From NCBI GenBank assembly GCA_009664345.1, contig CP043547.1, positions 992,001 to 1,056,000 on the forward strand: a stretch of DNA of 64,000 bases, read 5' to 3'. The translations under genes and the position numbers were made by a program. Shown piece after piece: positions 1-64,000 of this stretch. The DNA is from Planctomycetales bacterium 10988 (GTDB lineage Bacteria > Planctomycetota > Planctomycetia > Pirellulales > Pb10988). Below the pieces are notes generated by a model that was not told the origin of the DNA, did no database searches, and saw nothing but the letters and a program-made list of their open reading frames with translations. Every line of letters begins with the position of its first letter. Position 1 is the stretch's first letter.

Positions 1-84
1 CCGCTAGCGGGATACCTTGAGAGTCGGTCATGACATTCAGTTTGCTGCCACTGCGGCCTCGGTCGGTCGGGTTGGGGCCGCATT
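1..84 (-). CDS. IS5-family transposase, second reading frame (orfB), partial
   Basis: In the -1 frame relative to orfA the coding strand reads GPNPTDRGRSGSKLNVMTDS and continues to the window edge. This is the conserved stretch that leads into the catalytic domain of IS5-type DDE transposases. Most of orfB lies outside the window. It has no start codon of its own here, so expression would need frameshifting from orfA at the A-run at 82-87. Confidence 0.7.
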
Positions 85-426
85 TTCGCCTCCGCAGGGG
101 GCTTTGACGAGCCCGCCGTCGATCAGCACCTCGGCCAGGTCGAGGCCTCCGGCAGCCCGGAGCCGGGTGAGCAGGCGATGAGCGATCGCCTCGAACAGTC
201 CGAGGGCCTTCCATTCGTTGAGCCGTCGGCGGACCGTCTTCTCGCTGGCACCCAGCTCGGTGGGGAACTCTCGCCAGCCGATGCCGGTCTTGCACAGAAA
301 GAGGACGCAAGCGAAGACCGTGCGGTTCTGCACTGGCGGCCGTCCGCCCTTGTGAGAACGTCGATAGGTCGGAAAGAGGGGTCCGATCTGAGTCCATAGT
401 TCATCTGTCAGTAGTCGACTAGCCAT
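37..426 (-). CDS. IS5-family transposase, first reading frame (orfA)
   Basis: This 129-residue frame holds the N-terminal DUF4096-like region of IS5-type transposases, with a TDELWTQIGPLFP start block, a GGRPP turn and WREFP helix. The upstream part of the open frame is ignored because ATG 426 has a strong GGAGGG ribosome site just before it. The catalytic half is in the -1 frame. At 82-87 (GAAAAT on the coding strand) a one-base backward slip after GGE would give GEKCGPNPTDRG, the usual continuation in this family. Without the slip the protein ends in an unrelated PTRPTEAAVAAN tail. Whether this is programmed frameshifting, as reported for parts of the IS5 family, or decay cannot be told from one copy. 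Confidence 0.8.
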   Translation of the reverse strand: MASRLLTDELWTQIGPLFPTYRRSHKGGRPPVQNRTVFACVLFLCKTGIGWREFPTELGASEKTVRRRLNEWKALGLFEAIAHRLLTRLRAAGGLDLAEVLIDGGLVKAPCGGENAAPTRPTEAAVAAN

Positions 427-519
427 GCGAGTCCCTCCGTGGAAAAAAGGGTTATTCTCCACATTCAGAGAAATTCGCAAAGATCAGTTCTGACCACAGG
501 CTCTTAGTAGGACAAACTT

Positions 520-1009
520 ATGGATGATGAAATCTCGATGTATGCTGCAGTGATAGATGGAAATGTAAAGGTGGTTAAGGAACTCCTCTCTAATGACTCT
601 AAACTAATAGAAGAAATAAATGTAAGAGAAGAATTGGCTTCATTGGGCCGCGCAGAATGATCACACGGAGATCATGGAAATCTTTGTGAATTCTGGACTT
701 CCTATTGATGGATTTACAAAAGATGGAAGTAGCACTGCATTAGAGATCGCCGCCGGGCTGGGACGTTTAAAAGCATGTGAATGGCTCATTGCACATGGTG
801 CGGACCTCAATCGAGGTTTGGGAAGGGAGGCAACTCCTATTTTCAGTGCGATCTACGGAAATTCTTTAGAAATCGTGAGGCTCTTTGTAGAAAAGGGAGC
901 CAAGCTAAATGCTGTCTTTAGTGATAACAACATCGGTGTCATTGAATACGCAAAACTTTACGCGAATGCAGAAATCGTTGAATACCTCAAGCAGTGCAAA
1001 GAAGCATGA
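520..1009 (+). pseudogene. Ankyrin-repeat protein, frameshifted
   Basis: Two frames together make one ankyrin-repeat protein. The first (520-660, ATG preceded by AGGA) reads MDDEISMYAAVIDGNVKVVK and ends at TGA 658. The second continues from about 650 in the next frame as AQNDHTEIMEIFVNSG and runs to 1009 through about three repeats, including GRLKACEWLIAHGADLN and GNSLEIVRLFVEKGAKLN. A single extra base near 640-655 explains the break. There is no signal peptide, so it was probably a small cytoplasmic scaffold or immunity-type protein. It begins 15 bases after the IS5-like end, so any native promoter may have been displaced. AT-rich codon use contrasts with the flanking IS elements. A sequencing error in the GGCCGCGC run is the main alternative. 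Confidence 0.7.
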
Positions 1010-1117
1010 GAGTGTTAGATACATTGAGGCGAACCAACTTGTGTGTAGAAAAAATCAGATGATGTAAACCTATGGTTGGCTATCTTTTCAGATTTTTCAG
1101 TAGTCTAAGGTTTAAAA

Positions 1118-1489
1118 ATGTTCAATGTGAAGATGTATATTCGAACTGAAGAGGATGCACCGAAAAATAGTGTGCTTAATATTCCGATTGCGGACATTGC
1201 CTCGCCGTATAATTTATTCGGTGAATTCTTAACCATCGAGTTAGGCGATTCAAATCAATGTCTATTTAAAGACCTACCAAAGATTCAGAAAGATATTGAG
1301 TTGGGGAAGCTCGACGAATACGACGGTGGTGGGGAAGGATACTATTTACTCATCAATTTGGATAGGGTTCAAATTGAAACGATTTATGGTGACCCACAAA
1401 GAATGTGTAATCTTGATCCAAAGGGTTTTTGGTGTGTCGTAAATGACTGGAGAAAATTTGTCAGGAAGTATGAAGAATCCAAAAGCTAA
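1118..1489 (+). CDS. Hypothetical protein, immunity-protein-like
   Basis: This 123-residue acidic cytoplasmic protein has no signal peptide or membrane segment. I do not recognise the family with certainty. The layout (LFGEFLTIELGD block, EGYYLLINLDRVQIE strand pair, and a C-terminal VVNDWRKFVRKYEE helix) resembles immunity proteins of polymorphic toxin systems, which are often small, acidic and orphaned beside ankyrin genes. No toxin gene is visible. Base composition is AT-rich like the broken ankyrin gene upstream and unlike the IS elements on both sides. The ribosome site before ATG 1118 is weak. The function is inferred only from shape and context. Confidence 0.55.
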   Translation: MFNVKMYIRTEEDAPKNSVLNIPIADIASPYNLFGEFLTIELGDSNQCLFKDLPKIQKDIELGKLDEYDGGGEGYYLLINLDRVQIETIYGDPQRMCNLDPKGFWCVVNDWRKFVRKYEESKS

Positions 1490-1559
1490 TTGAGGCCATC
1501 CTCAAGTCATTAATAATCTTTTCTTTTACACCTTCTATCAAAAGCAAAGGTATCTAGAA

Positions 1560-3049
1560 CTACAGTTGTAGATCGTTCGCCGGGGGTGGTTTTGGTTGTC
1601 TGGAGCGGTGGTGGGACTGACGGGCATAGTGCTGATGGCTGCAGCGCCAGAGGCTCGCTTGAAACACCGAGGCGAGCGGCTCGCCGTGGTTCAAATAGCT
1701 CAGAAGCAAGCGTTTCAACTCGGGGGTACTCAGACGAATCAATCCGCCGTTTTTTTCGCGGACTCGTGCGGCTCGCGGGGCGAGTCGGCAGCACGATCAG
1801 CATTGCATGGGCCAACAGGCTCAGGGTGACGTGACGCTGCCACCCCTCGAAACTTCGCACCTCGTATTCATCCAAGCCGACTTCCCCTTTCGCCTCCTCG
1901 AAGGCTTGCTCGACTCGCCAGCGGCTCCCGGCAATTTCGGCGAGTTTCCGCAGTCTCGTACGGCTCGGAGCCCCGGCCACGTAGTAAGAGCGGGCTCGGT
2001 CTTCCTCCAAACTTTCCCGCACGAGGAGCCAGCGATTTCGCGTTGGTTGCAGGTCGTGATTGATTTCTAAGCGGGCAAAGCGGGATCGTCGGTCGCCTTT
2101 GCTGCCGGGGCCGAGGTCGATCGTTCGCCAACGCGAGGCAGGGATTTCGTCGGCCAATCGTTCCGCCGTCCGCTGCGAAAAGCCTCGGCTCAGCTTGAGC
2201 GTTCGGCTCACCGCCAGGACGTAATTCTTGCCGTGCTCCTCCAAAAAACGACGAAGCGTCGAGGCCCCGTAAACCTCATCGCCGGTGACCCACGCGAAGG
2301 GAACGCCGGCTTGGATCGCTCGGGCCAGCATCGCCTGAGCCAGTTCGAGCTTGGTGGAAAAGCCACGATTCTCGGGGATTCCCGCTTCCCGACACCGCGG
2401 GCGGTCCTCGATCCACGCCTTCGGCAGATAGAGTTCGCGGTCGATCAAGGCACAGCCTTGCGAACTTGCATACGCCAAGAAAACGCCGATCTGGCAGGTC
2501 TCGAGGCGTCCGGCGGTGCCCGAGTACCTCCGAGCGACCCCGGCACTTTTGGTCCCCTTCTTGAGAAACCCGGTCTCGTCCAAGATCAAAACCGCCTGCG
2601 AATCGGCAAGGGCTTCGCAAGCGTAGCTCCGCAAACTGTCCCGCAAGGCATCGGCCGACCACGAGGCTCGACCCAGCAAATTTTGAATCCCATACGGCGT
2701 GGCATCGCCGAGCTGTTCGGCCAGTTGCCAGGAGTTCTTCCGCCGGACTTCCGAGGTCAGCCCCCGCAGATACCGCCGAGCACGCTGCCAGGCTTCGCCC
2801 CTGGCAAACAGCGGCCGCAGCAAGCTCCCGACCCGGCAAATGTTGAATCCCATACGGCGTGGCATCGCCGAGCTGTTTGGCCAATTGCAAGGAGCTCTTC
2901 CGCCGGACTTCCGAGGTCAGCCCCCGCAGATACCGCCGAGCACGCTGCCAGGCTTCGCCCCTGGCAAACAGCGGCCGCAGCAAGCTCCCGACCCGCTCCA
3001 GCTCCGCCTCCATCGCCGCTGCGGACACTTCGATCCCTTCACGATTCAT
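1560..3049 (-). pseudogene. IS701-family transposase, frame broken twice
   Basis: The natural start is probably ATG 3049 (MNREGIEVSAAAMEAELERV), which opens the N-terminal domain. After about 75 residues a partial duplication of 160 bases shifts the frame. The catalytic body then follows in the frame open from 2865 to 1510, with LILDETGFLKKG, VTGDEVYGAS and RWRVEQAFEEAKGEVGLDEY carrying the DDE residues. Near 1745 the frame shifts again: the family-like C-terminus (IRLSTPELKRLLLSYLNHGE to the TAG at 1560, inside the terminal repeat) is in another frame, while the long frame runs on into meaningless sequence. The product is therefore split into at least three pieces. A long open frame on the opposite strand is a coding shadow. 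Confidence 0.75.
2671..2990 (-). repeat. Direct 160-bp tandem duplication inside the transposase
   Basis: Bases 2671-2830 and 2831-2990 are copies of the same segment coding for the transposase N-terminus. About 110 bases are identical, but the block around 2710-2735 versus 2870-2895 differs at several positions (for example TTCGGCCAG against TTTGGCCAA). The copies therefore look like products of recombination between two diverged IS701 copies. The period of 160 is not a multiple of three, so the duplication breaks the reading frame. Confidence 0.85.
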
Positions 3050-3131
3050 CGCTCTTTCTCCTTACCGAGGAAGAAGCAAATGGTACTAAAAAAAGAATCT
3101 ACAACTGTAGTACTAACTAACTCCTCCCCGG

Positions 3132-4283
3132 TAGCGGAGTGAAGTTTATCCAACTTTGGCGAAGGTGTTTTTCATGTCTTGATAATAGTTGTTGTTTATA
3201 TTTAGCCACTGCATGTTTGGCGGAGAAGCTCCTCGAGGGTTTCGCAGCGGTGGTTACGGGTGATGGTCTCGTGCAGGTGCCACCAGACTCGTTCGATCGG
3301 GTTGGTTTCCGGGGCGTACTTCGGCAGAAAGTGAAGGCGAATACGGCCGAGCCGCTGCTGCAATGCCTGCCGGACTTTGCGGCAGTTGTGAAACTTCGCG
3401 TTGTCGCAGAGCACATGAATGACGCGATACCTCCGCAGCCGTTGCTGAAGTTCCGCTAGGTGCGACAGGAACAAATCGGCGTTGCGACGTCGCTGTGGAG
3501 GGCTGACGAAAAGCCGCCCCGTCTGCCACGAGAGCGACCCGGCGAGGTAACGTTTCTCGTTGTTGCCCGGCGTGGCCACGGCGGCTTGCTGGCCTCGTGG
3601 GGTCCACATCGGGCCGATCTTGGGATTCAGATTCACATCGACCTCATCCTGAAACACGGCGACCTCGCTGGGAGGAAGTTGATCGAGCAAGTGGCGAATT
3701 TCCCGGAGTTTTTGGCTATAATCGGGATCGGTCGGCCCGACCACCGGCCGAGGACGCCGCCAGACATCACCCTCGCGATGCAGACCTCGGCGGATCGTTT
3801 CGGCACTCCGATGGACTCCCGTTTCCCAAGCCAGCAGCCCGGCCAACAGCCCACAAGACCAGCAGGAGCGGAAGTACCCAAAGTCCCCCGGCGTGGTTTC
3901 CGTTAGCCACTTGAGCACCCGCTGCCACCAGCCAGGGGACGTCGAGGCAGCGGGCAAAGCGTCCGAGCGTTGCAACACCGCTGGCACTCCGCCATGATGA
4001 AACCGTCGCCGAGTCCGATCGATCAGATCGTTACTACAAAAAAGCGCTTTTCGAATCTGCTGCCATGTCCAACCGTCTGCGAAGAGAAGCAAGACATGGG
4101 CTCGCCGAGACATTCGAGGATCCGTCCCGGAGCGATAAACGTTCAACAGTTGCTTGCGTTGCTCGTCGGAGAGCGGGATAATCGTGTTCATGGCCTGACC
4201 TCTTGGTTTGTGTTGTTTGTATCTCATAAACAAACGGTAGAGGCAGGCCCTACCTTTTCACCCCTTCCACTCCGATTTCAATG
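3132..4283 (-). mobile_element. IS630-like element, ends approximate
   Basis: The element surrounds the IS630-type transposase. An imperfect inverted match, GCGGAGTGAAG at 3134-3144 and the complement of TCGGAGTGGAAG near 4265-4276, may be its terminal repeats. A TA precedes the left match, but no clear TA target duplication is seen on the right, so the borders are estimates. Confidence 0.45.
3146..4191 (-). pseudogene. IS630-family transposase, C-terminus frameshifted
   Basis: DDE transposase of IS630 type. From the internal ATG at 4191 (MNTIIPLSDEQRKQ) the frame covers an N-terminal helix-turn-helix (roughly residues 15-60) and the catalytic core with FQDEVDVNLNPKIG, VLCDNAKFHNC and APETNPIERVWWHLHE, which hold the three acidic residues. 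The open frame stops at 3202 after LLRQTCSG. Shifting one base near 3210 gives QWLNINNNYYQDMKNTFAKV and a stop at 3146, the tail normally seen in relatives. Only the last 20 or so residues are affected, so a nearly full protein could still be made. It lies directly after the IS701 remnant and is similarly GC-rich. Confidence 0.75.
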
Positions 4284-4352
4284 AGGAGGTGTTTCGACAG
4301 ATATTTTCCGTGTGAGGTTCTCTTTAACTATGAGAAGTACGAAGACTGCGAA

Positions 4353-4393
4353 ATAAAAAAAGCCAGATTACCGAGTAATGGCAACCTGGCTCT
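4353..4393 (-). terminator. Intrinsic terminator of the ECF42 gene cluster
   Basis: On the minus strand AGCCAGGTTGCC pairs with GGTAATCTGGCT over 12 positions (two G-U pairs) around a 7-base loop and is followed by seven Ts. It lies about 50 bases after the stop of the DUF1579 gene. Confidence 0.85.
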
Positions 4394-4443
4394 TTCTTGC
4401 AATTATTTTCAACATACTTTTTATTTTAAAAGTAGATAGAATC

Positions 4444-5001
4444 CTATTTGGTTCGACGGAGATGGCCTGTCATAAAAGTTACCCACTCGCCTTCTTCATT
4501 CATAATGGACGAAGTCGCCACGATATGGTCTTTTGATTTGAACTCATAGCTATCTCGATACTTCGTCATTCCTCTACCAAACATGAAATCTGGACCTTCT
4601 GCCTCCAAGGATAAAATTTTACCAGACTCATCAAGGTTACCTTCGTAATGCCACATATATCCTATCATCGAGTCAACCCAAGTTCCGATATATTTTTCCT
4701 TCATCGGATCGTAGCCGATCGTTTGAATCGCTTTAAAAGGTGCCCCTTGCATGTTGCCTGTGGATTCTGAGATCACCCAAAATCCCCCCAACATACGCGA
4801 GGTCATTTTACCTTGGCATTCCATAGGCTCTTGGTCGGGCATCGGAGCCGATTTGGACTTCGATTCCCATTCACCAACAAATTGTTTGAGCCATTCATGT
4901 TCCGCTTGAGGAGCAGGAAATTCCGGCATTTCTTGCCCTGAAACAGAACTCCCTGCGATGAGGAGCAGGCATCCCAGCAAACGAATAGGATTCCAATTCA
5001 T
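4444..5001 (-). CDS. Secreted DUF1579-family protein
   Basis: 185 residues from ATG 5001, chosen over the more upstream ATG 5022 because AAGGAAGGA sits at proper distance before it. A signal peptide (MNWNPIRLLGCLLLIAGSSVSGQ) is followed by a DUF1579 domain. Recognisable blocks are HEWLKQFVGEWES near the mature start, QTIGYDPMKEKYIGTWVDS in the middle and a closing GEWVTFMTGHLRR. The family forms a small beta-barrel of unknown ligand and often occurs beside YCII/DGPF and SRPBCC genes. It is the last gene of the cluster driven from the ECF42 side and is followed by a strong terminator. Its exported location is unusual among its cytoplasmic neighbours. Confidence 0.8.
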   Translation of the reverse strand: MNWNPIRLLGCLLLIAGSSVSGQEMPEFPAPQAEHEWLKQFVGEWESKSKSAPMPDQEPMECQGKMTSRMLGGFWVISESTGNMQGAPFKAIQTIGYDPMKEKYIGTWVDSMIGYMWHYEGNLDESGKILSLEAEGPDFMFGRGMTKYRDSYEFKSKDHIVATSSIMNEEGEWVTFMTGHLRRTK

Positions 5002-5086
5002 ACAAAGTCCTTCCTTCTGCATTTAGAAAATAAGAGTGGTTAAGCTAAAGACTTCCTATCTATCGCTTTCGGATCGAGAAAATAAC

Positions 5087-5440
5087 TTAATCGACTTCAT
5101 GAGGAGATAGATATAAAGGTCGGATTTCAGCCGTTCCTCGACGTGTTCCAGGAACAGAGGCTGCGATTTCCATCGCCTGATCGAGGTTCTCAACCTCAAT
5201 CAGAAAATAGCCGCCCAGCTGTTCCTTCGTTTCCGAAAAAGGCCCATCGGTCACGAGCCGCTGACCATTTCGGACCCGCACACAAATCGCTTCCTTAGGA
5301 GGATGTAAAGGAGCCGCACTGAGATACTGCCCCTTGGCCGCAAGCTGATGGCAGACTTCGATGGACTCCTTGACGGCTTCGCGATGCTCATCAGGAGGCC
5401 ACGCTCCCTCCTCCGCGTAGAGTAGCAAAATATACTTCAT
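5087..5440 (-). CDS. YCII/DGPF-domain protein
   Basis: 117 residues from ATG 5440 (MKYILLLYAEEGAW); the open frame upstream of it overlaps the preceding VOC gene and looks non-coding. The YCII-related fold is shown by the start strand, a C-terminal EIRPLYLSPHE strand and the signature VTDGPFSETKEQLGGYFLIE at about residues 64-83, which gives the family its DGPF name. These dimeric ferredoxin-like proteins are the hallmark partners of ECF42 sigma factors; their ligand is unknown. The gene is a paralogue of 6045-6428, one gene upstream. Confidence 0.88.
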   Translation of the reverse strand: MKYILLLYAEEGAWPPDEHREAVKESIEVCHQLAAKGQYLSAAPLHPPKEAICVRVRNGQRLVTDGPFSETKEQLGGYFLIEVENLDQAMEIAASVPGTRRGTAEIRPLYLSPHEVD

Positions 5441-5469
5441 GATAGTCTCTAAGGGGAAGACGAAACTGC

Positions 5470-5946
5470 CTATTCCATTTCCATACAAGTTTTCATTGCT
5501 TCGAGCAGTTCTTCTTTGCTCAAACTTTTTTGTGTCGTCGCAATCGACCAGCGGTGTCCAAAGGGGTCTTCCAAGACACCATAGCGATCGCCCCAGAACA
5601 TATCCGCAACGGCTATGACCTCCGTAGCTCCGGCATCAATCGCTCGTTGGAAGAAAGTGTCTACGTTCTGGACCTGTAAATGAATGGTTATCGGGGTGCC
5701 GCCAAGTGTTTTAGGTCCGGCCATTTGGCAGCCGGTGTTTTCTTCAACGATCATGATTGGAGCCCCGGAGATTGAAATCGTGGCATGCATGATCTTCCCA
5801 TCAGGTCCAGGCAGCCGCATCATCTCAGAAGCACCAAAGGCCTCTTGATAGAAGTCGATGGCTTTATCGGCTTCTCTAATGACCAGATGAGGAATGAGCT
5901 TAAGAGTTTCAACTGGGGTGGAACTATTTGAACTTGTCTCTGTCAT
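5470..5946 (-). CDS. VOC-family protein, PhnB/glyoxalase-like
   Basis: 158 residues from ATG 5946, which has GGAG seven bases upstream. The protein is one vicinal-oxygen-chelate module pair: KLIPHLVIREADKAIDFYQE opens it, GGTPITIHLQVQNVDTFFQR follows in the middle, and WGDRYGVLEDPFGHRWSIAT closes it. This layout is typical of PhnB-like VOC proteins rather than true glyoxalase I. Metal-binding residues are not fully kept, so a binding or bleomycin-resistance-like role is as likely as catalysis. It lies between the two DGPF genes in the ECF42 cluster, a common companion arrangement. Confidence 0.85.
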   Translation of the reverse strand: MTETSSNSSTPVETLKLIPHLVIREADKAIDFYQEAFGASEMMRLPGPDGKIMHATISISGAPIMIVEENTGCQMAGPKTLGGTPITIHLQVQNVDTFFQRAIDAGATEVIAVADMFWGDRYGVLEDPFGHRWSIATTQKSLSKEELLEAMKTCMEME

Positions 5947-6044
5947 TGATCGCTCCAAAATTAAAATCTATAGGGTTCTATAGAGAATGTGTGTTTTGTA
6001 GAAAGTTTGAATGCTGTTTGTCGTTCGAGTGCTAACAGTTGGGA

Positions 6045-6428
6045 TTATTGAAGTTTGATTGCGTCGGATTGAGGAGACGGAGGAAGATTTTCCAATGCGA
6101 AGATGGGTCGAATCTCGACGATTCCTTTTTTAGCAGGGGGTAAGCTGCCGGCAATTTCAACCGCTTCCTCTACAGTTGGGACATCGATGATATAGTAGCC
6201 TCCGAGTTGTTCGGTCGTTTCAGCAAAGGGGCCATCGGTGATTTGCCGCTTTCCTGATCGAACACGAATACTGGTCGCCATCGAGACGGGATGAAGAGGC
6301 GAGGCATCGATGAACTTTCCATCCTCGGCGAGTTGCCGGCAGATTGCCGCGGATTCCTGCATGCATTCTTCTCGTTCCTCCTCGGTCCAACTGCTTTCTG
6401 CACTATAAATTAGTAGCATAAACTTCAT
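6045..6428 (-). CDS. YCII/DGPF-domain protein
   Basis: 127 residues beginning MKFMLLIYSAESSW with AAGGAG nine bases upstream. It carries the DGPF signature ITDGPFAETTEQLGGYYIID and a closing VEIRPIFALENL strand, as in the second DGPF gene (5087-5440), with about half of the positions shared. The YCII fold is a small cytoplasmic dimer. In ECF42 clusters these proteins are thought to relate to the unknown signal or product of the system. The start is 21 bases after the stop of the SRPBCC/SnoaL gene, so the two are co-transcribed. Confidence 0.9.
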   Translation of the reverse strand: MKFMLLIYSAESSWTEEEREECMQESAAICRQLAEDGKFIDASPLHPVSMATSIRVRSGKRQITDGPFAETTEQLGGYYIIDVPTVEEAVEIAGSLPPAKKGIVEIRPIFALENLPPSPQSDAIKLQ

Positions 6429-6449
6429 GGTTCAGTTCTCCTTCCTTAC

Positions 6450-7409
6450 TTATGAATCTTGACAATCGCTGTAATCTGGGGCTTCCACCACATCAGGATT
6501 GGGGATGTAAAAGGCTTGTCCTGTCATCGGATTGAAGGGAATGGAAACATGTTCGTGGGCGACCATCCATTTTCCTTCTTTTCGCCGATAACAAACGGTA
6601 ATTCGCATCCAGGTTTGTCCACAAGGGTGGTCGGGAGGGTCCGCTAAAAAATGATGTAGGCCATGAACATAGGCAACATCTCCATCAACGGTGATTTCTA
6701 AATAGCGGTGTTCCGACTTAAATTTTTCCGGAAAATAAGGGAGACATGCCTCCCAAAGCTTTCGTATATTCTCCCCGCCCCGTGTTTTATAAGGAGGGAT
6801 CGCATCAAAAAGAAGCGACTCAGAATCATAATTGGCGAGTAAACGATCCAAGTCTTTTTTCTCAAGGGCGTCGGACCAGTCTGCGATGAGTTCGCGTATC
6901 TCGGCTTTGTCGTCATCGACTTGCGTTGCGGAATGCGATGCAAAGTAGAGAACCAAGCGATCCAGGCAATCATTCCAACCTTCGATTTCTTCATCTCTTG
7001 AAGTCCGGTCTTCATATCCTTCAACCAAAACTTCAACAAGGGTCTGATCTTCCGATGGAGTGAAGTCTACTGTCACGTTGCGGGAACGCTCAAGTTCTCC
7101 GGTTTCGTTTCTCATTCCAATGGAAAAGAGCAGGCGTTCTGGCCGAGTCAACTCTTGATAAACACCAGCCAATACATAATCTTCTCCCTGTGGCGATCGA
7201 AGGTTGATTTGGAAAGGTCCATCGGGTCGGAGTTCCGACTCGACTTTGAGCGTTTTGAAATCTTTCCCCTGACTCCTTGGCCCCCACCACTTTGGCAGTT
7301 GGTCACTACAGAGCCAGGCATCGAAGACCTGCTCGGGTGTTCCCGAAACACGTCGAAGCATCGAGATTTTGGTGGGTTCCATCCCTGGCTCGTGCGAAGT
7401 CGTGGACAT
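6450..7409 (-). CDS. SRPBCC (AHSA1-like) and SnoaL-like fusion protein
   Basis: 319 residues. The first half (about 12-155) is an AHSA1/SRPBCC ligand-binding domain, shown by ISMLRRVSGTPEQVFDAWLC, the PKWWGPR block and the closing GWNDCLDRLVLYF helix. The second half (about 165-300) is a SnoaL/DUF4440-like domain with IRELIADWSDALEKKDLDRL and WRITVCYRRKEGKW-type strands. The two are usually separate proteins in DGPF clusters, so this is a fusion of two partners. The start has AAGGAAAGGAA upstream. A candidate ECF42 promoter lies at 7470-7496, so this gene probably heads the regulated operon. The role is unknown; both domains bind small hydrophobic ligands in relatives. Confidence 0.85.
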   Translation of the reverse strand: MSTTSHEPGMEPTKISMLRRVSGTPEQVFDAWLCSDQLPKWWGPRSQGKDFKTLKVESELRPDGPFQINLRSPQGEDYVLAGVYQELTRPERLLFSIGMRNETGELERSRNVTVDFTPSEDQTLVEVLVEGYEDRTSRDEEIEGWNDCLDRLVLYFASHSATQVDDDKAEIRELIADWSDALEKKDLDRLLANYDSESLLFDAIPPYKTRGGENIRKLWEACLPYFPEKFKSEHRYLEITVDGDVAYVHGLHHFLADPPDHPCGQTWMRITVCYRRKEGKWMVAHEHVSIPFNPMTGQAFYIPNPDVVEAPDYSDCQDS

Positions 7410-7469
7410 AAGCGGTTCCTTTCCTTCAGACTAGAAATTACAGAGCGAACGATTCGTTTCTGCCCAGTT

Positions 7470-7496
7470 GTCGAATGCGAAGCCTCGAAATCGACA
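7470..7496 (-). promoter_or_regulatory. Candidate ECF42-type promoter
   Basis: On the minus strand TGTCGA (7491-7496) is followed after 17 bases by CGAC (7470-7473). This fits the TGTCGA and CGA/TC elements reported for ECF42-dependent promoters. It lies about 60 bases upstream of the SRPBCC/SnoaL start and downstream of the sigma gene. I see no second TGTCGA of this form in the other gaps of the cluster. Confidence 0.65.
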
Positions 7497-7518
7497 TCTC
7501 GAAAGATTTTTGAAGAAA

Positions 7519-8772
7519 TTATTTTGGAAGTTCGCTCAGTTTCTTTTTCAGGAACCGTCGTTCTGGTTCTTGTTTGGCAAGTTCGAAGGCTTTTTGAAAG
7601 GCTTGACGGGCATCGGTTGTCCGGTGAAGTCGGCGTAGAAATTCACCTTGGGCAGAATAGGCAAGATGATAATCCGTCAGTTCCCCTTTCGAGAAGATGG
7701 ATTCAATGAGTGAAAGCCCGGCCTCGGGTCCATCTCGCATGGCGACAGCGACCGCCCGGTTGAGCTCGATGATGGGGGATGGCTCTACTTGAAGGAGTAA
7801 ATCGTAAAGGCTCACGATCTGGGGCCAGTCGGTTTCCTCGGAGGTCCTGGAATTGGCATGAATCGCGGAGATGGCCGCTTGAAGGGTGTAGAATCCAAAA
7901 CGCTGAGAGCGTAGGGATTGCGTAACCAGTTGGTTACCTTCTCGAATCAGTTCTTGATTCCACCGTGAGCGGTCCTGGTGCTCCAGTAACACCAGATCAC
8001 CATCTTTGTCCAATCGAGTTTTTCTTCGTGATTCATGCAAGAGCATCAGGCCCAGCAGCCCTATTCCTTCAGGGTCCGGCATCAAGCGATTGAGCAGCCG
8101 ACAGAGGCGAATGGCCTCCTCGGAGAGATCGACTCGGGTCAGGGATTCACCCGCTGATGCTGAGTAGCCTTCATTAAAAACCAAATAGATAACAGAGAGG
8201 ACCGAATCGAGTCGCTCGGGGAGATCTTCGACCGAGGGAATAACGTAGGGAATTTTCGCGGCTCGAATTTTAGCCTTACCTCGTACAATTCGTTGGGCCA
8301 TCGTGGCCGGAGCGACTAAAAAGGCGGAAGCGATCTCCTCGGTCGCCAAGCCGCATACTTCACGCAAGGTTAAAGGAACTTGAATATTCGGGGCGATGGC
8401 AGGATGACAACAAGTGAAAATCAGCCGCAATCGATCGTCGCTGATCTCTTGTTCGGCCTTGAGAATATTTGCATCAGCGACGGCTTCCAAACGGGCGGAA
8501 ACTTCCGGCTGCACTTTACGCAACTGGGCTTGGCGTCGTATTAGATCGATTGCTTTGAATCGCCCGGTCGAGATGAGCCAAGACTTCACATTGTCCGGAA
8601 TCCCTTCCTCCCGCCACTTTTGCACCGCAACCGCGAAGGCTTCATGCATCGCTTCTTCCGCCAAATCGAAATCGCCAACCAAACGAACCAGCGTGGCAAA
8701 AATTTGGCGCGAGTCACGACGATAGACCTCCTCAACACGATCACGAATTTCGTCAAGCGTGCTCTCGTTCAT
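7519..8772 (-). CDS. RNA polymerase sigma factor, ECF42 type
   Basis: 417 residues, twice the length of an ordinary ECF sigma factor. Region 2 lies in about residues 15-85 (LVRLVGDFDLAEEAMHEAFA, WLISTGRFKAIDLIRR), region 4 in about 115-175 (LRLIFTCCHPAI, LTLREVCGLATEEIASAFLV). A long C-terminal extension follows with the hallmark VIYLVFNEGYSAS and a TPR-like tail (AYSAQGEFLRRLHRTTDARQAF), as in ECF42. No anti-sigma gene is present; in this group the C-terminal extension itself is thought to control activity. It stands first in the cluster with the DGPF genes, and a candidate ECF42 promoter follows it. A housekeeping-like promoter, TTGACG with a -10 near TGTAGT, lies at about 8833-8857. Confidence 0.92.
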   Translation of the reverse strand: MNESTLDEIRDRVEEVYRRDSRQIFATLVRLVGDFDLAEEAMHEAFAVAVQKWREEGIPDNVKSWLISTGRFKAIDLIRRQAQLRKVQPEVSARLEAVADANILKAEQEISDDRLRLIFTCCHPAIAPNIQVPLTLREVCGLATEEIASAFLVAPATMAQRIVRGKAKIRAAKIPYVIPSVEDLPERLDSVLSVIYLVFNEGYSASAGESLTRVDLSEEAIRLCRLLNRLMPDPEGIGLLGLMLLHESRRKTRLDKDGDLVLLEHQDRSRWNQELIREGNQLVTQSLRSQRFGFYTLQAAISAIHANSRTSEETDWPQIVSLYDLLLQVEPSPIIELNRAVAVAMRDGPEAGLSLIESIFSKGELTDYHLAYSAQGEFLRRLHRTTDARQAFQKAFELAKQEPERRFLKKKLSELPK

Positions 8773-8832
8773 CCTGTAGTCCTACCAGTAGAGGAGCAGC
8801 CAAGAATCAATCCATACGGTTAGTGAACATAT

Positions 8833-8857
8833 ACTACAGTGTCCACAAAAACACGCG
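8833..8857 (-). promoter_or_regulatory. Candidate housekeeping promoter of the ECF42 gene
   Basis: On the minus strand TTGACG is followed by about 17 bases and TGTAGT, then a short leader to ATG 8772. It lacks the TGTCGA element, so the sigma gene itself may be transcribed by the main sigma factor. Confidence 0.4.
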
Positions 8858-8970
8858 TCAAGGAAACCCCTAAGAGCAACAATTTTTCATCCAGAAAAGA
8901 TTCGCTCAGCGTTATCCCAAAAGTATGCTGACCGGAGTTCAGTCTCAAAAAGCAGTTTTGATAAAATAAT

Positions 8971-9011
8971 AAAAAGTACCTTTTACATTGAATCCAAAAG
9001 GTACTTTTTAT
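8971..9011 (-). terminator. Perfect 14-bp hairpin after the secreted hydrolase gene
   Basis: AAAAAGTACCTTTT and AAAAGGTACTTTTT pair perfectly around an 11-base loop, 28 bases beyond the stop of the hydrolase at 9039-10022. The T-rich end suggests an intrinsic terminator working in either direction. The arms carry the AAAAAGT-NN-TTTT pattern repeated elsewhere in the window. Confidence 0.75.
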
Positions 9012-9038
9012 GAATGATCATGTTAGGTTGCAAAGTTT

Positions 9039-10022
9039 CTATTTCCATTGCCACACGTCTGCGGGCTTCAGATTACAGTCGTCGTTGGGCTGCTTGGACT
9101 GAAGCCATTGTTTTGCCTCTGCATCCTCTTGGAGATACGCTTTCCAGAATTGAAGGCTAATCTTTTGAATGGTGGGGTGATGATTCGGATCGCGACGCAC
9201 ACCCCGGCGACCTGCATCGGAAAAGGCAGCGTGAGTTCCCCCGTCAAAACAAAGTTCGTACTTATCTCCAGGGGGCAAAGCTTTATACACTTCGCGACGC
9301 AGCTCGGGCGTCACTCGGGGATCAATGACATTGCCATCTTCCGTGCCCGTCATACAGAGGATTGGCTGACGAACTTCGCCGAAGGCACGTTCAGGCGAGA
9401 GCCGTTGTCCAGGCTGGGGGCTGAAGGCAATAAAGGCATCAATTCGCGGTTCGGCAAGGGACTGATTAAAAGGAAATCTTCGCTCGGTGACCGAGAGCGT
9501 CGTCACGGAACCATAGCTATGTCCACTCATGCCGAGGTGTTCCAGATCGAGCTTTCCATAAAGAGGATGCCCCGGTTCGCGGTTCCAAGCTTCTAATTGA
9601 TCGATGACAAAGGAGACGTCCCCGATCCGGCTTTGAAAACTCTGATAATTGGCAGCTTTTTTCATCGCACTCATGATTTGGGTCAGTGGTACATTCTTCC
9701 AGACCTCGCTATCGCTCCCCGCATGTTGCATGAAAACCGCGATAAAACCACCTTCTGCCCAATAGTTTCCTAAATAACCATTATTCTCGCGGGAACCGCC
9801 TAGACCATGCGAGAAGAGAACCACCGGCTGAGGAGTTTCTTTCTCCGTAAAATAGATTCGTAGGGGAACGATCCGATCTCGTTTGGCATCCTTGGGTTCT
9901 AAGTTAAGGACCTTTACCTCCTCAGATTCGAGTGCATGCACCAAGTTTTCATTTGAAAATACCAGCAAGAACCCTAAAAAAGCTCCGAACAAAACTACCT
10001 TTGTTTGATTCATCGTGATCAT
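9039..10022 (-). CDS. Secreted alpha/beta hydrolase, dienelactone hydrolase-like
   Basis: 327 residues. AGAGGA stands six bases before ATG 10022, so the first of two ATGs is used. A signal peptide ends near residue 31. The fold shows in PQPVVLFSHGLGGSRENNGY (oxyanion HG), the nucleophile elbow LGMSGHSYGSVT, ILCMTGTEDGNVIDPRV for the acid region, and GGTHAAFSD for the histidine. This resembles the predicted dienelactone hydrolase / platelet-activating-factor acetylhydrolase-like group. The substrate is unknown; an exported ester-cleaving role is likely. It is a single transcription unit with a strong hairpin after the stop. Confidence 0.85.
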   Translation of the reverse strand: MITMNQTKVVLFGAFLGFLLVFSNENLVHALESEEVKVLNLEPKDAKRDRIVPLRIYFTEKETPQPVVLFSHGLGGSRENNGYLGNYWAEGGFIAVFMQHAGSDSEVWKNVPLTQIMSAMKKAANYQSFQSRIGDVSFVIDQLEAWNREPGHPLYGKLDLEHLGMSGHSYGSVTTLSVTERRFPFNQSLAEPRIDAFIAFSPQPGQRLSPERAFGEVRQPILCMTGTEDGNVIDPRVTPELRREVYKALPPGDKYELCFDGGTHAAFSDAGRRGVRRDPNHHPTIQKISLQFWKAYLQEDAEAKQWLQSKQPNDDCNLKPADVWQWK

Positions 10023-10275
10023 CGTATTCCTCTTCTTCTAGCAAAAAATGTGTCGAATCTTTGTCATGGGAAGACCCCAAAGCGGAGAGGTTCGCGACGG
10101 TGGGAGCACAGACTTTGGTGATGAAAGCGATACCCGCCGGGAAGGCAACTTGTTTCCACTTTCGAAAAATATTCGATGATTTCTTTGTTGCTTAAAGAGA
10201 TAGTTTAGAGACGGCCAAGCCAAGCAAAGGTGTCCTTGGAGAATCCAAACCATTAAATGATGAATAGCATGTTGC

Positions 10276-10833
10276 TTATTTCGCCTGGAGCCAAGGTCGG
10301 GCGAGTCGTGTCAGGATCGGCATGACAAACCAAGTGAGGGTGATTACCATCACGACCGTGAGCACGAACATCGTCACAATTTGCGGATAACCACTCAGCG
10401 GAGAACGGAGCAACAACGACCAAATATAAATGGAGGGGAAGACGCCGACCCAAGTGACAAGGGCCATCTTCCAGCGAGGGGGAGGATGGTGTTGGCCACG
10501 GAAAAACGCCTCCAGTCCATGCAATCGCCGCACGTCCGGCTCTTGTTCGACAAGTTCACGAATTTCGGTTTGCCACTCTTGAAAAAGTTCAGAGTTATAA
10601 AACTCTTTGCTGTCCTCCTCACTGAGAAACGATCGAAGGACTCCATATTCGCGTCTCGGATTCGAAGGGGCCGGCCGAAGCAGAAACGCCCCGGTCGTTG
10701 CTTCATGATCGAAAGATCGTTGCAAAAAACGCTTGAGAGCGGCTTCGAATTCAGCCTCTTTTCCCTGTTGCGGAATGCAAGTAACCGCACAGTAGAAGCC
10801 TTCATGTAGGGTCTTTGGTAAGGGTTTTATCAT
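10276..10833 (-). CDS. ABM-domain membrane protein
   Basis: 185 residues. The N-terminal half is an antibiotic-biosynthesis-monooxygenase (ABM) ferredoxin-like domain (FYCAVTCIPQQGKEAEFEAA, then LLRPAPSNPRREYGVLRSF and YNSELFQEWQTEI). After a HHPPPRWKM linker come two membrane helices (about 120-145 and 148-172). This ABM-plus-two-helices form is a known variant without demonstrated activity; tethered heme-degrading or quinone-related roles have been suggested for other ABM proteins. It stands alone between the hydrolase and a sulfatase, all on the minus strand, with long gaps that argue against an operon. Confidence 0.8.
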   Translation of the reverse strand: MIKPLPKTLHEGFYCAVTCIPQQGKEAEFEAALKRFLQRSFDHEATTGAFLLRPAPSNPRREYGVLRSFLSEEDSKEFYNSELFQEWQTEIRELVEQEPDVRRLHGLEAFFRGQHHPPPRWKMALVTWVGVFPSIYIWSLLLRSPLSGYPQIVTMFVLTVVMVITLTWFVMPILTRLARPWLQAK

Positions 10834-10914
10834 CGAGAATTATTGGATAGGAGTAGTTGAGACAAGTCGCATTTTCAGACACCCGTTGCCAGAAGAAAGG
10901 TTGGAGACCTAATT

Positions 10915-12396
10915 TCATTCTGGCTGAGGTGCCCACTCAGGAGTTCCGAACCAATCATGCATTTCAATGACGAATGGAGCAACGATTTCGGCGGGTTCTA
11001 ACTTTTCACCGAGGTCGCCGGTTTCGACAATCCAAGTATCGAGCGCTGCCCGCATTTGCAGGAGTTTCGCCTGATGAACCGGATTGGGAGACTCGGCGAG
11101 ATTCTGAATCTCATGGGGGTCCGTTTTCGTATCATAGAGCAATTCATCTGGAAATGGCTGCATGAGTTCCAACGCGGCACCAGTGAGTTTTCCCTCAGCG
11201 AGCAATTTTCGCATTAAAGGCTTCACGAGAAAACACTTCTCTTTATAGCGGTTCAAGGTCGCAAACCCTGCTCCTGGCGTAAAGTTGCGGAGGTAATGAA
11301 AACGCCCGTCGCGAACACTTCGCTGCCGAACCACCGTTTCGTCGATGCGATCGCGGGCACTGAAAACATACGAGCGAGGGGTACTTAAATCCTCTCCAAG
11401 AAAGCTGCGTCCCTGCATTCCAACAGGCGGTTCGATCCCAGCAATCGACAAAGTGGTTGCGGTGAGATCGATCAAACTGATCAGTTCATCGCTCGTCGTA
11501 TTAGGTTGCATTTGAGAGGGTGCCGGAAAGTTCTTTGGCCAGCGAATGATCATAGGCACATGGATTCCCGAATCCCAACACCAGTGAATTCCTCTTGCTT
11601 CCAAGCGTCCGTTATCCGCAAAGAAGATAACGACCGTATCTTCCGCCAAGCCATCCGCTTCCAGCTGCTCCAAAATCCAGCCAATCCGCACATCCGTGCC
11701 CGAGACCGAATTGAGATAGCGTGCCCATTCCTCGCGAACGATCGGATGCTCGGGATAATACGGCGGAGGCTCGACATTCTCCGGGGTTGCAACCTGAGGA
11801 TGCCATTCTTCTCCGACCCATTTGACCCGTTTCTTTTCCTTTGATTTGCGGTCGTAGATATCGTATTCCGCTTCCAGCATGTTGATCTGTGCAAAGAAGG
11901 GTTGCCCTGATTTGAGGTCGTCCCAATTCTCCGTTTGATAAAGCGGTCCCTCATTCACAAAATTCAAATCCAGCTTTCCGGTGCCGACTTCGCGATCGCC
12001 GAGGTATTTGATATTTGCCGTTTGATAGCCAGCTTCATGCAAGCGATGGGTCAGAGGGCGGACTCCCGGCGGAAGACGAAAGTCATCTTCGCGGTGGGAT
12101 CGCATGTTGTGGGTATCGGTCGAAGTCTGATACATCCCGGTAAAAAACGCTGAACGGCTGGGGGCACAGACGGGCGAGGTGGAAAAGACATTCGTGAAAC
12201 GCACCCCTTCGCGAGCCAATCCATCGACATGCGGCGTTCTCACATTCTTTGCACCATAGCAACCGAAATCGAGAGCGAAATTCTCGCCGACGATCCAAAG
12301 AATATTGGGTTTTTTAGGCTGATCTTCAGCAGCACTCACGGAAAGGGAAGTGGTCAGAAGGACAAGAAATGTTAGCGAAAGCTGAAGTCTGCACAT
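10915..12396 (-). CDS. Secreted sulfatase with altered metal ligand
   Basis: 493 residues from ATG 12396 (MCRLQLSLTF), which has AAGGA upstream; a longer open frame is not needed. A signal peptide ends near residue 22. The formylglycine motif CAPSR begins at Cys77 and FFADNG supplies later metal ligands. The first metal block reads WIVGENFALDFGCYG: relatives usually have ED or DD where this protein has Glu38-Asn39. The C-terminus has the usual LLYDTKTDPHEIQNLAESP block. It needs a formylglycine-generating enzyme, not seen here. It belongs with the sulfatase at 28083-29753, which has a similar WTKKTGDLG tail. It is divergent from the next sulfatase gene. Confidence 0.9.
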   Translation of the reverse strand: MCRLQLSLTFLVLLTTSLSVSAAEDQPKKPNILWIVGENFALDFGCYGAKNVRTPHVDGLAREGVRFTNVFSTSPVCAPSRSAFFTGMYQTSTDTHNMRSHREDDFRLPPGVRPLTHRLHEAGYQTANIKYLGDREVGTGKLDLNFVNEGPLYQTENWDDLKSGQPFFAQINMLEAEYDIYDRKSKEKKRVKWVGEEWHPQVATPENVEPPPYYPEHPIVREEWARYLNSVSGTDVRIGWILEQLEADGLAEDTVVIFFADNGRLEARGIHWCWDSGIHVPMIIRWPKNFPAPSQMQPNTTSDELISLIDLTATTLSIAGIEPPVGMQGRSFLGEDLSTPRSYVFSARDRIDETVVRQRSVRDGRFHYLRNFTPGAGFATLNRYKEKCFLVKPLMRKLLAEGKLTGAALELMQPFPDELLYDTKTDPHEIQNLAESPNPVHQAKLLQMRAALDTWIVETGDLGEKLEPAEIVAPFVIEMHDWFGTPEWAPQPE

Positions 12397-12581
12397 CGTT
12401 GGGTTCCTTGAGAGGGCTCCGCTTCGAAAGTAAATCGTTCCCCTTAACCTATTCCCCTTGGATCGAAGCGGCAATATGCCTCCGCTTATCGCTCTTTGCA
12501 AATGAGTTGATTATGATGGTATCTTTTGCTGAATTCATGAGCCGTCCTTAGCATCCTACCTCCTACCCTCAGAGCATCGTT

Positions 12582-14027
12582 ATGAAAAAACACACGCTGG
12601 CAATCTGCTGTTTGATGACACTTCTCTGTCTGTATTTCGGAATGAAGGCTTCCGCCGCCGAGCAACCCAACATCGTCTTGATCATGACTGACGATCAAGG
12701 ATGGGGACAAACTGGTTATTACGATCACCCGATTCTCGAAACGCCGAATCTGGATGCAATGGCCGAAGCGGGGATGCGTCTTGATCGTTTTTATGCGGGG
12801 GCTCCGAACTGTTCTCCTTCAAGAGCAACGGTCCTCACCGGGCGAGCCAATGACCGCACGGGTGTTCTGAATCACGGCTACCCTTTGCACCCTTCGGAAA
12901 AAACGATCGCCCAGGCTTTGCGATCCGCCGGGTATGCCACGGGGCATTTTGGCAAGTGGCACCTCGACGGCTTGCGAGGCCCCGGCGCTCCGATCCTGAA
13001 AGACGATCCCTTGAGCCCTGGTCAGTTTGGATTTGACCATTGGATCTCGGTCACGAATTTCTTCGATCGAAATCCGTTGTTGAGTGAAATGGGAGAGATC
13101 AAGGAATTCAGAGGCGATTCTTCAGAGATCATTGTGCGAGAAGCGATCAAGTTCATCCGCAAGCAAGTCAAAGCGGAAAAACCTTTCTTCAGTGTGATCT
13201 GGTATGGCTCCCCACATAGCCCTTTCGAGGCAAGTAAAAAAGATAAGAAACCATTCCAAGAGCTCACCAAGGAAGAGCAAGACCACTACGGCGAACTCGT
13301 TGCAATGGATCGCAGTGTCGGTAATTTGCGAGCGGCTCTACGAAAGTTGGACGTCGCTGAAAATACCCTCGTTTGGTTTTGTAGCGACAACGGGGGTCTA
13401 CAGCCTTTCGGCCCGGCCACCGTCGGCGGCTTGCGAGGATGGAAGAATACCATGTATGAAGGTGGTTTGCGGGTGCCGGGAATTATCGAGTGGCCAGCAA
13501 AGATCGAACCTGGTCAAGCCAATAACTACCCGACCTCCACGTTAGATATCTTTCCCACCATTGTGGATATTGTCGGACTACCTGCTTCTTCAATGCTCAC
13601 TCCTCACGATGGCATCAGCCTAAAACCACTTTTTAAAAATGACTTTGATGGGCGGAAACAACCCATTCCATTTCGACATACCGACCGTGCTGCCTTAGTA
13701 GAATATGAATTCAAACTCATTCAACCGGATATCAAGAAACAGGAATTTGAACTCTATCACCTGGTGGAAGACCCTCAAGAATCGAATAATGTCCTTGAGC
13801 AATATCCCGAAGTAGCCAAGCGATTGATCAAATACTTGTCAAAATGGAATCGTTCGGTCGATGCAAGCTACGCAGGCGAGGATTACAAAGAGACACCGGA
13901 AAACGTCCGCCGCGAGCCGCTGACCTGGATGGAAGAACCGGAGTACCAAAGCCATTGGAAAAAATGGCAAGACCGTCCTGAATTCCAACGCTACCGCGAT
14001 CGTCTGAATCGCGCGAAGAAGAAATAA
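12582..14027 (+). CDS. Secreted sulfatase
   Basis: 481 residues. A signal peptide (about 1-26) precedes PNIVLIMTDDQGWGQTGYY with the metal pair Asp37-Asp38. The modification motif CSPSR starts at Cys77, followed by ATVLTGR. HFGKWHL carries conserved Lys and His, and WFCSDNGG supplies the second metal pair. The C-terminal part has the KLIQPDIKKQEFELYHLVED block. The family hydrolyses sulfate esters, probably on polysaccharides outside the cytoplasm. It is followed by an esterase gene 66 bases downstream, so the two may act together on substituted sugars. Confidence 0.92.
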   Translation: MKKHTLAICCLMTLLCLYFGMKASAAEQPNIVLIMTDDQGWGQTGYYDHPILETPNLDAMAEAGMRLDRFYAGAPNCSPSRATVLTGRANDRTGVLNHGYPLHPSEKTIAQALRSAGYATGHFGKWHLDGLRGPGAPILKDDPLSPGQFGFDHWISVTNFFDRNPLLSEMGEIKEFRGDSSEIIVREAIKFIRKQVKAEKPFFSVIWYGSPHSPFEASKKDKKPFQELTKEEQDHYGELVAMDRSVGNLRAALRKLDVAENTLVWFCSDNGGLQPFGPATVGGLRGWKNTMYEGGLRVPGIIEWPAKIEPGQANNYPTSTLDIFPTIVDIVGLPASSMLTPHDGISLKPLFKNDFDGRKQPIPFRHTDRAALVEYEFKLIQPDIKKQEFELYHLVEDPQESNNVLEQYPEVAKRLIKYLSKWNRSVDASYAGEDYKETPENVRREPLTWMEEPEYQSHWKKWQDRPEFQRYRDRLNRAKKK

Positions 14028-14064
14028 GACGGAAGAGATAAAAAGCGGTTTTTACCTTATTTTC

Positions 14065-14078
14065 AAAAAGTACTTTTT
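14065..14078. repeat. AAAAAGTACTTTTT palindrome
   Basis: A perfect 14-base palindrome in the 66-base gap between the sulfatase and the esterase gene, about 15 bases before the esterase start. A related AAAAAGCGGTTTTT lies just upstream at 14040-14053. The same sequence recurs in other gaps (see findings). Confidence 0.7.
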
Positions 14079-14093
14079 AATAAAGATTTTTCC

Positions 14094-15059
14094 ATGACGT
14101 TGAAAGCATCACTTGCAGCGGCGCTCGCCTTGGTACTCTGTGCTTCGTTTGGTTTGGCACAAGAGCGATCTTCGAAGCAGCAAATGGCCACGAAGGGGAG
14201 TCAGTCGGCGAAGTTGAAAAAGACAAAGAAAGCTCAAGCACTCCCTGCCGGAGTTGAGTTACTCGCCGATTTGGAATATGCCGAGCCTCAGGGTAAGCCA
14301 CTGCTTCTCGATTTATATCGTCCCGAGCAGTTCGAAGGGCCGCTGCCGGTAATTGTCTTTATTCATGGCGGTGGCTGGAAGCAAGGAAGTAAGGCAACTG
14401 CCCGGAAGATGGCTTGGATCGTTCCTCATGGGTTTGCCCTCGCCAGCATCAATTATCGCCTGATCGGGGAAGGCAAATGGCCGGATCAGATCAATGATTG
14501 TTACTCCGCCGTTCGTTGGTTGCGGGAGAATGCCGAAACTTATCAACTTGACCCAGCTCATATGGGTTGTTGGGGGACTTCCGCCGGGGGGCATTTGGCA
14601 GCACTCTTAGGAACGCGAAGTTGCCCGGAGGAGGAAACGACTTCCAGTCGAGTTCAAGCGGTTTGTGATTGGTTTGGTCCTTCCGAACTTTTGACCATGC
14701 CGCCGAACACATTGGGCAAAGGCCGCACCGAAAAGGACATTGCCAATTCGAATGGGGCGAAGTTACTCGGGGCCACCGTTCGTGACGTGCCGGAATTGGC
14801 CAAAGATGCCAGTGCCTTGGATCAAGTAACGGAAGACGATCCACCGTTTCTGATCATGCACGGGGAAGATGACCCAGGCGTTCCTCCGGCTCAAAGTGAA
14901 AAACTCCATGCAAAGCTGGTGGAGGCCGGCGTTCCTTCGAAACTTGTCATGATTCCCGGTGCAGGCCATGGTGGAAAGGAATTCATGACAGACGCCGTGC
15001 AACAAGAGGTGATTCATTTTTTTGAAAGTTACCTCAAACCGGCCCATAAATCGCAATGA
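14094..15059 (+). CDS. Secreted alpha/beta hydrolase, BD-FAE-like esterase
   Basis: 321 residues with a signal peptide (about 1-22) and a lysine-rich spacer. The esterase/lipase signs are VFIHGGGWKQGSKA (oxyanion HGGGW), the nucleophile elbow WGTSAGGHLA, DPPFLIMHGEDDPGVPP with the acid, and GAGHGGKEF with the histidine. This matches the bifunctional feruloyl/acetyl-esterase-like group common in polysaccharide-degrading bacteria. Release of acetyl or aryl esters from sulfated or substituted glycans is an inference. A hairpin with T-tract follows the stop. A second gene of the same type lies at 51126-52136. Confidence 0.88.
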   Translation: MTLKASLAAALALVLCASFGLAQERSSKQQMATKGSQSAKLKKTKKAQALPAGVELLADLEYAEPQGKPLLLDLYRPEQFEGPLPVIVFIHGGGWKQGSKATARKMAWIVPHGFALASINYRLIGEGKWPDQINDCYSAVRWLRENAETYQLDPAHMGCWGTSAGGHLAALLGTRSCPEEETTSSRVQAVCDWFGPSELLTMPPNTLGKGRTEKDIANSNGAKLLGATVRDVPELAKDASALDQVTEDDPPFLIMHGEDDPGVPPAQSEKLHAKLVEAGVPSKLVMIPGAGHGGKEFMTDAVQQEVIHFFESYLKPAHKSQ

Positions 15060-15068
15060 TTCACAACC

Positions 15069-15115
15069 AAGGAGAAGATGTTTTGGCTTAGAAGAACGAG
15101 CAGCTTCTCCTTTTA
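15069..15115 (+). terminator. Hairpin terminator after the esterase gene
   Basis: AAGGAGAAG and CTTCTCCTT pair over nine bases around a long loop and are followed by TTATTAT. The structure lies 10 bases past the stop codon. Confidence 0.6.
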
Positions 15116-15188
15116 TTATGTTCCTTGATGGCAATGGTAATCCTTGAGGCCGACATGCGTTTCTCAAAAGACCTTTTTGGAGACAAAA

Positions 15189-16538
15189 ATGTTTATTGTT
15201 GTTCGATCTCGAAAAGTGCTTTTTGCTTCTATGGCAGTCTTCTTGCTTGTGGGTCATGGGAAGGCGGGCGCTCAAGAACTCCTGAAAGACCCGGAGTTGG
15301 AGTATCCTGAGGTCGCCTGTCAACAGGAAGATTGGAAGCTTTCTCGGGAAGAATATCAACGCAAGCTACAAGGGTTCTGGCTCGGCGAGTGCATTGCAAA
15401 TTGGACGGGCCTTCGGACCGAGGGAGTGCGCAAGACGTCTCCTTTCCTGACCGATGAGCATTGGGGAACCCACAAAGGTCGCAAGCAACAAAAGATCGAA
15501 TTTGTGCTCATGAAGGAAGGAGAGGTCTGGGGGGCCGATGATGATACAGATATTGAATATATCTATCAAAGTATCCTGGATAAGAATAACGTCAGCATCG
15601 CCACGGCGGAACAAATTCGCGAAGGCTGGCTCACCCATATTAAGACCGAGGAACAGAACTATCTCTGGGTTTCGAATGAGAAGGCGCTTCATCTCATGAT
15701 GGAAGGGATGCTTCCGCCGCAAACGAGCGAACCGGAAAGCAACCCGCTCTATGACCAAATCGACGCTCAGTTGACGACCGAAATCTTCGGCCTTTTTGCA
15801 CCGGGTCGTCCTGACATCGCTTTAAAGATGGCACACCTGCCGATCCGCACGACGGCTTACCGAGATGCGGAATGGATTTCGGAATTTTACGTGCTCATGC
15901 ATAGTTTGGCTTCGCAGGTCGATCCTCAACTTTCCCAGAAAGACCAAGTCCTGTGGCTGGCGGATCAAGCCCGGAAGCGGCTGCCCAATCAATCGTATCC
16001 GGCGAAAATGTATGACTTCATCAAGCGGGAGTATGACCAGAATCCGGACAAAAACAATTGGGAAGAGACGCGTGACCGCCTTCATCGTCGACATACCGGC
16101 ATTACCACGGACGGGTATAATTACCGAAGTTGGTTTGATGCTGGAATCAACTTTGGGGCAAGCTTGATTAGCCTTTTCTATGGTGAGGGAGATTTCAAAA
16201 GGACCATTCAAATCGGAACGCTCTGCGGATGGGACTCGGATAACCCCACCGCGACCTGGGGTGGCTTACTCGGTTTTATGCTGGGAAGGGATGGCGTGGA
16301 AGCGACCTTTCCTGAGGTCAAGCTCTCTGGCAAGTATCAAATTTCTCGCACCAGGATCAATTTCCCCGACCGAACGCCGGACCAACTTGGCGATGATTCC
16401 TTTGAGCAAATGGCCGATCGAGGGATTCTCATCATTGATCGAGTGGTGATTGAAGAGATGGGAGGAACGGTCGATTTCGAGACGAATGAGTGGTGTATCC
16501 CCAAGTCGTCGCAGGCCATTCCCCCAGCCAATTATTGA
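15189..16538 (+). CDS. Secreted ADP-ribosylglycohydrolase-fold protein
   Basis: 449 residues from ATG 15189, preceded by GGAG; upstream codons are excluded. A signal peptide ends near AGAQ. The ADP-ribosylglycohydrolase fold shows as QGFWLGECIANWTGL near the mature start, a metal-binding GADDDTDIEYIYQ block at about residues 115-127, and the closing TLCGWDSDNPTATWGGLLGFMLG block near 340, which replaces the usual GGDADT sequence. True ADPRG enzymes are cytoplasmic, whereas this one is exported. In planctomycete sulfatase clusters it might remove a sugar or ribosyl-like group from glycans, which is a guess. It lies between an esterase and a sulfatase in the same direction. Confidence 0.8.
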   Translation: MFIVVRSRKVLFASMAVFLLVGHGKAGAQELLKDPELEYPEVACQQEDWKLSREEYQRKLQGFWLGECIANWTGLRTEGVRKTSPFLTDEHWGTHKGRKQQKIEFVLMKEGEVWGADDDTDIEYIYQSILDKNNVSIATAEQIREGWLTHIKTEEQNYLWVSNEKALHLMMEGMLPPQTSEPESNPLYDQIDAQLTTEIFGLFAPGRPDIALKMAHLPIRTTAYRDAEWISEFYVLMHSLASQVDPQLSQKDQVLWLADQARKRLPNQSYPAKMYDFIKREYDQNPDKNNWEETRDRLHRRHTGITTDGYNYRSWFDAGINFGASLISLFYGEGDFKRTIQIGTLCGWDSDNPTATWGGLLGFMLGRDGVEATFPEVKLSGKYQISRTRINFPDRTPDQLGDDSFEQMADRGILIIDRVVIEEMGGTVDFETNEWCIPKSSQAIPPANY

Positions 16539-16588
16539 ACAGAATGAAGACTCATCTTGATAGATTTCCTCCGAGGACAAAGCGAATC

Positions 16589-18169
16589 ATGAACCACACG
16601 CTAAAGATTTCCTTCTTGGTAATGCTCTTCCTTGCTTGGTTTTCGCCAGAGAATAGTTGGGCAGAGGATCAGCGACCCAATGTGATCCTCTTCCTGGTCG
16701 ACGATCTCGGCTGGAGTGACTTGGGCTGCTATGGGAGTTCCTTTTACGAAACCCCGCATATCGATCACTTTGCTGCTCAGTCGATGCGGTTCACTCAGGC
16801 CTATGCGGCTTGCCACGTCTGTTCCCCGACGAGAGCGAGTATTTTAACGGGGAAATATCCAGCGAGATTGCAATTGACGGACTGGCTCCCTGGTCGCAAG
16901 GATTTTCCATTCCAACAACTGTTGAATGCGGAGATCGAGGAAGCTTTGCCCTTGGAGGAGGTGACGCTTGCCGAGACGTTGAAGAAGCATGGCTACCGAA
17001 CGGCACATCTTGGGAAATGGCATCTTGGGGAAGAGCCTTTTGGCCCCACCCAACAAGGCTTCGATCTTCAAATTCCCCAATGGAATAAAGGTTGGCCCAA
17101 AGCGGGGTACCATGCCCCTTTTGAAATGGAAGGCCTTGAAGAGAAGTCGGGAGATTATCTCACGGACCGACTTACAGACGTGGCCGAAGAATTTCTTGAA
17201 GAGAATCAGGACCAGCCATTTTTTCTGTACTTTTCTCACTTTGCGGTGCATGATCCGATCGAAGGCCGCGAGGACCTGGTTCGGAAATACGAACAGAAGC
17301 GAACGTTACTTCCCGAGGAAGACAGGCCGTTTGTACTGGAGGGAAACCCCGCAGCGAACTACCCGCTTTCCGAAGATCAGCGAAGCCTTTTTCTCGAAAA
17401 GTCCGCTTGGTCCGGGTTTAAGCTTCTGCCACGTCAAACCGTGAAAATTAAACAGCGTCAAGATAATCCTCACTTTGCTGCCATGGTGGAATCGGTGGAT
17501 GAGAGTCTCGGGCGAATCTTGAAAAAGCTGAAAGAATTGAACCTTGATCAAGAAACCGTGATCCTTTTCATTTCCGATAACGGCGGAATGTCGGCGGCAA
17601 ACTTTGGAAATCCTCAACGGATTATCCCAGCTCGGAGTCTTGATCGTGCCTTTTCTACCTCGAATCTCCCTCTTCGGGGTGCCAAAGGATGGCTCTATGA
17701 GGGAGGGATTCGGGTGCCATTGATCATTCATTGGCCTCAACAAAAGCAATCGAGCGGCATCTGCGAAGTCCCAGTTATCAGCACGGACCTCTATCCGACC
17801 ATCCTGGAGCTAGTTGGAATCCCACTCCTGCCGAAGCAACACGCCGACGGAATGAGCCTTGTACCGTTATTGGCCGGAGAGAAGGAACTTGCTCGAGACG
17901 TTCTTTATTGGCATTTCCCGCATTATAGTAATCACGGTCAGCAAAGTCCCGGCGGAGCCATCCGCAAGGGTGATCTCAAGCTCTTGGAATATTTCGAAAA
18001 CGATACGGTCCAACTCTTTCATTTGCGTGATGATCCGGGTGAGCAACATGACCTCGCAGCGCAACACCCTGAACTTGTCGAGCAACTTCGGAATCAATTG
18101 CAATCCTGGAGGAGTGAAATTTCTGCCACGATGATGAGCCCCAATCCGGGATACCTTCCTAAGCCCTAA
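16589..18169 (+). CDS. Secreted sulfatase
   Basis: 526 residues from ATG 16589; the open frame starts 33 codons earlier inside the preceding gene. A signal peptide covers about 1-25. NVILFLVDDLGWSDLGCYG holds the metal pair Asp38-Asp39, CSPTR starts at Cys78, and HLGKWHLGEEPFGP and LFISDNGGMS follow in order. The C-terminal block has VLYWHFPHYSNHG and LYHL-like DDPGEQHDLAAQ. This layout is like the iduronate-/N-acetylgalactosamine-6-sulfatase type of bacterial sulfatases. It begins 50 bases after the ADP-ribosylglycohydrolase-like gene, so both probably share a transcript. Confidence 0.92.
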   Translation: MNHTLKISFLVMLFLAWFSPENSWAEDQRPNVILFLVDDLGWSDLGCYGSSFYETPHIDHFAAQSMRFTQAYAACHVCSPTRASILTGKYPARLQLTDWLPGRKDFPFQQLLNAEIEEALPLEEVTLAETLKKHGYRTAHLGKWHLGEEPFGPTQQGFDLQIPQWNKGWPKAGYHAPFEMEGLEEKSGDYLTDRLTDVAEEFLEENQDQPFFLYFSHFAVHDPIEGREDLVRKYEQKRTLLPEEDRPFVLEGNPAANYPLSEDQRSLFLEKSAWSGFKLLPRQTVKIKQRQDNPHFAAMVESVDESLGRILKKLKELNLDQETVILFISDNGGMSAANFGNPQRIIPARSLDRAFSTSNLPLRGAKGWLYEGGIRVPLIIHWPQQKQSSGICEVPVISTDLYPTILELVGIPLLPKQHADGMSLVPLLAGEKELARDVLYWHFPHYSNHGQQSPGGAIRKGDLKLLEYFENDTVQLFHLRDDPGEQHDLAAQHPELVEQLRNQLQSWRSEISATMMSPNPGYLPKP

Positions 18170-18360
18170 ATCAAGCAATCTGAATTGTCCCAATGATGCA
18201 GACACAAATCACGAATCGTAAGGGATGTATCCTTTGGCGATGAGTAAGGGGGAGGACCAGAAAACTTTTCGAGGTGCCGCGAACGGGAAGCAATCTACAA
18301 TGAAGCATCCGTCAAACCTCGTCAGCTCCCCCAGCTACCGTCACGGTAAGGACAAACCCG

Positions 18361-19614
18361 ATGCGGAACATCCCTCAAGAACGAATACCCGACAGTACCT
18401 TGGCACTGTTGAGAGATCCTTACCGATTTATCACAAAACGCTGTGAACGTCATCAATCGGATTTGTTCCAGACGCGAGTCATGTTACGAAAGGTGATCTG
18501 TTTACAAGGAAAGGAAACCGCCGAGCTATTTTACGATCGATCTAAATTTCACCGTAAAGGTGCCGCTCCCGCTCGTATTCAAAAAACGCTTTTTGGAAGG
18601 AAAGGAATCCAAGGTCTCAATGGAGAAGACCACCAACATCGAAAGAAGATGTTTCTGGATTTGATGTCAACCGATCGATTGAACGAGCTGACACGACTCT
18701 CGAAAGAAAATTGGTTGCAGGCTGCCGTGGACTGGCAGGAACAAAAACAGGTGATCTTTTATGATGCGATCCAAGAGGTGCTTACCCGAGCAGTTTGCCA
18801 ATGGGCAGGGGTGCCGTTACCCGAGTCGATGGTTGTGAAGCGAACTCGACAACTTGTTCGACTCTTTGATAAAGCAGGCAACGCCGGTCCTAAATACTAC
18901 CTTGCAAGAATCGCAAGAATTCAAACGAACGCTTGGATGAAGGGGTTAATTTCTCAAATACGAACTCGTCGCTACTCTCCCCCTCCGGGATCGGCAGCGG
19001 AGGTGATCGCTTTACATCGGGATTTAGCCGGTAATTTACTGCCAGAAGAGGTTGCCGCCGTTGAACTGCTCAATGTATTGCGGCCGGTCGTGGCTGTCTC
19101 CGTCTATCTAACTTTTGTCGCGATGGCTCTGGAAAATTTTCCAGGCTGCCGAGAGGAACTCAACGAAAGCTGGACCGAGACCTATCCAGAATGGTTTGCT
19201 CAAGAAGTTCGCAGATTCTATCCTTTCTTCCCGTTTGTGGCAGCTGTCGTCCGGAATGATTTTGTCTGGAAGGAATACGCTTTTCCGCAGGGACATTGGG
19301 TGTTTCTTGATTTATACGGGACAAATCACGACCAACGTATTTGGGATCGACCTGAGGAATTTAAACCCAGCCGTTTTCAAGACTGGCAACAAGACCCTTT
19401 TACTCTGATCCCTCAAGGGGGAGGAGAACATGCGGTCAATCATCGCTGTCCTGGGGAATGGATCACCCTAGAGTTGATGAAACTGGCCGTTGAAGTTCTG
19501 CGTACACGGTTGACTTACCACGTCCCTCACGAAAGTTTCCAACTTAATTTTCGACGGGTTCCCGCCCTTCCTCCCAATCGATTTGAGATCCAAGCAGTGA
19601 AAGTGCTGAGCTAA
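18361..19614 (+). CDS. Cytochrome P450 peroxygenase, CYP152 type
   Basis: 417 residues, no signal peptide. It aligns by eye along its whole length with Bacillus P450-BS-beta. The heme Cys363 is in QGGGEHAVNHRCPGEW, Arg241-Pro242 (NVLRPVVAV) match the substrate-carboxylate Arg and Pro, and Gln84 (KGIQGLNGEDHQHR) matches the position where Bacillus has Gln and OleT has His. CYP152 enzymes use hydrogen peroxide directly on fatty acids and need no reductase. The Gln suggests alpha/beta-hydroxylation more than decarboxylation to alkenes. AAGGA lies upstream of ATG 18361. It ends at a bidirectional terminator. Confidence 0.93.
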   Translation: MRNIPQERIPDSTLALLRDPYRFITKRCERHQSDLFQTRVMLRKVICLQGKETAELFYDRSKFHRKGAAPARIQKTLFGRKGIQGLNGEDHQHRKKMFLDLMSTDRLNELTRLSKENWLQAAVDWQEQKQVIFYDAIQEVLTRAVCQWAGVPLPESMVVKRTRQLVRLFDKAGNAGPKYYLARIARIQTNAWMKGLISQIRTRRYSPPPGSAAEVIALHRDLAGNLLPEEVAAVELLNVLRPVVAVSVYLTFVAMALENFPGCREELNESWTETYPEWFAQEVRRFYPFFPFVAAVVRNDFVWKEYAFPQGHWVFLDLYGTNHDQRIWDRPEEFKPSRFQDWQQDPFTLIPQGGGEHAVNHRCPGEWITLELMKLAVEVLRTRLTYHVPHESFQLNFRRVPALPPNRFEIQAVKVLS

Positions 19615-19636
19615 AGCGTTTTAACTCTGAAGGCAT

Positions 19637-19683
19637 AAAAAAACGGCTGTTGTTCCTCACTGAGAAACGTCAGCCGTTTTTTA
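19637..19683. terminator. Bidirectional terminator between convergent genes
   Basis: AAAAAACGGCTG and CAGCCGTTTTTT form a 12-base stem over a loop of about 20 bases, with A and T runs at both sides. It lies between the P450 gene and the minus-strand gene ending at 19717. Confidence 0.85.
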
Positions 19684-19716
19684 TACCACCTCGGAATTAT
19701 CCAATAGTTTTGTAGC

Positions 19717-20535
19717 TTAGCTACTTTGTGAATTCATAAGATCAAGACTTTTCTTGAGGCGAGCCAGGCGTTCGGCATCGTATTCGGAAAATTCCGTATC
19801 GTAAACTGCTTTCCCATCTTCCCCATCGATACGCGCGACGGTTACGGTCAATTGGGTTGACTCAGTATTCTTGGGAGCTTTTCCCCATTCACCAAAACGA
19901 CTTTGCGGAATCTGGTAGGTCGCTTCTTCTCCCGGTTGCAGAGTCCGCGGTAACGTATGTTTGAAGGCGTCCTTCACATGAACCGGAGCGTATTGGGAAC
20001 CCCCAACGAGTTCACCTTGAAAGTGAATCCGAGAGATCGCATGTTCCGTATTGTTCTTGACGGACACTTCGATGGTCGGATTCGACGTGAATTTTCCATC
20101 GCTAAAGAAAAGCCGACAAGAGGTTACTTTGAACGTTTTCAACTGGTGGGCCGCTTGTTGAATGCTTGCCTTTTTTCTTTCGAGTTCGCTAATGGTATCA
20201 ATGATTTCTTCACGGCGTTCTACAAAACGCTGCTCACGAAGGCTCGCAGCTTCTTCGATGATCTCATAGGCGGTTTTTCCATGAAGCGGTTGACGGACTT
20301 GCTTCGTGGTTGAAAAGATGTCGAAATAGCGACCCGTTTGAGCAAAAACCAACTCGGAAACAGCCTCTTCAAACTCCTTGGCTTGCTCTGGATTCAGCGG
20401 TTCTTTGACGTGGCTGATCGATTCCTTCAAGTAGTAATCACTGGTGGTATCGATCCGCGGTGCGAAACCGATCGAGAAATAACTTGTGATACAGAGACAA
20501 ATTCCTACCATACCAAGCATCAAATTGTTCGACAT
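19717..20535 (-). CDS. Hypothetical exported or membrane-anchored protein, DUF6694-like
   Basis: 272 residues with a single N-terminal hydrophobic stretch (about 4-25) that looks like an anchor or signal peptide. The region LNPEQAKEFEEAVSELVFAQ followed by LHGKTAYEIIEEAASLREQR resembles the DUF6694 layout seen in small lipoproteins. A coiled-coil stretch (about 95-125) precedes a beta-rich domain with TFKVTSCRLFFSDGK, NPTIEVSVKNNTEHAISRIH and LQPGEEATYQIP, which looks like an immunoglobulin-like accessory domain. No catalytic motif is visible. AAGGAG precedes ATG 20535. It is a single gene facing the P450; the function is unknown. Confidence 0.6.
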   Translation of the reverse strand: MSNNLMLGMVGICLCITSYFSIGFAPRIDTTSDYYLKESISHVKEPLNPEQAKEFEEAVSELVFAQTGRYFDIFSTTKQVRQPLHGKTAYEIIEEAASLREQRFVERREEIIDTISELERKKASIQQAAHQLKTFKVTSCRLFFSDGKFTSNPTIEVSVKNNTEHAISRIHFQGELVGGSQYAPVHVKDAFKHTLPRTLQPGEEATYQIPQSRFGEWGKAPKNTESTQLTVTVARIDGEDGKAVYDTEFSEYDAERLARLKKSLDLMNSQSS

Positions 20536-21422
20536 TCATTGGCTCCTTGTGGACATAATTAGGAGTGTTCGCGGGTGTGTACGTTGTGTTGGGTGGGCCA
20601 GTGACGACAAAGTCAATTCCGTTTGACTCTGAAACACTCAGGGAAGGGTGCGTCTTCTGTCCTGGTACCAGGATTAGAAAGACGATCTTGCAAATAGGTT
20701 TTACCTTTTTTGCGGAGATTAATCGAGACCAACTTATCCATATTTGCAGACACAAGTAAAGGGGGGAACATTTCGGTTGATGCTTGGAGAGTCATTTGCG
20801 TCTGCGATTCCTTAGAAAGTTGTTCGAAAACCAAGTGAGGCTTGCCTACTTGGGTCTTTTCTAATCATTCTACATATTGCAGAAGGTTTTCAATGGAAGA
20901 AATTTTTTTTAAAGTCGGCTTGGTGATCATCACCTAAGCCCAATTAATACAATGATTTGGAATTTTTTAGAAAAGAATGACAAGTTCAAGACAGGTTAAA
21001 GGTTGTTTATTGTCATTACTAAAGTGCTTATTTGCCTTATTTATTCTATGTTTTCTGGAAATAGCTGATCAGAAAAGACGTCTTGGTGGAAATCTCAATT
21101 TCGATCATAATTCTTTTGCCAAAGTGAAATCACTTCTTGTTCCATCGTCTTGCTCTCAAGCATTCCTCGATTGCGATGGACACTTGGTAAATAGGATTGG
21201 TGAGAATTGAGAGAAAATTCAGCTTTTGATCAATTTCTGTTCTGGATTTTGTCGATTGGGTGATACAGCCGGTATATCTTCTCCAGCCGGCACGTTTAAA
21301 AACACTTCTGTTCAAACCCGACATCTGTACGTGGTCGCCGGCGAGTTTGTTCTGGCGAGGTCGACCGAAACTTAACAGGCGATCCACACGCAACTCTTCG
21401 AAGTACAAAAGGATGGGCCAAG
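20536..21422. other. Gene-poor region of 887 bp
   Basis: Between the hypothetical gene and the ExbB-like gene I find no open frame with a credible start and protein-like sequence. The short frames at 20613-20834 (minus) and 20977-21210 (plus) match nothing I recognise. A perfect palindrome GGTGATCATCACC lies at 20922-20934, followed by AT-rich sequence. It probably holds the promoters of the two flanking genes and a long leader for the ExbB-like operon. Confidence 0.5.
20922..20934. promoter_or_regulatory. Perfect 13-base palindrome, possible operator
   Basis: GGTGAT-C-ATCACC is a perfect inverted repeat inside the long gap before the ExbB-like operon and about 390 bases upstream of the minus-strand gene. 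It could be the site of a dimeric regulator. No regulator gene is adjacent. Confidence 0.35.
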
Positions 21423-22742
21423 GTGAGCCAAACTACCACTTCTCCGGTAACCGCGGTGGTCCGATCCCCGATTCTCTGGGGAGGTCTGCTGACCGTTGGA
21501 TTTTATGGATTAATCCACGGAAAAATTCTCACACAACCGATCGTCGTTCAATACACAACCGGCCATCCCATCGAGTATGTAACGATGGCGATGTTCTTCA
21601 TCGCGCTGGTTGTTCTGTTAACAAAGTTGCTTGCAGCCAGAAAACAGTCGAAATATACCCAGCAAATCAGCCTGAGTGAGGTTCCTCCCGGCGGACAGTT
21701 AATAACGCAAACGGGTAGCCTGCTGGATGAACTTGAAAAAGGGAATAAGGCTCAAAAATCTTCCTGGTATGGCAAACGCCTTCGGGCCGGGCTTGAGTTT
21801 GTTAAACAACAGCGTTCGGCCGAAAAACTCCCTGATGAATTACGGCGTTTGGCAGAAGCTGACCTTGATCAGCAATACGCCAGCTATGGCCTTTTGCGAG
21901 TTATCATTTGGGCGATTCCGATTCTTGGCTTTTTGGGGACGGTCATGGGGATCACCCTGGCGATTGCCCACTTGGAAGTCGGAACCGGGGGGATTGAAGA
22001 AGCCCTCAAACCGCTGACCGAAGGGCTTGCCACTGCCTTCGATACCACGGCCTTAGCGTTGGCCTTGTCGCTGGTCTTGATGTTTGCTCAATACTTAGTC
22101 GATCAATTCGAGATGAAAATCTTCGAGAGTATCGAAGAACATGCCCACGATGAACTGACCGATCGTTTTGAATTTGTTGCCCGTGATGAAGACCCTATGT
22201 TGCGTTCGGTTCGCCGCATGGTCGATGCAATGTTGGCAACAACCGATCAACTCGTCGAACGCCAAGCCAAGATCTGGGAAGAGACAATTCTTTCCGCGAA
22301 AGATCGCTGGGAAGAAACTTCCAAACAACAGCAAGGCCTGCTGGAGGCAACTTTTTCTCAGTCGTTGAACCGCTCTTTAGAATTGCATTTGGAAAAGTTC
22401 GCTGCCCTCGAAGACCAAGCGACCGCGCGAACCAAATCGCAATGGGAAGCAATCCAATCGACATTGAAGATGAATGCGGATCTGTTGGCCACCGCTCAAA
22501 AGGAACATGCTCGCCATAGCGAGGTATTGATTGAGGCCGTCAAAGCGACCGGCGAAGTGACCAAGCTAGAGACCGCGTTGAACAAGAATCTTCACTCCCT
22601 TTCGCAAGCGGGTCAATTCGAAGAATCGATGATTACGCTCTCGGCAGTCCTGCAATTACTATCTGCCCGGCTCGGTGCCTCGGATGAGCAATTGCGTCAG
22701 ATTCATCTGCCTCGCTCTCAAAGCGAAGGAAACGCAGCATGA
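21423..22742 (+). CDS. MotA/TolQ/ExbB-like proton channel protein
   Basis: 439 residues from GTG 21423, with AAGGA nine bases upstream. Membrane helices lie at about 18-38 and 50-68, then after a cytoplasmic stretch the ExbB/TolQ core follows: GLLRVIIWAIPILGFLGTVM at about 158-177 and LTEGLATAFDTTALALALSL at about 198-217. The G-F-L-G-T-V-G-like and TTA-type patterns are those of proton-channel stator proteins. The C-terminal 200 residues are a cytoplasmic coiled coil, longer than in ExbB. It overlaps the next gene by four bases (ATGA), which shows translational coupling with the ExbD-like partner. It probably energises an envelope process by proton flow. Confidence 0.88.
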   Translation: MSQTTTSPVTAVVRSPILWGGLLTVGFYGLIHGKILTQPIVVQYTTGHPIEYVTMAMFFIALVVLLTKLLAARKQSKYTQQISLSEVPPGGQLITQTGSLLDELEKGNKAQKSSWYGKRLRAGLEFVKQQRSAEKLPDELRRLAEADLDQQYASYGLLRVIIWAIPILGFLGTVMGITLAIAHLEVGTGGIEEALKPLTEGLATAFDTTALALALSLVLMFAQYLVDQFEMKIFESIEEHAHDELTDRFEFVARDEDPMLRSVRRMVDAMLATTDQLVERQAKIWEETILSAKDRWEETSKQQQGLLEATFSQSLNRSLELHLEKFAALEDQATARTKSQWEAIQSTLKMNADLLATAQKEHARHSEVLIEAVKATGEVTKLETALNKNLHSLSQAGQFEESMITLSAVLQLLSARLGASDEQLRQIHLPRSQSEGNAA

Positions 22743-24946
22743 AACGACCGCGGCGACGTCAAGCCAATGTGTCCCTCTTCCCCTTCCTAGCAGTCTTACT
22801 TTGCACGATGGGTTCGCTCATTGTCGTGCTGGTCTTGATTGCGGAAAAGGCGAAAGAACATCTGTATGTAGCGGAAAACCCTACGCAAGTTGAAACGCAG
22901 GAGTCTCAAGAGCCTTCCGAAGAGGAAGCTACGCCCCTTCCGACTTCAACTCCTAAGACGAAGATTGCGGAGATCGTTCCGGTTCCTCCGAAGTTGCCTG
23001 CGTCAGAAGCCACAAAGGTTCCAAGCACGGAACCGGAAGAAAAGCCCGTCGTGACGAAAATGCCTTCTACTTCTAAGGAGAAACCCGAAGAAAATCTCCT
23101 CCTCGTTCCCCAATTCGAGACGGCCAGCGAATCGCTTGAGGAAAGCAACGGAGAGAGTCTTCCTTCCGAAATTCAACTTGAATTGGCGGATTGGCGTGTC
23201 GATCAGCTCAAGCAACAACGCGAACGAAGCTTGGAAGATTTAGCCGAGGAGCGTTTGCGATTGAGTGTGATCGAGGACCATCTTCATACATTGCGTCAGC
23301 AACTTGAAGAGGTAACTGTCTCATTGGAAGAGTTTGACCGCATTGAGGGAAGTCAGAAGTCTCAACGCGATCATCTCCTGCAAGAACTGAGTCAGCTTCA
23401 AGATTTACGAGATGAAAAAAGTAAAGAACTGGAAGAGACCAAGAAGAAGCTTGCCGATCGCCCTGCTTCTTTTGCGGTCGTTCCTTACGATGGTCCGAAT
23501 CAAACGCGACGGCGTCCGATCTACATTGAATGTCGAGAAGAGGAAATCATCCTTCAACCGGAAGGCATTCGATTTACAACCGATGACTTTGAAGGGCAAA
23601 TCACTGCCGATAACCCCTTGGCTTCCGCTGTCCGGGCGGCGACCGAAGAGATCATCGAGCAAGCTTACAACAATCCAGGGCAGGCAGCCCGGCCTTATCC
23701 TCTCATTCTTGTGCGACCGGAAGGGGTAGCGGCTTACCACGCTGTTCGGGTTGCTTTGCGTGATTGGGAGAGTGAGTTTGGCTATGAACTAGTCGGTTCG
23801 GATTGGGACCTTGCGTATCCATCTCCCGATCCTCAGGTCGCCGAGGCAGCGCGGGTCGCGGTTGAAGTGGCACGAGAACGGCAACGTGCTTTGGCTCGGA
23901 TTGCTCCTCGGTTGGTGCAAGGTCCGAATGCGAATCGTGGCGGATCGGGTAGCGGTCCATATTCCTCTTCTCTGCCCGAAGTCAATGTAGACAGCAGCGC
24001 GGCAGGACGCGGTCAACTACGAGGCCCCAATGGAGAAGCGACCGAAGGGGAACAAGAACCAAGCCCCTTCTCGATGTTTGCCGAAGGGTCGAACAATCCA
24101 CAAAACGGCACGAGTGGCAATGGAACCAATCGTCCATCCTCCGGCACCGGCCAAGTCAATTCCAGCGGCGAACGATCTGCTTATCCGCAGTCGAGCGAGT
24201 CGTTCACGGGTCCGCGCTATGCTGGCCAATCACAAACCGGTCAACCGAATTCCACGAATCCCCCCAATAGTCCGATGGGTCAGCGTTACGAGCAAAGCGG
24301 GGAATACGGTCAGCCGGGAACGAAAAGTTCCGAGAATAATCTCACCGGCTCACGCTACGCCTCTTCCTCGCAAAGCAGCTCTTCGCAAAGTGGAACTCCA
24401 GGACAAGGGCAACGCGGTAGCCAAGGTGGACCGAACGCACAAGGTCAACCTGGCACACCGGGACAACCTGGAAATGCCGCAGGTTCGGGTATGGGAACTC
24501 CAGGGGATCGACCGCAAAATTGGGCTCTGCGCGATGCTCCCAAAAACTCCTTTGCCGTACACCGTGAAATCCGTGTTCGTGTCGAGCCGGGAAGATTTGT
24601 CCTCATCCCTGATCAGCCTAATGAATCCGCCAGGGTGATTCCTTGGAAGGAAAATACGGCTCAATCCGCCGATGAACTGGTCAAGGAGATCTGGGAGAAG
24701 GTTGATTCTTGGGGCGTCGCCAGTAAAGGTTTTTACTGGCAACCGTCGCTTGTCATGATGGTCACACCCGAGGCGGAACGGCGTTATCCAGAAGTCACCC
24801 CTTGGATTAAAACGAGTGGCTTTCGACATCGCACGGAGCAAACGCCGTCGCTCCAACCGCAAGCGGCCCCGGTTGCACGAGGGCTGGAATCCAACGAAGA
24901 CGAGCCGCCGCTTCCTCCCCCGCCACCTGGCTTTTTCCGTCGTTGA
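22739..24946 (+). CDS. ExbD-like single-span protein with long low-complexity region, no membrane Asp
   Basis: 735 residues, GAAGGA before ATG 22739. One N-terminal helix (SLFPFLAVLLCTMGSLIVVL, about 12-31) sits where ExbD/TolR have PLLD; here the Asp position is Ala. A Glu/Pro-rich stretch and a coiled coil (about 150-240) follow. A folded part at about 245-390 ends with PLILVRPEGVAAYHAVRVAL and GYELVGSD, like the ExbD periplasmic domain. Then comes a Gly/Ser/Gln-rich segment (about 395-600) with three TGxRY-type repeats and collagen-like GxPG stretches, and a second folded domain (about 600-700). The C-terminus is proline-rich (PPLPPPPPGFFRR). It probably pairs with the ExbB-like protein as a structural partner without its own proton site. 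Confidence 0.75.
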   Translation: MKRPRRRQANVSLFPFLAVLLCTMGSLIVVLVLIAEKAKEHLYVAENPTQVETQESQEPSEEEATPLPTSTPKTKIAEIVPVPPKLPASEATKVPSTEPEEKPVVTKMPSTSKEKPEENLLLVPQFETASESLEESNGESLPSEIQLELADWRVDQLKQQRERSLEDLAEERLRLSVIEDHLHTLRQQLEEVTVSLEEFDRIEGSQKSQRDHLLQELSQLQDLRDEKSKELEETKKKLADRPASFAVVPYDGPNQTRRRPIYIECREEEIILQPEGIRFTTDDFEGQITADNPLASAVRAATEEIIEQAYNNPGQAARPYPLILVRPEGVAAYHAVRVALRDWESEFGYELVGSDWDLAYPSPDPQVAEAARVAVEVARERQRALARIAPRLVQGPNANRGGSGSGPYSSSLPEVNVDSSAAGRGQLRGPNGEATEGEQEPSPFSMFAEGSNNPQNGTSGNGTNRPSSGTGQVNSSGERSAYPQSSESFTGPRYAGQSQTGQPNSTNPPNSPMGQRYEQSGEYGQPGTKSSENNLTGSRYASSSQSSSSQSGTPGQGQRGSQGGPNAQGQPGTPGQPGNAAGSGMGTPGDRPQNWALRDAPKNSFAVHREIRVRVEPGRFVLIPDQPNESARVIPWKENTAQSADELVKEIWEKVDSWGVASKGFYWQPSLVMMVTPEAERRYPEVTPWIKTSGFRHRTEQTPSLQPQAAPVARGLESNEDEPPLPPPPPGFFRR

Positions 24947-25048
24947 TCGTTTCGTGATGGCCGAACGCGGCACTATTTCTAACTGTTTGCTGCGAAACGG
25001 CACCATGCATAGGTCGAGATTTCACTAGAGAACTCGAAGGAATTTCAC

Positions 25049-26272
25049 ATGTCGAAGCGATCCCGGAATGACCAACCCGAGTTTGGAAGTGATTCCTTTC
25101 TCGATATTGTTGCCAATATCGTCGGGATTCTGATTATTTTGGTGGTAGTAGTCGGGGTTCGAATTGGTTCAAGCCCCCAAGAATCGGACCAAGTCGTTGA
25201 GCTTGAACAATCGGAGCAAACGCCGGAACCTTCGACCCAAGAAGCCACCGAAACTGAAGAGCCTCCCGTGATTGCAGACACTCCTCCCCTTGAGATCGCT
25301 CCGCCTGTTCAAGTTACAGAGGCAGAAAAGCCAAGCGAACCGGAAGTCGTTGCCGAAGAGCCGGAGCCGAAGTTAATCAAACCGGCACAGAACGAACCTC
25401 CGAAAGAGCCGGCGAAGGTCGAAGACCCGAAGGTGAAAAACGAATTGCAACTTGCGACCGCTTCGATGGCAAGGTTGGAAGTGGAACGTGTCCGCCTCGA
25501 TCAAGATTTAAAGAAAATGCAAGTCCGCACGGCGATCCGTCACGCGGAACGTTCAAAAATTGCTTTTCGAGTTGCCTATCTGCAAGAACAACTCAATCGC
25601 AAACGCCAAACACTTTCACAAGATAAAAATGTCGAACTCGAACTCGCCCGCGAAGTTCAAGTGCTGCAAAAGCAATTAGGTGAGATCGATCGGGCCTTGG
25701 AAGTTGTCAGCAAAACCCCGAGTCAAGTTCAGAAGGTGGATCATCACACGACACCGCTGAGTCGAGCGGTCTTCGAGCAAGAAGAGCATTTTCAAATCCG
25801 CGGCGGACACATCATTTATGTGCCGGAAGAGGGATTGCGGGAGATGATCAAAGACGACGTGAAACGGCAACTTTGGCGACTGCAAAATGAAGATACTCTC
25901 GAAAATACACTCGGACCGTTGGACGGATTTCATGTGAAATATTTCGTCGCGCGTCAACGAGGTCCGCTTCCCAGTGGGGGGTATGGATATTCTGCCCGAC
26001 TCCTACGATGGAGCATTACCCCGATCGGGATCATCGGCGAAACCACCGAGGAAGCCCTAGCACCAAATTCACAATTCCGCTTGAAGTTGCAAGAGTTTTC
26101 TCCACGCCGGGTGACTCTGCTGGTCTGGGTCTATCCCGATAGCTTCGATGATTATCGAAAGATCGTCGAAGAACTGCATGAATTGGGATATACCGTGGCA
26201 GGGCATCCGCAAACAGAAGGCGAATCTCTTAATATCTCGACCATCGGCGGAATTCGCGCGACGGCTCAATAG
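25049..26272 (+). CDS. ExbD/TolR-like stator partner with membrane Asp
   Basis: 407 residues, AAGGA before ATG 25049. The N-terminal helix SFLDIVANIVGILIILVVVV (about 16-35) carries Asp19 in the position of the proton-binding Asp of ExbD, TolR and MotB. A Pro/Glu-rich spacer (about 45-130), a coiled coil (about 130-215) and a periplasmic C-terminal domain follow; this domain closes with RVTLLVWVYPDSFDDYRKIV and LGYTVAGHP, the same pattern as in the 735-residue neighbour. The two partners are therefore paralogous, and this one is the likely active ion-coupling subunit. It ends the three-gene operon after a gap of about 100 bases. Confidence 0.8.
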   Translation: MSKRSRNDQPEFGSDSFLDIVANIVGILIILVVVVGVRIGSSPQESDQVVELEQSEQTPEPSTQEATETEEPPVIADTPPLEIAPPVQVTEAEKPSEPEVVAEEPEPKLIKPAQNEPPKEPAKVEDPKVKNELQLATASMARLEVERVRLDQDLKKMQVRTAIRHAERSKIAFRVAYLQEQLNRKRQTLSQDKNVELELAREVQVLQKQLGEIDRALEVVSKTPSQVQKVDHHTTPLSRAVFEQEEHFQIRGGHIIYVPEEGLREMIKDDVKRQLWRLQNEDTLENTLGPLDGFHVKYFVARQRGPLPSGGYGYSARLLRWSITPIGIIGETTEEALAPNSQFRLKLQEFSPRRVTLLVWVYPDSFDDYRKIVEELHELGYTVAGHPQTEGESLNISTIGGIRATAQ

Positions 26273-26287
26273 TGATTGCTCAAAGCC

Positions 26288-26300
26288 AAAAGTACTTTTT
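26288..26300. repeat. AAAAGTACTTTTT palindrome between convergent genes
   Basis: One copy of the recurrent palindrome in the 59-base gap between the ExbD-like gene and the oxidoreductase gene, which converge here. With T-tracts on either strand it could serve as a weak bidirectional terminator. Confidence 0.6.
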
Positions 26301-26331
26301 AAATTGCAGCCTTCCCACGACTTCCTAACTC

Positions 26332-27408
26332 CTAAAAGTCAACTGGGGGTCGAATCGGCGATTGTAAAAATTTGTGAATGGAAACCACTTCGCCGGTGCT
26401 GATTGAATCTTGGGCTGCCAAGCAAAGCGAGACCGCTTGATAGCCGTCTTGAACCGAGGCAGGTGGGGAACTTTTTCCATGGACGGCTTTGACAATCGCT
26501 GACATTTGCCGCCGCAATTCTATCCATTCTCCAGGGTCCGATTCAAATTCGACCTCTTCAATCGTATCCCCTTGCGAATAGGTCAGCCCATATTCCGCTT
26601 CGGACTGCTCGCTATCTTTTGCTTTCCAGTAAGCGATGATCGAGCCTTCGGTCCCGGTGATTTTGCAATTGATGTTATGTCCGAACGAGGCAACCGATTG
26701 CGTAATGACGGCGAAGCCATGGTGGGGAAAGCGGACCGTCGCGGTAAAGTTGTCTTGCAGTTCCGCTTGATAAATTCGGCGGCTATTGGCAAATGCATAA
26801 ACCGACTCCGGCTTGCCTAGCTCTTCAAGATACCACTGGGCCAAGTCGAAGAAATGGATGGGCTCTTCCAGAATCCAGTTCCCTACCTGGATCGGATCAT
26901 ATCGCCAGCCAGTCGACCCTTCCAAGAGTGGCAAGCGAGAAAGCTCAATCGAGGCATAGAGCGGGCGACCGATCCTTCGCTCTTGAATAAGCTGCTTAAT
27001 CTTCGCCCAAACCGGATGCACCCTCATTTCATGCCCGATGGCGATCACGGCGGAAGAATATTCCTTCGAAAGGTTTAGAAGACGCTTCGCTTCCGGAATG
27101 GAAAGCGACATCGGTTTCTCGATCAAGACATGCTTGCCAGCCTTGAGCGCGGCCTCCGCCATTTCAAAATGAAGATAATTCGGAGCAACCACATCAATCA
27201 CATCGATATCATCGCGTTGCAGCAGCTTTCGCCAATCCTCGACGACCTCTAAATCGGGATAGGTTTCCTCAGCCGCCTTTTTCGTCTGCGGCGAACGAAC
27301 TGCAATCGCACTCAACTCCGCTCCATCGGTCTGATCGATCGACCAAGCGTGATGTTTCCCATAAGAACCGAAACCAATTAATCCAAATCGCACAAGTGAA
27401 TCTGACAT
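26332..27408 (-). CDS. Gfo/Idh/MocA-family oxidoreductase
   Basis: 358 residues, cytoplasmic. The NAD(P)-binding part opens with RFGLIGFGSYGKHHAWSID, and the conserved GKHVLIEKPMSLS block (about residues 90-102) carries the EKP lysine used in this family. The C-terminal substrate domain follows, with GWRYDPIQVGNWILEEPIHF including the family histidine. Substrates are usually sugars, inositols or their derivatives. It may act on products of the neighbouring sulfatases, which is only inference. It is followed (upstream in the map) by an AAAAGTACTTTTT palindrome at 26288-26300. Confidence 0.9.
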   Translation of the reverse strand: MSDSLVRFGLIGFGSYGKHHAWSIDQTDGAELSAIAVRSPQTKKAAEETYPDLEVVEDWRKLLQRDDIDVIDVVAPNYLHFEMAEAALKAGKHVLIEKPMSLSIPEAKRLLNLSKEYSSAVIAIGHEMRVHPVWAKIKQLIQERRIGRPLYASIELSRLPLLEGSTGWRYDPIQVGNWILEEPIHFFDLAQWYLEELGKPESVYAFANSRRIYQAELQDNFTATVRFPHHGFAVITQSVASFGHNINCKITGTEGSIIAYWKAKDSEQSEAEYGLTYSQGDTIEEVEFESDPGEWIELRRQMSAIVKAVHGKSSPPASVQDGYQAVSLCLAAQDSISTGEVVSIHKFLQSPIRPPVDF

Positions 27409-27537
27409 ATCTTGACTTTCACAAGCCTGGATGGCGAGAAACTCTCTATTTGTGAGAGGAATCTCTGCATCGTTTGTTCGAGAAATGGAAATCTGAACAC
27501 CTGGATTCCTTCATGGTTTCCAGATGGCAGGAAAAGG

Positions 27538-27894
27538 TCAATGTTCCCAAGGGCGATCGTTGCGTACATAGCGCCCCTCGAGGAAATGAGAAAAATACCC
27601 TTCCACAAGAGGATGAATGATTTTAGCCGGATCGTCCGAAAGTGCCAAGTTTTCTTGTGCGACATACGTCGTATGAAGCGCCTGATCGACAAGCACATGG
27701 TACCAAGGTTGTTCGCGTTTAGGTTGAGTTTGATTGGCAAAATACCATTGCATGCTTGCTTGGCAATGTTCATCCAACGCTACAATCAAGCCTCGATATC
27801 TATAACGTCGATGGTGGACAATTTGCCCTACTTGAAAACGGGGCGATCGATCGCCAGGAGGGAGTTCCGAATCGGTTGTATTGATTTGAATCAT
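27538..27894 (-). CDS. hspQ: HspQ / hemimethylated-DNA-binding YccV-like protein
   Basis: 118 residues. The YccV/HspQ fold is shown by PRFQVGQIVHHRRYRYRGLI, then QPWYHVLVDQALHTTYVAQE and NLALSDDPAKIIHP. E. coli HspQ binds the Lon protease and other clients and was first described as binding hemimethylated DNA. Length and blocks agree with the family; the C-terminal part (FSHFLEGRYVRND) is longer than in E. coli. A ribosome site is weak. It stands between the oxidoreductase and a MITE-like repeat; no operon is evident. Confidence 0.85.
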   Translation of the reverse strand: MIQINTTDSELPPGDRSPRFQVGQIVHHRRYRYRGLIVALDEHCQASMQWYFANQTQPKREQPWYHVLVDQALHTTYVAQENLALSDDPAKIIHPLVEGYFSHFLEGRYVRNDRPWEH

Positions 27895-27994
27895 GACGGA
27901 GGATTAAGGCTGCTTGAGAGTGTGGACGAATCTCTTCGGAGAACCCGCTCGTCAGAGAATGCGAACTCCCGAAAAGATTCGTCCCACCAAGAAA

Positions 27995-28073
27995 TCGTCA
28001 GTGGTCAAAACCATGAAGAACTAGATAAACACTTGGTAAAGGTGATTCCCAAATCACTGTTGACCACAAACTC
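27995..28073. repeat. MITE-like repeat, copy A
   Basis: A 79-base element ending 10 bases past the sulfatase stop at 28083. Its ends pair as GTGGTCAAAA and TGTTGACCAC. It is about 70 percent like copy B at 29810-29887 by hand alignment and is in the same direction. Read inward from the right it starts GAGTTTGTGGTCAAC, close to the IS5-like end at 487-503. Confidence 0.7.
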
Positions 28074-28082
28074 AAAATAATC

Positions 28083-29753
28083 TTACGGAACGGACTGGAC
28101 AGTTTCTTCGCTTTCCTTCCAGCCAAGGCGGTGTGCTTTCGCCTTGAGCTTCGTTCCGGACTCGACTTCAAAAGGTTTGAGGTAAAGGTGCCAAGTCTTC
28201 TCTTTCGGCAACTGATAGGCGATCGAAGCACCTTCGGTTTTCGAACTGAGCGAAATGCGGAACTTTCCATCCGCTGCTTCAGTCACTTCGAACTTCGTCG
28301 GTTTGGTCGTAGGTTGCTTGCCCTCCGGTGGCCAGAGATGCACAATCAATTCATCTTCGGTGATATGTCCCAGGTCACCAGTTTTCTTGGTCCAAGCTTC
28401 GTGGGCATCTCTCAATTCAGCCAATTTTTGAAAATGAGCCGGGTCCGCCGCGAGGTTGTGGATTTCGTGGGGATCGTTTTGAGTATCGTACAATTCTTCT
28501 AAAGGTTTCTTCTCTGCCCAGAATTGCCACATGTTCGGCTGATGATCGCCACTTTCGACCATGTGCAAAATCTCTTGCATGATGGCCTGTTGATTGCGAT
28601 AGGGGACGAAACCTAGATAAGGCAAGTCAGGGCGATAATTGCGAATGTACTTGTAACGGCTATCGCGAACGGCGCGGATCGTTTCCGGAGCGGGGTCCAT
28701 ACGATCACGACAAGCATAGATATAGTCGCGAGGATCGACTTTTTCCGGTCCAAGAAACGCTTGTCCTTGGAAATGCTTGGGGATATCAACGCCGGCTAGC
28801 GATAATACAGTCGGAGCAAGATCGACAAAGCTGACCAACTCATCATTGACCGTGCCCGCTTCTTTCTTATGGGGAAATCGAACGATCAAAGGAACATGGA
28901 TTCCCGAATCGTAAACCCATCGCTTATGCCGAGGCAATCCATCGCCGTGGTCGCTGTAGAAAAAGATAATCGTCTTTTCTAAAAGCCCGTCCTTCTCCAA
29001 ATCCTTCAGAATCTTCCCCACCCACTCATCCATCGCCACGATGTTGTCGTAATGGCGGGCGACATCCCGACGAACGATTTCGGTATCGGGATAGAAAGGT
29101 GGCAGTGGAACTTCGTTCGGATCGACCACCTGCGGAGAACGTTGCTTGAACACACCACTTTCATGCGTGGTGGTATTGTTGAAAACGGCAAAGAAAGGCT
29201 GATCAGGGTCAGGACGGTTTCGATAGTGGGCTGTTCGACTCGATTCATTCCATGCCGCGATGGGATTGTCAAATTGATAATCCGTCTTGCTGTTATTCGT
29301 GCAATAATATCCAGCGGCTTGCAAATACTCCGGAAAACAGTGAGCTTCCGCCGGGGGAGTTGCTTCATAAGTGGGAATGGCCAGAAGCTCTGGGTCTTTG
29401 ATCATGTGCAAGGCCCCGGTTCGCTTCCAAGTTCGCATGGCCATGGCCCCGGTGGAAACGGGATACATTCCCATAATAATCGTGTGTCGATTGGGGGCAC
29501 AAACGCCATAAGTCCCAAAGGCTTTCGTATAACGAACACCTTCAGCAGCCAAACGATCGATGTTCGGTGTAGCAACGGTATGATCCCCATAGCAGCCAAG
29601 ATGCGGACTCATATCCTCACAGGTAATCCACAGGATCGAAGGGGGTGTCTCGTCTTCAGCTTTTGCCGTGGACTGAGAGGACAGCGAAGCAAATAAGAGG
29701 AAACAAGCAACGCTAAGTATGCCCAAGAATCTGAATCGTCTAGTATCGTTCAT
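28083..29753 (-). CDS. Secreted sulfatase with CAPNR motif and hexosaminidase-type C-terminal domain
   Basis: 556 residues; signal peptide about 1-32. ILWITCEDMSPHLGCYGDHT carries Glu46-Asp47 as the first metal pair, as is common in this planctomycete subfamily. The modification motif is CAPNR at Cys85, with Asn in place of the usual Ser/Thr/Ala; the essential Cys, Pro and Arg are kept. IFFYSDHGDG supplies later ligands. Beyond residue 470 a small beta domain (FRISLSSKTEGASIAYQLPK, FEVESGTKLKAKAHRLGWK) resembles the chitobiase/beta-hexosaminidase C-terminal type, perhaps for substrate contact. It stands alone between two MITE-like repeats. Confidence 0.9.
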   Translation of the reverse strand: MNDTRRFRFLGILSVACFLLFASLSSQSTAKAEDETPPSILWITCEDMSPHLGCYGDHTVATPNIDRLAAEGVRYTKAFGTYGVCAPNRHTIIMGMYPVSTGAMAMRTWKRTGALHMIKDPELLAIPTYEATPPAEAHCFPEYLQAAGYYCTNNSKTDYQFDNPIAAWNESSRTAHYRNRPDPDQPFFAVFNNTTTHESGVFKQRSPQVVDPNEVPLPPFYPDTEIVRRDVARHYDNIVAMDEWVGKILKDLEKDGLLEKTIIFFYSDHGDGLPRHKRWVYDSGIHVPLIVRFPHKKEAGTVNDELVSFVDLAPTVLSLAGVDIPKHFQGQAFLGPEKVDPRDYIYACRDRMDPAPETIRAVRDSRYKYIRNYRPDLPYLGFVPYRNQQAIMQEILHMVESGDHQPNMWQFWAEKKPLEELYDTQNDPHEIHNLAADPAHFQKLAELRDAHEAWTKKTGDLGHITEDELIVHLWPPEGKQPTTKPTKFEVTEAADGKFRISLSSKTEGASIAYQLPKEKTWHLYLKPFEVESGTKLKAKAHRLGWKESEETVQSVP

Positions 29754-29809
29754 TAGCGAACCGCCAGCCTAAGCGTAAAAAGAGGATGTTCCTTGGTGTG
29801 ATTAACGGA

Positions 29810-29887
29810 GAGCCCGTGGTCAGAACCCTTCGAAATCAGGTAAACACCGAAAGAAGTGACGCCCAATTTACTTTTGACCACAAACTC
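29810..29887. repeat. MITE-like repeat, copy B
   Basis: A 78-base element about 57 bases upstream of the sulfatase start at 29753. It opens GAGCCCGTGGTCAGAAC and ends CTTTTGACCACAAACTC, an imperfect 17-base inverted repeat. The left end equals the IS5-like end at 487-503 except for one base. No obvious coding potential. Confidence 0.75.
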
Positions 29888-30371
29888 TTAAATTCTGGGT
29901 TTAGCTTAACTCTGGGAAGTTCTCCCTGTCTAGATGCGGATTCGTAGAATTGAGAAACTCCACTTGACTTGGTAGAAAAAGTAACGATCATAGAAAGCCA
30001 ATGATCAAAAGGGTGGAGTGGGGGGCCCTCTGAGGCTAGCTCTCTTGATAGGACTATCTTTGATCTTTACCTTGGATTAAGCGGAAGTGTGGGATATTTG
30101 ACACAGGGCACTGTCAAACGTCATCAGCAGGATTCGTTGATCGGGCTTTCCGCTTTCCATGGTTTTAGAAGCTTTTCCGTTTTTCACATTCGAGCAAACA
30201 CTTGAAGTTTTCTGTCGTACAGACAGGCAAGAAGCAACACTTTCTATCGATTCAACTTAGTTTCAAGCTCTCGATCAGAGGCACTTGCCAAACTCCTTCG
30301 TTCTGTAACTCTTTGTGAGTGCAGCATTTGGGAAGAACCTCTGAGGCGATTCTGGCAAGGAGGCCAACGCC
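29888..30371. other. Gap without genes before the Mur ligase-like gene
   Basis: About 480 bases with no credible gene on either strand. It must hold the promoter of the Mur ligase-like gene, which has a strong AAGGAGG site at its end. I see no riboswitch, tRNA or clear -35/-10 pair. Confidence 0.4.
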
Positions 30372-31844
30372 ATGCAATTCATCAGCCGTCATGACGCGGT
30401 AGTGAGCTTACGGACGCTCTTCCCTGAGGCAACTTTCTTTCAAGCGAAAAATCTCTTGGTTCGAGGAGGTCGTGAAGTCGCCTCGTCGATCCGTCCCGGC
30501 GAACTCTTCATCTCGCTACCTCAAGCGGAAGCTCAACGGGAAGCGGACCTGCAATTGGCCATCAAACGTGGGGCAGCCGCCATTTTGACCGATCAGACCT
30601 TAATCACTTGTCCCATTCCTGTTTGTCGAGTGAATAACATCCATTCCGCGTTCGCGATTCTCATGCAAGCCCTTGCGAAGTTTCCGACACAACACCTTCG
30701 CTGCATTGGCGTTGCCGGTCGGCAAGGGAAACGTTCCTATAGCCAATTCATGGAAGCAATTGCCAAAGAAGTCGATTGGCGATTGGGAAAAAGCGGAAGC
30801 CTGGGACATTTTGACGGAAAACAACAACATTCTCTGGACGGAATGACTCCTGAACCACAAGCGTTGACGCAACTTCTTTGTGATATGGTCAATCAGAATT
30901 GCAGCCACGCTGTTTTCGAAATGTCCACCGAGGCGATTCGTCAGCAACGCCCGGCAGGCATGTTCTTCGACTTGATTTGCTTCACCGAAGCAAGTTCGGA
31001 AACCAAAGAAGAGAAGATGCTCTCCCACCTGAGTCAATCCGGGATGGCGATCTTCAACTTAGACCATCCTGGTTGCCAACGGACTCTTAACAAATGGGAT
31101 GGCCCAGCCCTTACCGTGGGCATGACTCAGGACGCGGAAATTCAAGGCAAACTCATTCAGAATGGGAAATTCGAGCAGATCCTCTTGATTACCGCTGGAG
31201 AGGAAACGGTTCCAGTTTCGATTCGTCCGCGTGGAAAACGCCATCTCACCAGCGCCTTGCTGGCCACTGCCACGGCGTTGGCTTATGGAATTGATCTACA
31301 AGACATCGCCCGGGGCCTTTCGAAGGTTGGCGAAATCTCCGGCCAGTTGGAACGGATCATCTGCGAACAGTCTTTCCCTGTTTATTATGAAGCTGATTGC
31401 GGGCCTATCGAGGTTCAACGAGCCATTCAATCCGCACGCGGGGATCGAACTCGTCGCGTTTTCTGTGTTGTTGAATCGGATCAGGAGAACTTCTCGAAGC
31501 ATTCTCTGCAAGAATGGGCAAGTAAACTTCTCTTGATCACCGACCCGATTTCTTTCACGACCAATGCAGGCGGTTCAAGCTTACAAAGATCTTCTGTGCA
31601 TCAATTACAACAAGAGCTGCCAAGCAGCGCGAAGGTGCTTTGGCAACCTCATTTCGAGCAGGCTTTGGAGCAAATCGTGGATGAAATCACCGACGATGAT
31701 GTGCTCCTTTTAATTGGTCCCGGCTTCTCACGTTTCACCAAAAAAACTCAGAAACAAGCCTATCAAGAGAATCAGTGGCTTGAAGAACGGTTGAATCGTC
31801 GCCCGGTGCTGTCCGCTTCCTGTCCGCAGTTCTCAATGTCTTAG
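30372..31844 (+). CDS. Degenerate MurE-like Mur ligase
   Basis: 490 residues, AAGGAGG eight bases before ATG. The Mur ligase three-domain layout is recognisable: an N-terminal block (RPGELFISLPQAEAQ), a central ATPase-like part, and a C-terminal LLLITDPISFTT block. Key residues are lost. The P-loop reads GVAGRQGKRSYS instead of GxxGTNGKTT/S. The MurE line MEVSSHAL is FEMSTEAIRQ, the following metal and DHLD residues are gone (EASSETKEEK), and DYAHTPDAL is YEADCGPIEV. A normal ATP-dependent amino-acid ligase reaction is doubtful, so it may be structural or regulatory in peptidoglycan synthesis. murG follows 260 bases downstream in the same direction. Confidence 0.75.
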   Translation: MQFISRHDAVVSLRTLFPEATFFQAKNLLVRGGREVASSIRPGELFISLPQAEAQREADLQLAIKRGAAAILTDQTLITCPIPVCRVNNIHSAFAILMQALAKFPTQHLRCIGVAGRQGKRSYSQFMEAIAKEVDWRLGKSGSLGHFDGKQQHSLDGMTPEPQALTQLLCDMVNQNCSHAVFEMSTEAIRQQRPAGMFFDLICFTEASSETKEEKMLSHLSQSGMAIFNLDHPGCQRTLNKWDGPALTVGMTQDAEIQGKLIQNGKFEQILLITAGEETVPVSIRPRGKRHLTSALLATATALAYGIDLQDIARGLSKVGEISGQLERIICEQSFPVYYEADCGPIEVQRAIQSARGDRTRRVFCVVESDQENFSKHSLQEWASKLLLITDPISFTTNAGGSSLQRSSVHQLQQELPSSAKVLWQPHFEQALEQIVDEITDDDVLLLIGPGFSRFTKKTQKQAYQENQWLEERLNRRPVLSASCPQFSMS

Positions 31845-32105
31845 CCGCTGTTCGAGGCCCGGTAATTTAATTAAAAACCGTGTAATTCCGCGATTTCGCC
31901 TAGTTTTCCCAGGAGATTTCTGTCCCACTTCCGACTGCTGGTAGCAAAGTTTCCCAACAGCTGACTATAATTGAGTCCAAGATGTTGAGTGCCTCAGCAT
32001 TGTCATGCTCTTATTTAGAGCCAATTCCGAGGAGGACGACTTTTCTCCTAAGAGTGGAAATTCAGTGGAACTTTTCTCCAAGAAACTAGACGGGAACCAA
32101 AGCCC

Positions 32106-33227
32106 ATGAGTGCTTCTCCCCATGTGGTGCTTGCTGGCGGTGGAACCGCAGGTCATCTTTTTCCGGGCTTGGCCCTGGCACATGCCCTTCGTGAGCGACA
32201 TCCGGAGATTAAGATTACCTTTGCAACGGTTGATCGCGAATTCGAACGCGAGATTCTCACCAATGCGAACGAAACCTTTGTGACCGTTCCGGCGGAGCCG
32301 CTTCCTCAAGGCCCTGCTCGAATGCTCTGGTTGTTGACTCGCAATTGGTCAGGCTATGCCGAGACAAGCAAACTTCTCACGGAACAAGAGGTTTCTTTGG
32401 TCGTGGGGTTGGGTGGGTATGCAAGTATTCCAACCGCTCGGGCGGCGATCCGCAACCGAATTCCTTTGATTCTCATGGAGCCGAATGTTGTCCCGGATAC
32501 GGTGACGCGTTGGCTTGCTCCGGCGGCGAAAGCGATTGCCGTGGCCTTTCGGGAAGTTCAACCTCTTCTCCCAGCCGAGGTTCCGTTGCATCTGACGGGA
32601 ACGCCGGTTCGGCGAGCGATTGCCAGCCTGGCAAATACCGAACAAACCCCCGAAGAGGAACACCCTGATCGAAAGAAAGCCCTCTTGGTACTGGGCGGGG
32701 TGCAAGGGGAAGAAGAGTTCAATCAAACGGTCCCCTATGCACTTTATCGCCTTCGAAAGCAACTCAATGAGGGTTGGCATATTCTCCACCAATCCGGCTA
32801 CGATCAATTAGAGGCAACGCGAACGCTTTACCGAAAGTTCGATCTTCACGTCACGGTAATGCCGGTCATTAAAGATGTGGCCAGCATTCTCAAGCAAGGA
32901 GATGTGGCGATTGCTCGGGCGGGGGGTTCCGTGCTGGCGGAATTGGCCTGCGCCGGCGTTCCTTCCTTACTGCTGCCAAGCCACCGGATTGATGAAGAAA
33001 CCCAACTGAAAAATGCCAAGGTTTTTCAAGCCACCGGAGCGGCGGAACTCTTTGAATTTGAAGCCGGCAAAGAACATCAAGATCACGCGATGGCCCTCAA
33101 GCTGGCGGATCTGATTTCGAATCAAGGAGTTCGTCTGAGCATGCATCAGAAAATGCGTTCCCTTGCTTTCCCACAAGCGGATCGCCAGTTCGCGGCCTTG
33201 GTGAGCAATCACTTGAATCTCACCTAA
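32106..33227 (+). CDS. murG: UDP-GlcNAc:lipid I N-acetylglucosaminyltransferase MurG
   Basis: 373 residues. The GT28 signature opens the protein as VVLAGGGTAGHLFPGLALAH; VVGLGGYASIPTARAA and PLILMEPNVVPDTVTRWLAP follow, and the C-terminal nucleotide site appears as AIARAGGSVLAELACAGVPS. MurG adds GlcNAc to lipid I at the inner face of the cytoplasmic membrane. Differences from E. coli are the missing His in the usual DHQ loop (here IDEETQLKNA) and MEPN in place of HEQN. Together with the Mur ligase-like gene upstream it speaks for peptidoglycan synthesis in this organism. Confidence 0.9.
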   Translation: MSASPHVVLAGGGTAGHLFPGLALAHALRERHPEIKITFATVDREFEREILTNANETFVTVPAEPLPQGPARMLWLLTRNWSGYAETSKLLTEQEVSLVVGLGGYASIPTARAAIRNRIPLILMEPNVVPDTVTRWLAPAAKAIAVAFREVQPLLPAEVPLHLTGTPVRRAIASLANTEQTPEEEHPDRKKALLVLGGVQGEEEFNQTVPYALYRLRKQLNEGWHILHQSGYDQLEATRTLYRKFDLHVTVMPVIKDVASILKQGDVAIARAGGSVLAELACAGVPSLLLPSHRIDEETQLKNAKVFQATGAAELFEFEAGKEHQDHAMALKLADLISNQGVRLSMHQKMRSLAFPQADRQFAALVSNHLNLT

Positions 33228-33289
33228 ATTCGTTTTGTTTTGTACAACTCAAAGTCATTTTCTATCAAGACAGAAGCCTCTTAAAAAAC

Positions 33290-33323
33290 AACAAAGGAAC
33301 GGGTGAGGCTCCGTTCCTTTGTT
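33290..33323. terminator. Bidirectional terminator between murG and greA
   Basis: AACAAAGGAACGG and CCGTTCCTTTGTT form a perfect 13-base stem with an 8-base loop. Six As precede it, giving a U-tract for minus-strand transcription from greA. Plus-strand transcripts from murG end in TTATTCT. Confidence 0.85.
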
Positions 33324-33357
33324 ATTCTGTAGCGCATAAAAAAAGAAGGGACAAGTA

Positions 33358-33834
33358 TCAAACATCTCCTTTACGAATTTCTTTGATCTTAAAACGCATC
33401 TCTCCAGCAGGGACTTCGATCGAGACAATATCTCCGACCTTGCTTCCTACCAAGCCTTGACCGATGGGGCTGGTGGCGAGAATGCGGCCTTCGTCGTAAT
33501 CTTCATCTCCGGGGCCGGTGAGAATGTAAGTCTCTTCATCGCCCATGTCGACATCTTCGACGACGACGGTGCAACCAAAGACCACCACGCCATCAGGGAG
33601 CTTGGAAGGATCGACAATTTGCGCTTGGTTTAGCTCTGTTTTAATATCGCTAATTCTTGCATTCAACATGGCAAGTTCATCCCGCGCAGCGTGATACTCC
33701 GCGTTTTCTTTCAGATCGCCTTCCGCTCGGGCATCGGCGATTTTTTGCGTCGCTTCCGGGACTTTGTCTTCCAACTCTTTCAGTTCGGACATTTTCTTGT
33801 CAAAACTTTTTTGCGTCATCGGAATTGTATTCAT
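33358..33834 (-). CDS. greA: Transcription elongation factor GreA
   Basis: 158 residues. The N-terminal coiled coil carries the acidic tip in GDLKENAEYHAARDELAML (about 39-57), which reaches into the RNA polymerase secondary channel and stimulates transcript cleavage. The C-terminal FKBP-like domain shows as YILTGPGDEDYDEGRI and TSPIGQGLVGSKVGDIV. Length equals E. coli GreA. It stands at the end of the dnaG-rpoD-zinc-ribbon block on the same strand, after a gap of 370 bases that suggests its own promoter. Confidence 0.95.
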   Translation of the reverse strand: MNTIPMTQKSFDKKMSELKELEDKVPEATQKIADARAEGDLKENAEYHAARDELAMLNARISDIKTELNQAQIVDPSKLPDGVVVFGCTVVVEDVDMGDEETYILTGPGDEDYDEGRILATSPIGQGLVGSKVGDIVSIEVPAGEMRFKIKEIRKGDV

Positions 33835-34206
33835 TTAAATTCCTCTCTAAGTACTACTGGGAACGAATTGGTGTTTCGAAAGATTACACAACAACAAACT
33901 TAAAATGATCCTTTTGCAGATGGATCGATCTGTGTTTTCTATTGATAAATGCTTTGAAGGTTTTTCACACCCTGCGAGCAAAAGCTAACCCCCAAGCACT
34001 CTTTAGACTTTTATTGTTGACTCATTGGCCTTTCATTCTCAACATGAAAATGAAGTCTGTAAAGAACTTATGATCAGTTGGTGTAGAAAAAACCTGTGAA
34101 GATCAAGCTTTTCCTCTTTTTGGTTGAACGAAGCGAATGAACTCTCCGGCATCCAAGTCCGTGACAAGGATGTTGTTCGTCACTGGATTTTGGCCTGAAC
34201 AGAAGG
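33835..34206. other. Gap of about 370 bp between greA and the zinc-ribbon gene
   Basis: No credible gene. It carries the greA promoter region. Frames of 70-83 residues on the plus strand overlap greA and lack protein-like features. Confidence 0.4.
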
Positions 34207-34938
34207 TTAGGCCTCTAAGAGGTCCGGATTGCCTTCCGGAAGATACAACAACCTGCCGCAGGAACGGCAGTACACAATTTGAGAAGTACAAAGCCGATTG
34301 TAGTCATTGAGTGGAATTTGCTGATAACAACCTCCACAGACTCGATTCTTTCCTTCAATCGGGGCGAGGGCATCCGCTGCCATTTGCTTGACGAGTCGTC
34401 GATAGGTATCGCGCTCGGCGGCAGGGAGTTTCTTCTCTGCTTCTTGAAGTTCCCCCTGGAGCCGCTCGCGTTCGGAGAGCAGTTTTTCTTCGCTCTCTTG
34501 AATCTTGGTCCGGGTGCTTTCCAGCTCTTGTTGCGTCTTTTGAGCTTTTTCCTTGACCTCGGGAACCCGAGCTTGGATCTCATCCGAGCGTTCATAAACT
34601 TCCAGAATTTCATCCGACAAGACCGAACAAGCCATCTCATCGGCAGCAATTTGCTCACGAATAGCTTGATACTCTCGATTGGTTTTACAAGAGTTCAATT
34701 TGGCTTGAAGGTCTTTGATCTTCTGTTCCCGCGACTTTAAAAGCAATTCTTTTTGATCGGCGGTCATCCGTGTCTCTTTGGCTTCTTGCTCAATCTCCTC
34801 GACTTCCGTTTGCAGCTTGGCAAGATTGGCCTCACGTGCTTTGATTTGCAAAGGACCACGGCGCAGACGATCCGAGATATCACCCAATTGACGGTGAAGT
34901 CGGTGCAAAATACGGAGGCATTCGGTCAGCGAGGTCAT
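34207..34938 (-). CDS. Coiled-coil protein with C4 zinc ribbon (CdsZ/CT398-like)
   Basis: 243 residues from ATG 34938, which has AGGAG ten bases upstream; an ATG ten codons earlier is less likely. About 170 residues form a long helical hairpin (NLAKLQTEVEEIEQEAKETR through EVKEKAQKTQQELESTRTK). A C-terminal zinc ribbon follows with the cysteine pairs VCGGC and YCRSC. The layout matches the zf-RING_7 / CT398 family found in Chlamydia and other PVC bacteria, where links to sigma-54 and type III secretion have been reported. It lies after rpoD on the same strand, suggesting a role around RNA polymerase, but no function is shown here. Confidence 0.85.
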   Translation of the reverse strand: MTSLTECLRILHRLHRQLGDISDRLRRGPLQIKAREANLAKLQTEVEEIEQEAKETRMTADQKELLLKSREQKIKDLQAKLNSCKTNREYQAIREQIAADEMACSVLSDEILEVYERSDEIQARVPEVKEKAQKTQQELESTRTKIQESEEKLLSERERLQGELQEAEKKLPAAERDTYRRLVKQMAADALAPIEGKNRVCGGCYQQIPLNDYNRLCTSQIVYCRSCGRLLYLPEGNPDLLEA

Positions 34939-35156
34939 CAGGGGGATGCTCCTTGAGGATGTTCTCATGAAGGGCAGGAATCAATTTTGAAGAATAGGAA
35001 AATGCCTCAAAACTAGGGTCGTTTGTCCTTCAGCAAAAAATCCTTGGCAGTCGTGGCTGCTAGCAAAAGTCGGTTGGCTCAATTGTCAAATTGACGACGA
35101 GGGAGAGTCGCAGTCAGGTGAAGTCCATTCGTGGAGGTCTCACTTTAGTTTGTTTA

Positions 35157-36893
35157 TTAGTAGGGAGTTGCTTTTCCGTCCAGAAATCCTTCGAGCTGTT
35201 TACTACGAACAGGTTGTTGCAATTTCCGGACGGCATTCGCCTCGATCTCCCGCACACGTTCGCGGGTGACGTTAAAGATTCGCCCCACCTCTTCTAAAGT
35301 ATAAGTATATCCATCGCCTAAGCCATAACGCATTCGTAAAATTTCTCGTTCTCGGAAAGTCAGGGTCTTGAGAACATGGGCGATTTTATCTTTGAGCAGA
35401 TCGTGAATCAGTCCGGACATCGGATTTTCGCTGCGTGGGTCTTCCAGCAAATCTCCGACCGTATTCTCTTCGTCCCCGGAAAGTGGGCTTTCAAGACTGA
35501 TTGGAGGGGCACCGGCTTGGAGAATTTCCTCTGCATCCGTACTGTCCATTCCGGCCTCTTCGGCGATCTCCTCGATTTTTGGTTCTCGCCCCAATTCCTG
35601 TCGGAGTCTGCCGGTGGCTTGTCGTAACTTACTTAACGCAGCAATCATGTGGCTCGGTAGGCGGATCAAACGAGCCTGATCGGTAATCGCTTTGCTGATC
35701 GCTTGACGAATCCACCACGTTGCGAAATGGGCAAACCTGGCACCTCGGGCGGGATCAAAACGTTCACAGGCTTTCAATAGCCCGGAATTTCCTTCTTGAA
35801 TCAGATCGAGAAACTGTAAGCCAGAACTTTGATATCGCTTGGCCAAAGAAACAACCAGCCGCAAGTTGCCACCTGCCAGTTTGCGAATCGCTTCTTCATA
35901 AGCCTCAAGCCGAGTCTGAATCGTTAACAATTGTTGGTGAATGACCGACGGAGTTGCCACGGCGGTTTCGATCAAATCCCGCAATTCCCGCTGGGTGTTG
36001 GCTCGCTCGTCTTTCTCCATGCCACCGGACGGAATCGAGGCCAAGCGATTTTGCACCTGAACAAGTTGATTGCTTAATTCCCGCAATTCATTCAAAATGG
36101 CGAAAAAAGTCTGTAGGCGAATCGGATACGCTTTTAACCCTTGCGCTGCTTGCTTTTGCCGAGCCTGAATTCGCTCATAAGCGATCGTCTGCGTTTCAGC
36201 ATCTTCCTTCTGAGATAAGACTTGTTGGAAGTCCTCCCGGTTCGCTTTGAGAATCGTTTCAAGCTGTAAAAGTAAATCCGCTAGCGAATCGACAAGCCCT
36301 TGGTGCTGTTCGTCTTCCGAAGAAATTTGAACTTCCCTGGTTAAACTTCGATCCCCTTCTTGCACCGATTTGAGCAGGGCGTGGATTCTTCGCAACGTAA
36401 AATCGCTGTTGAGCATGGCAGCGACAAAGTCCGCCCGAGTGGATTGAATCTCCTTGGCATAGGCGATTTCTTCCTCTCGCGAAAGCAGCGGCTTGTCGGA
36501 CATCTCGGACAAATAGGCCCGCAGCAAGTCATCATCGAGAGAGTCCTTGGCACGACTCTGGACCGTTTTGATCAGTTCAGAAGCTTTGGAAAGTTCTCCA
36601 ACAACCGAAGCCTCCTTGCCAGCCGGTGGGAGAAGATGGTCAGCAGACGCTTTCCCATTGGTTGGCTTGGAAGTTGGTTTGCGGACAGGCTGCTTTCGTT
36701 TCGGGGCTTTATCGAGAACCGAAATCCCTTGCGATTCCAGGGTGATCATCCAATCATCAAGCGTTTCCGCATCTGCGATTTCCGCAGGCAAATATTCATT
36801 CATTTGATCGAATGTTACATATCCCTGCGCAGCACCCAACTTCAGCAAGTCTTGTAATGCCTTTTCAGCGGGGTTTTCTTTTGCCTGGTCCAC
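35157..36893 (-). CDS. rpoD: Primary RNA polymerase sigma factor RpoD
   Basis: 578 residues from GTG 36893, chosen because AAGGAG stands just upstream and the protein then starts VDQAKENPAEKALQDL like other region 1.1 domains. Region 1.2 reads DDLLRAYLSEMSDKPLLSRE, region 2 LRLVVSLAKRYQSSGLQFLD and FDPARGARFAHFATWWIRQA, region 3 LPSHMIAALSKLRQATG, region 4 LTFREREILRMRYGLGDG and VTRERVREIEANAVRKL. The non-conserved region between 1.2 and 2.1 is about 190 residues. In region 2.3 the usual KFSTYATWWIRQAI is RFAHFATWWIRQAI, so the serine-threonine-tyrosine stretch is changed while both tryptophans stay. It follows dnaG, as in the classical macromolecular synthesis operon. Confidence 0.95.
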   Translation of the reverse strand: MDQAKENPAEKALQDLLKLGAAQGYVTFDQMNEYLPAEIADAETLDDWMITLESQGISVLDKAPKRKQPVRKPTSKPTNGKASADHLLPPAGKEASVVGELSKASELIKTVQSRAKDSLDDDLLRAYLSEMSDKPLLSREEEIAYAKEIQSTRADFVAAMLNSDFTLRRIHALLKSVQEGDRSLTREVQISSEDEQHQGLVDSLADLLLQLETILKANREDFQQVLSQKEDAETQTIAYERIQARQKQAAQGLKAYPIRLQTFFAILNELRELSNQLVQVQNRLASIPSGGMEKDERANTQRELRDLIETAVATPSVIHQQLLTIQTRLEAYEEAIRKLAGGNLRLVVSLAKRYQSSGLQFLDLIQEGNSGLLKACERFDPARGARFAHFATWWIRQAISKAITDQARLIRLPSHMIAALSKLRQATGRLRQELGREPKIEEIAEEAGMDSTDAEEILQAGAPPISLESPLSGDEENTVGDLLEDPRSENPMSGLIHDLLKDKIAHVLKTLTFREREILRMRYGLGDGYTYTLEEVGRIFNVTRERVREIEANAVRKLQQPVRSKQLEGFLDGKATPY

Positions 36894-37174
36894 AATGCTC
36901 TCCTTCGCAAGGGACGAACTTCGGTCGAACCACCAACCTGCCTGGAACTGCATGGCTTCCAAACATGAACAGATGATGAAATTACGAAACGTCGAACAAC
37001 GATTTCATGGTGGGAAGTGACCTCGTCCTCGTTCCTTCTATTGTTTTCCACAACCCTCACTTTCCGCAACCCCCTCAAGGTCGACTTCGGGGAGTTGGTG
37101 GTGGAGAATTTGGAAATCTCTTGCTGAAGAGGGTTCTTTAGGAGAAAGAGGAAAACAAAGTATGAAAGAAAGGA

Positions 37175-39013
37175 TCATTCAGAAGGGAGTTGCCGGGTGT
37201 GGGAACGCTTTTGATGCAGCATTTGCTGAAGAATCGCCAGGCTATCGGCTTCATTGAGGTGGTTCTGTTGAACGGATTGGCGAAGTTTTGGCCAGTCGGA
37301 AGATCGCCGTTGTTCTTCACGAAAACGGATCATCCCTTGAAGCCGAGCCTTGGCATCAAGGTGAGATTTTCGTTGGGCATTTTCATCCAAATCGACCAAG
37401 ATTCGCTTCCCGGCCGGGTCTTCGGTGTAGAGTAAAAATGTCGAAAAGTCTGTCGCACGATTTTCAGAAAGGAGAAACTCGCAAAGTTGCCAGAAGTTTT
37501 TTGTACGAGGATGGGATAATTCTTGGCCGAGGCCACTTTCCTTAACTTCATAAATTAAAGTAGGTTCCGTCAAAATCAATTCAAACAATTCTTGTTCCCA
37601 GATGGGAAGCGGCGGTTCTTGAACCCTGGCATCCGACTCTCTCTTCGCCAGTCGGGCCTTGTTCTGACCGCGATTCTGTCGGAGTTCGGAGAGTCGTTTT
37701 CGCAATAGCATTTCATCCATTTGAAACGCCGTTGCTGCCCGTTGAAGAATTTGCGTCTCCTTCATTTGATAAGCGGTTTGCGAACTCTGAGATGCCGATC
37801 GTGGAGCGAGTGCCAGCGTATGCAACAAGCGATCCAAGGCCGTGTTCGCGGCATAAACCCCTGCCGATTTTGACTTTGCGGCAAGTTGGAATTGATATTC
37901 CAAAGCGTCCGGAGCCGCTTCGACTTCTTTGCGAAAGGCGTCCGCACCGGATTCGAGAAGAAATTCGCAAGGGTCGAGATTCTCCGGCAAGGTTAAGATT
38001 CGCAAATCCATTTGATGAGCAATGAATAAAGCCAGCAGGTCTTCGCTCCGCTGCCGACCGGCTTCATCTCCATCAAGGACCAAATAAATCTGCTCCGCAT
38101 AGCCACGCAACGTAGGAAGATGCTGTTCGGTCAGGGCCGTTCCCAAGACGGCCACCGCTTGCGAAACCCCGAACTGGTGGGCCATCAAGCAATCCGTATA
38201 CCCTTCGGTGACAATGACTTGCTTCGTTTGGGTGATGGAAGTTCGAGCCACATCCAAGCCATAGAGCGTTTTGCTTTTATTAAAAAGCAAGGTCTCCGGG
38301 GAGTTGATATATTTCGCCGGATGCTCCGAATCGAATTGCGGTAAGATTCTTCCACCGAAGGCAATCGGGCGTCCTTGCATATCTCGAATTGGGAACAGTG
38401 CCCGACCACGGAAACGATCATAGACACCGTTTCCCTGGCGTCTTTTTGCGACAAGTCCTGCCATTTCAAGAAGTTGTGGCGAAAAACGCTTGTCGGCCTT
38501 GTTCACCAACCAATCCCAAGCAAGGGGGGAATACCCCAACTGGAATTGTTGCATACTTGCTTCGGTGATCCCACGTCGATCGAGATAAAGCCGTCCCGGT
38601 TCGCCTTCCGGAGAGTGCATCAAACATCGATGGAACTGATCCGCGGCCCACTGGCAGAGTTCATAGAGGGCGGTTTTCTCTTCGGAAACTCGGTTGGATT
38701 TTCCACTTGCATGGGGTCCACTTGTCTCTTCCAGCATGATGCCGGCCCGATTCGCGAGCATCCGCACTGCTTCGGGGAAAGAGATATTTTCCATCTTCAT
38801 CAGAAAACTGAAAATATCGCCCCCTTCGCCACAGACCCAACATTTGTAACTTTGCCGATTAGGGTTAATTTGCAAGCTGGGGTCGTGGTCGTCATGCCAG
38901 GGGCAGAGGGCCTTGAAGATCGGGCCTTTGGAATGCAATTGAAGATAGGCGCTGGCCAAATCAACAATGTTGACCGCTTGCCGAATCCTCTCTTTGTCGT
39001 CGGAAAGAAACAC
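37175..39013 (-). CDS. dnaG: DNA primase DnaG
   Basis: 612 residues from GTG 39013, with GAGG seven bases upstream. The CHC2 zinc finger is at about residues 38-63 (CPWHDDHDPSLQINPNRQ, then CWVCGEGGDIF). The catalytic core opens with YDRFRGRALFPIRDMQGRPI and contains the Toprim motifs TEGYTDCLMAHQFG and LVLDGDEAGRQRS. The C-terminal helicase-binding part is long and helical. It makes RNA primers at the replication fork. It is followed by rpoD after 280 bases in the same direction. Confidence 0.95.
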   Translation of the reverse strand: MFLSDDKERIRQAVNIVDLASAYLQLHSKGPIFKALCPWHDDHDPSLQINPNRQSYKCWVCGEGGDIFSFLMKMENISFPEAVRMLANRAGIMLEETSGPHASGKSNRVSEEKTALYELCQWAADQFHRCLMHSPEGEPGRLYLDRRGITEASMQQFQLGYSPLAWDWLVNKADKRFSPQLLEMAGLVAKRRQGNGVYDRFRGRALFPIRDMQGRPIAFGGRILPQFDSEHPAKYINSPETLLFNKSKTLYGLDVARTSITQTKQVIVTEGYTDCLMAHQFGVSQAVAVLGTALTEQHLPTLRGYAEQIYLVLDGDEAGRQRSEDLLALFIAHQMDLRILTLPENLDPCEFLLESGADAFRKEVEAAPDALEYQFQLAAKSKSAGVYAANTALDRLLHTLALAPRSASQSSQTAYQMKETQILQRAATAFQMDEMLLRKRLSELRQNRGQNKARLAKRESDARVQEPPLPIWEQELFELILTEPTLIYEVKESGLGQELSHPRTKNFWQLCEFLLSENRATDFSTFLLYTEDPAGKRILVDLDENAQRKSHLDAKARLQGMIRFREEQRRSSDWPKLRQSVQQNHLNEADSLAILQQMLHQKRSHTRQLPSE

Positions 39014-39200
39014 CGGATCGCCTCATGCGAAATTCGGGGAAAAACCGAGGGAGCGTTTCACGATAAGGAATGCAATGCTAGCAGTCGCCAGCTAGCACTG
39101 TACCTGTTTACATCTTATCGTCGATTTGCTCGCTCGGCAATGCGAATTTTTTGAAACGCAGCACAAACCCAGGTCTCTTCGATTGGTTGTCTTTGAGAAT

Positions 39201-41399
39201 TTAGCTCGACATTCGTTCTTGATACATTTCCAAGAGAGCTTTTTCCCAATCCCGAACGATTGCCGTATCGTTATAGAGTACGGGAGAGCGTTTGTTGATT
39301 TCATCGGAACAGTGCTTACGATAAGCAGGATCGGTGCCGAGCCGTACGGCTTTATCGATGTATTCCTGATTGGAATCGACGATCAGTTCTTCCCAGTCCA
39401 TTTGCTGATACATCGAATAAGTCAAGCGACCACGCAATAAATGATTCGGCAAGGTGACGATCGGGGTGCCGAACGCAAAGCCTTCGTAGCTGGTGTTTCC
39501 ACCACCGAAGTGGAGCGGATCGAGCATGACATCGGCATGGTGCAGCAAATGCAAGAAGTGAATCCGGGGAAGCTGCTTGACCCAATGAATCCGATCTCGG
39601 ACATCGGGCAACTTCTTCGCCCAGCGGGCTTCGAGCCGGCTTTCCCAAGTGTCATACTTTCCTTTGATCAAAGCCAGATGCCCGTTCGGGTCGCCTCGCA
39701 AGACACCTGCGAAAATGTCATCCATTTCGGGATGAAACTTAAAGAGTGTTTGCGGGCAGACGTACAAGTTGCCTTCTTCGGGAACCCCAAGGGCGGATCG
39801 CGATTGGATCGGCTCTTCCAACTGGGGCTTTTCATAAACGACCCCAAGCCGTGGAAGACGGATAATTCTTTCGGTGTACTGATCTTCGGTGCCTGCTCCC
39901 GGCGGATCGAGGTGGACACTCGAGACGAAGGCATCCACCGTTTTCAGCCCGGTAGTCACCGGATGTCCCCAACAACAGGCTTGGATCGGGGCCATACGGT
40001 TGAAAGCAGCGGTATAGGTCAAAGCATCCATGCCGATATCCGGCAGGTACAAGATATCAAGTTGGCATTCCGCGACCTTTTTGATCGCCGTCAGCAAATC
40101 CGCCGGGACTTGAATATATTGATCCGCGTACTTCGCGATCCGCTGCGTGGTGATATCCGGGGCACCGTGGCCTTCCGTGACGGAGATCACAATGACCTCA
40201 AATTGCTTTCGATCGATCTCTTCAATCAAGCGGACATTGAGTTGCCCGATCGTGTGATTTTTTAAATGTCGGGAGAAGAAGCCGAGCCGAATCTTCTCAC
40301 CGGGGCCTTTTTTACGGAAGTTTTTCGGCGGTTGCCATTTGCGGGCTTCCGGCGGCAAGGCGACCTTGGCACACTTCTCATGCAGTTCTCGGTCATTCAT
40401 GCCATGATAAGCTAAATAGAAGTGCGTGGGGAAAATCTCTTGGGTCGGATCGAGCATCACCCGATCTGCAACCAACTTATCCAGTCGCTCGGTGAAGGCT
40501 TTTCGAGTCGGCAGGATTTGATCTTCCGAATCATAAATCACCGGAAGGACTTTGTCCGCGATCACGCGCAGACGAGGATTTCCCTGACTGCGATGTGCCG
40601 TGAGATAAAGGTTGCGGGCTTCTTCGAAATTCCCTTGTTCCGCACGAATATTGGCCAAGTTCGCCGCGGCCGGAGCAAACTGAGGATTTACTTGAAGAGC
40701 CGATTTATAACAATGTTCCGCTTTGTCTTGTTTCTCCTGCCGACGCATCGCGTTGCCGAGGTCGATCCAATTGTTCAAATCTTGGGGATCGAGCTGCGAG
40801 ATCTTTTCCCAAGCTTCGATCGCTTTCGGAATCTGCCCAACCGCTTCGAAAATCTTCCCAAGCGACCTGTGGGCTTCCAGCAAATTCGGGCGATATTTGA
40901 TGGCATGTTGCAAGCTGACAACGGCTTCGACGATCCGTTGCTGTTGTTGAAGCATACTTCCCAGGCGAAAATGACCCTCGGCTGATTCCGGCGAAAGACA
41001 AATCGTGTGACGAAACGCCGATTCCGCTTTTACAGGTTCATTCTGTTGCAAGAAGGCGGAGCCGAGGTTCATCCATGCGTTGACATGATCGGGACTTTCC
41101 TTAACCGCTTGAGAAAAATGCTGACCCGCCATCGCGAGTTGCCCCAATTGGGCATAGTTGATGCCGAGATCATTATGGGCTTCCGCCGACTTCGGGGCAT
41201 ATTCGACCGCCTTTTGATGACAGGTCAATGCTTCGGAAAGCCGGTTTTGCCGCTGAAGGCACAGGCCCAACAACCTCCAGGCCGGGGCGAATTGTGGGGC
41301 TTCTTTCGTCACCTGACGGCAGGCTTGCTCCGCTTGGGGGAATTGACCAGTATCAAAGGCTTGACTCGCCTGTTTGTAGAGTGTTTCCAAGTCGGCCAT
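39201..41399 (-). CDS. TPR and O-GlcNAc-transferase-like glycosyltransferase
   Basis: 732 residues, GGGAG before ATG 41399. About eight TPR repeats cover residues 1-270 (for example PEFA-type AWRLLGLCLQRQNRLSEALT and AHNDLGINYAQLGQLAMAGQ). From about 365 on a GT41 domain like OGT/SPINDLY follows: RLGFFSRHLKNHTIGQLNVR with the catalytic-type His, CPQTLFKFHPEMDDIFAGVL with the sugar-nucleotide Lys, and LDPLHFGGGNTSYEGFAFGT at the UDP site. It is predicted to transfer a sugar to protein or another acceptor in the cytoplasm. It lies 85 bases after the related but larger gene 41484-44987, so both probably share a transcript. Confidence 0.85.
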   Translation of the reverse strand: MADLETLYKQASQAFDTGQFPQAEQACRQVTKEAPQFAPAWRLLGLCLQRQNRLSEALTCHQKAVEYAPKSAEAHNDLGINYAQLGQLAMAGQHFSQAVKESPDHVNAWMNLGSAFLQQNEPVKAESAFRHTICLSPESAEGHFRLGSMLQQQQRIVEAVVSLQHAIKYRPNLLEAHRSLGKIFEAVGQIPKAIEAWEKISQLDPQDLNNWIDLGNAMRRQEKQDKAEHCYKSALQVNPQFAPAAANLANIRAEQGNFEEARNLYLTAHRSQGNPRLRVIADKVLPVIYDSEDQILPTRKAFTERLDKLVADRVMLDPTQEIFPTHFYLAYHGMNDRELHEKCAKVALPPEARKWQPPKNFRKKGPGEKIRLGFFSRHLKNHTIGQLNVRLIEEIDRKQFEVIVISVTEGHGAPDITTQRIAKYADQYIQVPADLLTAIKKVAECQLDILYLPDIGMDALTYTAAFNRMAPIQACCWGHPVTTGLKTVDAFVSSVHLDPPGAGTEDQYTERIIRLPRLGVVYEKPQLEEPIQSRSALGVPEEGNLYVCPQTLFKFHPEMDDIFAGVLRGDPNGHLALIKGKYDTWESRLEARWAKKLPDVRDRIHWVKQLPRIHFLHLLHHADVMLDPLHFGGGNTSYEGFAFGTPIVTLPNHLLRGRLTYSMYQQMDWEELIVDSNQEYIDKAVRLGTDPAYRKHCSDEINKRSPVLYNDTAIVRDWEKALLEMYQERMSS

Positions 41400-41483
41400 G
41401 GGGTGGCTCCCGTATTCTGAGTTCCTGTTGACAGGATCGTTTGTCTAAATCAATCGCTGGGGGATGCGGATTGAGAATGAATT

Positions 41484-44400
41484 CTAAGTGGTGCCCAATT
41501 GCTGAGCTTGTTGGCGGGCATGTTCGGCCTCTTGCGTTTGACCTATTTGTTGATAGCAAAGGGCAAGGTTATGCCAAGAGCTACCAGGGTCAGGCACTCC
41601 AAGTTCAATCCCTTTTTTGAGATAGTCGATCGCCTTTTGCGGGGCTCCTGCGGAAAAACAAAGCTGGGCAAGGCGGGGATAAATTTGAAGTTCCCGAGGG
41701 TTCGTCGCATAGACCCGATCTTCAATTTTCTCCACATGAGCTAAGAGCCGCAACTTCTGATCGGGATTCGCCTTCTGAATGGAAGGCACCCAGTTATCGA
41801 TCGGATGTTGCAGAATCAGCTGGGGATCATGACGAACAATTGTCCACATTGAGAGCAAATATTCAATCGTCGGATCATTCGGCAGCGATTGAGAGAAAAA
41901 TGGAAGCTGGCAAGTAACCGGCTCTTGGTCGATCACTTGACGGTAACATTTCGCAAGTTGCGGGTAATCCGATTCGGTTGCATTCAGCAAGCCCATGGTA
42001 GCTGCAAAGACCGACTCATGGTCAGCAGGGATAAAATAACTCCCGCCGGCTTCCTTGAAGTACCGGGCGAGCAGATCGAAATTGACCGTCATTGAGATCG
42101 TATCGCCATGCCAGGCAATCGGCGGAAGCTGGCGTGGTTGTTCCCACAGTTCCGGTTGAGCATGTCCCTTATCTCCCAGCAGGAAGAGGAGTGGGCCTTC
42201 GTTTTGTTCCTTCAAGCGGCGAATAACTTGAATCCCACCGATCGGAACTAAGAACGATGCTCCATTCAATTCCCGGCGGTAGGATTCAAGGACTTTGGAA
42301 AGTGTCGGATCATCGCGATAGGCAGGTTCTCCCTCAGGGAGTGGCTCGAAATGGCACTCCCAAGACTCGGTCGGTTGTTGGGATCCAGGAGATTGTTGTC
42401 TGGGAGGAAAACCGGAGAACTTCCCTTGATAAAGGGTTGAGCCTTCCACACGCCACCAATCCGCGGGGAGGCTGTCGAAGACATAATTCGCCATGAATAC
42501 AAAAGGTGCTTTTTGATTTGTTAACGAAACGGTTTCTTTGCTGCGTGTCAATTTGAGTTCGGTATGTTCCAGTGCATCGAACTCCGCAAAATCGCTTTTG
42601 ACTTTTTCCAAGTCGAATTGCAGTTGTTTATTCTTCTTCCAAAAGGAGGGAGTCTCGCCGATGTCTGTTAATAAATAGCGATAACCCGCGGAATGATGGG
42701 GAAGATACGAGCTTAAAGTTTCCAACTCTCGCAAGAGATGAAAGGCCAAACGCCCAGTTCCCGCCCCCATCTCGATCAGATTGATCGGGCCGGCTCGCCC
42801 TTTTTTCTTTTTGGAACGATATTCATTGTAGAAGCTGTCGATCAGCAAACTGTAATGGTGGGCCAATACAGCATTGGTACTAATATAATGAGGGATGGCA
42901 CGTTCACCGCTCCACGCTTCAGTCCCGCTACGGCGATAGACATCTTCCTGATAATCCCAAAGGCTCGACTGGCTGAGAGGGACATATTCATTCTCTTTTG
43001 TCGTTTCTTGCAAATTCTCCGGCACGATTTGCGGAATGTCCGACGAAGTGGTGAACTCTGGAACCTTGGCAAGAGCGGAGGGAGGAGCAGGCGAAGTGCT
43101 TGGCGGATCAGCCTGAAAATCTTGGAAGAAGAGTACGCCTTTTCCTTCGGATTTCGCTTGATCTTTTTTGGTCGCCACCGTGGGCATGTTTGAAATCGCC
43201 TGCGACCTGGGAGTCGAGGCGGTAGGCTTTTCGATCGTCAGCGGTGGAATCGAGTCTGGACTGGACGGGAGATCAAGCGTCGTCGGAGCCACCGGAGGGA
43301 TGGGTTCGCTGACCTTTGGGGGTTCCGGTTGCGGACTTCCAGTTTGCTGACGACACCACCTTTGCCAAATGTCTCGATAGGCAGCTTCGAGCTTTCGAGT
43401 GAAGGTCGCCCCATCGCCGAGTGTTTGCTGGAATCGATCGCGTAACGTCGAGCGCAGCTCCCGCATCCTTGCATCGTTCTTGGCAAGCGCGACATTCTTC
43501 TCGATATATTCCTCATCCGAATAGGCGACGAGGTCCTCTAAACCCAGTGTTTTGAGCAAACTTCCCGCCACACGACTGGCAGGACGATTGCCATAACGCG
43601 AGACCAACGGCACGCCCATCCAGAGGTATTCGCAGGCCGTCGTGCATCCGCTGAAGGGATGGGCATCCAACAAAAGATCAACTTGTTGGGCATAGCCAAG
43701 ATAATCGGCCCGAGGACCAGGCCGTTTTAGCCGAACCTGATTGAGGGAAATTCCGGCATCTTGCAACCGCTCTCTGAGGATTTGTTGGGCATTGTCACTG
43801 AGGGTACTGCGAAAGATCAGCAGCTCCGCATCGGGTAACTGCTTGAGAATGGCCGCCCAGGTTTCAAGCATCGGCTTGTTGTATTTCACCAACTGATGAG
43901 GAGCCCCGAAGGTGAGTTTTCCGGCCAAGTCTTTCGGCAAGGGACCAGGGGCCGGCATTCCCGGAAGTGGGGAAAAACAGGCATAGCAGCCATCGAGCCG
44001 ATAAATTTCTTCCACCGATTGCGGCGGGACTTCATCCGGCGGATCGAGCATATTGTCGGAGAAACGATAATCGACGGCCTCCAAACCCGTCGTGTACGGA
44101 TAAATCGGATACGTGGCTTGAACCGGAGCTGGACGCAAGGGGAAGACATCCAACCGGTTGCTAATCGTATGCCCGCCGAGATCAACCAAAATATCGATTT
44201 GGTCTTCTTCAATCCATTGGGCGACCTGCTCTTTCGAATGGCCCAGTGTATGCCGATAGCCACTGGAAAGGTCCGCCAATTCTTTCGTGACTTCATCCGG
44301 TCGGCGAACTTCGCCATAGAGATAAAAGGGATATTTCTCTTGATTGTGTTGTTGCCAGATGTGCAAGAAAAACCGGACAGTAGGGTGATAACAGAGGTCC

Positions 44401-44987
44401 GGCGAAACATATCCAATCCGAATCGGACGGTCGGGGTCGGGCGTGTTGGGAAACGGGGAAAGTCGTTTTCTCGGCTTAAAAGCCTCCCGTTGTCCAAAGC
44501 GGCGGTGTTCCGCAAGCAAGTCTTCTTGAGTCAGCGTCGGGTCGAATTGCATCGTATATAACAAATGATTGTGGAACTGAGGAATCGTCGGATCAAATTC
44601 CACCGCATGCCGATACTGTTCTAATGCCTCTTTGAGGTTGCCGAGTTTGATATAGGCTTCCGCCAGATTATTGGCCGCGCCAGCGTAACGCGGGGAGAGT
44701 TCAAGTGCCTTCGCGAATGCCGCTTTCGCCTCGTGAGCGTTGTCGATTTCTGCATGGGCAATCCCCAGGGCATTGTAATTGGCCGCGGAATCCGGTGCCA
44801 AAGAGATCGCACGTTGCAGCATGGCAAAAGCTTGGTCGTATTGGCGGGCCGCACTGGCGATCGAACCGAGGAGCCTCCACGCATCGGGATGATTGGGCTG
44901 TTGTTGTAAAGCTTGACGTACTAACCGTTCGGCATTCGCGTAATCTCGACTTGAAAAGCGTTGAAATGCCTCTTCCAAAACACCCAT
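41484..44987 (-). CDS. TPR, O-GlcNAc-transferase-like and MidA-like methyltransferase fusion
   Basis: 1167 residues from ATG 44987. Residues 1-145 hold about four TPRs. From about 190 to 545 a GT41 domain follows: RIGYVSPDLCYHPTVRFFLH with the catalytic-type His203, FGAPHQLVKYNKPMLETWAA with the Lys, and DAHPFSGCTTACEYLWMGVP, where the usual UDP-binding His is Cys. A proline-rich linker (about 555-670) leads to a SAM-dependent methyltransferase of MidA/DUF185 type (about 675-1000), with GERAIPHYISTNAVLAHHYS and motif I NLIEMGAGTGRLAFHLLREL. The last 70 residues are again TPR. The fusion joins glycosyl and methyl transfer in one protein. It is divergent from the TIGR03032 gene. Confidence 0.82.
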   Translation of the reverse strand: MGVLEEAFQRFSSRDYANAERLVRQALQQQPNHPDAWRLLGSIASAARQYDQAFAMLQRAISLAPDSAANYNALGIAHAEIDNAHEAKAAFAKALELSPRYAGAANNLAEAYIKLGNLKEALEQYRHAVEFDPTIPQFHNHLLYTMQFDPTLTQEDLLAEHRRFGQREAFKPRKRLSPFPNTPDPDRPIRIGYVSPDLCYHPTVRFFLHIWQQHNQEKYPFYLYGEVRRPDEVTKELADLSSGYRHTLGHSKEQVAQWIEEDQIDILVDLGGHTISNRLDVFPLRPAPVQATYPIYPYTTGLEAVDYRFSDNMLDPPDEVPPQSVEEIYRLDGCYACFSPLPGMPAPGPLPKDLAGKLTFGAPHQLVKYNKPMLETWAAILKQLPDAELLIFRSTLSDNAQQILRERLQDAGISLNQVRLKRPGPRADYLGYAQQVDLLLDAHPFSGCTTACEYLWMGVPLVSRYGNRPASRVAGSLLKTLGLEDLVAYSDEEYIEKNVALAKNDARMRELRSTLRDRFQQTLGDGATFTRKLEAAYRDIWQRWCRQQTGSPQPEPPKVSEPIPPVAPTTLDLPSSPDSIPPLTIEKPTASTPRSQAISNMPTVATKKDQAKSEGKGVLFFQDFQADPPSTSPAPPSALAKVPEFTTSSDIPQIVPENLQETTKENEYVPLSQSSLWDYQEDVYRRSGTEAWSGERAIPHYISTNAVLAHHYSLLIDSFYNEYRSKKKKGRAGPINLIEMGAGTGRLAFHLLRELETLSSYLPHHSAGYRYLLTDIGETPSFWKKNKQLQFDLEKVKSDFAEFDALEHTELKLTRSKETVSLTNQKAPFVFMANYVFDSLPADWWRVEGSTLYQGKFSGFPPRQQSPGSQQPTESWECHFEPLPEGEPAYRDDPTLSKVLESYRRELNGASFLVPIGGIQVIRRLKEQNEGPLLFLLGDKGHAQPELWEQPRQLPPIAWHGDTISMTVNFDLLARYFKEAGGSYFIPADHESVFAATMGLLNATESDYPQLAKCYRQVIDQEPVTCQLPFFSQSLPNDPTIEYLLSMWTIVRHDPQLILQHPIDNWVPSIQKANPDQKLRLLAHVEKIEDRVYATNPRELQIYPRLAQLCFSAGAPQKAIDYLKKGIELGVPDPGSSWHNLALCYQQIGQTQEAEHARQQAQQLGTT

Positions 44988-45315
44988 GATCACTCAATTT
45001 ATGTTATAAATAGTTGACGAAGCTGTGCCTTGCCAAGGAACTACAGGATCGATTTGAGATCGAAAGAACGCGAGGCACACTCGAAGAAACGGCGAGAGAA
45101 AACACTGAGCGATTCATTCCCTGTTGAAAGGAAACGCTTCTCGACGTTTTCACTTTTAACCAGATTTTTAAGTATTTCGTCGAAGTATCTGAACCATTAT
45201 CTTAACGTACCTAGCGACCTTTCCTAGTATGAAGAGAGAGGGATTCATGACTTCAATCAAACTTTCCTAGTACCAATACGCATTACAAGAAAAGTTTCCC
45301 ACAAAGGATCACGAT
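44988..45315. promoter_or_regulatory. Divergent promoter region of the glycosyltransferase and TIGR03032 genes
   Basis: A 328-base AT-rich gap between two divergent genes. A direct repeat CTTTCCTAGTA occurs at 45219-45229 and 45262-45272, 43 bases apart and about 45-95 bases before the TIGR03032 start. This could be a pair of operator half-sites. No gene is seen. Confidence 0.4.
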
Positions 45316-46428
45316 ATGGAACCACAAAAGCCTGAAAACTCACCCGCTGAGGACGCCTCCCCGGAAGAAAAGGAAGGGATGCGTGCGGTCAATTTTGAGC
45401 ATACCTCCAACTTGCCGGATGTTCTTCAGCAACTTGGCTGTTCCTTGCTGGTTTCGACGTATCAAGCAGGGAAAGTAATGGTGCTCGGCTCTCATCAAGG
45501 TCAGATGGTGATCACGTTCCATAATTTTGAGCAGGCCATGGGGATCGCCGCTCGGCCGGATAAGTTGGCGATCGGTAGCCGCCGACAAATGTGGATTCTC
45601 AAACAAGCTCACGAATTGGCTCCACATATTGCCCCGCAAGGGACTTATGATCGTTGCTTTCTAGCCCGAAAAGCCCTCTATACGGGAAGCATTCATGGGC
45701 ATGAAATGGCCTGGATCGATGAGGATCTGTGGGTCGTCAACACGCTCTTCTCTGCTATTTGCTCTCTGAATGAGGATTGCAATTTTGTCCCACGCTGGCA
45801 GCCACCCTTTATTTCTTCCTTAGCTGCGGAAGACCGTTGTCACCTCAACGGGTTTGCCTTGGTCAACAATCGGATTCGTTATGCTACCGCCATGGCGCAG
45901 ACGGATACACCGAATGGATGGCGAGAAAACAAGGCAAAGACGGGGATTTTGATGGAAGTTCCCAGCGGAAATATTGTCAGTGAAGGACTCTCCATGCCAC
46001 ACTCTCCGCGATGGCATGACAACCACCTTTGGGTACTTGATTCCGGTCGAGGAAATTTATCGATCGTCGATTCAAGCAATGGGAAACGAGACCCGGTCGT
46101 TGAACTGCCTGGCTATACGCGAGGGCTTGATTTTATCGGTCCCTATGCCGCGGTCGGCCTTTCGCAAATCCGCGAGACGAATATTTTCGGAGGGTTGCCG
46201 ATTAGCGAAAAGGGGATCGAACTCCATTGTGGGGTAACGATCGTCGATACGCGTCGAGGTGCTCCGGTGGCCGGGATTCGATTTAAAACAGGAGTCGAAG
46301 AAGTCTTCGATGTGAAGTTCCTGCCCGGCATTCATTGTCCGAAACTTGCCGGACCTTTTCCCAATATCGATAACGAGCAAGATATCTGGTACGTCCCACA
46401 TCCGAGCAAGACTCCGCCACTGCCCTAG
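45316..46428 (+). CDS. TIGR03032-family protein
   Basis: 370 residues, AAGGA before ATG. Beta-propeller-like protein without signal peptide. Family blocks: LQQLGCSLLVSTYQAGKVMV, QAMGIAARPDKLAIGSRRQM, GSIHGHEMAWIDEDLWVVNT, RCHLNGFALVNNRIRYATAM and MPHSPRWHDNHLWVLDSGRG. The family has no known function; it occurs beside TPR-glycosyltransferase genes in planctomycetes, cyanobacteria and proteobacteria. Its position divergent to two OGT-like genes agrees with that and suggests a role in recognising or making the modified product. It ends before a strong terminator. Confidence 0.85.
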   Translation: MEPQKPENSPAEDASPEEKEGMRAVNFEHTSNLPDVLQQLGCSLLVSTYQAGKVMVLGSHQGQMVITFHNFEQAMGIAARPDKLAIGSRRQMWILKQAHELAPHIAPQGTYDRCFLARKALYTGSIHGHEMAWIDEDLWVVNTLFSAICSLNEDCNFVPRWQPPFISSLAAEDRCHLNGFALVNNRIRYATAMAQTDTPNGWRENKAKTGILMEVPSGNIVSEGLSMPHSPRWHDNHLWVLDSGRGNLSIVDSSNGKRDPVVELPGYTRGLDFIGPYAAVGLSQIRETNIFGGLPISEKGIELHCGVTIVDTRRGAPVAGIRFKTGVEEVFDVKFLPGIHCPKLAGPFPNIDNEQDIWYVPHPSKTPPLP

Positions 46429-46436
46429 TTGAAATT

Positions 46437-46450
46437 AAAAAGTAGTTTTT
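46437..46450. repeat. AAAAAGTAGTTTTT near-palindrome
   Basis: One copy of the recurrent A5-GT-NN-T5 motif, 8 bases after the TIGR03032 stop and directly before the terminator hairpin. Another copy (AAAAAGTGATTTTT) follows at 46501-46514, so the hairpin is bracketed by two of them. Confidence 0.6.
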
Positions 46451-46453
46451 ACT

Positions 46454-46494
46454 AAAAGAGCGAACCTTGTATTAACAGCAGGGTTCGCTCTTTT
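46454..46494. terminator. Bidirectional terminator between TIGR03032 gene and sulfatase
   Basis: AAAAGAGCGAACC and GGTTCGCTCTTTT form a 13-base stem around a loop of about 15 bases. A- and T-runs at both ends suit termination in both directions between the convergent genes. Confidence 0.9.
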
Positions 46495-46527
46495 CTATTT
46501 AAAAAGTGATTTTTGCTTTCTGGCGAC

Positions 46528-48003
46528 TTAATTTTCAGAAAGTTCATAAGGGTCGTCGAGGCGTTGCATCTCTTGTTTGAGCAAGGCTTGCAACTCTTTC
46601 TTCTTCGCCGCGTACGACTCGTCTTCAGCCAAATCGACTTGCTCTTCCGTCGGATCAATGCCAAGGAACGATTTTACACGCTTGCGATGATGTTGCGAAA
46701 GAAACTCGGAAGGATTGTCATTCAAATTGAAGAGTTGAGTTTCGCGAACCTTGCCATCGAGAACATCATACTCAATCAGTTTCCATCCATCTGTTTTTAC
46801 GGAGCGAATGCCGGGCTTGGTTCCTCCACAATAAACCCCGTACAGGACGTCGCGAATACGATCTTTCTTTCCTTGCAAGACAGGAAGAAAACTCTTTCCT
46901 TCGGCAGTGGATGGGGGTTCGATGCCTGCGATATCGCACAGAGTCGGCAAAACATCGAGCAAATAAATATAACCCGAGGCCTCGCTACCAGCTTCAATCC
47001 CCGGCCCGCGAACAATCATCGGGACACGCCAAGTATGCTCATAAAGATTCTGCTTCCCCATCAGCCCGTGCCGCCCAACGGCAATGCCATGGTCCGAGGT
47101 AAAGAAGATGTAAGTATTGTCGAGTTCGCCCATCGATTCAAGTTGATCCAGCACGCGACCGATTTGGCGATCAATATTTTCGATGCAGGCAAACTCGCGA
47201 CCTCGTTCGTTGCGTATAGTTAACGGCTCGCGATTTTTCTTCACGCCTTGCACTTGTTCCTCGTCGCGTAGGCCCGGATGCCCGTGATGGAAGGGATGTT
47301 CAGGAAGATAATTATTCGGCAGCGATGGCATGTTTGGATTCGGCTCCGCCGGGGGGCCGTTGTTGTCTGCTCCGTATTTCTCTGCCAATTCCGGCGTTGC
47401 ATAGCGGGGATCGTGGGGATGTGAGAAGCCAAAATAGATCAAGAATGGGTCTTTCGCTTCGGAGGCCGCTCGCTCTTTCAGATAGTCCATTACCTGATCG
47501 CCATGCCATTTACTTCCCTCTTCTTCCGTTCCCATTCGCATGGTTGAGATTTTGCTAACTTGGAACAGATCATTGGCTTCTTTAAAGCTATTCTCCCGTT
47601 TGCAAGTCCGAAAAGTAGCATAACCAGCTTTGTTAAAAACGGCCGGCATGCTCAGTTCGGCGGCCTCTTGACGAAAGGATTTCGGTTGCTTAATGCCTGG
47701 CCCTTTGGTCCCAGGGAGATGCCAAACGGTACGCCCAGTCATGATCATCGTTCGCGATGGAGTACAGACGGCACCCGACCAAGAACCCATGTGATGGGCA
47801 TCATGGAGGATCATCCCTTCCGCAGCCAAACGGTCGAGATTGGGCGTCTCGCACTCGGTCTCAAAGTAGGCATTGAGCGTTTCTTGGGATTGATCATCAG
47901 TCAGAATGAACAAGATATTGGGACGATCCTCAGCAGACCACACCACCGGAGTGTAGACAAGAAGAAAGGATAATCCTAAAAGTACTTTTTTGGTTGGTGT
48001 CAT
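46528..48003 (-). CDS. Secreted sulfatase
   Basis: 491 residues from ATG 48003; the open frame has one codon more. Signal peptide about 1-23. NILFILTDDQSQETLNAYFE holds Asp36-Asp37, and CTPSR begins at Cys80, followed by TMIMTGRTVWHLPG. HDPRYATPELAEKYG and YIFFTSDHGIAVGRHGLMGK follow, the latter with the later metal ligands and the lysine loop. The style agrees with choline-sulfatase/iduronate-2-sulfatase-like bacterial enzymes. It is the last gene of the six-gene minus-strand cluster. An AAAAGTACTTTTTT palindrome lies in the signal-peptide codons at 47978-47991. Confidence 0.92.
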   Translation of the reverse strand: MTPTKKVLLGLSFLLVYTPVVWSAEDRPNILFILTDDQSQETLNAYFETECETPNLDRLAAEGMILHDAHHMGSWSGAVCTPSRTMIMTGRTVWHLPGTKGPGIKQPKSFRQEAAELSMPAVFNKAGYATFRTCKRENSFKEANDLFQVSKISTMRMGTEEEGSKWHGDQVMDYLKERAASEAKDPFLIYFGFSHPHDPRYATPELAEKYGADNNGPPAEPNPNMPSLPNNYLPEHPFHHGHPGLRDEEQVQGVKKNREPLTIRNERGREFACIENIDRQIGRVLDQLESMGELDNTYIFFTSDHGIAVGRHGLMGKQNLYEHTWRVPMIVRGPGIEAGSEASGYIYLLDVLPTLCDIAGIEPPSTAEGKSFLPVLQGKKDRIRDVLYGVYCGGTKPGIRSVKTDGWKLIEYDVLDGKVRETQLFNLNDNPSEFLSQHHRKRVKSFLGIDPTEEQVDLAEDESYAAKKKELQALLKQEMQRLDDPYELSEN

Positions 48004-48083
48004 CAATAATCTTTCTTGATAGGAGCTAACGATTCGTTCGATTTATAAAAAGTGTTTTTTGTATTCTGTCGATTTCGTTCCAC

Positions 48084-49511
48084 TTAAGACTTTTTCTTCT
48101 GTTTCTTATTGTTTCGTTGTTGATGAATTCCGGCACGGACACCCTGCTCGAGGTTGAACTGAAATTCATTCTTTTGCGCTGAACCAGGTCGACTTCGACC
48201 GGAATTGATGAGGTCGTTCATCTCTGTTTCCATCTCCGCAATTTGCTGTTGTTGCTCATCGAACAGGTCCTGCGTTTCACTCAAATCGCGGCGAAGGTTA
48301 AACAATACCCGAGTTTTATCGGCATGAAAAATCAACTTCCATTTCCCTCGGCGGATGGCGAGATCCCCATACAAAGATTGATGGACCGTAGAGGTTCGCT
48401 TGCTTTTCCCAACCGTTCCTTGGAGCAATGGCAAGAAGCTAAAGCTGTCCTCCGCACTTCCATCAGGTAGGTCCGCACCGACGATCTCCGCGGCTGTCGC
48501 AAAGAGGTCATTGAGACATACCGTCTGGTCGTTGATCGAACCAGGCTCGACTTTCCCAGGCCAACGAACCACGAAGGGAACGCGATGGCCCCCTTCATAG
48601 ATACTTCGCTTGGCCTCGCGGAGAGGAGGATAAGGGCGCCCTTCCGCTCCATTGTCACTGGTGGCAATGACAAGCGTGTTTTCCCGCACTCCGTTCTTTT
48701 CAAGCGTTTCGAGCAATTGCCCCAGCATCCAATCCCCATAATAGACCCAGTCTCCGTATTTCGGGTCTTTCTTGACAAGGTCCTTAGCACCGCTTTTTCC
48801 CTGAAAGGATTCCGGCGGCACCACCGGAGTATGCGGAGGACACATGGGAAAATACATAAAAAACGGTTTTTGACTTTGGGATTGTTGCTCCAACCATTCG
48901 ACGGCTTTCTTGATCATCAAAGGTTGGTTGTCGATGGCTTCGACATGCTGTACAACGCGATCTTGTTCCAGAACCGTGAAAATATTTCGAGCATGCGTAA
49001 AGCCGTAGAAATAGTCAAAACCGAGAGCATTCGGACCGTCCGTGAACTTGGCTCCGAGCGGCACCTTCTTTTCGTTTCCAGGTTTTCCATCGACCCAGTT
49101 CAAGCCAAGGTGCCACTTCCCGATGCAGGATGTACTGTAGCCTTCCTGCTGGAGCATCTTCGCCACGGTCAATCGGTCGGTGGGAATAATCGGGGGTGAA
49201 TAGGTCGTGCAAACACCAAACTGCCCGATTCGCCACGGATAGCGACCGGTCAAAACTCCGTAACGAGTAGGCGTACAAACTGCCGACGCGGAATGTGCAT
49301 CGGTGAATCGTATTCCCTCGGCGACGAGCCGGTCGAGGTTTGGAAGCTGAAATTGACTCTCTCCCCGATACGATGGAGGTTGGCCGTAGCCTAGATCATC
49401 GAAGAGGACGAAAAGTATATTTGGACGTTCCTCGGCTTGGAGTCCCTTCGAACTCTCTGGCAAGAAGGCCGCGATGACGAGGACGAAGAGAACGATCTGT
49501 TGCCAGCGCAT
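48084..49511 (-). CDS. Secreted sulfatase, arylsulfatase A-like
   Basis: 475 residues, AAGGAGG seven bases before ATG. Signal peptide about 1-26. NILFVLFDDLGYGQPPSYRG holds Asp38-Asp39, CTPTR starts at Cys79 (then YGVLTGRYPWR), CIGKWHLGLNW carries the conserved Lys and His, and IATSDNGAEGRPYPP the second metal pair. The C-terminus is lysine-rich (NNKKQKKKS). It resembles arylsulfatase A / GalN-6-sulfatase-type enzymes. It lies 44 bases after the next upstream sulfatase, so the pair is surely co-transcribed. Confidence 0.92.
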   Translation of the reverse strand: MRWQQIVLFVLVIAAFLPESSKGLQAEERPNILFVLFDDLGYGQPPSYRGESQFQLPNLDRLVAEGIRFTDAHSASAVCTPTRYGVLTGRYPWRIGQFGVCTTYSPPIIPTDRLTVAKMLQQEGYSTSCIGKWHLGLNWVDGKPGNEKKVPLGAKFTDGPNALGFDYFYGFTHARNIFTVLEQDRVVQHVEAIDNQPLMIKKAVEWLEQQSQSQKPFFMYFPMCPPHTPVVPPESFQGKSGAKDLVKKDPKYGDWVYYGDWMLGQLLETLEKNGVRENTLVIATSDNGAEGRPYPPLREAKRSIYEGGHRVPFVVRWPGKVEPGSINDQTVCLNDLFATAAEIVGADLPDGSAEDSFSFLPLLQGTVGKSKRTSTVHQSLYGDLAIRRGKWKLIFHADKTRVLFNLRRDLSETQDLFDEQQQQIAEMETEMNDLINSGRSRPGSAQKNEFQFNLEQGVRAGIHQQRNNKKQKKKS

Positions 49512-49554
49512 AGCAGGCCTCCTTGTTCAGATTTGAGTTGTAAGCCTTCGGTGA

Positions 49555-51102
49555 TTATTGGGAATCCTGCTGATACGGCATCTTGGTTTCGCGACGAACT
49601 ACGGTCATGTGAGGAAGCTTGAGAGGCGGCTCCCAGGCAGGGATGCCCCGCTCCTCTTTTTGCTTGTTGTAACGAACCACTTGTGGATGGACCTCGGAGT
49701 AAGGAACATCTTCGTTGACCATCAGCGGCAAAGTCGACTCCCACCACTTGTCGTATTGCCGTTGTAAACGCTTGACGACATTGGGAAACTCCGAGGCGAC
49801 ATCGTGTTCTTCATAAGGATCATGAGCGATGTCATACAACTCGGTATGGTTCACCAGACGCCATCGTTGCGTACGAACGCCGCAGACACGGTGCTTAAGG
49901 GTGTTCGGGTCTTCTCCTTTTTCCCAACGTCCGCGATGGATGAAGAGCAGCCGGTCTTTCCACTTCGCCTTGGGATTTTCCAAGAGCGGCAAAAGCGAAC
50001 GGCCTTCTACCTCTTGGATGTCATCCGGGATTTCGATCCCGGCGAGATCGCAAAAGGTGGGGAAGAGATCGAGGTGAGCGGTGAGCTTAGGGATGTCTTT
50101 CCCTTCTTTGAGAACACTATCCCAACGCCAGAACGCCGGGACATGCGTTCCACCTTCGTATGGAGAACCTTTCCCAGACTTGAAGCCGGTGGTGAAGATT
50201 TTCACTCGCTCACCATTCTTTCGGGCACGAAGTCCCGCTTGACCGTTATCCGTCATAAAGATGACCAGGGTGTCTTCCCAGATATTCCACTCATCGAATT
50301 TCTGCATCAACAGTCCCATATTGTCGTCGATATTTTCGATCATGCCATAACGACCGGCGGTGTCCTCGTCGTAGCCCATTGCTAAAAAGCGCTCTTTGTA
50401 AGCAGCATCAGCAATCATCGGACCATGAGGGGCATTCGTGCTGATGTAAGCAAAAAAGTGCTTTTTGGATTCTTGCTGCTCACTAATCCAGCCTAACGCG
50501 GCTTCAAAGAAGAGGTCTGTACAAAAGCCCTTGGTCTTGACGATGGTGTCATTGTGAAGAATCGCCGGGTCGAAGTAGTTGTCGGGTTGATTGGGAGGGA
50601 AGTCCGCACAACTTCCTTCGTACGATTGGCCGATTCCGCCTGCTCCGTGAATGAAGACTTCGCCGAAACCTCGATTGTAAGGCTGGTATTCATCTTCATC
50701 GCCGAGATGCCATTTGCCAAAAATTCCGGTTTGATAGCCGTTTTTCTGGAGAAGTTGCGGCAAAGTGGTCGTGCTGAGGGCCATTCGCTCACGCTCTTTA
50801 ATCGTGTGTGTGATCCCATTTTTGAATTCATGCCGACCGCTCATGATCGCCGAACGGGTCGGGGCACAAGTCGGGCTGACATGGAAATCGGTGAATCGCG
50901 TCGATTTTTCATAGAAGCGATCAAGGTGCGGCGTTTGTAAGACGGGATTTCCCATGCAAGCCAAATCGCCAAGGCCCTGGTCGTCGGTCATGACTAAAAC
51001 GATATTGGGTCGAGAGCCTTCAAGGGATTCCGCTTGGGCAACGGTAGCCATCAAAGCCGCGCTACAAACGCTAACGGCAAATAGTAGAGAACGGGATAAC
51101 AT
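49555..51102 (-). CDS. Secreted sulfatase
   Basis: 515 residues, AGGAG seven bases before ATG. Signal peptide about 1-24. NIVLVMTDDQGLGDLACMGN carries Asp40-Asp41, CAPTR begins at Cys79, GIFGKWHLGDEDEYQPYNRG and LVIFMTDNGQAG follow. The C-terminal third (RTQRWRLVNHTELYDIAHDP, KWWESTLPLMVNED) is typical of bacterial sulfatases of arylsulfatase type with a W-W-type closing segment. It lies only 23 bases after the esterase stop, with the same ribosome-site quality, so the two are probably made together. Confidence 0.92.
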   Translation of the reverse strand: MLSRSLLFAVSVCSAALMATVAQAESLEGSRPNIVLVMTDDQGLGDLACMGNPVLQTPHLDRFYEKSTRFTDFHVSPTCAPTRSAIMSGRHEFKNGITHTIKERERMALSTTTLPQLLQKNGYQTGIFGKWHLGDEDEYQPYNRGFGEVFIHGAGGIGQSYEGSCADFPPNQPDNYFDPAILHNDTIVKTKGFCTDLFFEAALGWISEQQESKKHFFAYISTNAPHGPMIADAAYKERFLAMGYDEDTAGRYGMIENIDDNMGLLMQKFDEWNIWEDTLVIFMTDNGQAGLRARKNGERVKIFTTGFKSGKGSPYEGGTHVPAFWRWDSVLKEGKDIPKLTAHLDLFPTFCDLAGIEIPDDIQEVEGRSLLPLLENPKAKWKDRLLFIHRGRWEKGEDPNTLKHRVCGVRTQRWRLVNHTELYDIAHDPYEEHDVASEFPNVVKRLQRQYDKWWESTLPLMVNEDVPYSEVHPQVVRYNKQKEERGIPAWEPPLKLPHMTVVRRETKMPYQQDSQ

Positions 51103-51125
51103 AAAATTCTCCTACGTTTCTGGGA

Positions 51126-52136
51126 TTACGGGGTGTGCGGAAGATTGAGTGCATGGCGAAGGAAGCGATCGGTGGTTTCATTGGTGACGGTATACCACGG
51201 TTCACGGTGCCAACTCCCATGAAGCGTGCCGGTAAGCAGCAGCCTTTCGCAGAGAACTCCATGTTTCTTTAGCTTTTTCTCCATCGCTTCGAACTGGTCA
51301 GCGTTGTTTTCTCCGATCAAGAGCATCGGTGGAGTTTTCTTCGATGCCCAATGTAAGGGTGAGAAGTCCCGATATACTTCAGGCATCTCATCGTAAGAGC
51401 CACCTAGAAAAAGTTGATAGCCGGAGTTCTTCCGACGAGATCCTTCGATCGCTTTTTGATTCGTCGTGTCGGTCGGTCCGGCAACGATGACAGCAGCTTG
51501 AACTTGGCAAGAGACATCCGTGGTTTGATCACGAGGGGCATCTGGATGCGAGGCCTTGGCAGCCAACAGGGCGGCAAGATGAGCACCGGCGGAGCCTCCG
51601 AAAAGGGCGATTTTCTGCGGGTCAAGATGATATTTGTCCGCGTTGCGACGTAGCCAGCGAATGGCTTCTTCACAATCGTTCAATCCGGCGGGGAAGCGTG
51701 CCTCGCCTGCCAAACGATAATTAATGTTGGCAACAACATATCCATGATTGGCGAACCAAACGGCTTGAACGCGGAATTTTTCTTTATCCCCATTCACCCA
51801 GCCACCACCATGGATGATGACTAAACAGGGGCGTTTCGCGGTCGAATCCTCATGGGTATAGAGGTCAAGCTTCACGGCCCGATCACCACGTTTGACAAAA
51901 GTCACATCCTTCTGCTCCTTAATCCCCTCCTTGAGGGAAACTTCAGGGTCTTTGATTTCGAACCCCATCGGCTTGAGCCGTTCTCCTAATTCTCGAAAGT
52001 TTTTAGGAGGTTTGCCTTCGAAGTTGGGAGGCAGCTTCTGAGCGAAGTTAGAACTTGATAAAAAGCCGAGTGTTACCATCGGCAAGAAAAACATCAAAAG
52101 CGCTTTTGATGAATAGGGAAGTCGATTTCTTCTCAT
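51126..52136 (-). CDS. Secreted alpha/beta hydrolase, BD-FAE-like esterase
   Basis: 336 residues with a signal peptide (about 9-30) and a short spacer (FEGKPPKNFRELGERLKPMG). LVIIHGGGWVNGDKEKFRVQ gives the HGGGW oxyanion motif, IALFGGSAGAHLAALLAAKA the nucleophile Ser, and GTLHGSWHREPWYTV the His. It is the same type as 14094-15059, and both stand in sulfatase clusters. The enzyme probably removes ester groups from polysaccharides so that sulfatases or other enzymes can act. It lies 39 bases after the ThuA gene. Confidence 0.88.
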   Translation of the reverse strand: MRRNRLPYSSKALLMFFLPMVTLGFLSSSNFAQKLPPNFEGKPPKNFRELGERLKPMGFEIKDPEVSLKEGIKEQKDVTFVKRGDRAVKLDLYTHEDSTAKRPCLVIIHGGGWVNGDKEKFRVQAVWFANHGYVVANINYRLAGEARFPAGLNDCEEAIRWLRRNADKYHLDPQKIALFGGSAGAHLAALLAAKASHPDAPRDQTTDVSCQVQAAVIVAGPTDTTNQKAIEGSRRKNSGYQLFLGGSYDEMPEVYRDFSPLHWASKKTPPMLLIGENNADQFEAMEKKLKKHGVLCERLLLTGTLHGSWHREPWYTVTNETTDRFLRHALNLPHTP

Positions 52137-52174
52137 GGGAGCTACTCGTGTTAGGGGGTTGATGAGGAAGGAGG

Positions 52175-53236
52175 TTACGATGCTTTTTTACGTCGCCGTG
52201 GTTTCGGTTGGCCGATCGGCTTGTCGGGCGACATGATGGGGCTGTTCCAATCGGAAAGCTCCGCAGGAACGACATGCAAGCGATGGCCTCCATTTTTAAA
52301 GGTCGTTGGATGGTAGGGGCCAACGAGATCGACATTCAAATCCGGAGTAATTTTGCTCTTGAGTCCGACTGCCCAAAAACAGGCATTCACCAACATCCGA
52401 CGAAATCCTTCGTTGAGAATATCCTCCGAAGCCCCGTAGGTAGTGGTGAAGACTTTCCCTTTTCCCCCAGATTTCGCGGTATAGGTTCGCACCCAAGCCC
52501 CAGGACAAGGCTGTTTCTCTTCCGCGGGCAAGGAATCCGGGGTCATGCCATCCAATGGTTGGGCCGTGGCCAGAACTTTACTATTTGCTTCCGGCTCGGT
52601 CCAGTAACCGCCTGCTTGAACCCACATGTCCTTGACTCCACGGAGAATCGGGTGCCCTTTGGCGGAAGGGTTGATGTCCAGCCGCGTACTCATTTGATGA
52701 TTCGTACCGTAATGCCCTGCCCACGATTCGCCCAAGATTTCTCGGCCAAAGCCAAGGTGATAGTCGTCCCCTTCATGTTGAAAATCAAAGCGAGCGTACG
52801 GCGAATCCGCAGGTATTTTAAAGGCATGCGTTGCTGTTCGCAAACCGACTACCGGTCCGCCGTGTTCCAGATAATCCACGATCGGGTCCATTTGCTCTGC
52901 CGGCAGATTCTTGAATCGTAGAAAGATCACCATCAGGTCGGCATCATTGAGTGCTTCGGTGCCGGGCATGTTATCGGCAGCAGGTTCGATCTCTCCGGTT
53001 TCTGGATCGACTGTGAAAAGCACCGTACAGCGAAAGCCATGATGTTTGGCCAAAATCCGGGCGATCGCGGGGAGGGTCTCTTCAGAGCGATATTCATGAT
53101 CGCCGGCAAGAAAGACCAAGTGCTTACCTTGACCTGGTCCTTGTTCGCCTTCGTAAGTGAGAACTTGTGACCATGCCGAGGAGGTTGTTAACACACCACA
53201 ACTCAGCAATAAAACAAAAAGTACTTTTTGTAACAT
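52175..53236 (-). CDS. Secreted ThuA-domain protein
   Basis: 353 residues; signal peptide about 1-23. The ThuA-like (trehalose utilisation, glutamine-amidotransferase-like fold) domain fills the rest: HLVFLAGDHEYRSEETLPAI, DADLMVIFLRFKNLPAEQMD, YLEHGGPVVGLRTATHAFKI, and MLVNACFWAVGLKSKI at the end. In planctomycetes ThuA proteins regularly stand beside PVC-type cytochromes and oxidoreductases; their reaction is not established, though sugar keto-product conversion has been proposed. An AAAAAGTACTTTTT copy overlaps the first codons (53216-53229). The gene is 123 bases after the PVC protein. Confidence 0.85.
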   Translation of the reverse strand: MLQKVLFVLLLSCGVLTTSSAWSQVLTYEGEQGPGQGKHLVFLAGDHEYRSEETLPAIARILAKHHGFRCTVLFTVDPETGEIEPAADNMPGTEALNDADLMVIFLRFKNLPAEQMDPIVDYLEHGGPVVGLRTATHAFKIPADSPYARFDFQHEGDDYHLGFGREILGESWAGHYGTNHQMSTRLDINPSAKGHPILRGVKDMWVQAGGYWTEPEANSKVLATAQPLDGMTPDSLPAEEKQPCPGAWVRTYTAKSGGKGKVFTTTYGASEDILNEGFRRMLVNACFWAVGLKSKITPDLNVDLVGPYHPTTFKNGGHRLHVVPAELSDWNSPIMSPDKPIGQPKPRRRKKAS

Positions 53237-53346
53237 GGAATCCCTTGCTTTCCATTTCGATAGTTGTAATTCCCGAAGTCGAAAAAAAGAGTGTTCGCAA
53301 GAGATGATATTGAAATACTTCCTCTCACGAACACTCGTGTAGATCT

Positions 53347-53360
53347 AAAAAGTAGTTTTT
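53347..53360. repeat. AAAAAGTAGTTTTT near-palindrome
   Basis: A copy of the recurrent motif that touches the stop codon of the PVC-type gene (53359), in the gap before the ThuA gene. A further copy lies at 53216-53229, so the two flank this 123-base gap. Confidence 0.6.
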
Positions 53361-56300
53361 AATTTTTCATTCCCGACTTGAGATAAGTCAACAACTCTAA
53401 AATCTCTTCATCGGTAAAACGGTCCATCAAGCCTTTCGGCATCATCGAGCTGGAGGATTTGAACATTTCCTCGATGTCCTCTCGCATGATCACCTGTGGC
53501 TCCGGCTTTTCAGGGTTGCTGATGATCGTGACGGTTTCAGCATCCTGACCTTGGATAATCCCGGAGATCACCAGACCTTCGACAGTGAGGATATTATAGA
53601 GAGCATATTTTTCCTCCACCTTGTAGGAAGGATCGAGAATTTCTCGCAGGACGGCGGTGTCATCGCCTTTGTGCCGTTCATAGGTTTCGGTCAAGTCAGG
53701 ACCGACGGCCCCGCCTTCATTGTTGAACTTATGGCATTGCAGGCAGGTCGCTTCCTTAAAGAGCCGCTCTCCCAAGAAAGGCTGACGTCCTTCAAGACGC
53801 GCCGCGAGGTTTCCTTCGAAATCCTCCATCGTCCAGTTTTTCACTAAGGATCGCGTAATCCCCAGCGGGTCTTTCGGCTCGGTTGGATTCGCCTGATAGG
53901 CTTCCAAATCCTCCACCACGACCATCACACCATACATTCGCATCCAGTGATTGGGGAAAGTACAGACATAAGGATATTCGCCCGGTTCCTTCGGTGCATT
54001 GAAGGTGATGACATCTTGCGAATGCGAGGCGACCATCTTGGTGGCATGCAGAACGAGTTCCGATTCCGGCACATATTGCAGGCCGTTTTTATCCACCGCA
54101 GCGGTCATCTTTGCAGCAAGTTGAGCGACTTCCCGCAAGTTGTCCGGCGTCGTGATCACCAAGTTATGCGGCATGAGGTCTTCATTGCGAAGCACCACTT
54201 GCACGGGGCGACCGGCCTCCACGGCGAAGTGGGGAGTATCATATCGCATCTCTTCTTCAACCGTATTGATGCGAACGACCCGCACGACAACCTCTCGAAG
54301 ACGATCGCGATAACCTTGGGCCTCTTCGGCGGACAGGGTAGCCATCAGCTCATCCGCTAAATGCATGGCATCAAGAAAATCTTCCGAGGTTCTTCGCCTT
54401 GCGGGCAAACGCTCGGCAAGATCGACCAAGTATTTAACCAAGCTCTCGGAAGGCCCTGCTGGTCGTTGATCTTTAGGAATCTGCAACAGGGTTTGCGTGG
54501 CGGCTGCCCGTAGTTTTCCATTTCGCATGAATGGAGAAACAAGGAGAAAAGTCTCTTCTTGCTGACCGGGCAAATAAGCCAAGGCTTCAATGGCCGAAAG
54601 CTGGACGTCCTCAACTTTTGTATTCTCCAAGCAGTTGACGACATACTCGCGAACGGCGGCACGGTCCTGTCTTCGCGGCACAAGCGGAATACTGGCAAGA
54701 AATTCAAGCCGCAGATCGGTCGAACGCTGGGCAATCTCCCAAGCACTTTTTGAATCTTCCAAAGCAATCAAGGTCGCCAGCCCTAAAATTCGAGCGGCTT
54801 CGATATCCGACTCCGCTTGTTGCTTGAGAAAATCTGCTTGCTCCTTGAGGTTTGCCTTTGGTTGGGACAAGAGAACTTGAGCGAGTTGGCGAATGGTCCG
54901 ACGTTGCTCCGTGAGTTCCCAATTCAAATCACTTACCGATTCGAAAATCACTTCACTGACCGTGTTACCCGACAGATCGCTAAGCTGCTTGACTGCCTCT
55001 TCACGATCTTGGCGAGAGACTCTATCTCGGCTCACGATGGCTCGGTAGATCGGCTCGGCATTTTTCTCATCCACCGATTGTTCGACCAACAGCAATTGCG
55101 AAACCGGCAGACGACGGAGTTGATATTCGAGAATTTCCGGTCCTTTATCAAAGAAGATCAAGGGCTTCGGAGATTCTTTCTTCACCATCGTTTTCATGGA
55201 ACCATCGTGCATGTGGTCGTGGTCCATGCGGAAATCCCCGTGAGTGGGGAGATGATGATCCATCTCGTGGGTAAGCCCGACGACTTCCACTTCAAGAGCG
55301 CGGATGGTTTCGTCTAGCGTGTACTGCAGGTATTCATCCATCTCTTGATTGAGGACGTTGAGCGCGACCTCCATCGATTCTTCGGTATGAACGAAACTGC
55401 AAGCACGCACGGCTTCCAACCGAACCCGCGGATGGGGGTCATCGACGGCTCGTCGCAACAGGTCCATCGTGTTTGGCAACTGATCATGCCAGAAACTCAC
55501 AACGCGAGTCGCTGCCGCACGGGCACGATGATCGGAAGAGTTCAACACTCGTTCGAGGAGAGATTCGTTAATGACATTATGCGTTTGAGAAACCCAAAGT
55601 GCTTCCAAAAGTGCGTGTTCTTTCGGAGTTGAACTTACTTGCAAGGATGCAACCCACGATTCCAATTCTTGAACCACTTCGTCCGTATCCCGTTGAGCAA
55701 GTTCGCGACGGGCACGATAGCGAGTGCGGTCTTCCGGTTCTTCGAGGGCTTTCAACACTTGAGGAATGGGAGCATCGGCGATTTGCGGAGGATCGACCAA
55801 CGGACGGTCTTTGTAGATCACTCGCCAAATACGGCCATGGCTATGATCGCGGCTCGGGTCACGGAGATTATGTTGCAAGTGGCCAATCAACGCATTGTGC
55901 CAGTCCACAATATAAAGGGCGCCATCAGGACCAAACTGGACATCGACCGGGCGGAAGTTTCCGTCTCCACCAGAGACCAGCGGTTGAACTTCTTCGCCGA
56001 TGAAACCAGAGCCCGATTCACGCACGGTATGATTGAGAACCGCGCGATCCCCGATACAGTTGGTGAGTAAGAAGTTTCCTTGAGCTTCCGGCGGGAAGTT
56101 GCGGCTAGAGACAAGTTCACAACCTGCCGATGGCCGAATTCGCTTTTGATAGAAAGTCGGGAAGCGATACTGGGGGTCACCGCCGGAGTCCACAGCGATT
56201 CGTTTATGATGCGAGCCGCCAGGGTGCTTCATGGGGAATTTGATATAGCCGGTAATCGGAGCCGCCCAGTAACTCAAGCCGGGCGAGGCATCCGCGATGA

Positions 56301-57954
56301 AGTCTTGCCCCCAGCCATCAAATACATGTCCCCAGGGATTCGCAAAGGAAAAAGAAGCATGAACACGGAACTTTTCAGTGCGGGGATCATATCGCCAGAC
56401 CCCGGCTTCTTGCAGTCGCGTGAGTCCATAAGGCGATTCAATTTGGGAATACTTGAAGGTTCCCTCTTGGAAATACAGCCCACCATCTTGGCCCCAGGTG
56501 AAAGCGGCCAAGCCATGATGCGAGTCAGCCGAGTCAAACCCGATCAACTGCCGAACGCGGGTATCGGCCTGATCATCTCCATCGGTATCTTTCAGGAAGA
56601 GAACATCGGGCTGTTGGGCGACATAGGCCCCGTCGTTGCCGATTTCAAACCCCGTCGGTTGATGCAAGCCGCCAGCAAACACAATACATTTATCGGCACG
56701 ACCATCTTTGTCATGATCCTCAAAGATAAGGAGTTTATCGTCGAGCTTCGTTTTCGGTTTCCAGTGAGGATAGGAGGCCATCGTCGAAACCCACAGCCGC
56801 CCTTTGTTATCAAAGTTCAAAGCGACAGGATTGGCCAACTCGGGAAACTGCTCTTCCGACGCCACCAGATTGATTTCATAACCAGGCGGAAGTTGGAAGA
56901 GTTCAAGTTGATCCTCGGCAGTGAGATAATCGAGCGAACCTAGTTTTCCCGCCCGAGCATTCGGATCATCAGGCCCACCGACATTCGTTTTCGGCTGGAA
57001 AAAGGGAAGCGTATCGCTATCATCGACATCCTCAGGAACGGGCTTGCCTTGAGCGATGGCCCAAATCAGTTCGTCACGATTGGCGGTCATCTGATCGAGA
57101 ATCGTACGCTCTCGCTCCATCACATCTTCATTGTTATAGGTTCCATCCGAGCCGGCTTGACCGCGAGTCCCATAAATAGAGTATCCATTCACCGCACGAT
57201 AACGATGCCACCAATGGAAGTTTTTATCATCAATCGTAGCCTTTAGCTCTGGATCGAATTCGCTTACTTGAGGAATCTCAAAGAGTGCTGTCATCAAGAC
57301 AGGTGCTAGAGCTTGGTAACCATCCTCATTTAAATGTATTCCATTGAGGGAAAGTTGTTGCTCGGAGGCCCCGAATAACTCTAGAGTCGGATGAAACACA
57401 TCAACAAAACCAACCCCACTTTCCTTGGCCGCTTGCTCCAAGGCATCGGTGTAGAGGGCTAGGTTCTTGTTGATTTCTTCGCCACTTCGCTTGTTCGGAT
57501 CGTGAAGGTTTTCGAAAGCGATGGGGGAAACAAACACCATCCGCGGAGCACCCTTTCCGCTGTAATCTTGCATCTGAGTATGCTCCACGAGTCGTTTGAT
57601 CTCGGCGGAAAAATGCTCGACTCCTTCGGGGCCTTCAAAAGATTCGTTATAGCCGAAGAAGAAAAGGATCACGCTCGCTTTGCTATGGGTGAGATGAACA
57701 TCGGGGTCGCCGAAGTTTTCAGATCGGAGGCGAAGAAACGGTTCATCGCCAGGAAAACAAAGATTCCGAACCCGCAATTCTTGGTCTGGGAACTGTTGAT
57801 AGAGCAACGTTTCCCACCAGTTTTGATGTTGCATCCGTTCGCCGAGGGCATTTCCGACGAGACAGATGTTATCCCCTTTCTGAAGGGTTAGCTCCGACGC
57901 CTGTAACAGCGACGTGGCAGTAAATAGGATGATCAGTGACAGTATTTTTCTCAT
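53359..57954 (-). CDS. PVC-type multidomain protein: SGNH, beta-propeller, HEAT, cupredoxin, cytochrome c
   Basis: 1531 residues from ATG 57954, with GAGAGA just upstream. After a signal peptide (about 1-20) comes an SGNH-like domain (about 25-235; VGNALGERMQHQNWWE, GIHLNEDGYQALAP with the His). A PVC heme-binding-type beta-propeller (about 350-750; LPPGYEINLVASEEQFPELA, DVQFGPDGALYIVDWHN) and HEAT-like repeats (about 760-1190) follow; the latter hold a His/Met-rich loop at about 893-923. A cupredoxin domain at about 1240-1350 keeps the copper ligands (LMPHNLVI; YVCTFPNHWMRM). A c-type heme motif CLQCH lies at about 1402. It is exported and probably oxidises sugars or carries electrons for them. 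It heads the sulfatase cluster. Confidence 0.9.
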   Translation of the reverse strand: MRKILSLIILFTATSLLQASELTLQKGDNICLVGNALGERMQHQNWWETLLYQQFPDQELRVRNLCFPGDEPFLRLRSENFGDPDVHLTHSKASVILFFFGYNESFEGPEGVEHFSAEIKRLVEHTQMQDYSGKGAPRMVFVSPIAFENLHDPNKRSGEEINKNLALYTDALEQAAKESGVGFVDVFHPTLELFGASEQQLSLNGIHLNEDGYQALAPVLMTALFEIPQVSEFDPELKATIDDKNFHWWHRYRAVNGYSIYGTRGQAGSDGTYNNEDVMERERTILDQMTANRDELIWAIAQGKPVPEDVDDSDTLPFFQPKTNVGGPDDPNARAGKLGSLDYLTAEDQLELFQLPPGYEINLVASEEQFPELANPVALNFDNKGRLWVSTMASYPHWKPKTKLDDKLLIFEDHDKDGRADKCIVFAGGLHQPTGFEIGNDGAYVAQQPDVLFLKDTDGDDQADTRVRQLIGFDSADSHHGLAAFTWGQDGGLYFQEGTFKYSQIESPYGLTRLQEAGVWRYDPRTEKFRVHASFSFANPWGHVFDGWGQDFIADASPGLSYWAAPITGYIKFPMKHPGGSHHKRIAVDSGGDPQYRFPTFYQKRIRPSAGCELVSSRNFPPEAQGNFLLTNCIGDRAVLNHTVRESGSGFIGEEVQPLVSGGDGNFRPVDVQFGPDGALYIVDWHNALIGHLQHNLRDPSRDHSHGRIWRVIYKDRPLVDPPQIADAPIPQVLKALEEPEDRTRYRARRELAQRDTDEVVQELESWVASLQVSSTPKEHALLEALWVSQTHNVINESLLERVLNSSDHRARAAATRVVSFWHDQLPNTMDLLRRAVDDPHPRVRLEAVRACSFVHTEESMEVALNVLNQEMDEYLQYTLDETIRALEVEVVGLTHEMDHHLPTHGDFRMDHDHMHDGSMKTMVKKESPKPLIFFDKGPEILEYQLRRLPVSQLLLVEQSVDEKNAEPIYRAIVSRDRVSRQDREEAVKQLSDLSGNTVSEVIFESVSDLNWELTEQRRTIRQLAQVLLSQPKANLKEQADFLKQQAESDIEAARILGLATLIALEDSKSAWEIAQRSTDLRLEFLASIPLVPRRQDRAAVREYVVNCLENTKVEDVQLSAIEALAYLPGQQEETFLLVSPFMRNGKLRAAATQTLLQIPKDQRPAGPSESLVKYLVDLAERLPARRRTSEDFLDAMHLADELMATLSAEEAQGYRDRLREVVVRVVRINTVEEEMRYDTPHFAVEAGRPVQVVLRNEDLMPHNLVITTPDNLREVAQLAAKMTAAVDKNGLQYVPESELVLHATKMVASHSQDVITFNAPKEPGEYPYVCTFPNHWMRMYGVMVVVEDLEAYQANPTEPKDPLGITRSLVKNWTMEDFEGNLAARLEGRQPFLGERLFKEATCLQCHKFNNEGGAVGPDLTETYERHKGDDTAVLREILDPSYKVEEKYALYNILTVEGLVISGIIQGQDAETVTIISNPEKPEPQVIMREDIEEMFKSSSSMMPKGLMDRFTDEEILELLTYLKSGMKN

Positions 57955-58309
57955 TGTCTCTCTCGAATAGTGAAGCAAAATGAGGGGGCACTACAGGGAA
58001 ATCCTCTGACTCGGATGGAATAGACAGAGGGATGGTGATTTCAACTTACCGGCCTAACACATAAACGTCATATTATGAGTCATTTCTTCGTGCGTAACCA
58101 GAGGGCAAGGAGGAAGCGATCCATTTTAATTCTTCAGCAGCCTTAACGGTTATGTCGTCTAGCATGATTTCGCACCATGTTTTTAGAACTCACGTGGAGG
58201 GTGTTCAATATCATCGAAGGCTGGAAGTCCGAAAGGCAATAATTTATAGTAACCCCTTGCCAATGGGTTTCTCTAGTATTGATACGACTATTTTTATGAT
58301 GAATCCGAC
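57955..58309. promoter_or_regulatory. Divergent control region of the sulfatase cluster and PAS-AraC gene
   Basis: A 355-base gap between the PVC-type gene and the AraC-type regulator. It must hold both promoters. I see no clear pair of direct repeats of AraC type. Short plus-strand frames (58152-58379) overlap the regulator start and look non-coding. Confidence 0.4.
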
Positions 58310-59104
58310 ATGCCTCAATTCCCCAGCTCTGCTTCACCCCTTCGGTCTTCTCTCTCGTCCGAGGAACGGATCGCTCTAAAACAGGAATTTCTTGAGCAAA
58401 TCGGAAGAGACCTTCAATTCCAATCACTCTTTGAACATCTTCCGGGGGTCTTCTTTTTTGTCAAAGATACCGAGAGCCGCATGATTTGTGCTAGCCGTGC
58501 GATTCTGAAGCGGTTGGGAGTCTCCGATGAAGAAGAGATGATCGGGATGACCGATTATGACTACTTTCCCCCTCAGATTGCCGATGCCTTTGTTCGTGAT
58601 GATCAGTTTGTGGTCCAAACCGGTCAATCGATTCTGAATCGGGTCGAGATTTGGTATACAGAGCAGCGACTACTCGATTGGTTTGTAACCAATAAACTTC
58701 CGGTGAGAAATGAAGCAGGCAAGATCATCGGCGTCATGGGAACGGTCCGCAGTTATGAAGGCAGTAAAAAACTTCTTTTACCCTATACACAAATCAGTGA
58801 AGCGGTCGAGTTTATTCGAACTCATCATCGTGAAAAAATCAGTGTAGAAGCCATCGCGGAACATACAAACATCTCGCCTCGGCAATTACATCGAAAATTT
58901 AAAGAAGTCTTTGGGATGAGCATTCAAGACTTTCTTGGAAAAACACGCATTCAAGCAGCCAGTGATGTCCTTTTATCTACCACAAAAGGGATTGCAGAAA
59001 TTGCCATCGAATTTGGCTATTGTGATCAAAGTGCCTTTACAAAACAGTTCAGAAAATATACAGGTTTAACTCCACTGAAATTTCGAAAAAAATATATGCT
59101 CTGA
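58310..59104 (+). CDS. PAS-domain AraC-type transcription regulator
   Basis: 264 residues. A PAS domain covers about 38-145 (FEHLPGVFFFVKDTESRMIC, MIGMTDYDYFPPQIADAFVR, TNKLPVRNEAGKIIGVMGTV). The C-terminal AraC/XylS DNA-binding part (about 160-264) has both helix-turn-helix motifs: VEAIAEHTNISPRQLHRKFK and IAEIAIEFGYCDQSAFTKQF, with a closing KYTGLTPLKFRKKY. The pairing of a PAS sensor with AraC is common in planctomycetes. Standing divergent to the six-gene sulfatase cluster, it is the best candidate for its regulator. The signal is unknown; no membrane segment is present, so it senses an intracellular compound. Confidence 0.9.
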   Translation: MPQFPSSASPLRSSLSSEERIALKQEFLEQIGRDLQFQSLFEHLPGVFFFVKDTESRMICASRAILKRLGVSDEEEMIGMTDYDYFPPQIADAFVRDDQFVVQTGQSILNRVEIWYTEQRLLDWFVTNKLPVRNEAGKIIGVMGTVRSYEGSKKLLLPYTQISEAVEFIRTHHREKISVEAIAEHTNISPRQLHRKFKEVFGMSIQDFLGKTRIQAASDVLLSTTKGIAEIAIEFGYCDQSAFTKQFRKYTGLTPLKFRKKYML

Positions 59105-59449
59105 GGTAAGTAAATAAATGCTTGAAGACAGTGTTAAAATTTTAAATTCATTAGATTGTTTTTCTGACACTTTTATTTTTCTAACATTCATTATTAATAA
59201 GGCGATTGCCTTTTAATCCTTCGATTAATATTGTCTCAAATGCTCCTTTCATTTCCTTGGGATTTAAATGTGTGACCTAAGGAAAAGAATTTTTCTTTTG
59301 TCTCGTAGGTTTTGCTTTCCCACCCGTAAGGTTCTTGGGCACGTCATCTCCTTGATGTAGCCTCGGTCAACAGAGCTTACCGCTACGGTCCAAAAAATTG
59401 AACGTCTCAACAGCAACTACTTCATTCTGAAACAAAAGGAAAATCAGAA
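59105..59449. other. AT-rich leader region before the secreted protein gene
   Basis: About 345 bases, AT-rich in the first half and then more balanced. No gene is visible. A short hairpin can be drawn around 59340-59357 (ACGTCA and TGATGT). Nothing firm can be said on promoters. Confidence 0.35.
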
Positions 59450-60478
59450 ATGACAAAGATTTACGACGCCAAGAAGATTTTCAAGTACAGCTTGCTGCTG
59501 TCGCTCGGTCTCTGCTTGGGGGCGATACTTCCAGCAACGGTCTCCGCTCAGAATGTCATTCAAATCACCAATATCGGCTCGCAACCCATTTGGGTTACCG
59601 TGGCATTCGAGAAGAAAAACCTCGTCCAAAGTGATTCCGGAGTGACGGCAGATCGAGAGTTTGAAACCCATCTGAAATTTGCACAAGAAGACTCGATTGG
59701 ATTTGAAGGGCTTGAAGCGAGTAGCAGCCGAGAAATCGACATGGGGGGCCGAGTTCGTCGATACGACTCAAGCTTTCTTAAAGAAAAGTTTGATTGGAGT
59801 CCCTTCATTCAAGCAGGCGAATCGAAAATCGGGCCAGGTTATACGGAAAGCTTTGGAGTCTCCGAGGATAAAAACGTTTACTATCTCTCGGTTCGTCGAC
59901 AGAGTGGAATTTTAAAAGTAAATGTTCCCAAACTTGTCAGTGTACACAATCGATTAACGATCAATAATGACGGCTATGAATCCCCTCGCGAACGGACCCT
60001 GGTAACTTCAGGAACTTCGATTTATTTAAAGTCTCAAAAGAATGGAAGCTGGGAATATATCACGACTCCCTATAAGCATGGTACTTTTGGAGATGCCGTC
60101 GCCATGTTAAATACAAATGCAGGCGCAATACATTCTCTAGTTGCGGTAGATGGCTCCACCGATCCCATAAAAAATGGGGATCTTGTTTATATAAAAGTAA
60201 ACTCGAATTCAGCCTATGACCGCAATCGTTTGTATATGCTACACGGGGCTTATGACAATATTTATTATACAAATGACACACGTGCCAGAGCGGCCCAATG
60301 GGAAGTCATCAAGGTTCGCGATACGAATTCGAGAAGAGACCCGTTTATCCGTACGGGAACGTTATTCCAATTAGTAAATCGAGAACACCGTAACAAAGGG
60401 CTTTCCGTTCAAAGTAACGATGGGTGGCTCCATTCCTACGAGAATCGGTCCAATTGGCAATTTGAAGTGGATGAGTAA
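59450..60478 (+). CDS. Secreted protein of unknown function, possibly beta-trefoil
   Basis: 342 residues; signal peptide about 1-34 (ending TVSAQ). I do not recognise a family. The N-terminal part is beta-rich (VIQITNIGSQPIWVTVAFEK, then YTESFGVSEDKNVYYLSVRR). The C-terminal 130 residues (DLVYIKVNSNSAYDRNRLYM, NDTRARAAQWEVIKV, LFQLVNREHRNKGLSVQSND) show spaced W-x-hydrophobic turns like beta-trefoil lectin or MIR-like domains, which often bind sugars. No catalytic motif is visible. AAGGAAA lies 12 bases before ATG. It is a single gene with its own terminator downstream. A role in carbohydrate binding at the surface is only a suggestion. Confidence 0.6.
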   Translation: MTKIYDAKKIFKYSLLLSLGLCLGAILPATVSAQNVIQITNIGSQPIWVTVAFEKKNLVQSDSGVTADREFETHLKFAQEDSIGFEGLEASSSREIDMGGRVRRYDSSFLKEKFDWSPFIQAGESKIGPGYTESFGVSEDKNVYYLSVRRQSGILKVNVPKLVSVHNRLTINNDGYESPRERTLVTSGTSIYLKSQKNGSWEYITTPYKHGTFGDAVAMLNTNAGAIHSLVAVDGSTDPIKNGDLVYIKVNSNSAYDRNRLYMLHGAYDNIYYTNDTRARAAQWEVIKVRDTNSRRDPFIRTGTLFQLVNREHRNKGLSVQSNDGWLHSYENRSNWQFEVDE

Positions 60479-60538
60479 CCCACTGTGAAAAAGGAATTGA
60501 TTTCTTATCAATTCTTTCCAAGGTGAATGAGAAACACC

Positions 60539-60572
60539 GGGGGCTGTCTCAATAAAGAGTCAGCCCTATTTT
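60539..60572 (+). terminator. Intrinsic terminator after the secreted protein gene
   Basis: GGGCTGTCTC pairs with GAGTCAGCCC (one T-T mismatch) around AATAAA and is followed by TATTTTAT. It stands about 60 bases beyond the stop codon. Confidence 0.8.
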
Positions 60573-60720
60573 ATGTGCTTGCCCACTTGGGTACTCGTAA
60601 AGAATCAGAATAGCCCGTTATTTAAGGAACAGTTTAACTTCTATGGCGAAGGAAAAGATGATTCTGAAAATAGACCGAATCCAAAGCAATTGAAGCAACT
60701 CTGGCCAATTCAAACGAGGA

Positions 60721-60748
60721 TTGACAAGAATCTTAGTTTCGCTAAATT
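60721..60748 (+). promoter_or_regulatory. Sigma-70-type promoter of the tRNA-Val gene
   Basis: TTGACA (60721-60726), 16 bases, TAAATT (60743-60748), about 13 bases before the first tRNA base. The -35 box is a perfect consensus. Confidence 0.7.
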
Positions 60749-60761
60749 AATAGGCACTCAA

Positions 60762-60834
60762 GGGCGATTAGCTCAGTTGGAAGAGCGCTACCCTTACAAG
60801 GTAGATGTCGTAGGTTCGAGCCCTACATCGCCCA
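60762..60834 (+). tRNA. tRNA-Val (anticodon TAC)
   Basis: The cloverleaf is complete: acceptor GGGCGAT with ATCGCCC, D-arm GCTC and GAGC, anticodon stem CTACC/GGTAG with loop CTTACAA, and T-arm GTAGG-TTCGAGC-CCTAC. The anticodon TAC reads valine codons. Discriminator base is A; CCA is not encoded. Six Ts follow directly and may end transcription. The frame covering it on the plus strand is a coincidence. Confidence 0.97.
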
Positions 60835-60840
60835 TTTTTT

Positions 60841-61296
60841 CTCGATGATTTCCCTCCTCGTGACCATTTCTTGAACAATTTTGTGTTGCTTGCAGCGCAA
60901 TCAAGGTATCTTTCCTTAATTTCTGCTGCAATGGGGATGGCACAAGTTCTACGCTTTGATGTAGCGCGACAGTATTCATATTGGATTGACTTCGCACCTG
61001 AAAACCCCAGTAAAACCTTGTAGAATTTATAATATCACTTTCTACTCTGTTTATCCATTAGGTGGTTGCAAGTCACTTTCGCCGTGATTCCAATTCAGTC
61101 TCTCCTTCTAGCCCTGCTCGCACAGCCCAACTCGGTATGAGTTCGGCTTATGCTCTAAATCGTTATCCAGATGCGGCGGTCTGTCTTTTGAAAAGAGCGA
61201 TTCAGCCGTCTTGCAATTCTTGGGACAAGTGTATAGCAGCAGCTATTTTGGCAATTATCGATCTGCCTTGGAGCAGAAGATCTATAGGCGGATGCG
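60841..61296. other. Gap after tRNA-Val without recognisable genes
   Basis: About 455 bases. Short overlapping frames in several phases (61062-61313, 61211-61399) show no consistent coding pattern and may be remains of a lost gene. No att-like repeat of the tRNA 3' end was seen by eye. Confidence 0.35.
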
Positions 61297-61548
61297 ATGG
61301 AAGCATCCAGTGATCCAGAGGAGACTGTGGAAGTTCGAACGGCACTTCGAGAAACCTCTTGTCTCCAAGCTCACCAGCTTGTTGAAGATTGGGAATTGAG
61401 AAATATTCAAGAAAAAAATTATAAGTTAGTTAATGATCCCGATGATGATTTTCTTTCCTATCAAGCAGGGCATGTAAGATATCGGATCAATGGTTTGAGG
61501 GAGATCATTCTAAAGCTCAAGCCAAAGTTACCATCCGAGGTCAGATAA
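61297..61548 (+). CDS. Possible small hypothetical protein
   Basis: 83 residues, beginning MEASSDPEETVEVRTALRET. The sequence is acidic then basic and predicted mostly helical, with LVEDWELRNIQEKNYKLVND and HVRYRINGLREIILKLKP. It has no signal peptide or membrane segment and I do not recognise it. GGCGGA stands before the ATG. Amino-acid make-up is more protein-like than that of the overlapping frames, but it could equally be the intact end of a decayed gene. Confidence 0.3.
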   Translation: MEASSDPEETVEVRTALRETSCLQAHQLVEDWELRNIQEKNYKLVNDPDDDFLSYQAGHVRYRINGLREIILKLKPKLPSEVR

Positions 61549-61568
61549 AACCCTTGGCGCATGAATGA

Positions 61569-62261
61569 TCAAGTTCCTCGTTTATTTCCATACCATTCAA
61601 TTTGTTTACGAGGGCAGAACTGAAATCCTTTTTTCTGACAAAGTGGTATTAACCAAGCTTCTTTTTCTGACAAAAAATTTTGTTCTGTTCCTTCTGGCAT
61701 TAACCAAACTTTATTCGCAGGAACTTTACCGAGTTGTGTTAACAAAGTTTCTATTTCTATCAACTCTTCTGGTGTCTCTAAAACAAATTTCAATTGATAA
61801 TTGTACTTGCTGATTAAATTTTTAAGTGTAGAGATTGGTAGACGCCGTTGTTGATGTAATTGATGCCAACGGGGATGTTCTTTGACATTCGGAGCGGAGT
61901 TTGAAAGTTTGGGACTGATTGACATCAAGTCACATTGAACAGATAAAAGTTTTGTACCCGCTGTTTCAATCGTGATATGAAAGTCACGTGCCTTTAACTT
62001 TTCTGTTAACTCAACAAGCTGAGGAAAGATCATCGGCTCCCCACCTGTTAACACGGCATGTCGACAGTCCGGGGCAAGCTTTTCTAATTGCGATAAGATT
62101 TCGTCAATGGAATAGTTTATACCTTCGGGATTCCAGGAGGCATATGGAGTATCGCAAAACCAACAGCGAAGATTACACCCGCTTACACGAACAAACAGGC
62201 TCGGCGTGCCGGTGAGTTTTCCTTCTCCTTGTCGAGAGTAAAAAAGTTCCGAAATCTTCAT
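61569..62261 (-). CDS. queE: 7-carboxy-7-deazaguanine synthase QueE
   Basis: 230 residues, radical SAM enzyme that contracts 6-carboxytetrahydropterin to 7-carboxy-7-deazaguanine in queuosine synthesis. The cluster motif is C-N-L-R-C-W-F-C (Cys29, 33, 36), preceded by the family start [31 protein letters not shown] and [11 protein letters not shown] follow. The ATG overlaps the stop of queC (ATGA), so translation is coupled. The length and CxxxCxxC spacing agree with typical QueE. Confidence 0.94.
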
Positions 62262-62971
62262 GATTGATATTGAGTTGGATCGGGAATGCCGGCTTCCTCA
62301 AAGCCTTTCATGCGAAGATGACACGCATCGCACCTTCCACAGGCAATCCCTTGATCATCGGGGTCATAACAAGAATGCGTTATGCCGTAATCGACGCCTA
62401 GCTCTGTTCCTTTTAGAATGATCTCGGCCTTGGTCATCGTAATGAGGGGGGTGTGGAATTTATAGTGATGTCGCCCTTCGACGGCTGCCTTGGTCGCGAG
62501 GTTTGCCATATTTGCAAAGGCTTCAATATACTCCGGCCGGCAATCCGGGTAGCCACTGTAATCAATGGCATTGACACCGAGGAAGATATCTTCGCAGTCG
62601 ATCATTTCACAATAGCCCACGGCAATCGAGAGAAATACCGTATTCCGAGCCGGTACATAAGTCACGGGAATCTCTGCGGACATCGTTTCACTATCTCGCT
62701 CCTTCGGCACTTCGATGTCCGCAGTCAAGGCACTTCCTCCAATGGTTGAGAGATCGACCTTTAGGACCAGATGCTCTATCACATTCAATGCCTGCGCAAC
62801 CTGTTTTGCACTGTCTAATTCAAAGCGATGCCGTTGGCCATAATCGATGCTCAACGCATAAAGCTGATATCCCGAATGCTTCGCCATTGCCCCGGTCGTG
62901 GCAGAGTCTAATCCTCCTGAAAGGAGGATCAAGGCTTTCTTTGAATGAGAACTAGAACTATTGATATTCAC
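62258..62971 (-). CDS. queC: 7-cyano-7-deazaguanine synthase QueC
   Basis: 237 residues from GTG 62971, which has AAAGGA eight bases upstream; 30 further codons of open frame before it look non-coding. The PP-loop ATPase motif [10 protein letters not shown] lies at about residues 17-26, [15 protein letters not shown] follows, and the zinc site closes the protein as [20 protein letters not shown]. QueC turns the carboxy group of 7-carboxy-7-deazaguanine into the nitrile (preQ0) using ATP and ammonia. It is first in a queC-queE pair and divergent from queF. Confidence 0.94.
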
Positions 62972-63192
62972 TCGCGATCCTTTATGTCGAAAAGGCAAAG
63001 AGCAGAAATTTCTCGCATACGCATTAGACAAAACAGAGAGGAAATTGTCAGTACCGCACAAAAGTTAGGTTTTGCAGGTCGCGGTTCGAAGAATCTCAAT
63101 TCTTTTCGGGTCTTTTCACCTTCGCCTCTTCCCTAACTTAACAGTCTTGTCGTATGATCACGTAGACGAGTTATTGCTGCAAGGAGTTCGTG

Positions 63193-63558
63193 ATGAGTGA
63201 AGATTTTCGGATTTTGTTGGAAACTTTTGCCAATCCATCGCCGAATCGTGATTATGAAATTAAGATCACCTGCCCGGAATTTACCTCGGTTTGTCCCAAG
63301 ACGGGTCAACCGGATTTTGGGACGTTGATCATTACCTACTATCCGGGGCAAAAGTGCGTTGAGTTGAAAAGTTTAAAACTCTATCTCCAACGCTTCCGCA
63401 ATGAAGGCATCTTTTACGAAGCGGTGACCAACCGTATTTTAGAAGACTTGGTCGCCATGATCGAGCCTCGGCAGATGGTGCTGGAAGCACTCTTTACGCC
63501 ACGAGGTGGAATTTCCTCGACGATCACCGCAAAATATCACGCCGAATCGTCCAGCTAA
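63193..63558 (+). CDS. queF: NADPH-dependent 7-cyano-7-deazaguanine reductase QueF
   Basis: 121 residues from ATG 63193, six bases after a perfect AAGGAG; a GTG just before it is not needed. The short (YkvM) form. [20 protein letters not shown] holds the catalytic Cys34 and Asp41, and [20 protein letters not shown] the substrate and NADPH-contact helix including Glu/Ser residues. QueF reduces the nitrile of preQ0 to preQ1. It is divergent from queC/queE with a gap of about 220 bases. No preQ1 riboswitch was recognised in that gap. queD is not in the window. Confidence 0.95.
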
Positions 63559-63587
63559 GAGGCGAAACCGGACAGCGGTAGAGATCT

Positions 63588-63980
63588 TTAATAGGGTGAA
63601 TCGGTTAAACTCGATGCTTGGGAGCTGTTGAGTGGAAGAAAAAACGGCTCCAGTTTGACAAAAGTTTTCTGTCCGATTCCATTGACTTTTTGCAAGTCGG
63701 CTATCTTCACAAAGGGGCCATGCTCTTCCCGATAAGCGACAATTCGCTTCGCTAGGATTTCTCCGATATCAGGGAGTTGCGTTAGTTCCGGCCAGCCGGC
63801 TCGATTCAAATCTACTCGATAGGGAATCGTTTGGATCGGCAATTGCTCGAACTCGATCAGTTCCTGCTGAGGCCCGCCCCGTTGCAACCAAGTGGCGATC
63901 ATCAAACCTAAACAAAGCAGATGAATCCCGGCAATGACAGCTTGATCGCTTCGTCGTAGCCAAGGGTGTTTCTCTGCCAT
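63588..63980 (-). CDS. ComEA-like helix-hairpin-helix protein
   Basis: 130 residues, GAGG upstream of ATG 63980. A single N-terminal membrane segment (about 14-33) anchors a C-terminal helix-hairpin-helix domain: VDLNRAGWPELTQLPDIGEI (about 56-75) and LAKRIVAYREEHGPFVKIAD, then LQKVNGIGQKTFVKLEPFF. The double HhH layout is that of ComEA, which binds incoming DNA in competence. Here it is shorter than Bacillus ComEA. It could also be a general DNA-binding membrane protein. It converges with queF; only 30 bases lie between the stops. Confidence 0.88.
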   Translation of the reverse strand: MAEKHPWLRRSDQAVIAGIHLLCLGLMIATWLQRGGPQQELIEFEQLPIQTIPYRVDLNRAGWPELTQLPDIGEILAKRIVAYREEHGPFVKIADLQKVNGIGQKTFVKLEPFFLPLNSSQASSLTDSPY

Positions 63981-64000
63981 CGAATGTCGCCTGAGGTCGT

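What the first reader, a model, noticed from the sequence alone, without database searches (positions are those of the whole stretch)
21423..26272. Three-gene stator-like system with one active and one Asp-less ExbD-like partner
An ExbB/TolQ-like protein with a long coiled coil is coupled to two large single-span partners. The 407-residue one has Asp in the ExbD/TolR/MotB position (SFLDIV), the 735-residue one has Ala (PFLAVL). Both end in similar ExbD-like periplasmic domains. Normal systems use two identical Asp-bearing copies, so an asymmetric heteromer would be new. The very long coiled-coil and low-complexity parts suggest reaching across a wide periplasm. No TonB gene is near.
Basis: partly seen in the sequence, partly recalled or inferred. 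Interest (0 to 1): 0.7.

Follow-up and report, generated by a model that had tools for sequence, protein, structure and literature searches.

The report
Proton motor with one uncharged axle
Many planctomycete bacteria carry a three-gene membrane motor in which one of two related axle proteins has the proton-carrying residue and the other usually lacks it, a lopsided design that could show how such rotary motors use protons.

Summary
A (21423-22742) is a MotA/ExbB-family protein; B (22739-24946, FPFLAVL) and C (25049-26272, DSFLDIV) have aligned membrane helices. The trio keeps its order in 14 other genomes of a 246-genome phylum draw. C has Asp19 in 92 of 92 distinct loci; B has Ala in 74, Thr in 1, Asp in 7 of 82: strongly conserved, not absolute. 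Six of the seven Asp-bearing B genes go with one A clade that differs at positions invariant in the other 70 A proteins (G176H, I177F, L202M), though the B genes form two clades; the seventh has no A in view. B position 18 and A thus seem coupled. B and C each have a predicted ~97-residue heptad helix. Most likely this is a proton-driven A5:B1C1 motor with one proton site per axle (0.55). Paired axle genes are known, with Asp in both where I could check; I found no report of an Asp-less partner. Heterodimer, stoichiometry and task are untested; ExbD-like periplasmic domains are weakly supported.

The parts
21423..22742 (+). Gene A: MotA/TolQ/ExbB-family subunit, 439 aa, with a ~210-residue C-terminal tail of helical periodicity and a conserved end
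   Evidence: PF01618 45.2 bits, cut-off 22.9; alignment A3; tail hydrophobic period 3.65, 0 of 300 shuffles as strong; A was not modelled
21939..21941 (+). Thr173 of A (GFLGTV motif)
   Evidence: invariant in 76 of 76 A sequences; codon read; equivalence to the pore threonine of ExbB/TolQ recalled
22044..22049 (+). Thr208-Thr209 of A (AFDTTA motif)
   Evidence: both invariant in 76 of 76; Thr208 codon read; pore role recalled
22739..24946 (+). Gene B: Asp-less single-span partner, 735 aa
   Evidence: no Pfam family up to E 1
22778..22876 (+). Membrane helix of B (model residues 14-46); no acidic residue in 14-35
   Evidence: AF2 model; residue counts
22790..22792 (+). Ala18 of B, at the register of the Asp of C
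   Evidence: 74 Ala, 7 Asp, 1 Thr of 82; profile alignment
23165..23458 (+). 98-residue helix of B with 3.5-residue (heptad) periodicity
   Evidence: AF2; 0 of 300 shuffles as strong
23507..23791 (+). Alpha/beta domain 1 of B (residues 257-351), weakly TolR-like
   Evidence: AF2; 5by4 Z 5.8
23927..24490 (+). Gly/Ser/Pro/Gln/Asn-rich linker of B (residues 397-584)
   Evidence: pLDDT mostly under 50; composition
24551..24841 (+). Alpha/beta domain 2 of B (residues 605-701), related to domain 1
   Evidence: AF2; profile alignment of the two domains, probability 95%
25049..26272 (+). Gene C: Asp-bearing single-span partner, 407 aa
25091..25168 (+). Membrane helix of C (residues 15-40) with Asp15, Asp19 and Asn23 at i, i+4, i+8
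   Evidence: AF2; columns
25103..25105 (+). Asp19 of C, the candidate proton site
   Evidence: 92 of 92 distinct loci
25427..25714 (+). 96-residue helix of C with 3.5-residue (heptad) periodicity
   Evidence: AF2; 0 of 300 shuffles as strong
25778..26239 (+). C-terminal alpha/beta domain of C (residues 244-397)
   Evidence: AF2, block means of pLDDT 90-98 for most of it

Best explanation
The trio is a proton-driven motor of the 5:2 kind (MotAB, ExbBD, TolQR) whose axle is a B:C heterodimer. Five A subunits form the ring. One B and one C membrane helix stand in its pore and continue as a parallel B:C coiled coil of about 14 nm into the periplasm. Only C carries a proton site (Asp19); Ala18 of B is a permanently neutral stand-in. 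In a homodimer each 36-degree step passes one proton on alternating sites; here one site would serve, so about 5 instead of 10 protons pass per turn, in 72-degree steps. B supplies a long flexible linker and a second domain that could reach peptidoglycan or outer membrane. Shown: gene trio, conserved Asp/Ala pair, aligned membrane helices, heptad helices of matching length, co-occurrence of B residue 18 with A type. Inferred: stoichiometry, heterodimer, place of B in the pore, rotation, proton count, cellular task.
For: Same order A-B-C in all 15 genomes of the 246-genome draw that have strong matches. C Asp19 in 92 of 92; B residue 18 non-acidic in 75 of 82, with no other acidic residue in B 14-35 in those 75. 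B and C helices align in one register. B position 18 holds Asp in the otherwise same motif FPFLDVL in 5 loci, as expected of a true axle position. All six B-Asp loci with a readable A share one A clade with G176H, I177F, T178G, G201E, L202M, though their B genes lie in two clades; the B data reject one clade of the seven Asp rows, p-AU 4.5e-123. Predicted helices of 98 and 96 residues, both peaking at 3.5-residue periodicity. A keeps Thr173, Thr208, Thr209 in 76 of 76. In the 3 loci with C alone, the genome has A-B elsewhere, with Ala in B.
Against: No complex was modelled or observed, and A was not modelled, so the place of residues 176-178 and 201-202 is not shown. Seven B genes have Asp, so the empty site is not indispensable. 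The six coupled loci are about two independent events (five are near relatives), and the A clade differs from the rest at 28 columns in all, most of which cannot bear on B. The TonB/TolA-like layout of B also fits a place beside the ring. B and C periplasmic domains show no sequence likeness to each other. Equal helix length would also suit two homodimers. The published turnstile model swaps protons between two sites (PMC9389320, section 9 part 1), so a one-site axle needs a modified cycle.
Confidence: 0.55

Rival explanations
1. C forms an ordinary homodimeric axle, and B is a TonB/TolA-like force transducer that binds the outside of the A ring. A missing Asp in B would then be expected.
For: B has a membrane helix, a ~190-residue low-confidence linker and an end domain, and no TonB_C domain lies in the window.
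Against: B and C membrane helices align in one register; B holds Asp at this very position in 7 of 82 loci; B residue 18 goes with the A type; the His of the TonB/TolA SHLS motif (PMC12204202 section 8) has no counterpart in the window's B helix before residue 41; B has a heptad helix of nearly the same length as that of C.
Confidence: 0.22
2. A makes two alternative complexes, an active A5C2 and a dead A5B2, and B works as a brake, decoy or regulator of motor number.
For: B keeps the axle-helix register but no proton site; genes overlap or adjoin and are probably made together.
Against: B is larger than C and has two conserved domains, more than a decoy needs; Asp occurs in B in some lineages.
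Confidence: 0.12
3. The Asp/Ala difference is minor drift in a two-ExbD system such as AglRQS and has no mechanistic weight.
For: Both-Asp forms exist within the family (7 of 82) and in type III (8 loci).
Against: Ala is held in 74 of 82 B genes across a deep tree on which Ala/Asp needs only two changes, and the six cases with a readable A have a distinct A.
Confidence: 0.06
4. The complex is a static envelope scaffold that no longer uses the proton gradient.
For: Function is unknown, and one of two possible proton sites is absent in most loci.
Against: Asp19 of C in 92 of 92 and A Thr173, Thr208, Thr209 in 76 of 76 are kept although window A and B share only 22-41% identity with their relatives in the alignments.
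Confidence: 0.05

Closest known systems
AglRQS gliding motor of Myxococcus xanthus
   Same: One MotA-like gene with two different MotB/TolR-like genes; whether they form heterodimers is stated to be unknown (PMC9389320 passages).
   Different: AglQ and AglS are described with a conserved membrane aspartate (PMC9389320 passage) and both match PF02472, 162 and 194 aa (PMC3169522 passages). Here the partners have 735 and 407 aa, no PF02472 match, and B lacks the Asp.
ExbB-ExbD1-ExbD2 systems (Sphingobium SYK-6, Xanthomonas)
   Same: Two different ExbD genes beside one ExbB (PMC8599685 and PMC3551730 passages).
   Different: Asp25 is conserved in ExbD1 and ExbD2 of SYK-6 (PMC8599685 passage); for Xanthomonas the passages do not say. 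TonB lies in the SYK-6 operon.
PVC clusters with a tolQ-like gene, two heterologous tolR-like genes, TPR and vWA genes
   Same: Reported in the PVC group, with Planctomycetes named among the phyla; [quoted passage not shown]
   Different: That description centres on a vWA transducer and a TPR gene. No vWA match in A, B or C, and no third gene is conserved beside this trio. Section 8 reports no Asp-less partner; its second family, paired vWA proteins with an axle helix, has the Asp. Some of my types III-V may belong there; not tested.
MotAB / TolQR / ExbBD (5:2 motors)
   Same: Ring subunit of PF01618 with conserved threonines; axle helix with Asp in C.
   Different: Axle partners are two diverged genes, one without Asp; neither matches PF02472.
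ZorAB of the Zorya defence system
   Same: MotA-like subunit with a long C-terminal tail (tail of ZorA recalled).
   Different: PADLOC ZorA1 15.6 bits over residues 166-234 only; NCBIfam ZorA 12.0 bits, cut-off 500; C has no PADLOC match and B only matches along its coiled-coil stretch.

Membership tests
MotA/TolQ/ExbB (gene A) | PF01618 over curated cut-off | tested here: met
   45.2 bits, cut-off 22.9
MotA/TolQ/ExbB (gene A) | Conserved threonines of the two inner helices | tested here: met
   Thr173, Thr208, Thr209 in 76 of 76; equivalence to ExbB Thr148/Thr181 recalled
MotA/TolQ/ExbB (gene A) | Pentamer | not testable with these tools
   only single chains can be modelled
ExbD/TolR (gene C) | PF02472 match | tested here: not met
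   not listed for the window protein, nor among the 25 families shown of 95 for the 15 members; control: 7 hits elsewhere in the genome
ExbD/TolR (gene C) | Aspartate in the single membrane helix | tested here: met
   92 of 92 distinct loci; the 77 were partly selected by a pattern that contains it, the 15 were not
ExbD/TolR (gene C) | TolR/ExbD periplasmic fold | tested here: inconclusive
   best Z 6.0, to unrelated proteins
ExbD/TolR (gene B) | PF02472 match | tested here: not met
   no family for the window protein; not among the 25 families shown of 66 for the 15 members
ExbD/TolR (gene B) | Aspartate in the single membrane helix | tested here: not met
   Ala in the window and in 74, Thr in 1, Asp in 7 of 82 loci
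ExbD/TolR (gene B) | TolR/ExbD periplasmic fold | tested here: inconclusive
   5by4 Z 5.8, 85 aligned, 4.0 A, rank 50 below many unrelated rows
AglRQS | One ring gene with two different axle genes | tested here: met
   if B is an axle protein
AglRQS | Aspartate in both axle proteins | tested here: not met
AglRQS | Glt envelope partners | not tested
   no search for Glt proteins was made; C has a sub-threshold NCBIfam match to GltJ, 19.2 bits, cut-off 450
Ton system | TonB (TonB_C domain) at the locus | tested here: not met
   both TonB_C hits of the genome lie outside the window
Tol-Pal system | TolA, TolB, Pal at the locus | not tested
   no search for these families was made
vWA-transducer clusters of PVC bacteria | vWA gene beside the motor genes | tested here: inconclusive
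   no vWA match in A, B, C or the three neighbours scanned; neighbours at other loci were clustered, not annotated one by one
Zorya ZorAB | ZorA over the NCBIfam cut-off | tested here: not met
   12.0 bits, cut-off 500; PADLOC ZorA1 15.6 bits over 69 residues

The most novel reading that the evidence does not exclude
A one-site 5:2 rotary motor kept across a bacterial class: a heterodimeric axle in which one strand carries the proton and the other, permanently neutral, carries the reach across the envelope. It works at half the protons per turn, and lineages switch between one-site and two-site gearing by a single Ala/Asp change in B tied to a change of ring subunit.
Probability: 0.4. Interest if true: 0.85.

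Novelty: new variant of a known kind. Interest (0 to 1): 0.68.

Why it matters
Which protonation states the axle dimer of 5:2 motors passes through (doubly charged or doubly protonated) is stated to be unknown (PMC9389320 section 9 part 1), and whether both aspartates must work is a natural question from it. A natural motor with one site, plus close relatives with two sites and a matching ring, would make this testable without mixed mutant dimers. It would also offer a fixed heterodimeric axle in which each strand can be labelled separately.

Tried and rejected
Compensation by another acid was considered and rejected: no acidic residue in B 14-35 in 75 of 75 non-Asp loci, and Asp207 of A (AFDTT) also occurs in A proteins of both-Asp and single-partner families, so it is no stand-in. 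A Zorya reading was rejected. A functional clue from neighbours was sought in 52 loci: besides A, B and C (43, 48 and 47 of 52) the most frequent are an HTH-like membrane protein (16 of 52) and a ~1350-residue protein without Pfam match (13 of 52). The latter occurs in 16 of 246 genomes, the 15 trio genomes and G105, which has no trio; this may only follow the class. Fold searches of C and B gave no match with E up to 0.001 and middling Z to ribosomal S11, YqgF and actin-like proteins; ExbD was not among the rows shown, which excludes nothing. C has a sub-threshold match to the gliding protein GltJ (19.2 bits, cut-off 450), which I did not follow. Plasmids: no match to C. The paper on essential genes of Planctopirus limnophila was searched for six words in its main text only. 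Literature searches that showed no Asp-less axle partner: (listings, plus the passages cited); most subscription papers are not in that library.

Full report
WHAT IS THERE. The three frames are real genes. A (439 aa) overlaps B by four bases, and C starts 102 bases after B. A is a MotA/ExbB-family protein (PF01618, 45.2 bits). B and C match no Pfam or NCBIfam family of axle proteins at E up to 1; C has a sub-threshold NCBIfam match to the gliding protein GltJ, 19.2 bits against a cut-off of 450. The genome, one contig of 6.65 Mb, has six PF01618 matches, A being the weakest, seven ExbD (PF02472) hits and two TonB_C hits. None of the ExbD or TonB_C hits lies in the window. All seven canonical ExbD proteins have the Asp, and four of them form two ExbB-ExbD-ExbD triads, so paired axle genes as such are nothing special here.

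CONSERVATION. With C as a single query, 16 of 246 genomes of the phylum draw match; 15 of them (the own genome included) strongly, the sixteenth, G017, only at 5e-4 with a diverged relative. All 15 have A, B and C in the same order. Profile searches with C, with the first part of B, and with A give the same 15 genomes as their strongest hits. They are all the same-class genomes listed in these outputs except G105, which has none of the three. In the 15, Asp19 of C is invariant, and B residue 18 is Ala in 14 and Thr in one.

A scan of the genome collection gave 355 relatives of C, of which the tool kept the best 80. One of its two patterns contains the Asp, so the 80 are partly selected for it; at least four (L175, L183, L215, L230, with FQD or FTD) do not fit that pattern and have the Asp as well. 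B lies next to C in 72 of 80. In five, C is at a contig edge (L176, L180, L187, L237, L250), and in three (L198, L226, L248) no B is beside it. In the genomes of those three, A and B lie together elsewhere, and B has Ala in each. An A match was found in 66 of 80 loci, in five of them after C, otherwise before B. L173 and L216 have over 3 kb before B but no A match there; in the genome of L173 none was found at E up to 0.001.

Over all distinct loci (80 + 15 - 3 = 92), C has Asp19 in 92 of 92, Asp15 in 92 and Asn23 in 90. B residue 18 is Ala in 74, Asp in 7 and Thr in 1 of the 82 loci where it can be read. In the 75 non-Asp loci the B segment 14-35 has no acidic residue.

THE EXCEPTIONS. Five B-Asp loci (L206, L222, L233, L234, L249) have FPFLDVL and the order B-C-A; L191 has FSFLDGM (order A-B-C) and L173 FTFLDVM. 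On the B tree, built without the column in question, the seven form two groups among Ala rows, and the AU test rejects one group, p 4.5e-123 (the group was defined by the residue, but after I had seen the tree). L206 and its Ala-bearing sisters L225 and L236 are nearly alike around the site. On the A tree the six A proteins that go with B-Asp form one clade, support 100. At window positions 176, 177 and 202 the 70 other A proteins are invariant Gly, Ile and Leu, and these six are invariant His, Phe and Met; positions 178 and 201 are also cleanly split (I recounted the positions from the motif starts that it prints, because the script's own residue numbers are shifted by dropped insert columns). 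The simplest reading is that the L206 line took in a foreign ring subunit and that its resident B gained Asp. But 28 A columns in all separate the two sets, as expected of a diverged clade, and the case rests on about two independent events. The trees are quick ones, rooted at the midpoint.

WIDER FAMILY. I looked at 42 further loci of the phylum draw, chosen from weaker A or C matches (L041, L042, L132-L171). Thirteen A loci have an Asp-less B with Ser at the site, eight with an Asp-bearing C beside it and five whose C lies elsewhere in the same genome (those C genes are five more of the 42 loci, L165-L169). Fifteen have two partners that both carry Asp, eight of them of a type III with LF.FQD in B. 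In seven only one partner, with Asp, was seen, and two (L163, L170) were not resolved. The Gly seven residues on is kept in nearly all (L154 has Ala). On an A tree of these types the asymmetric rows need four changes (several long branches). That B lost the Asp, rather than others gaining it, is my inference from its presence in the more distant families; the tree does not show direction.

ANATOMY. The AF2 model of C has a membrane helix 15-40, a helix 127-222 and an alpha/beta domain 244-397 (mean pLDDT 80.4). That of B has a membrane helix 14-46, a helix 143-240, a domain 257-351, a low-confidence linker and a second domain 605-701 (mean pLDDT 67.8). Domains 1 and 2 of B are related (probability 95%); the C domain resembles neither by sequence. 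Alignment-averaged hydrophobicity along both long helices peaks at 3.5 residues (grid 0.05), stronger than in any of 300 shuffles, the sign of a coiled coil. Similar length (98 and 96) suits pairing of B with C but would also suit two homodimers. The A tail has a period of 3.65. About 97 residues of helix make about 14 nm (arithmetic). A was not modelled, and no complex could be.

MECHANISM. In the published turnstile model one proton is coupled to 36 degrees and the two sites alternate (PMC9389320 section 9 part 1; PMC12905483 passages). A neutral Ala would act like a permanently protonated site. I therefore infer one-site operation, about five protons per turn. That B stands in the pore is supported by the helix register, by Asp at that very position in some lineages and by its co-occurrence with the A type; that B and C pair is inferred. 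The task is unknown. The long helices, the linker and the doubled end domain suggest force or contact across the periplasm.

NOVELTY. Two different axle genes with one ring gene are in print: AglRQS (PMC9389320 and PMC3169522 passages), ExbD1/ExbD2 (PMC8599685 and PMC3551730 passages) and PVC clusters with paired tolR-like genes (PMC12204202 section 8). Where the passages speak to it (AglQ/AglS, SYK-6 ExbD1/ExbD2), Asp is in both partners; a 2026 review calls this Asp absolutely required (PMC12905483 passage). My searches showed no report of a conserved Asp-less partner; most subscription papers are not in that library. I rate it a new variant of a known kind.

Noticed in passing
G000:C1 5113224-5114540 and 2375364-2376795 (own genome, outside the window): Two canonical ExbB-ExbD-ExbD triads with Asp in both ExbD proteins: a both-Asp comparison in the same cell.
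   Followed up: partly
L135, L137-L140 with L165-L169: In five genomes the type II system keeps A and Asp-less B together while an Asp-bearing C (SLDSLLDTMTNVVGIL) lies elsewhere in the genome.
   Followed up: partly
L032 13466-17119 and relatives: A ~1350-residue protein without Pfam match lies beside the trio in 13 of 52 loci and occurs in 16 of 246 genomes, the 15 trio genomes and G105.
   Followed up: partly
L179 4654-5925 and relatives: An HTH-like protein with a C-terminal hydrophobic segment lies near the trio in 16 of 52 loci (sub-threshold HTH_17 match).
   Followed up: no
L149, L158, L162: In other motor loci a protein that looks like a protein kinase (L149) or Hsp70-like (L158, L162) is encoded between the ring gene and two Asp-bearing partners (named from sequence alone).
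   Followed up: no
L143, L149, L157, L158, L162, L164, L171: Seven loci with two related partners, both with Asp: a further family of paired axle genes.
   Followed up: partly
window 25049-26272: C has a sub-threshold NCBIfam match to the gliding protein GltJ over residues 20-147, 19.2 bits, cut-off 450.
   Followed up: no
window 16490-18169, 28083-29753 and 26332-27408: Frames on both sides of the trio that look like sulfatases (from sequence alone), and an oxidoreductase with GFO_IDH_MocA domains.
   Followed up: no
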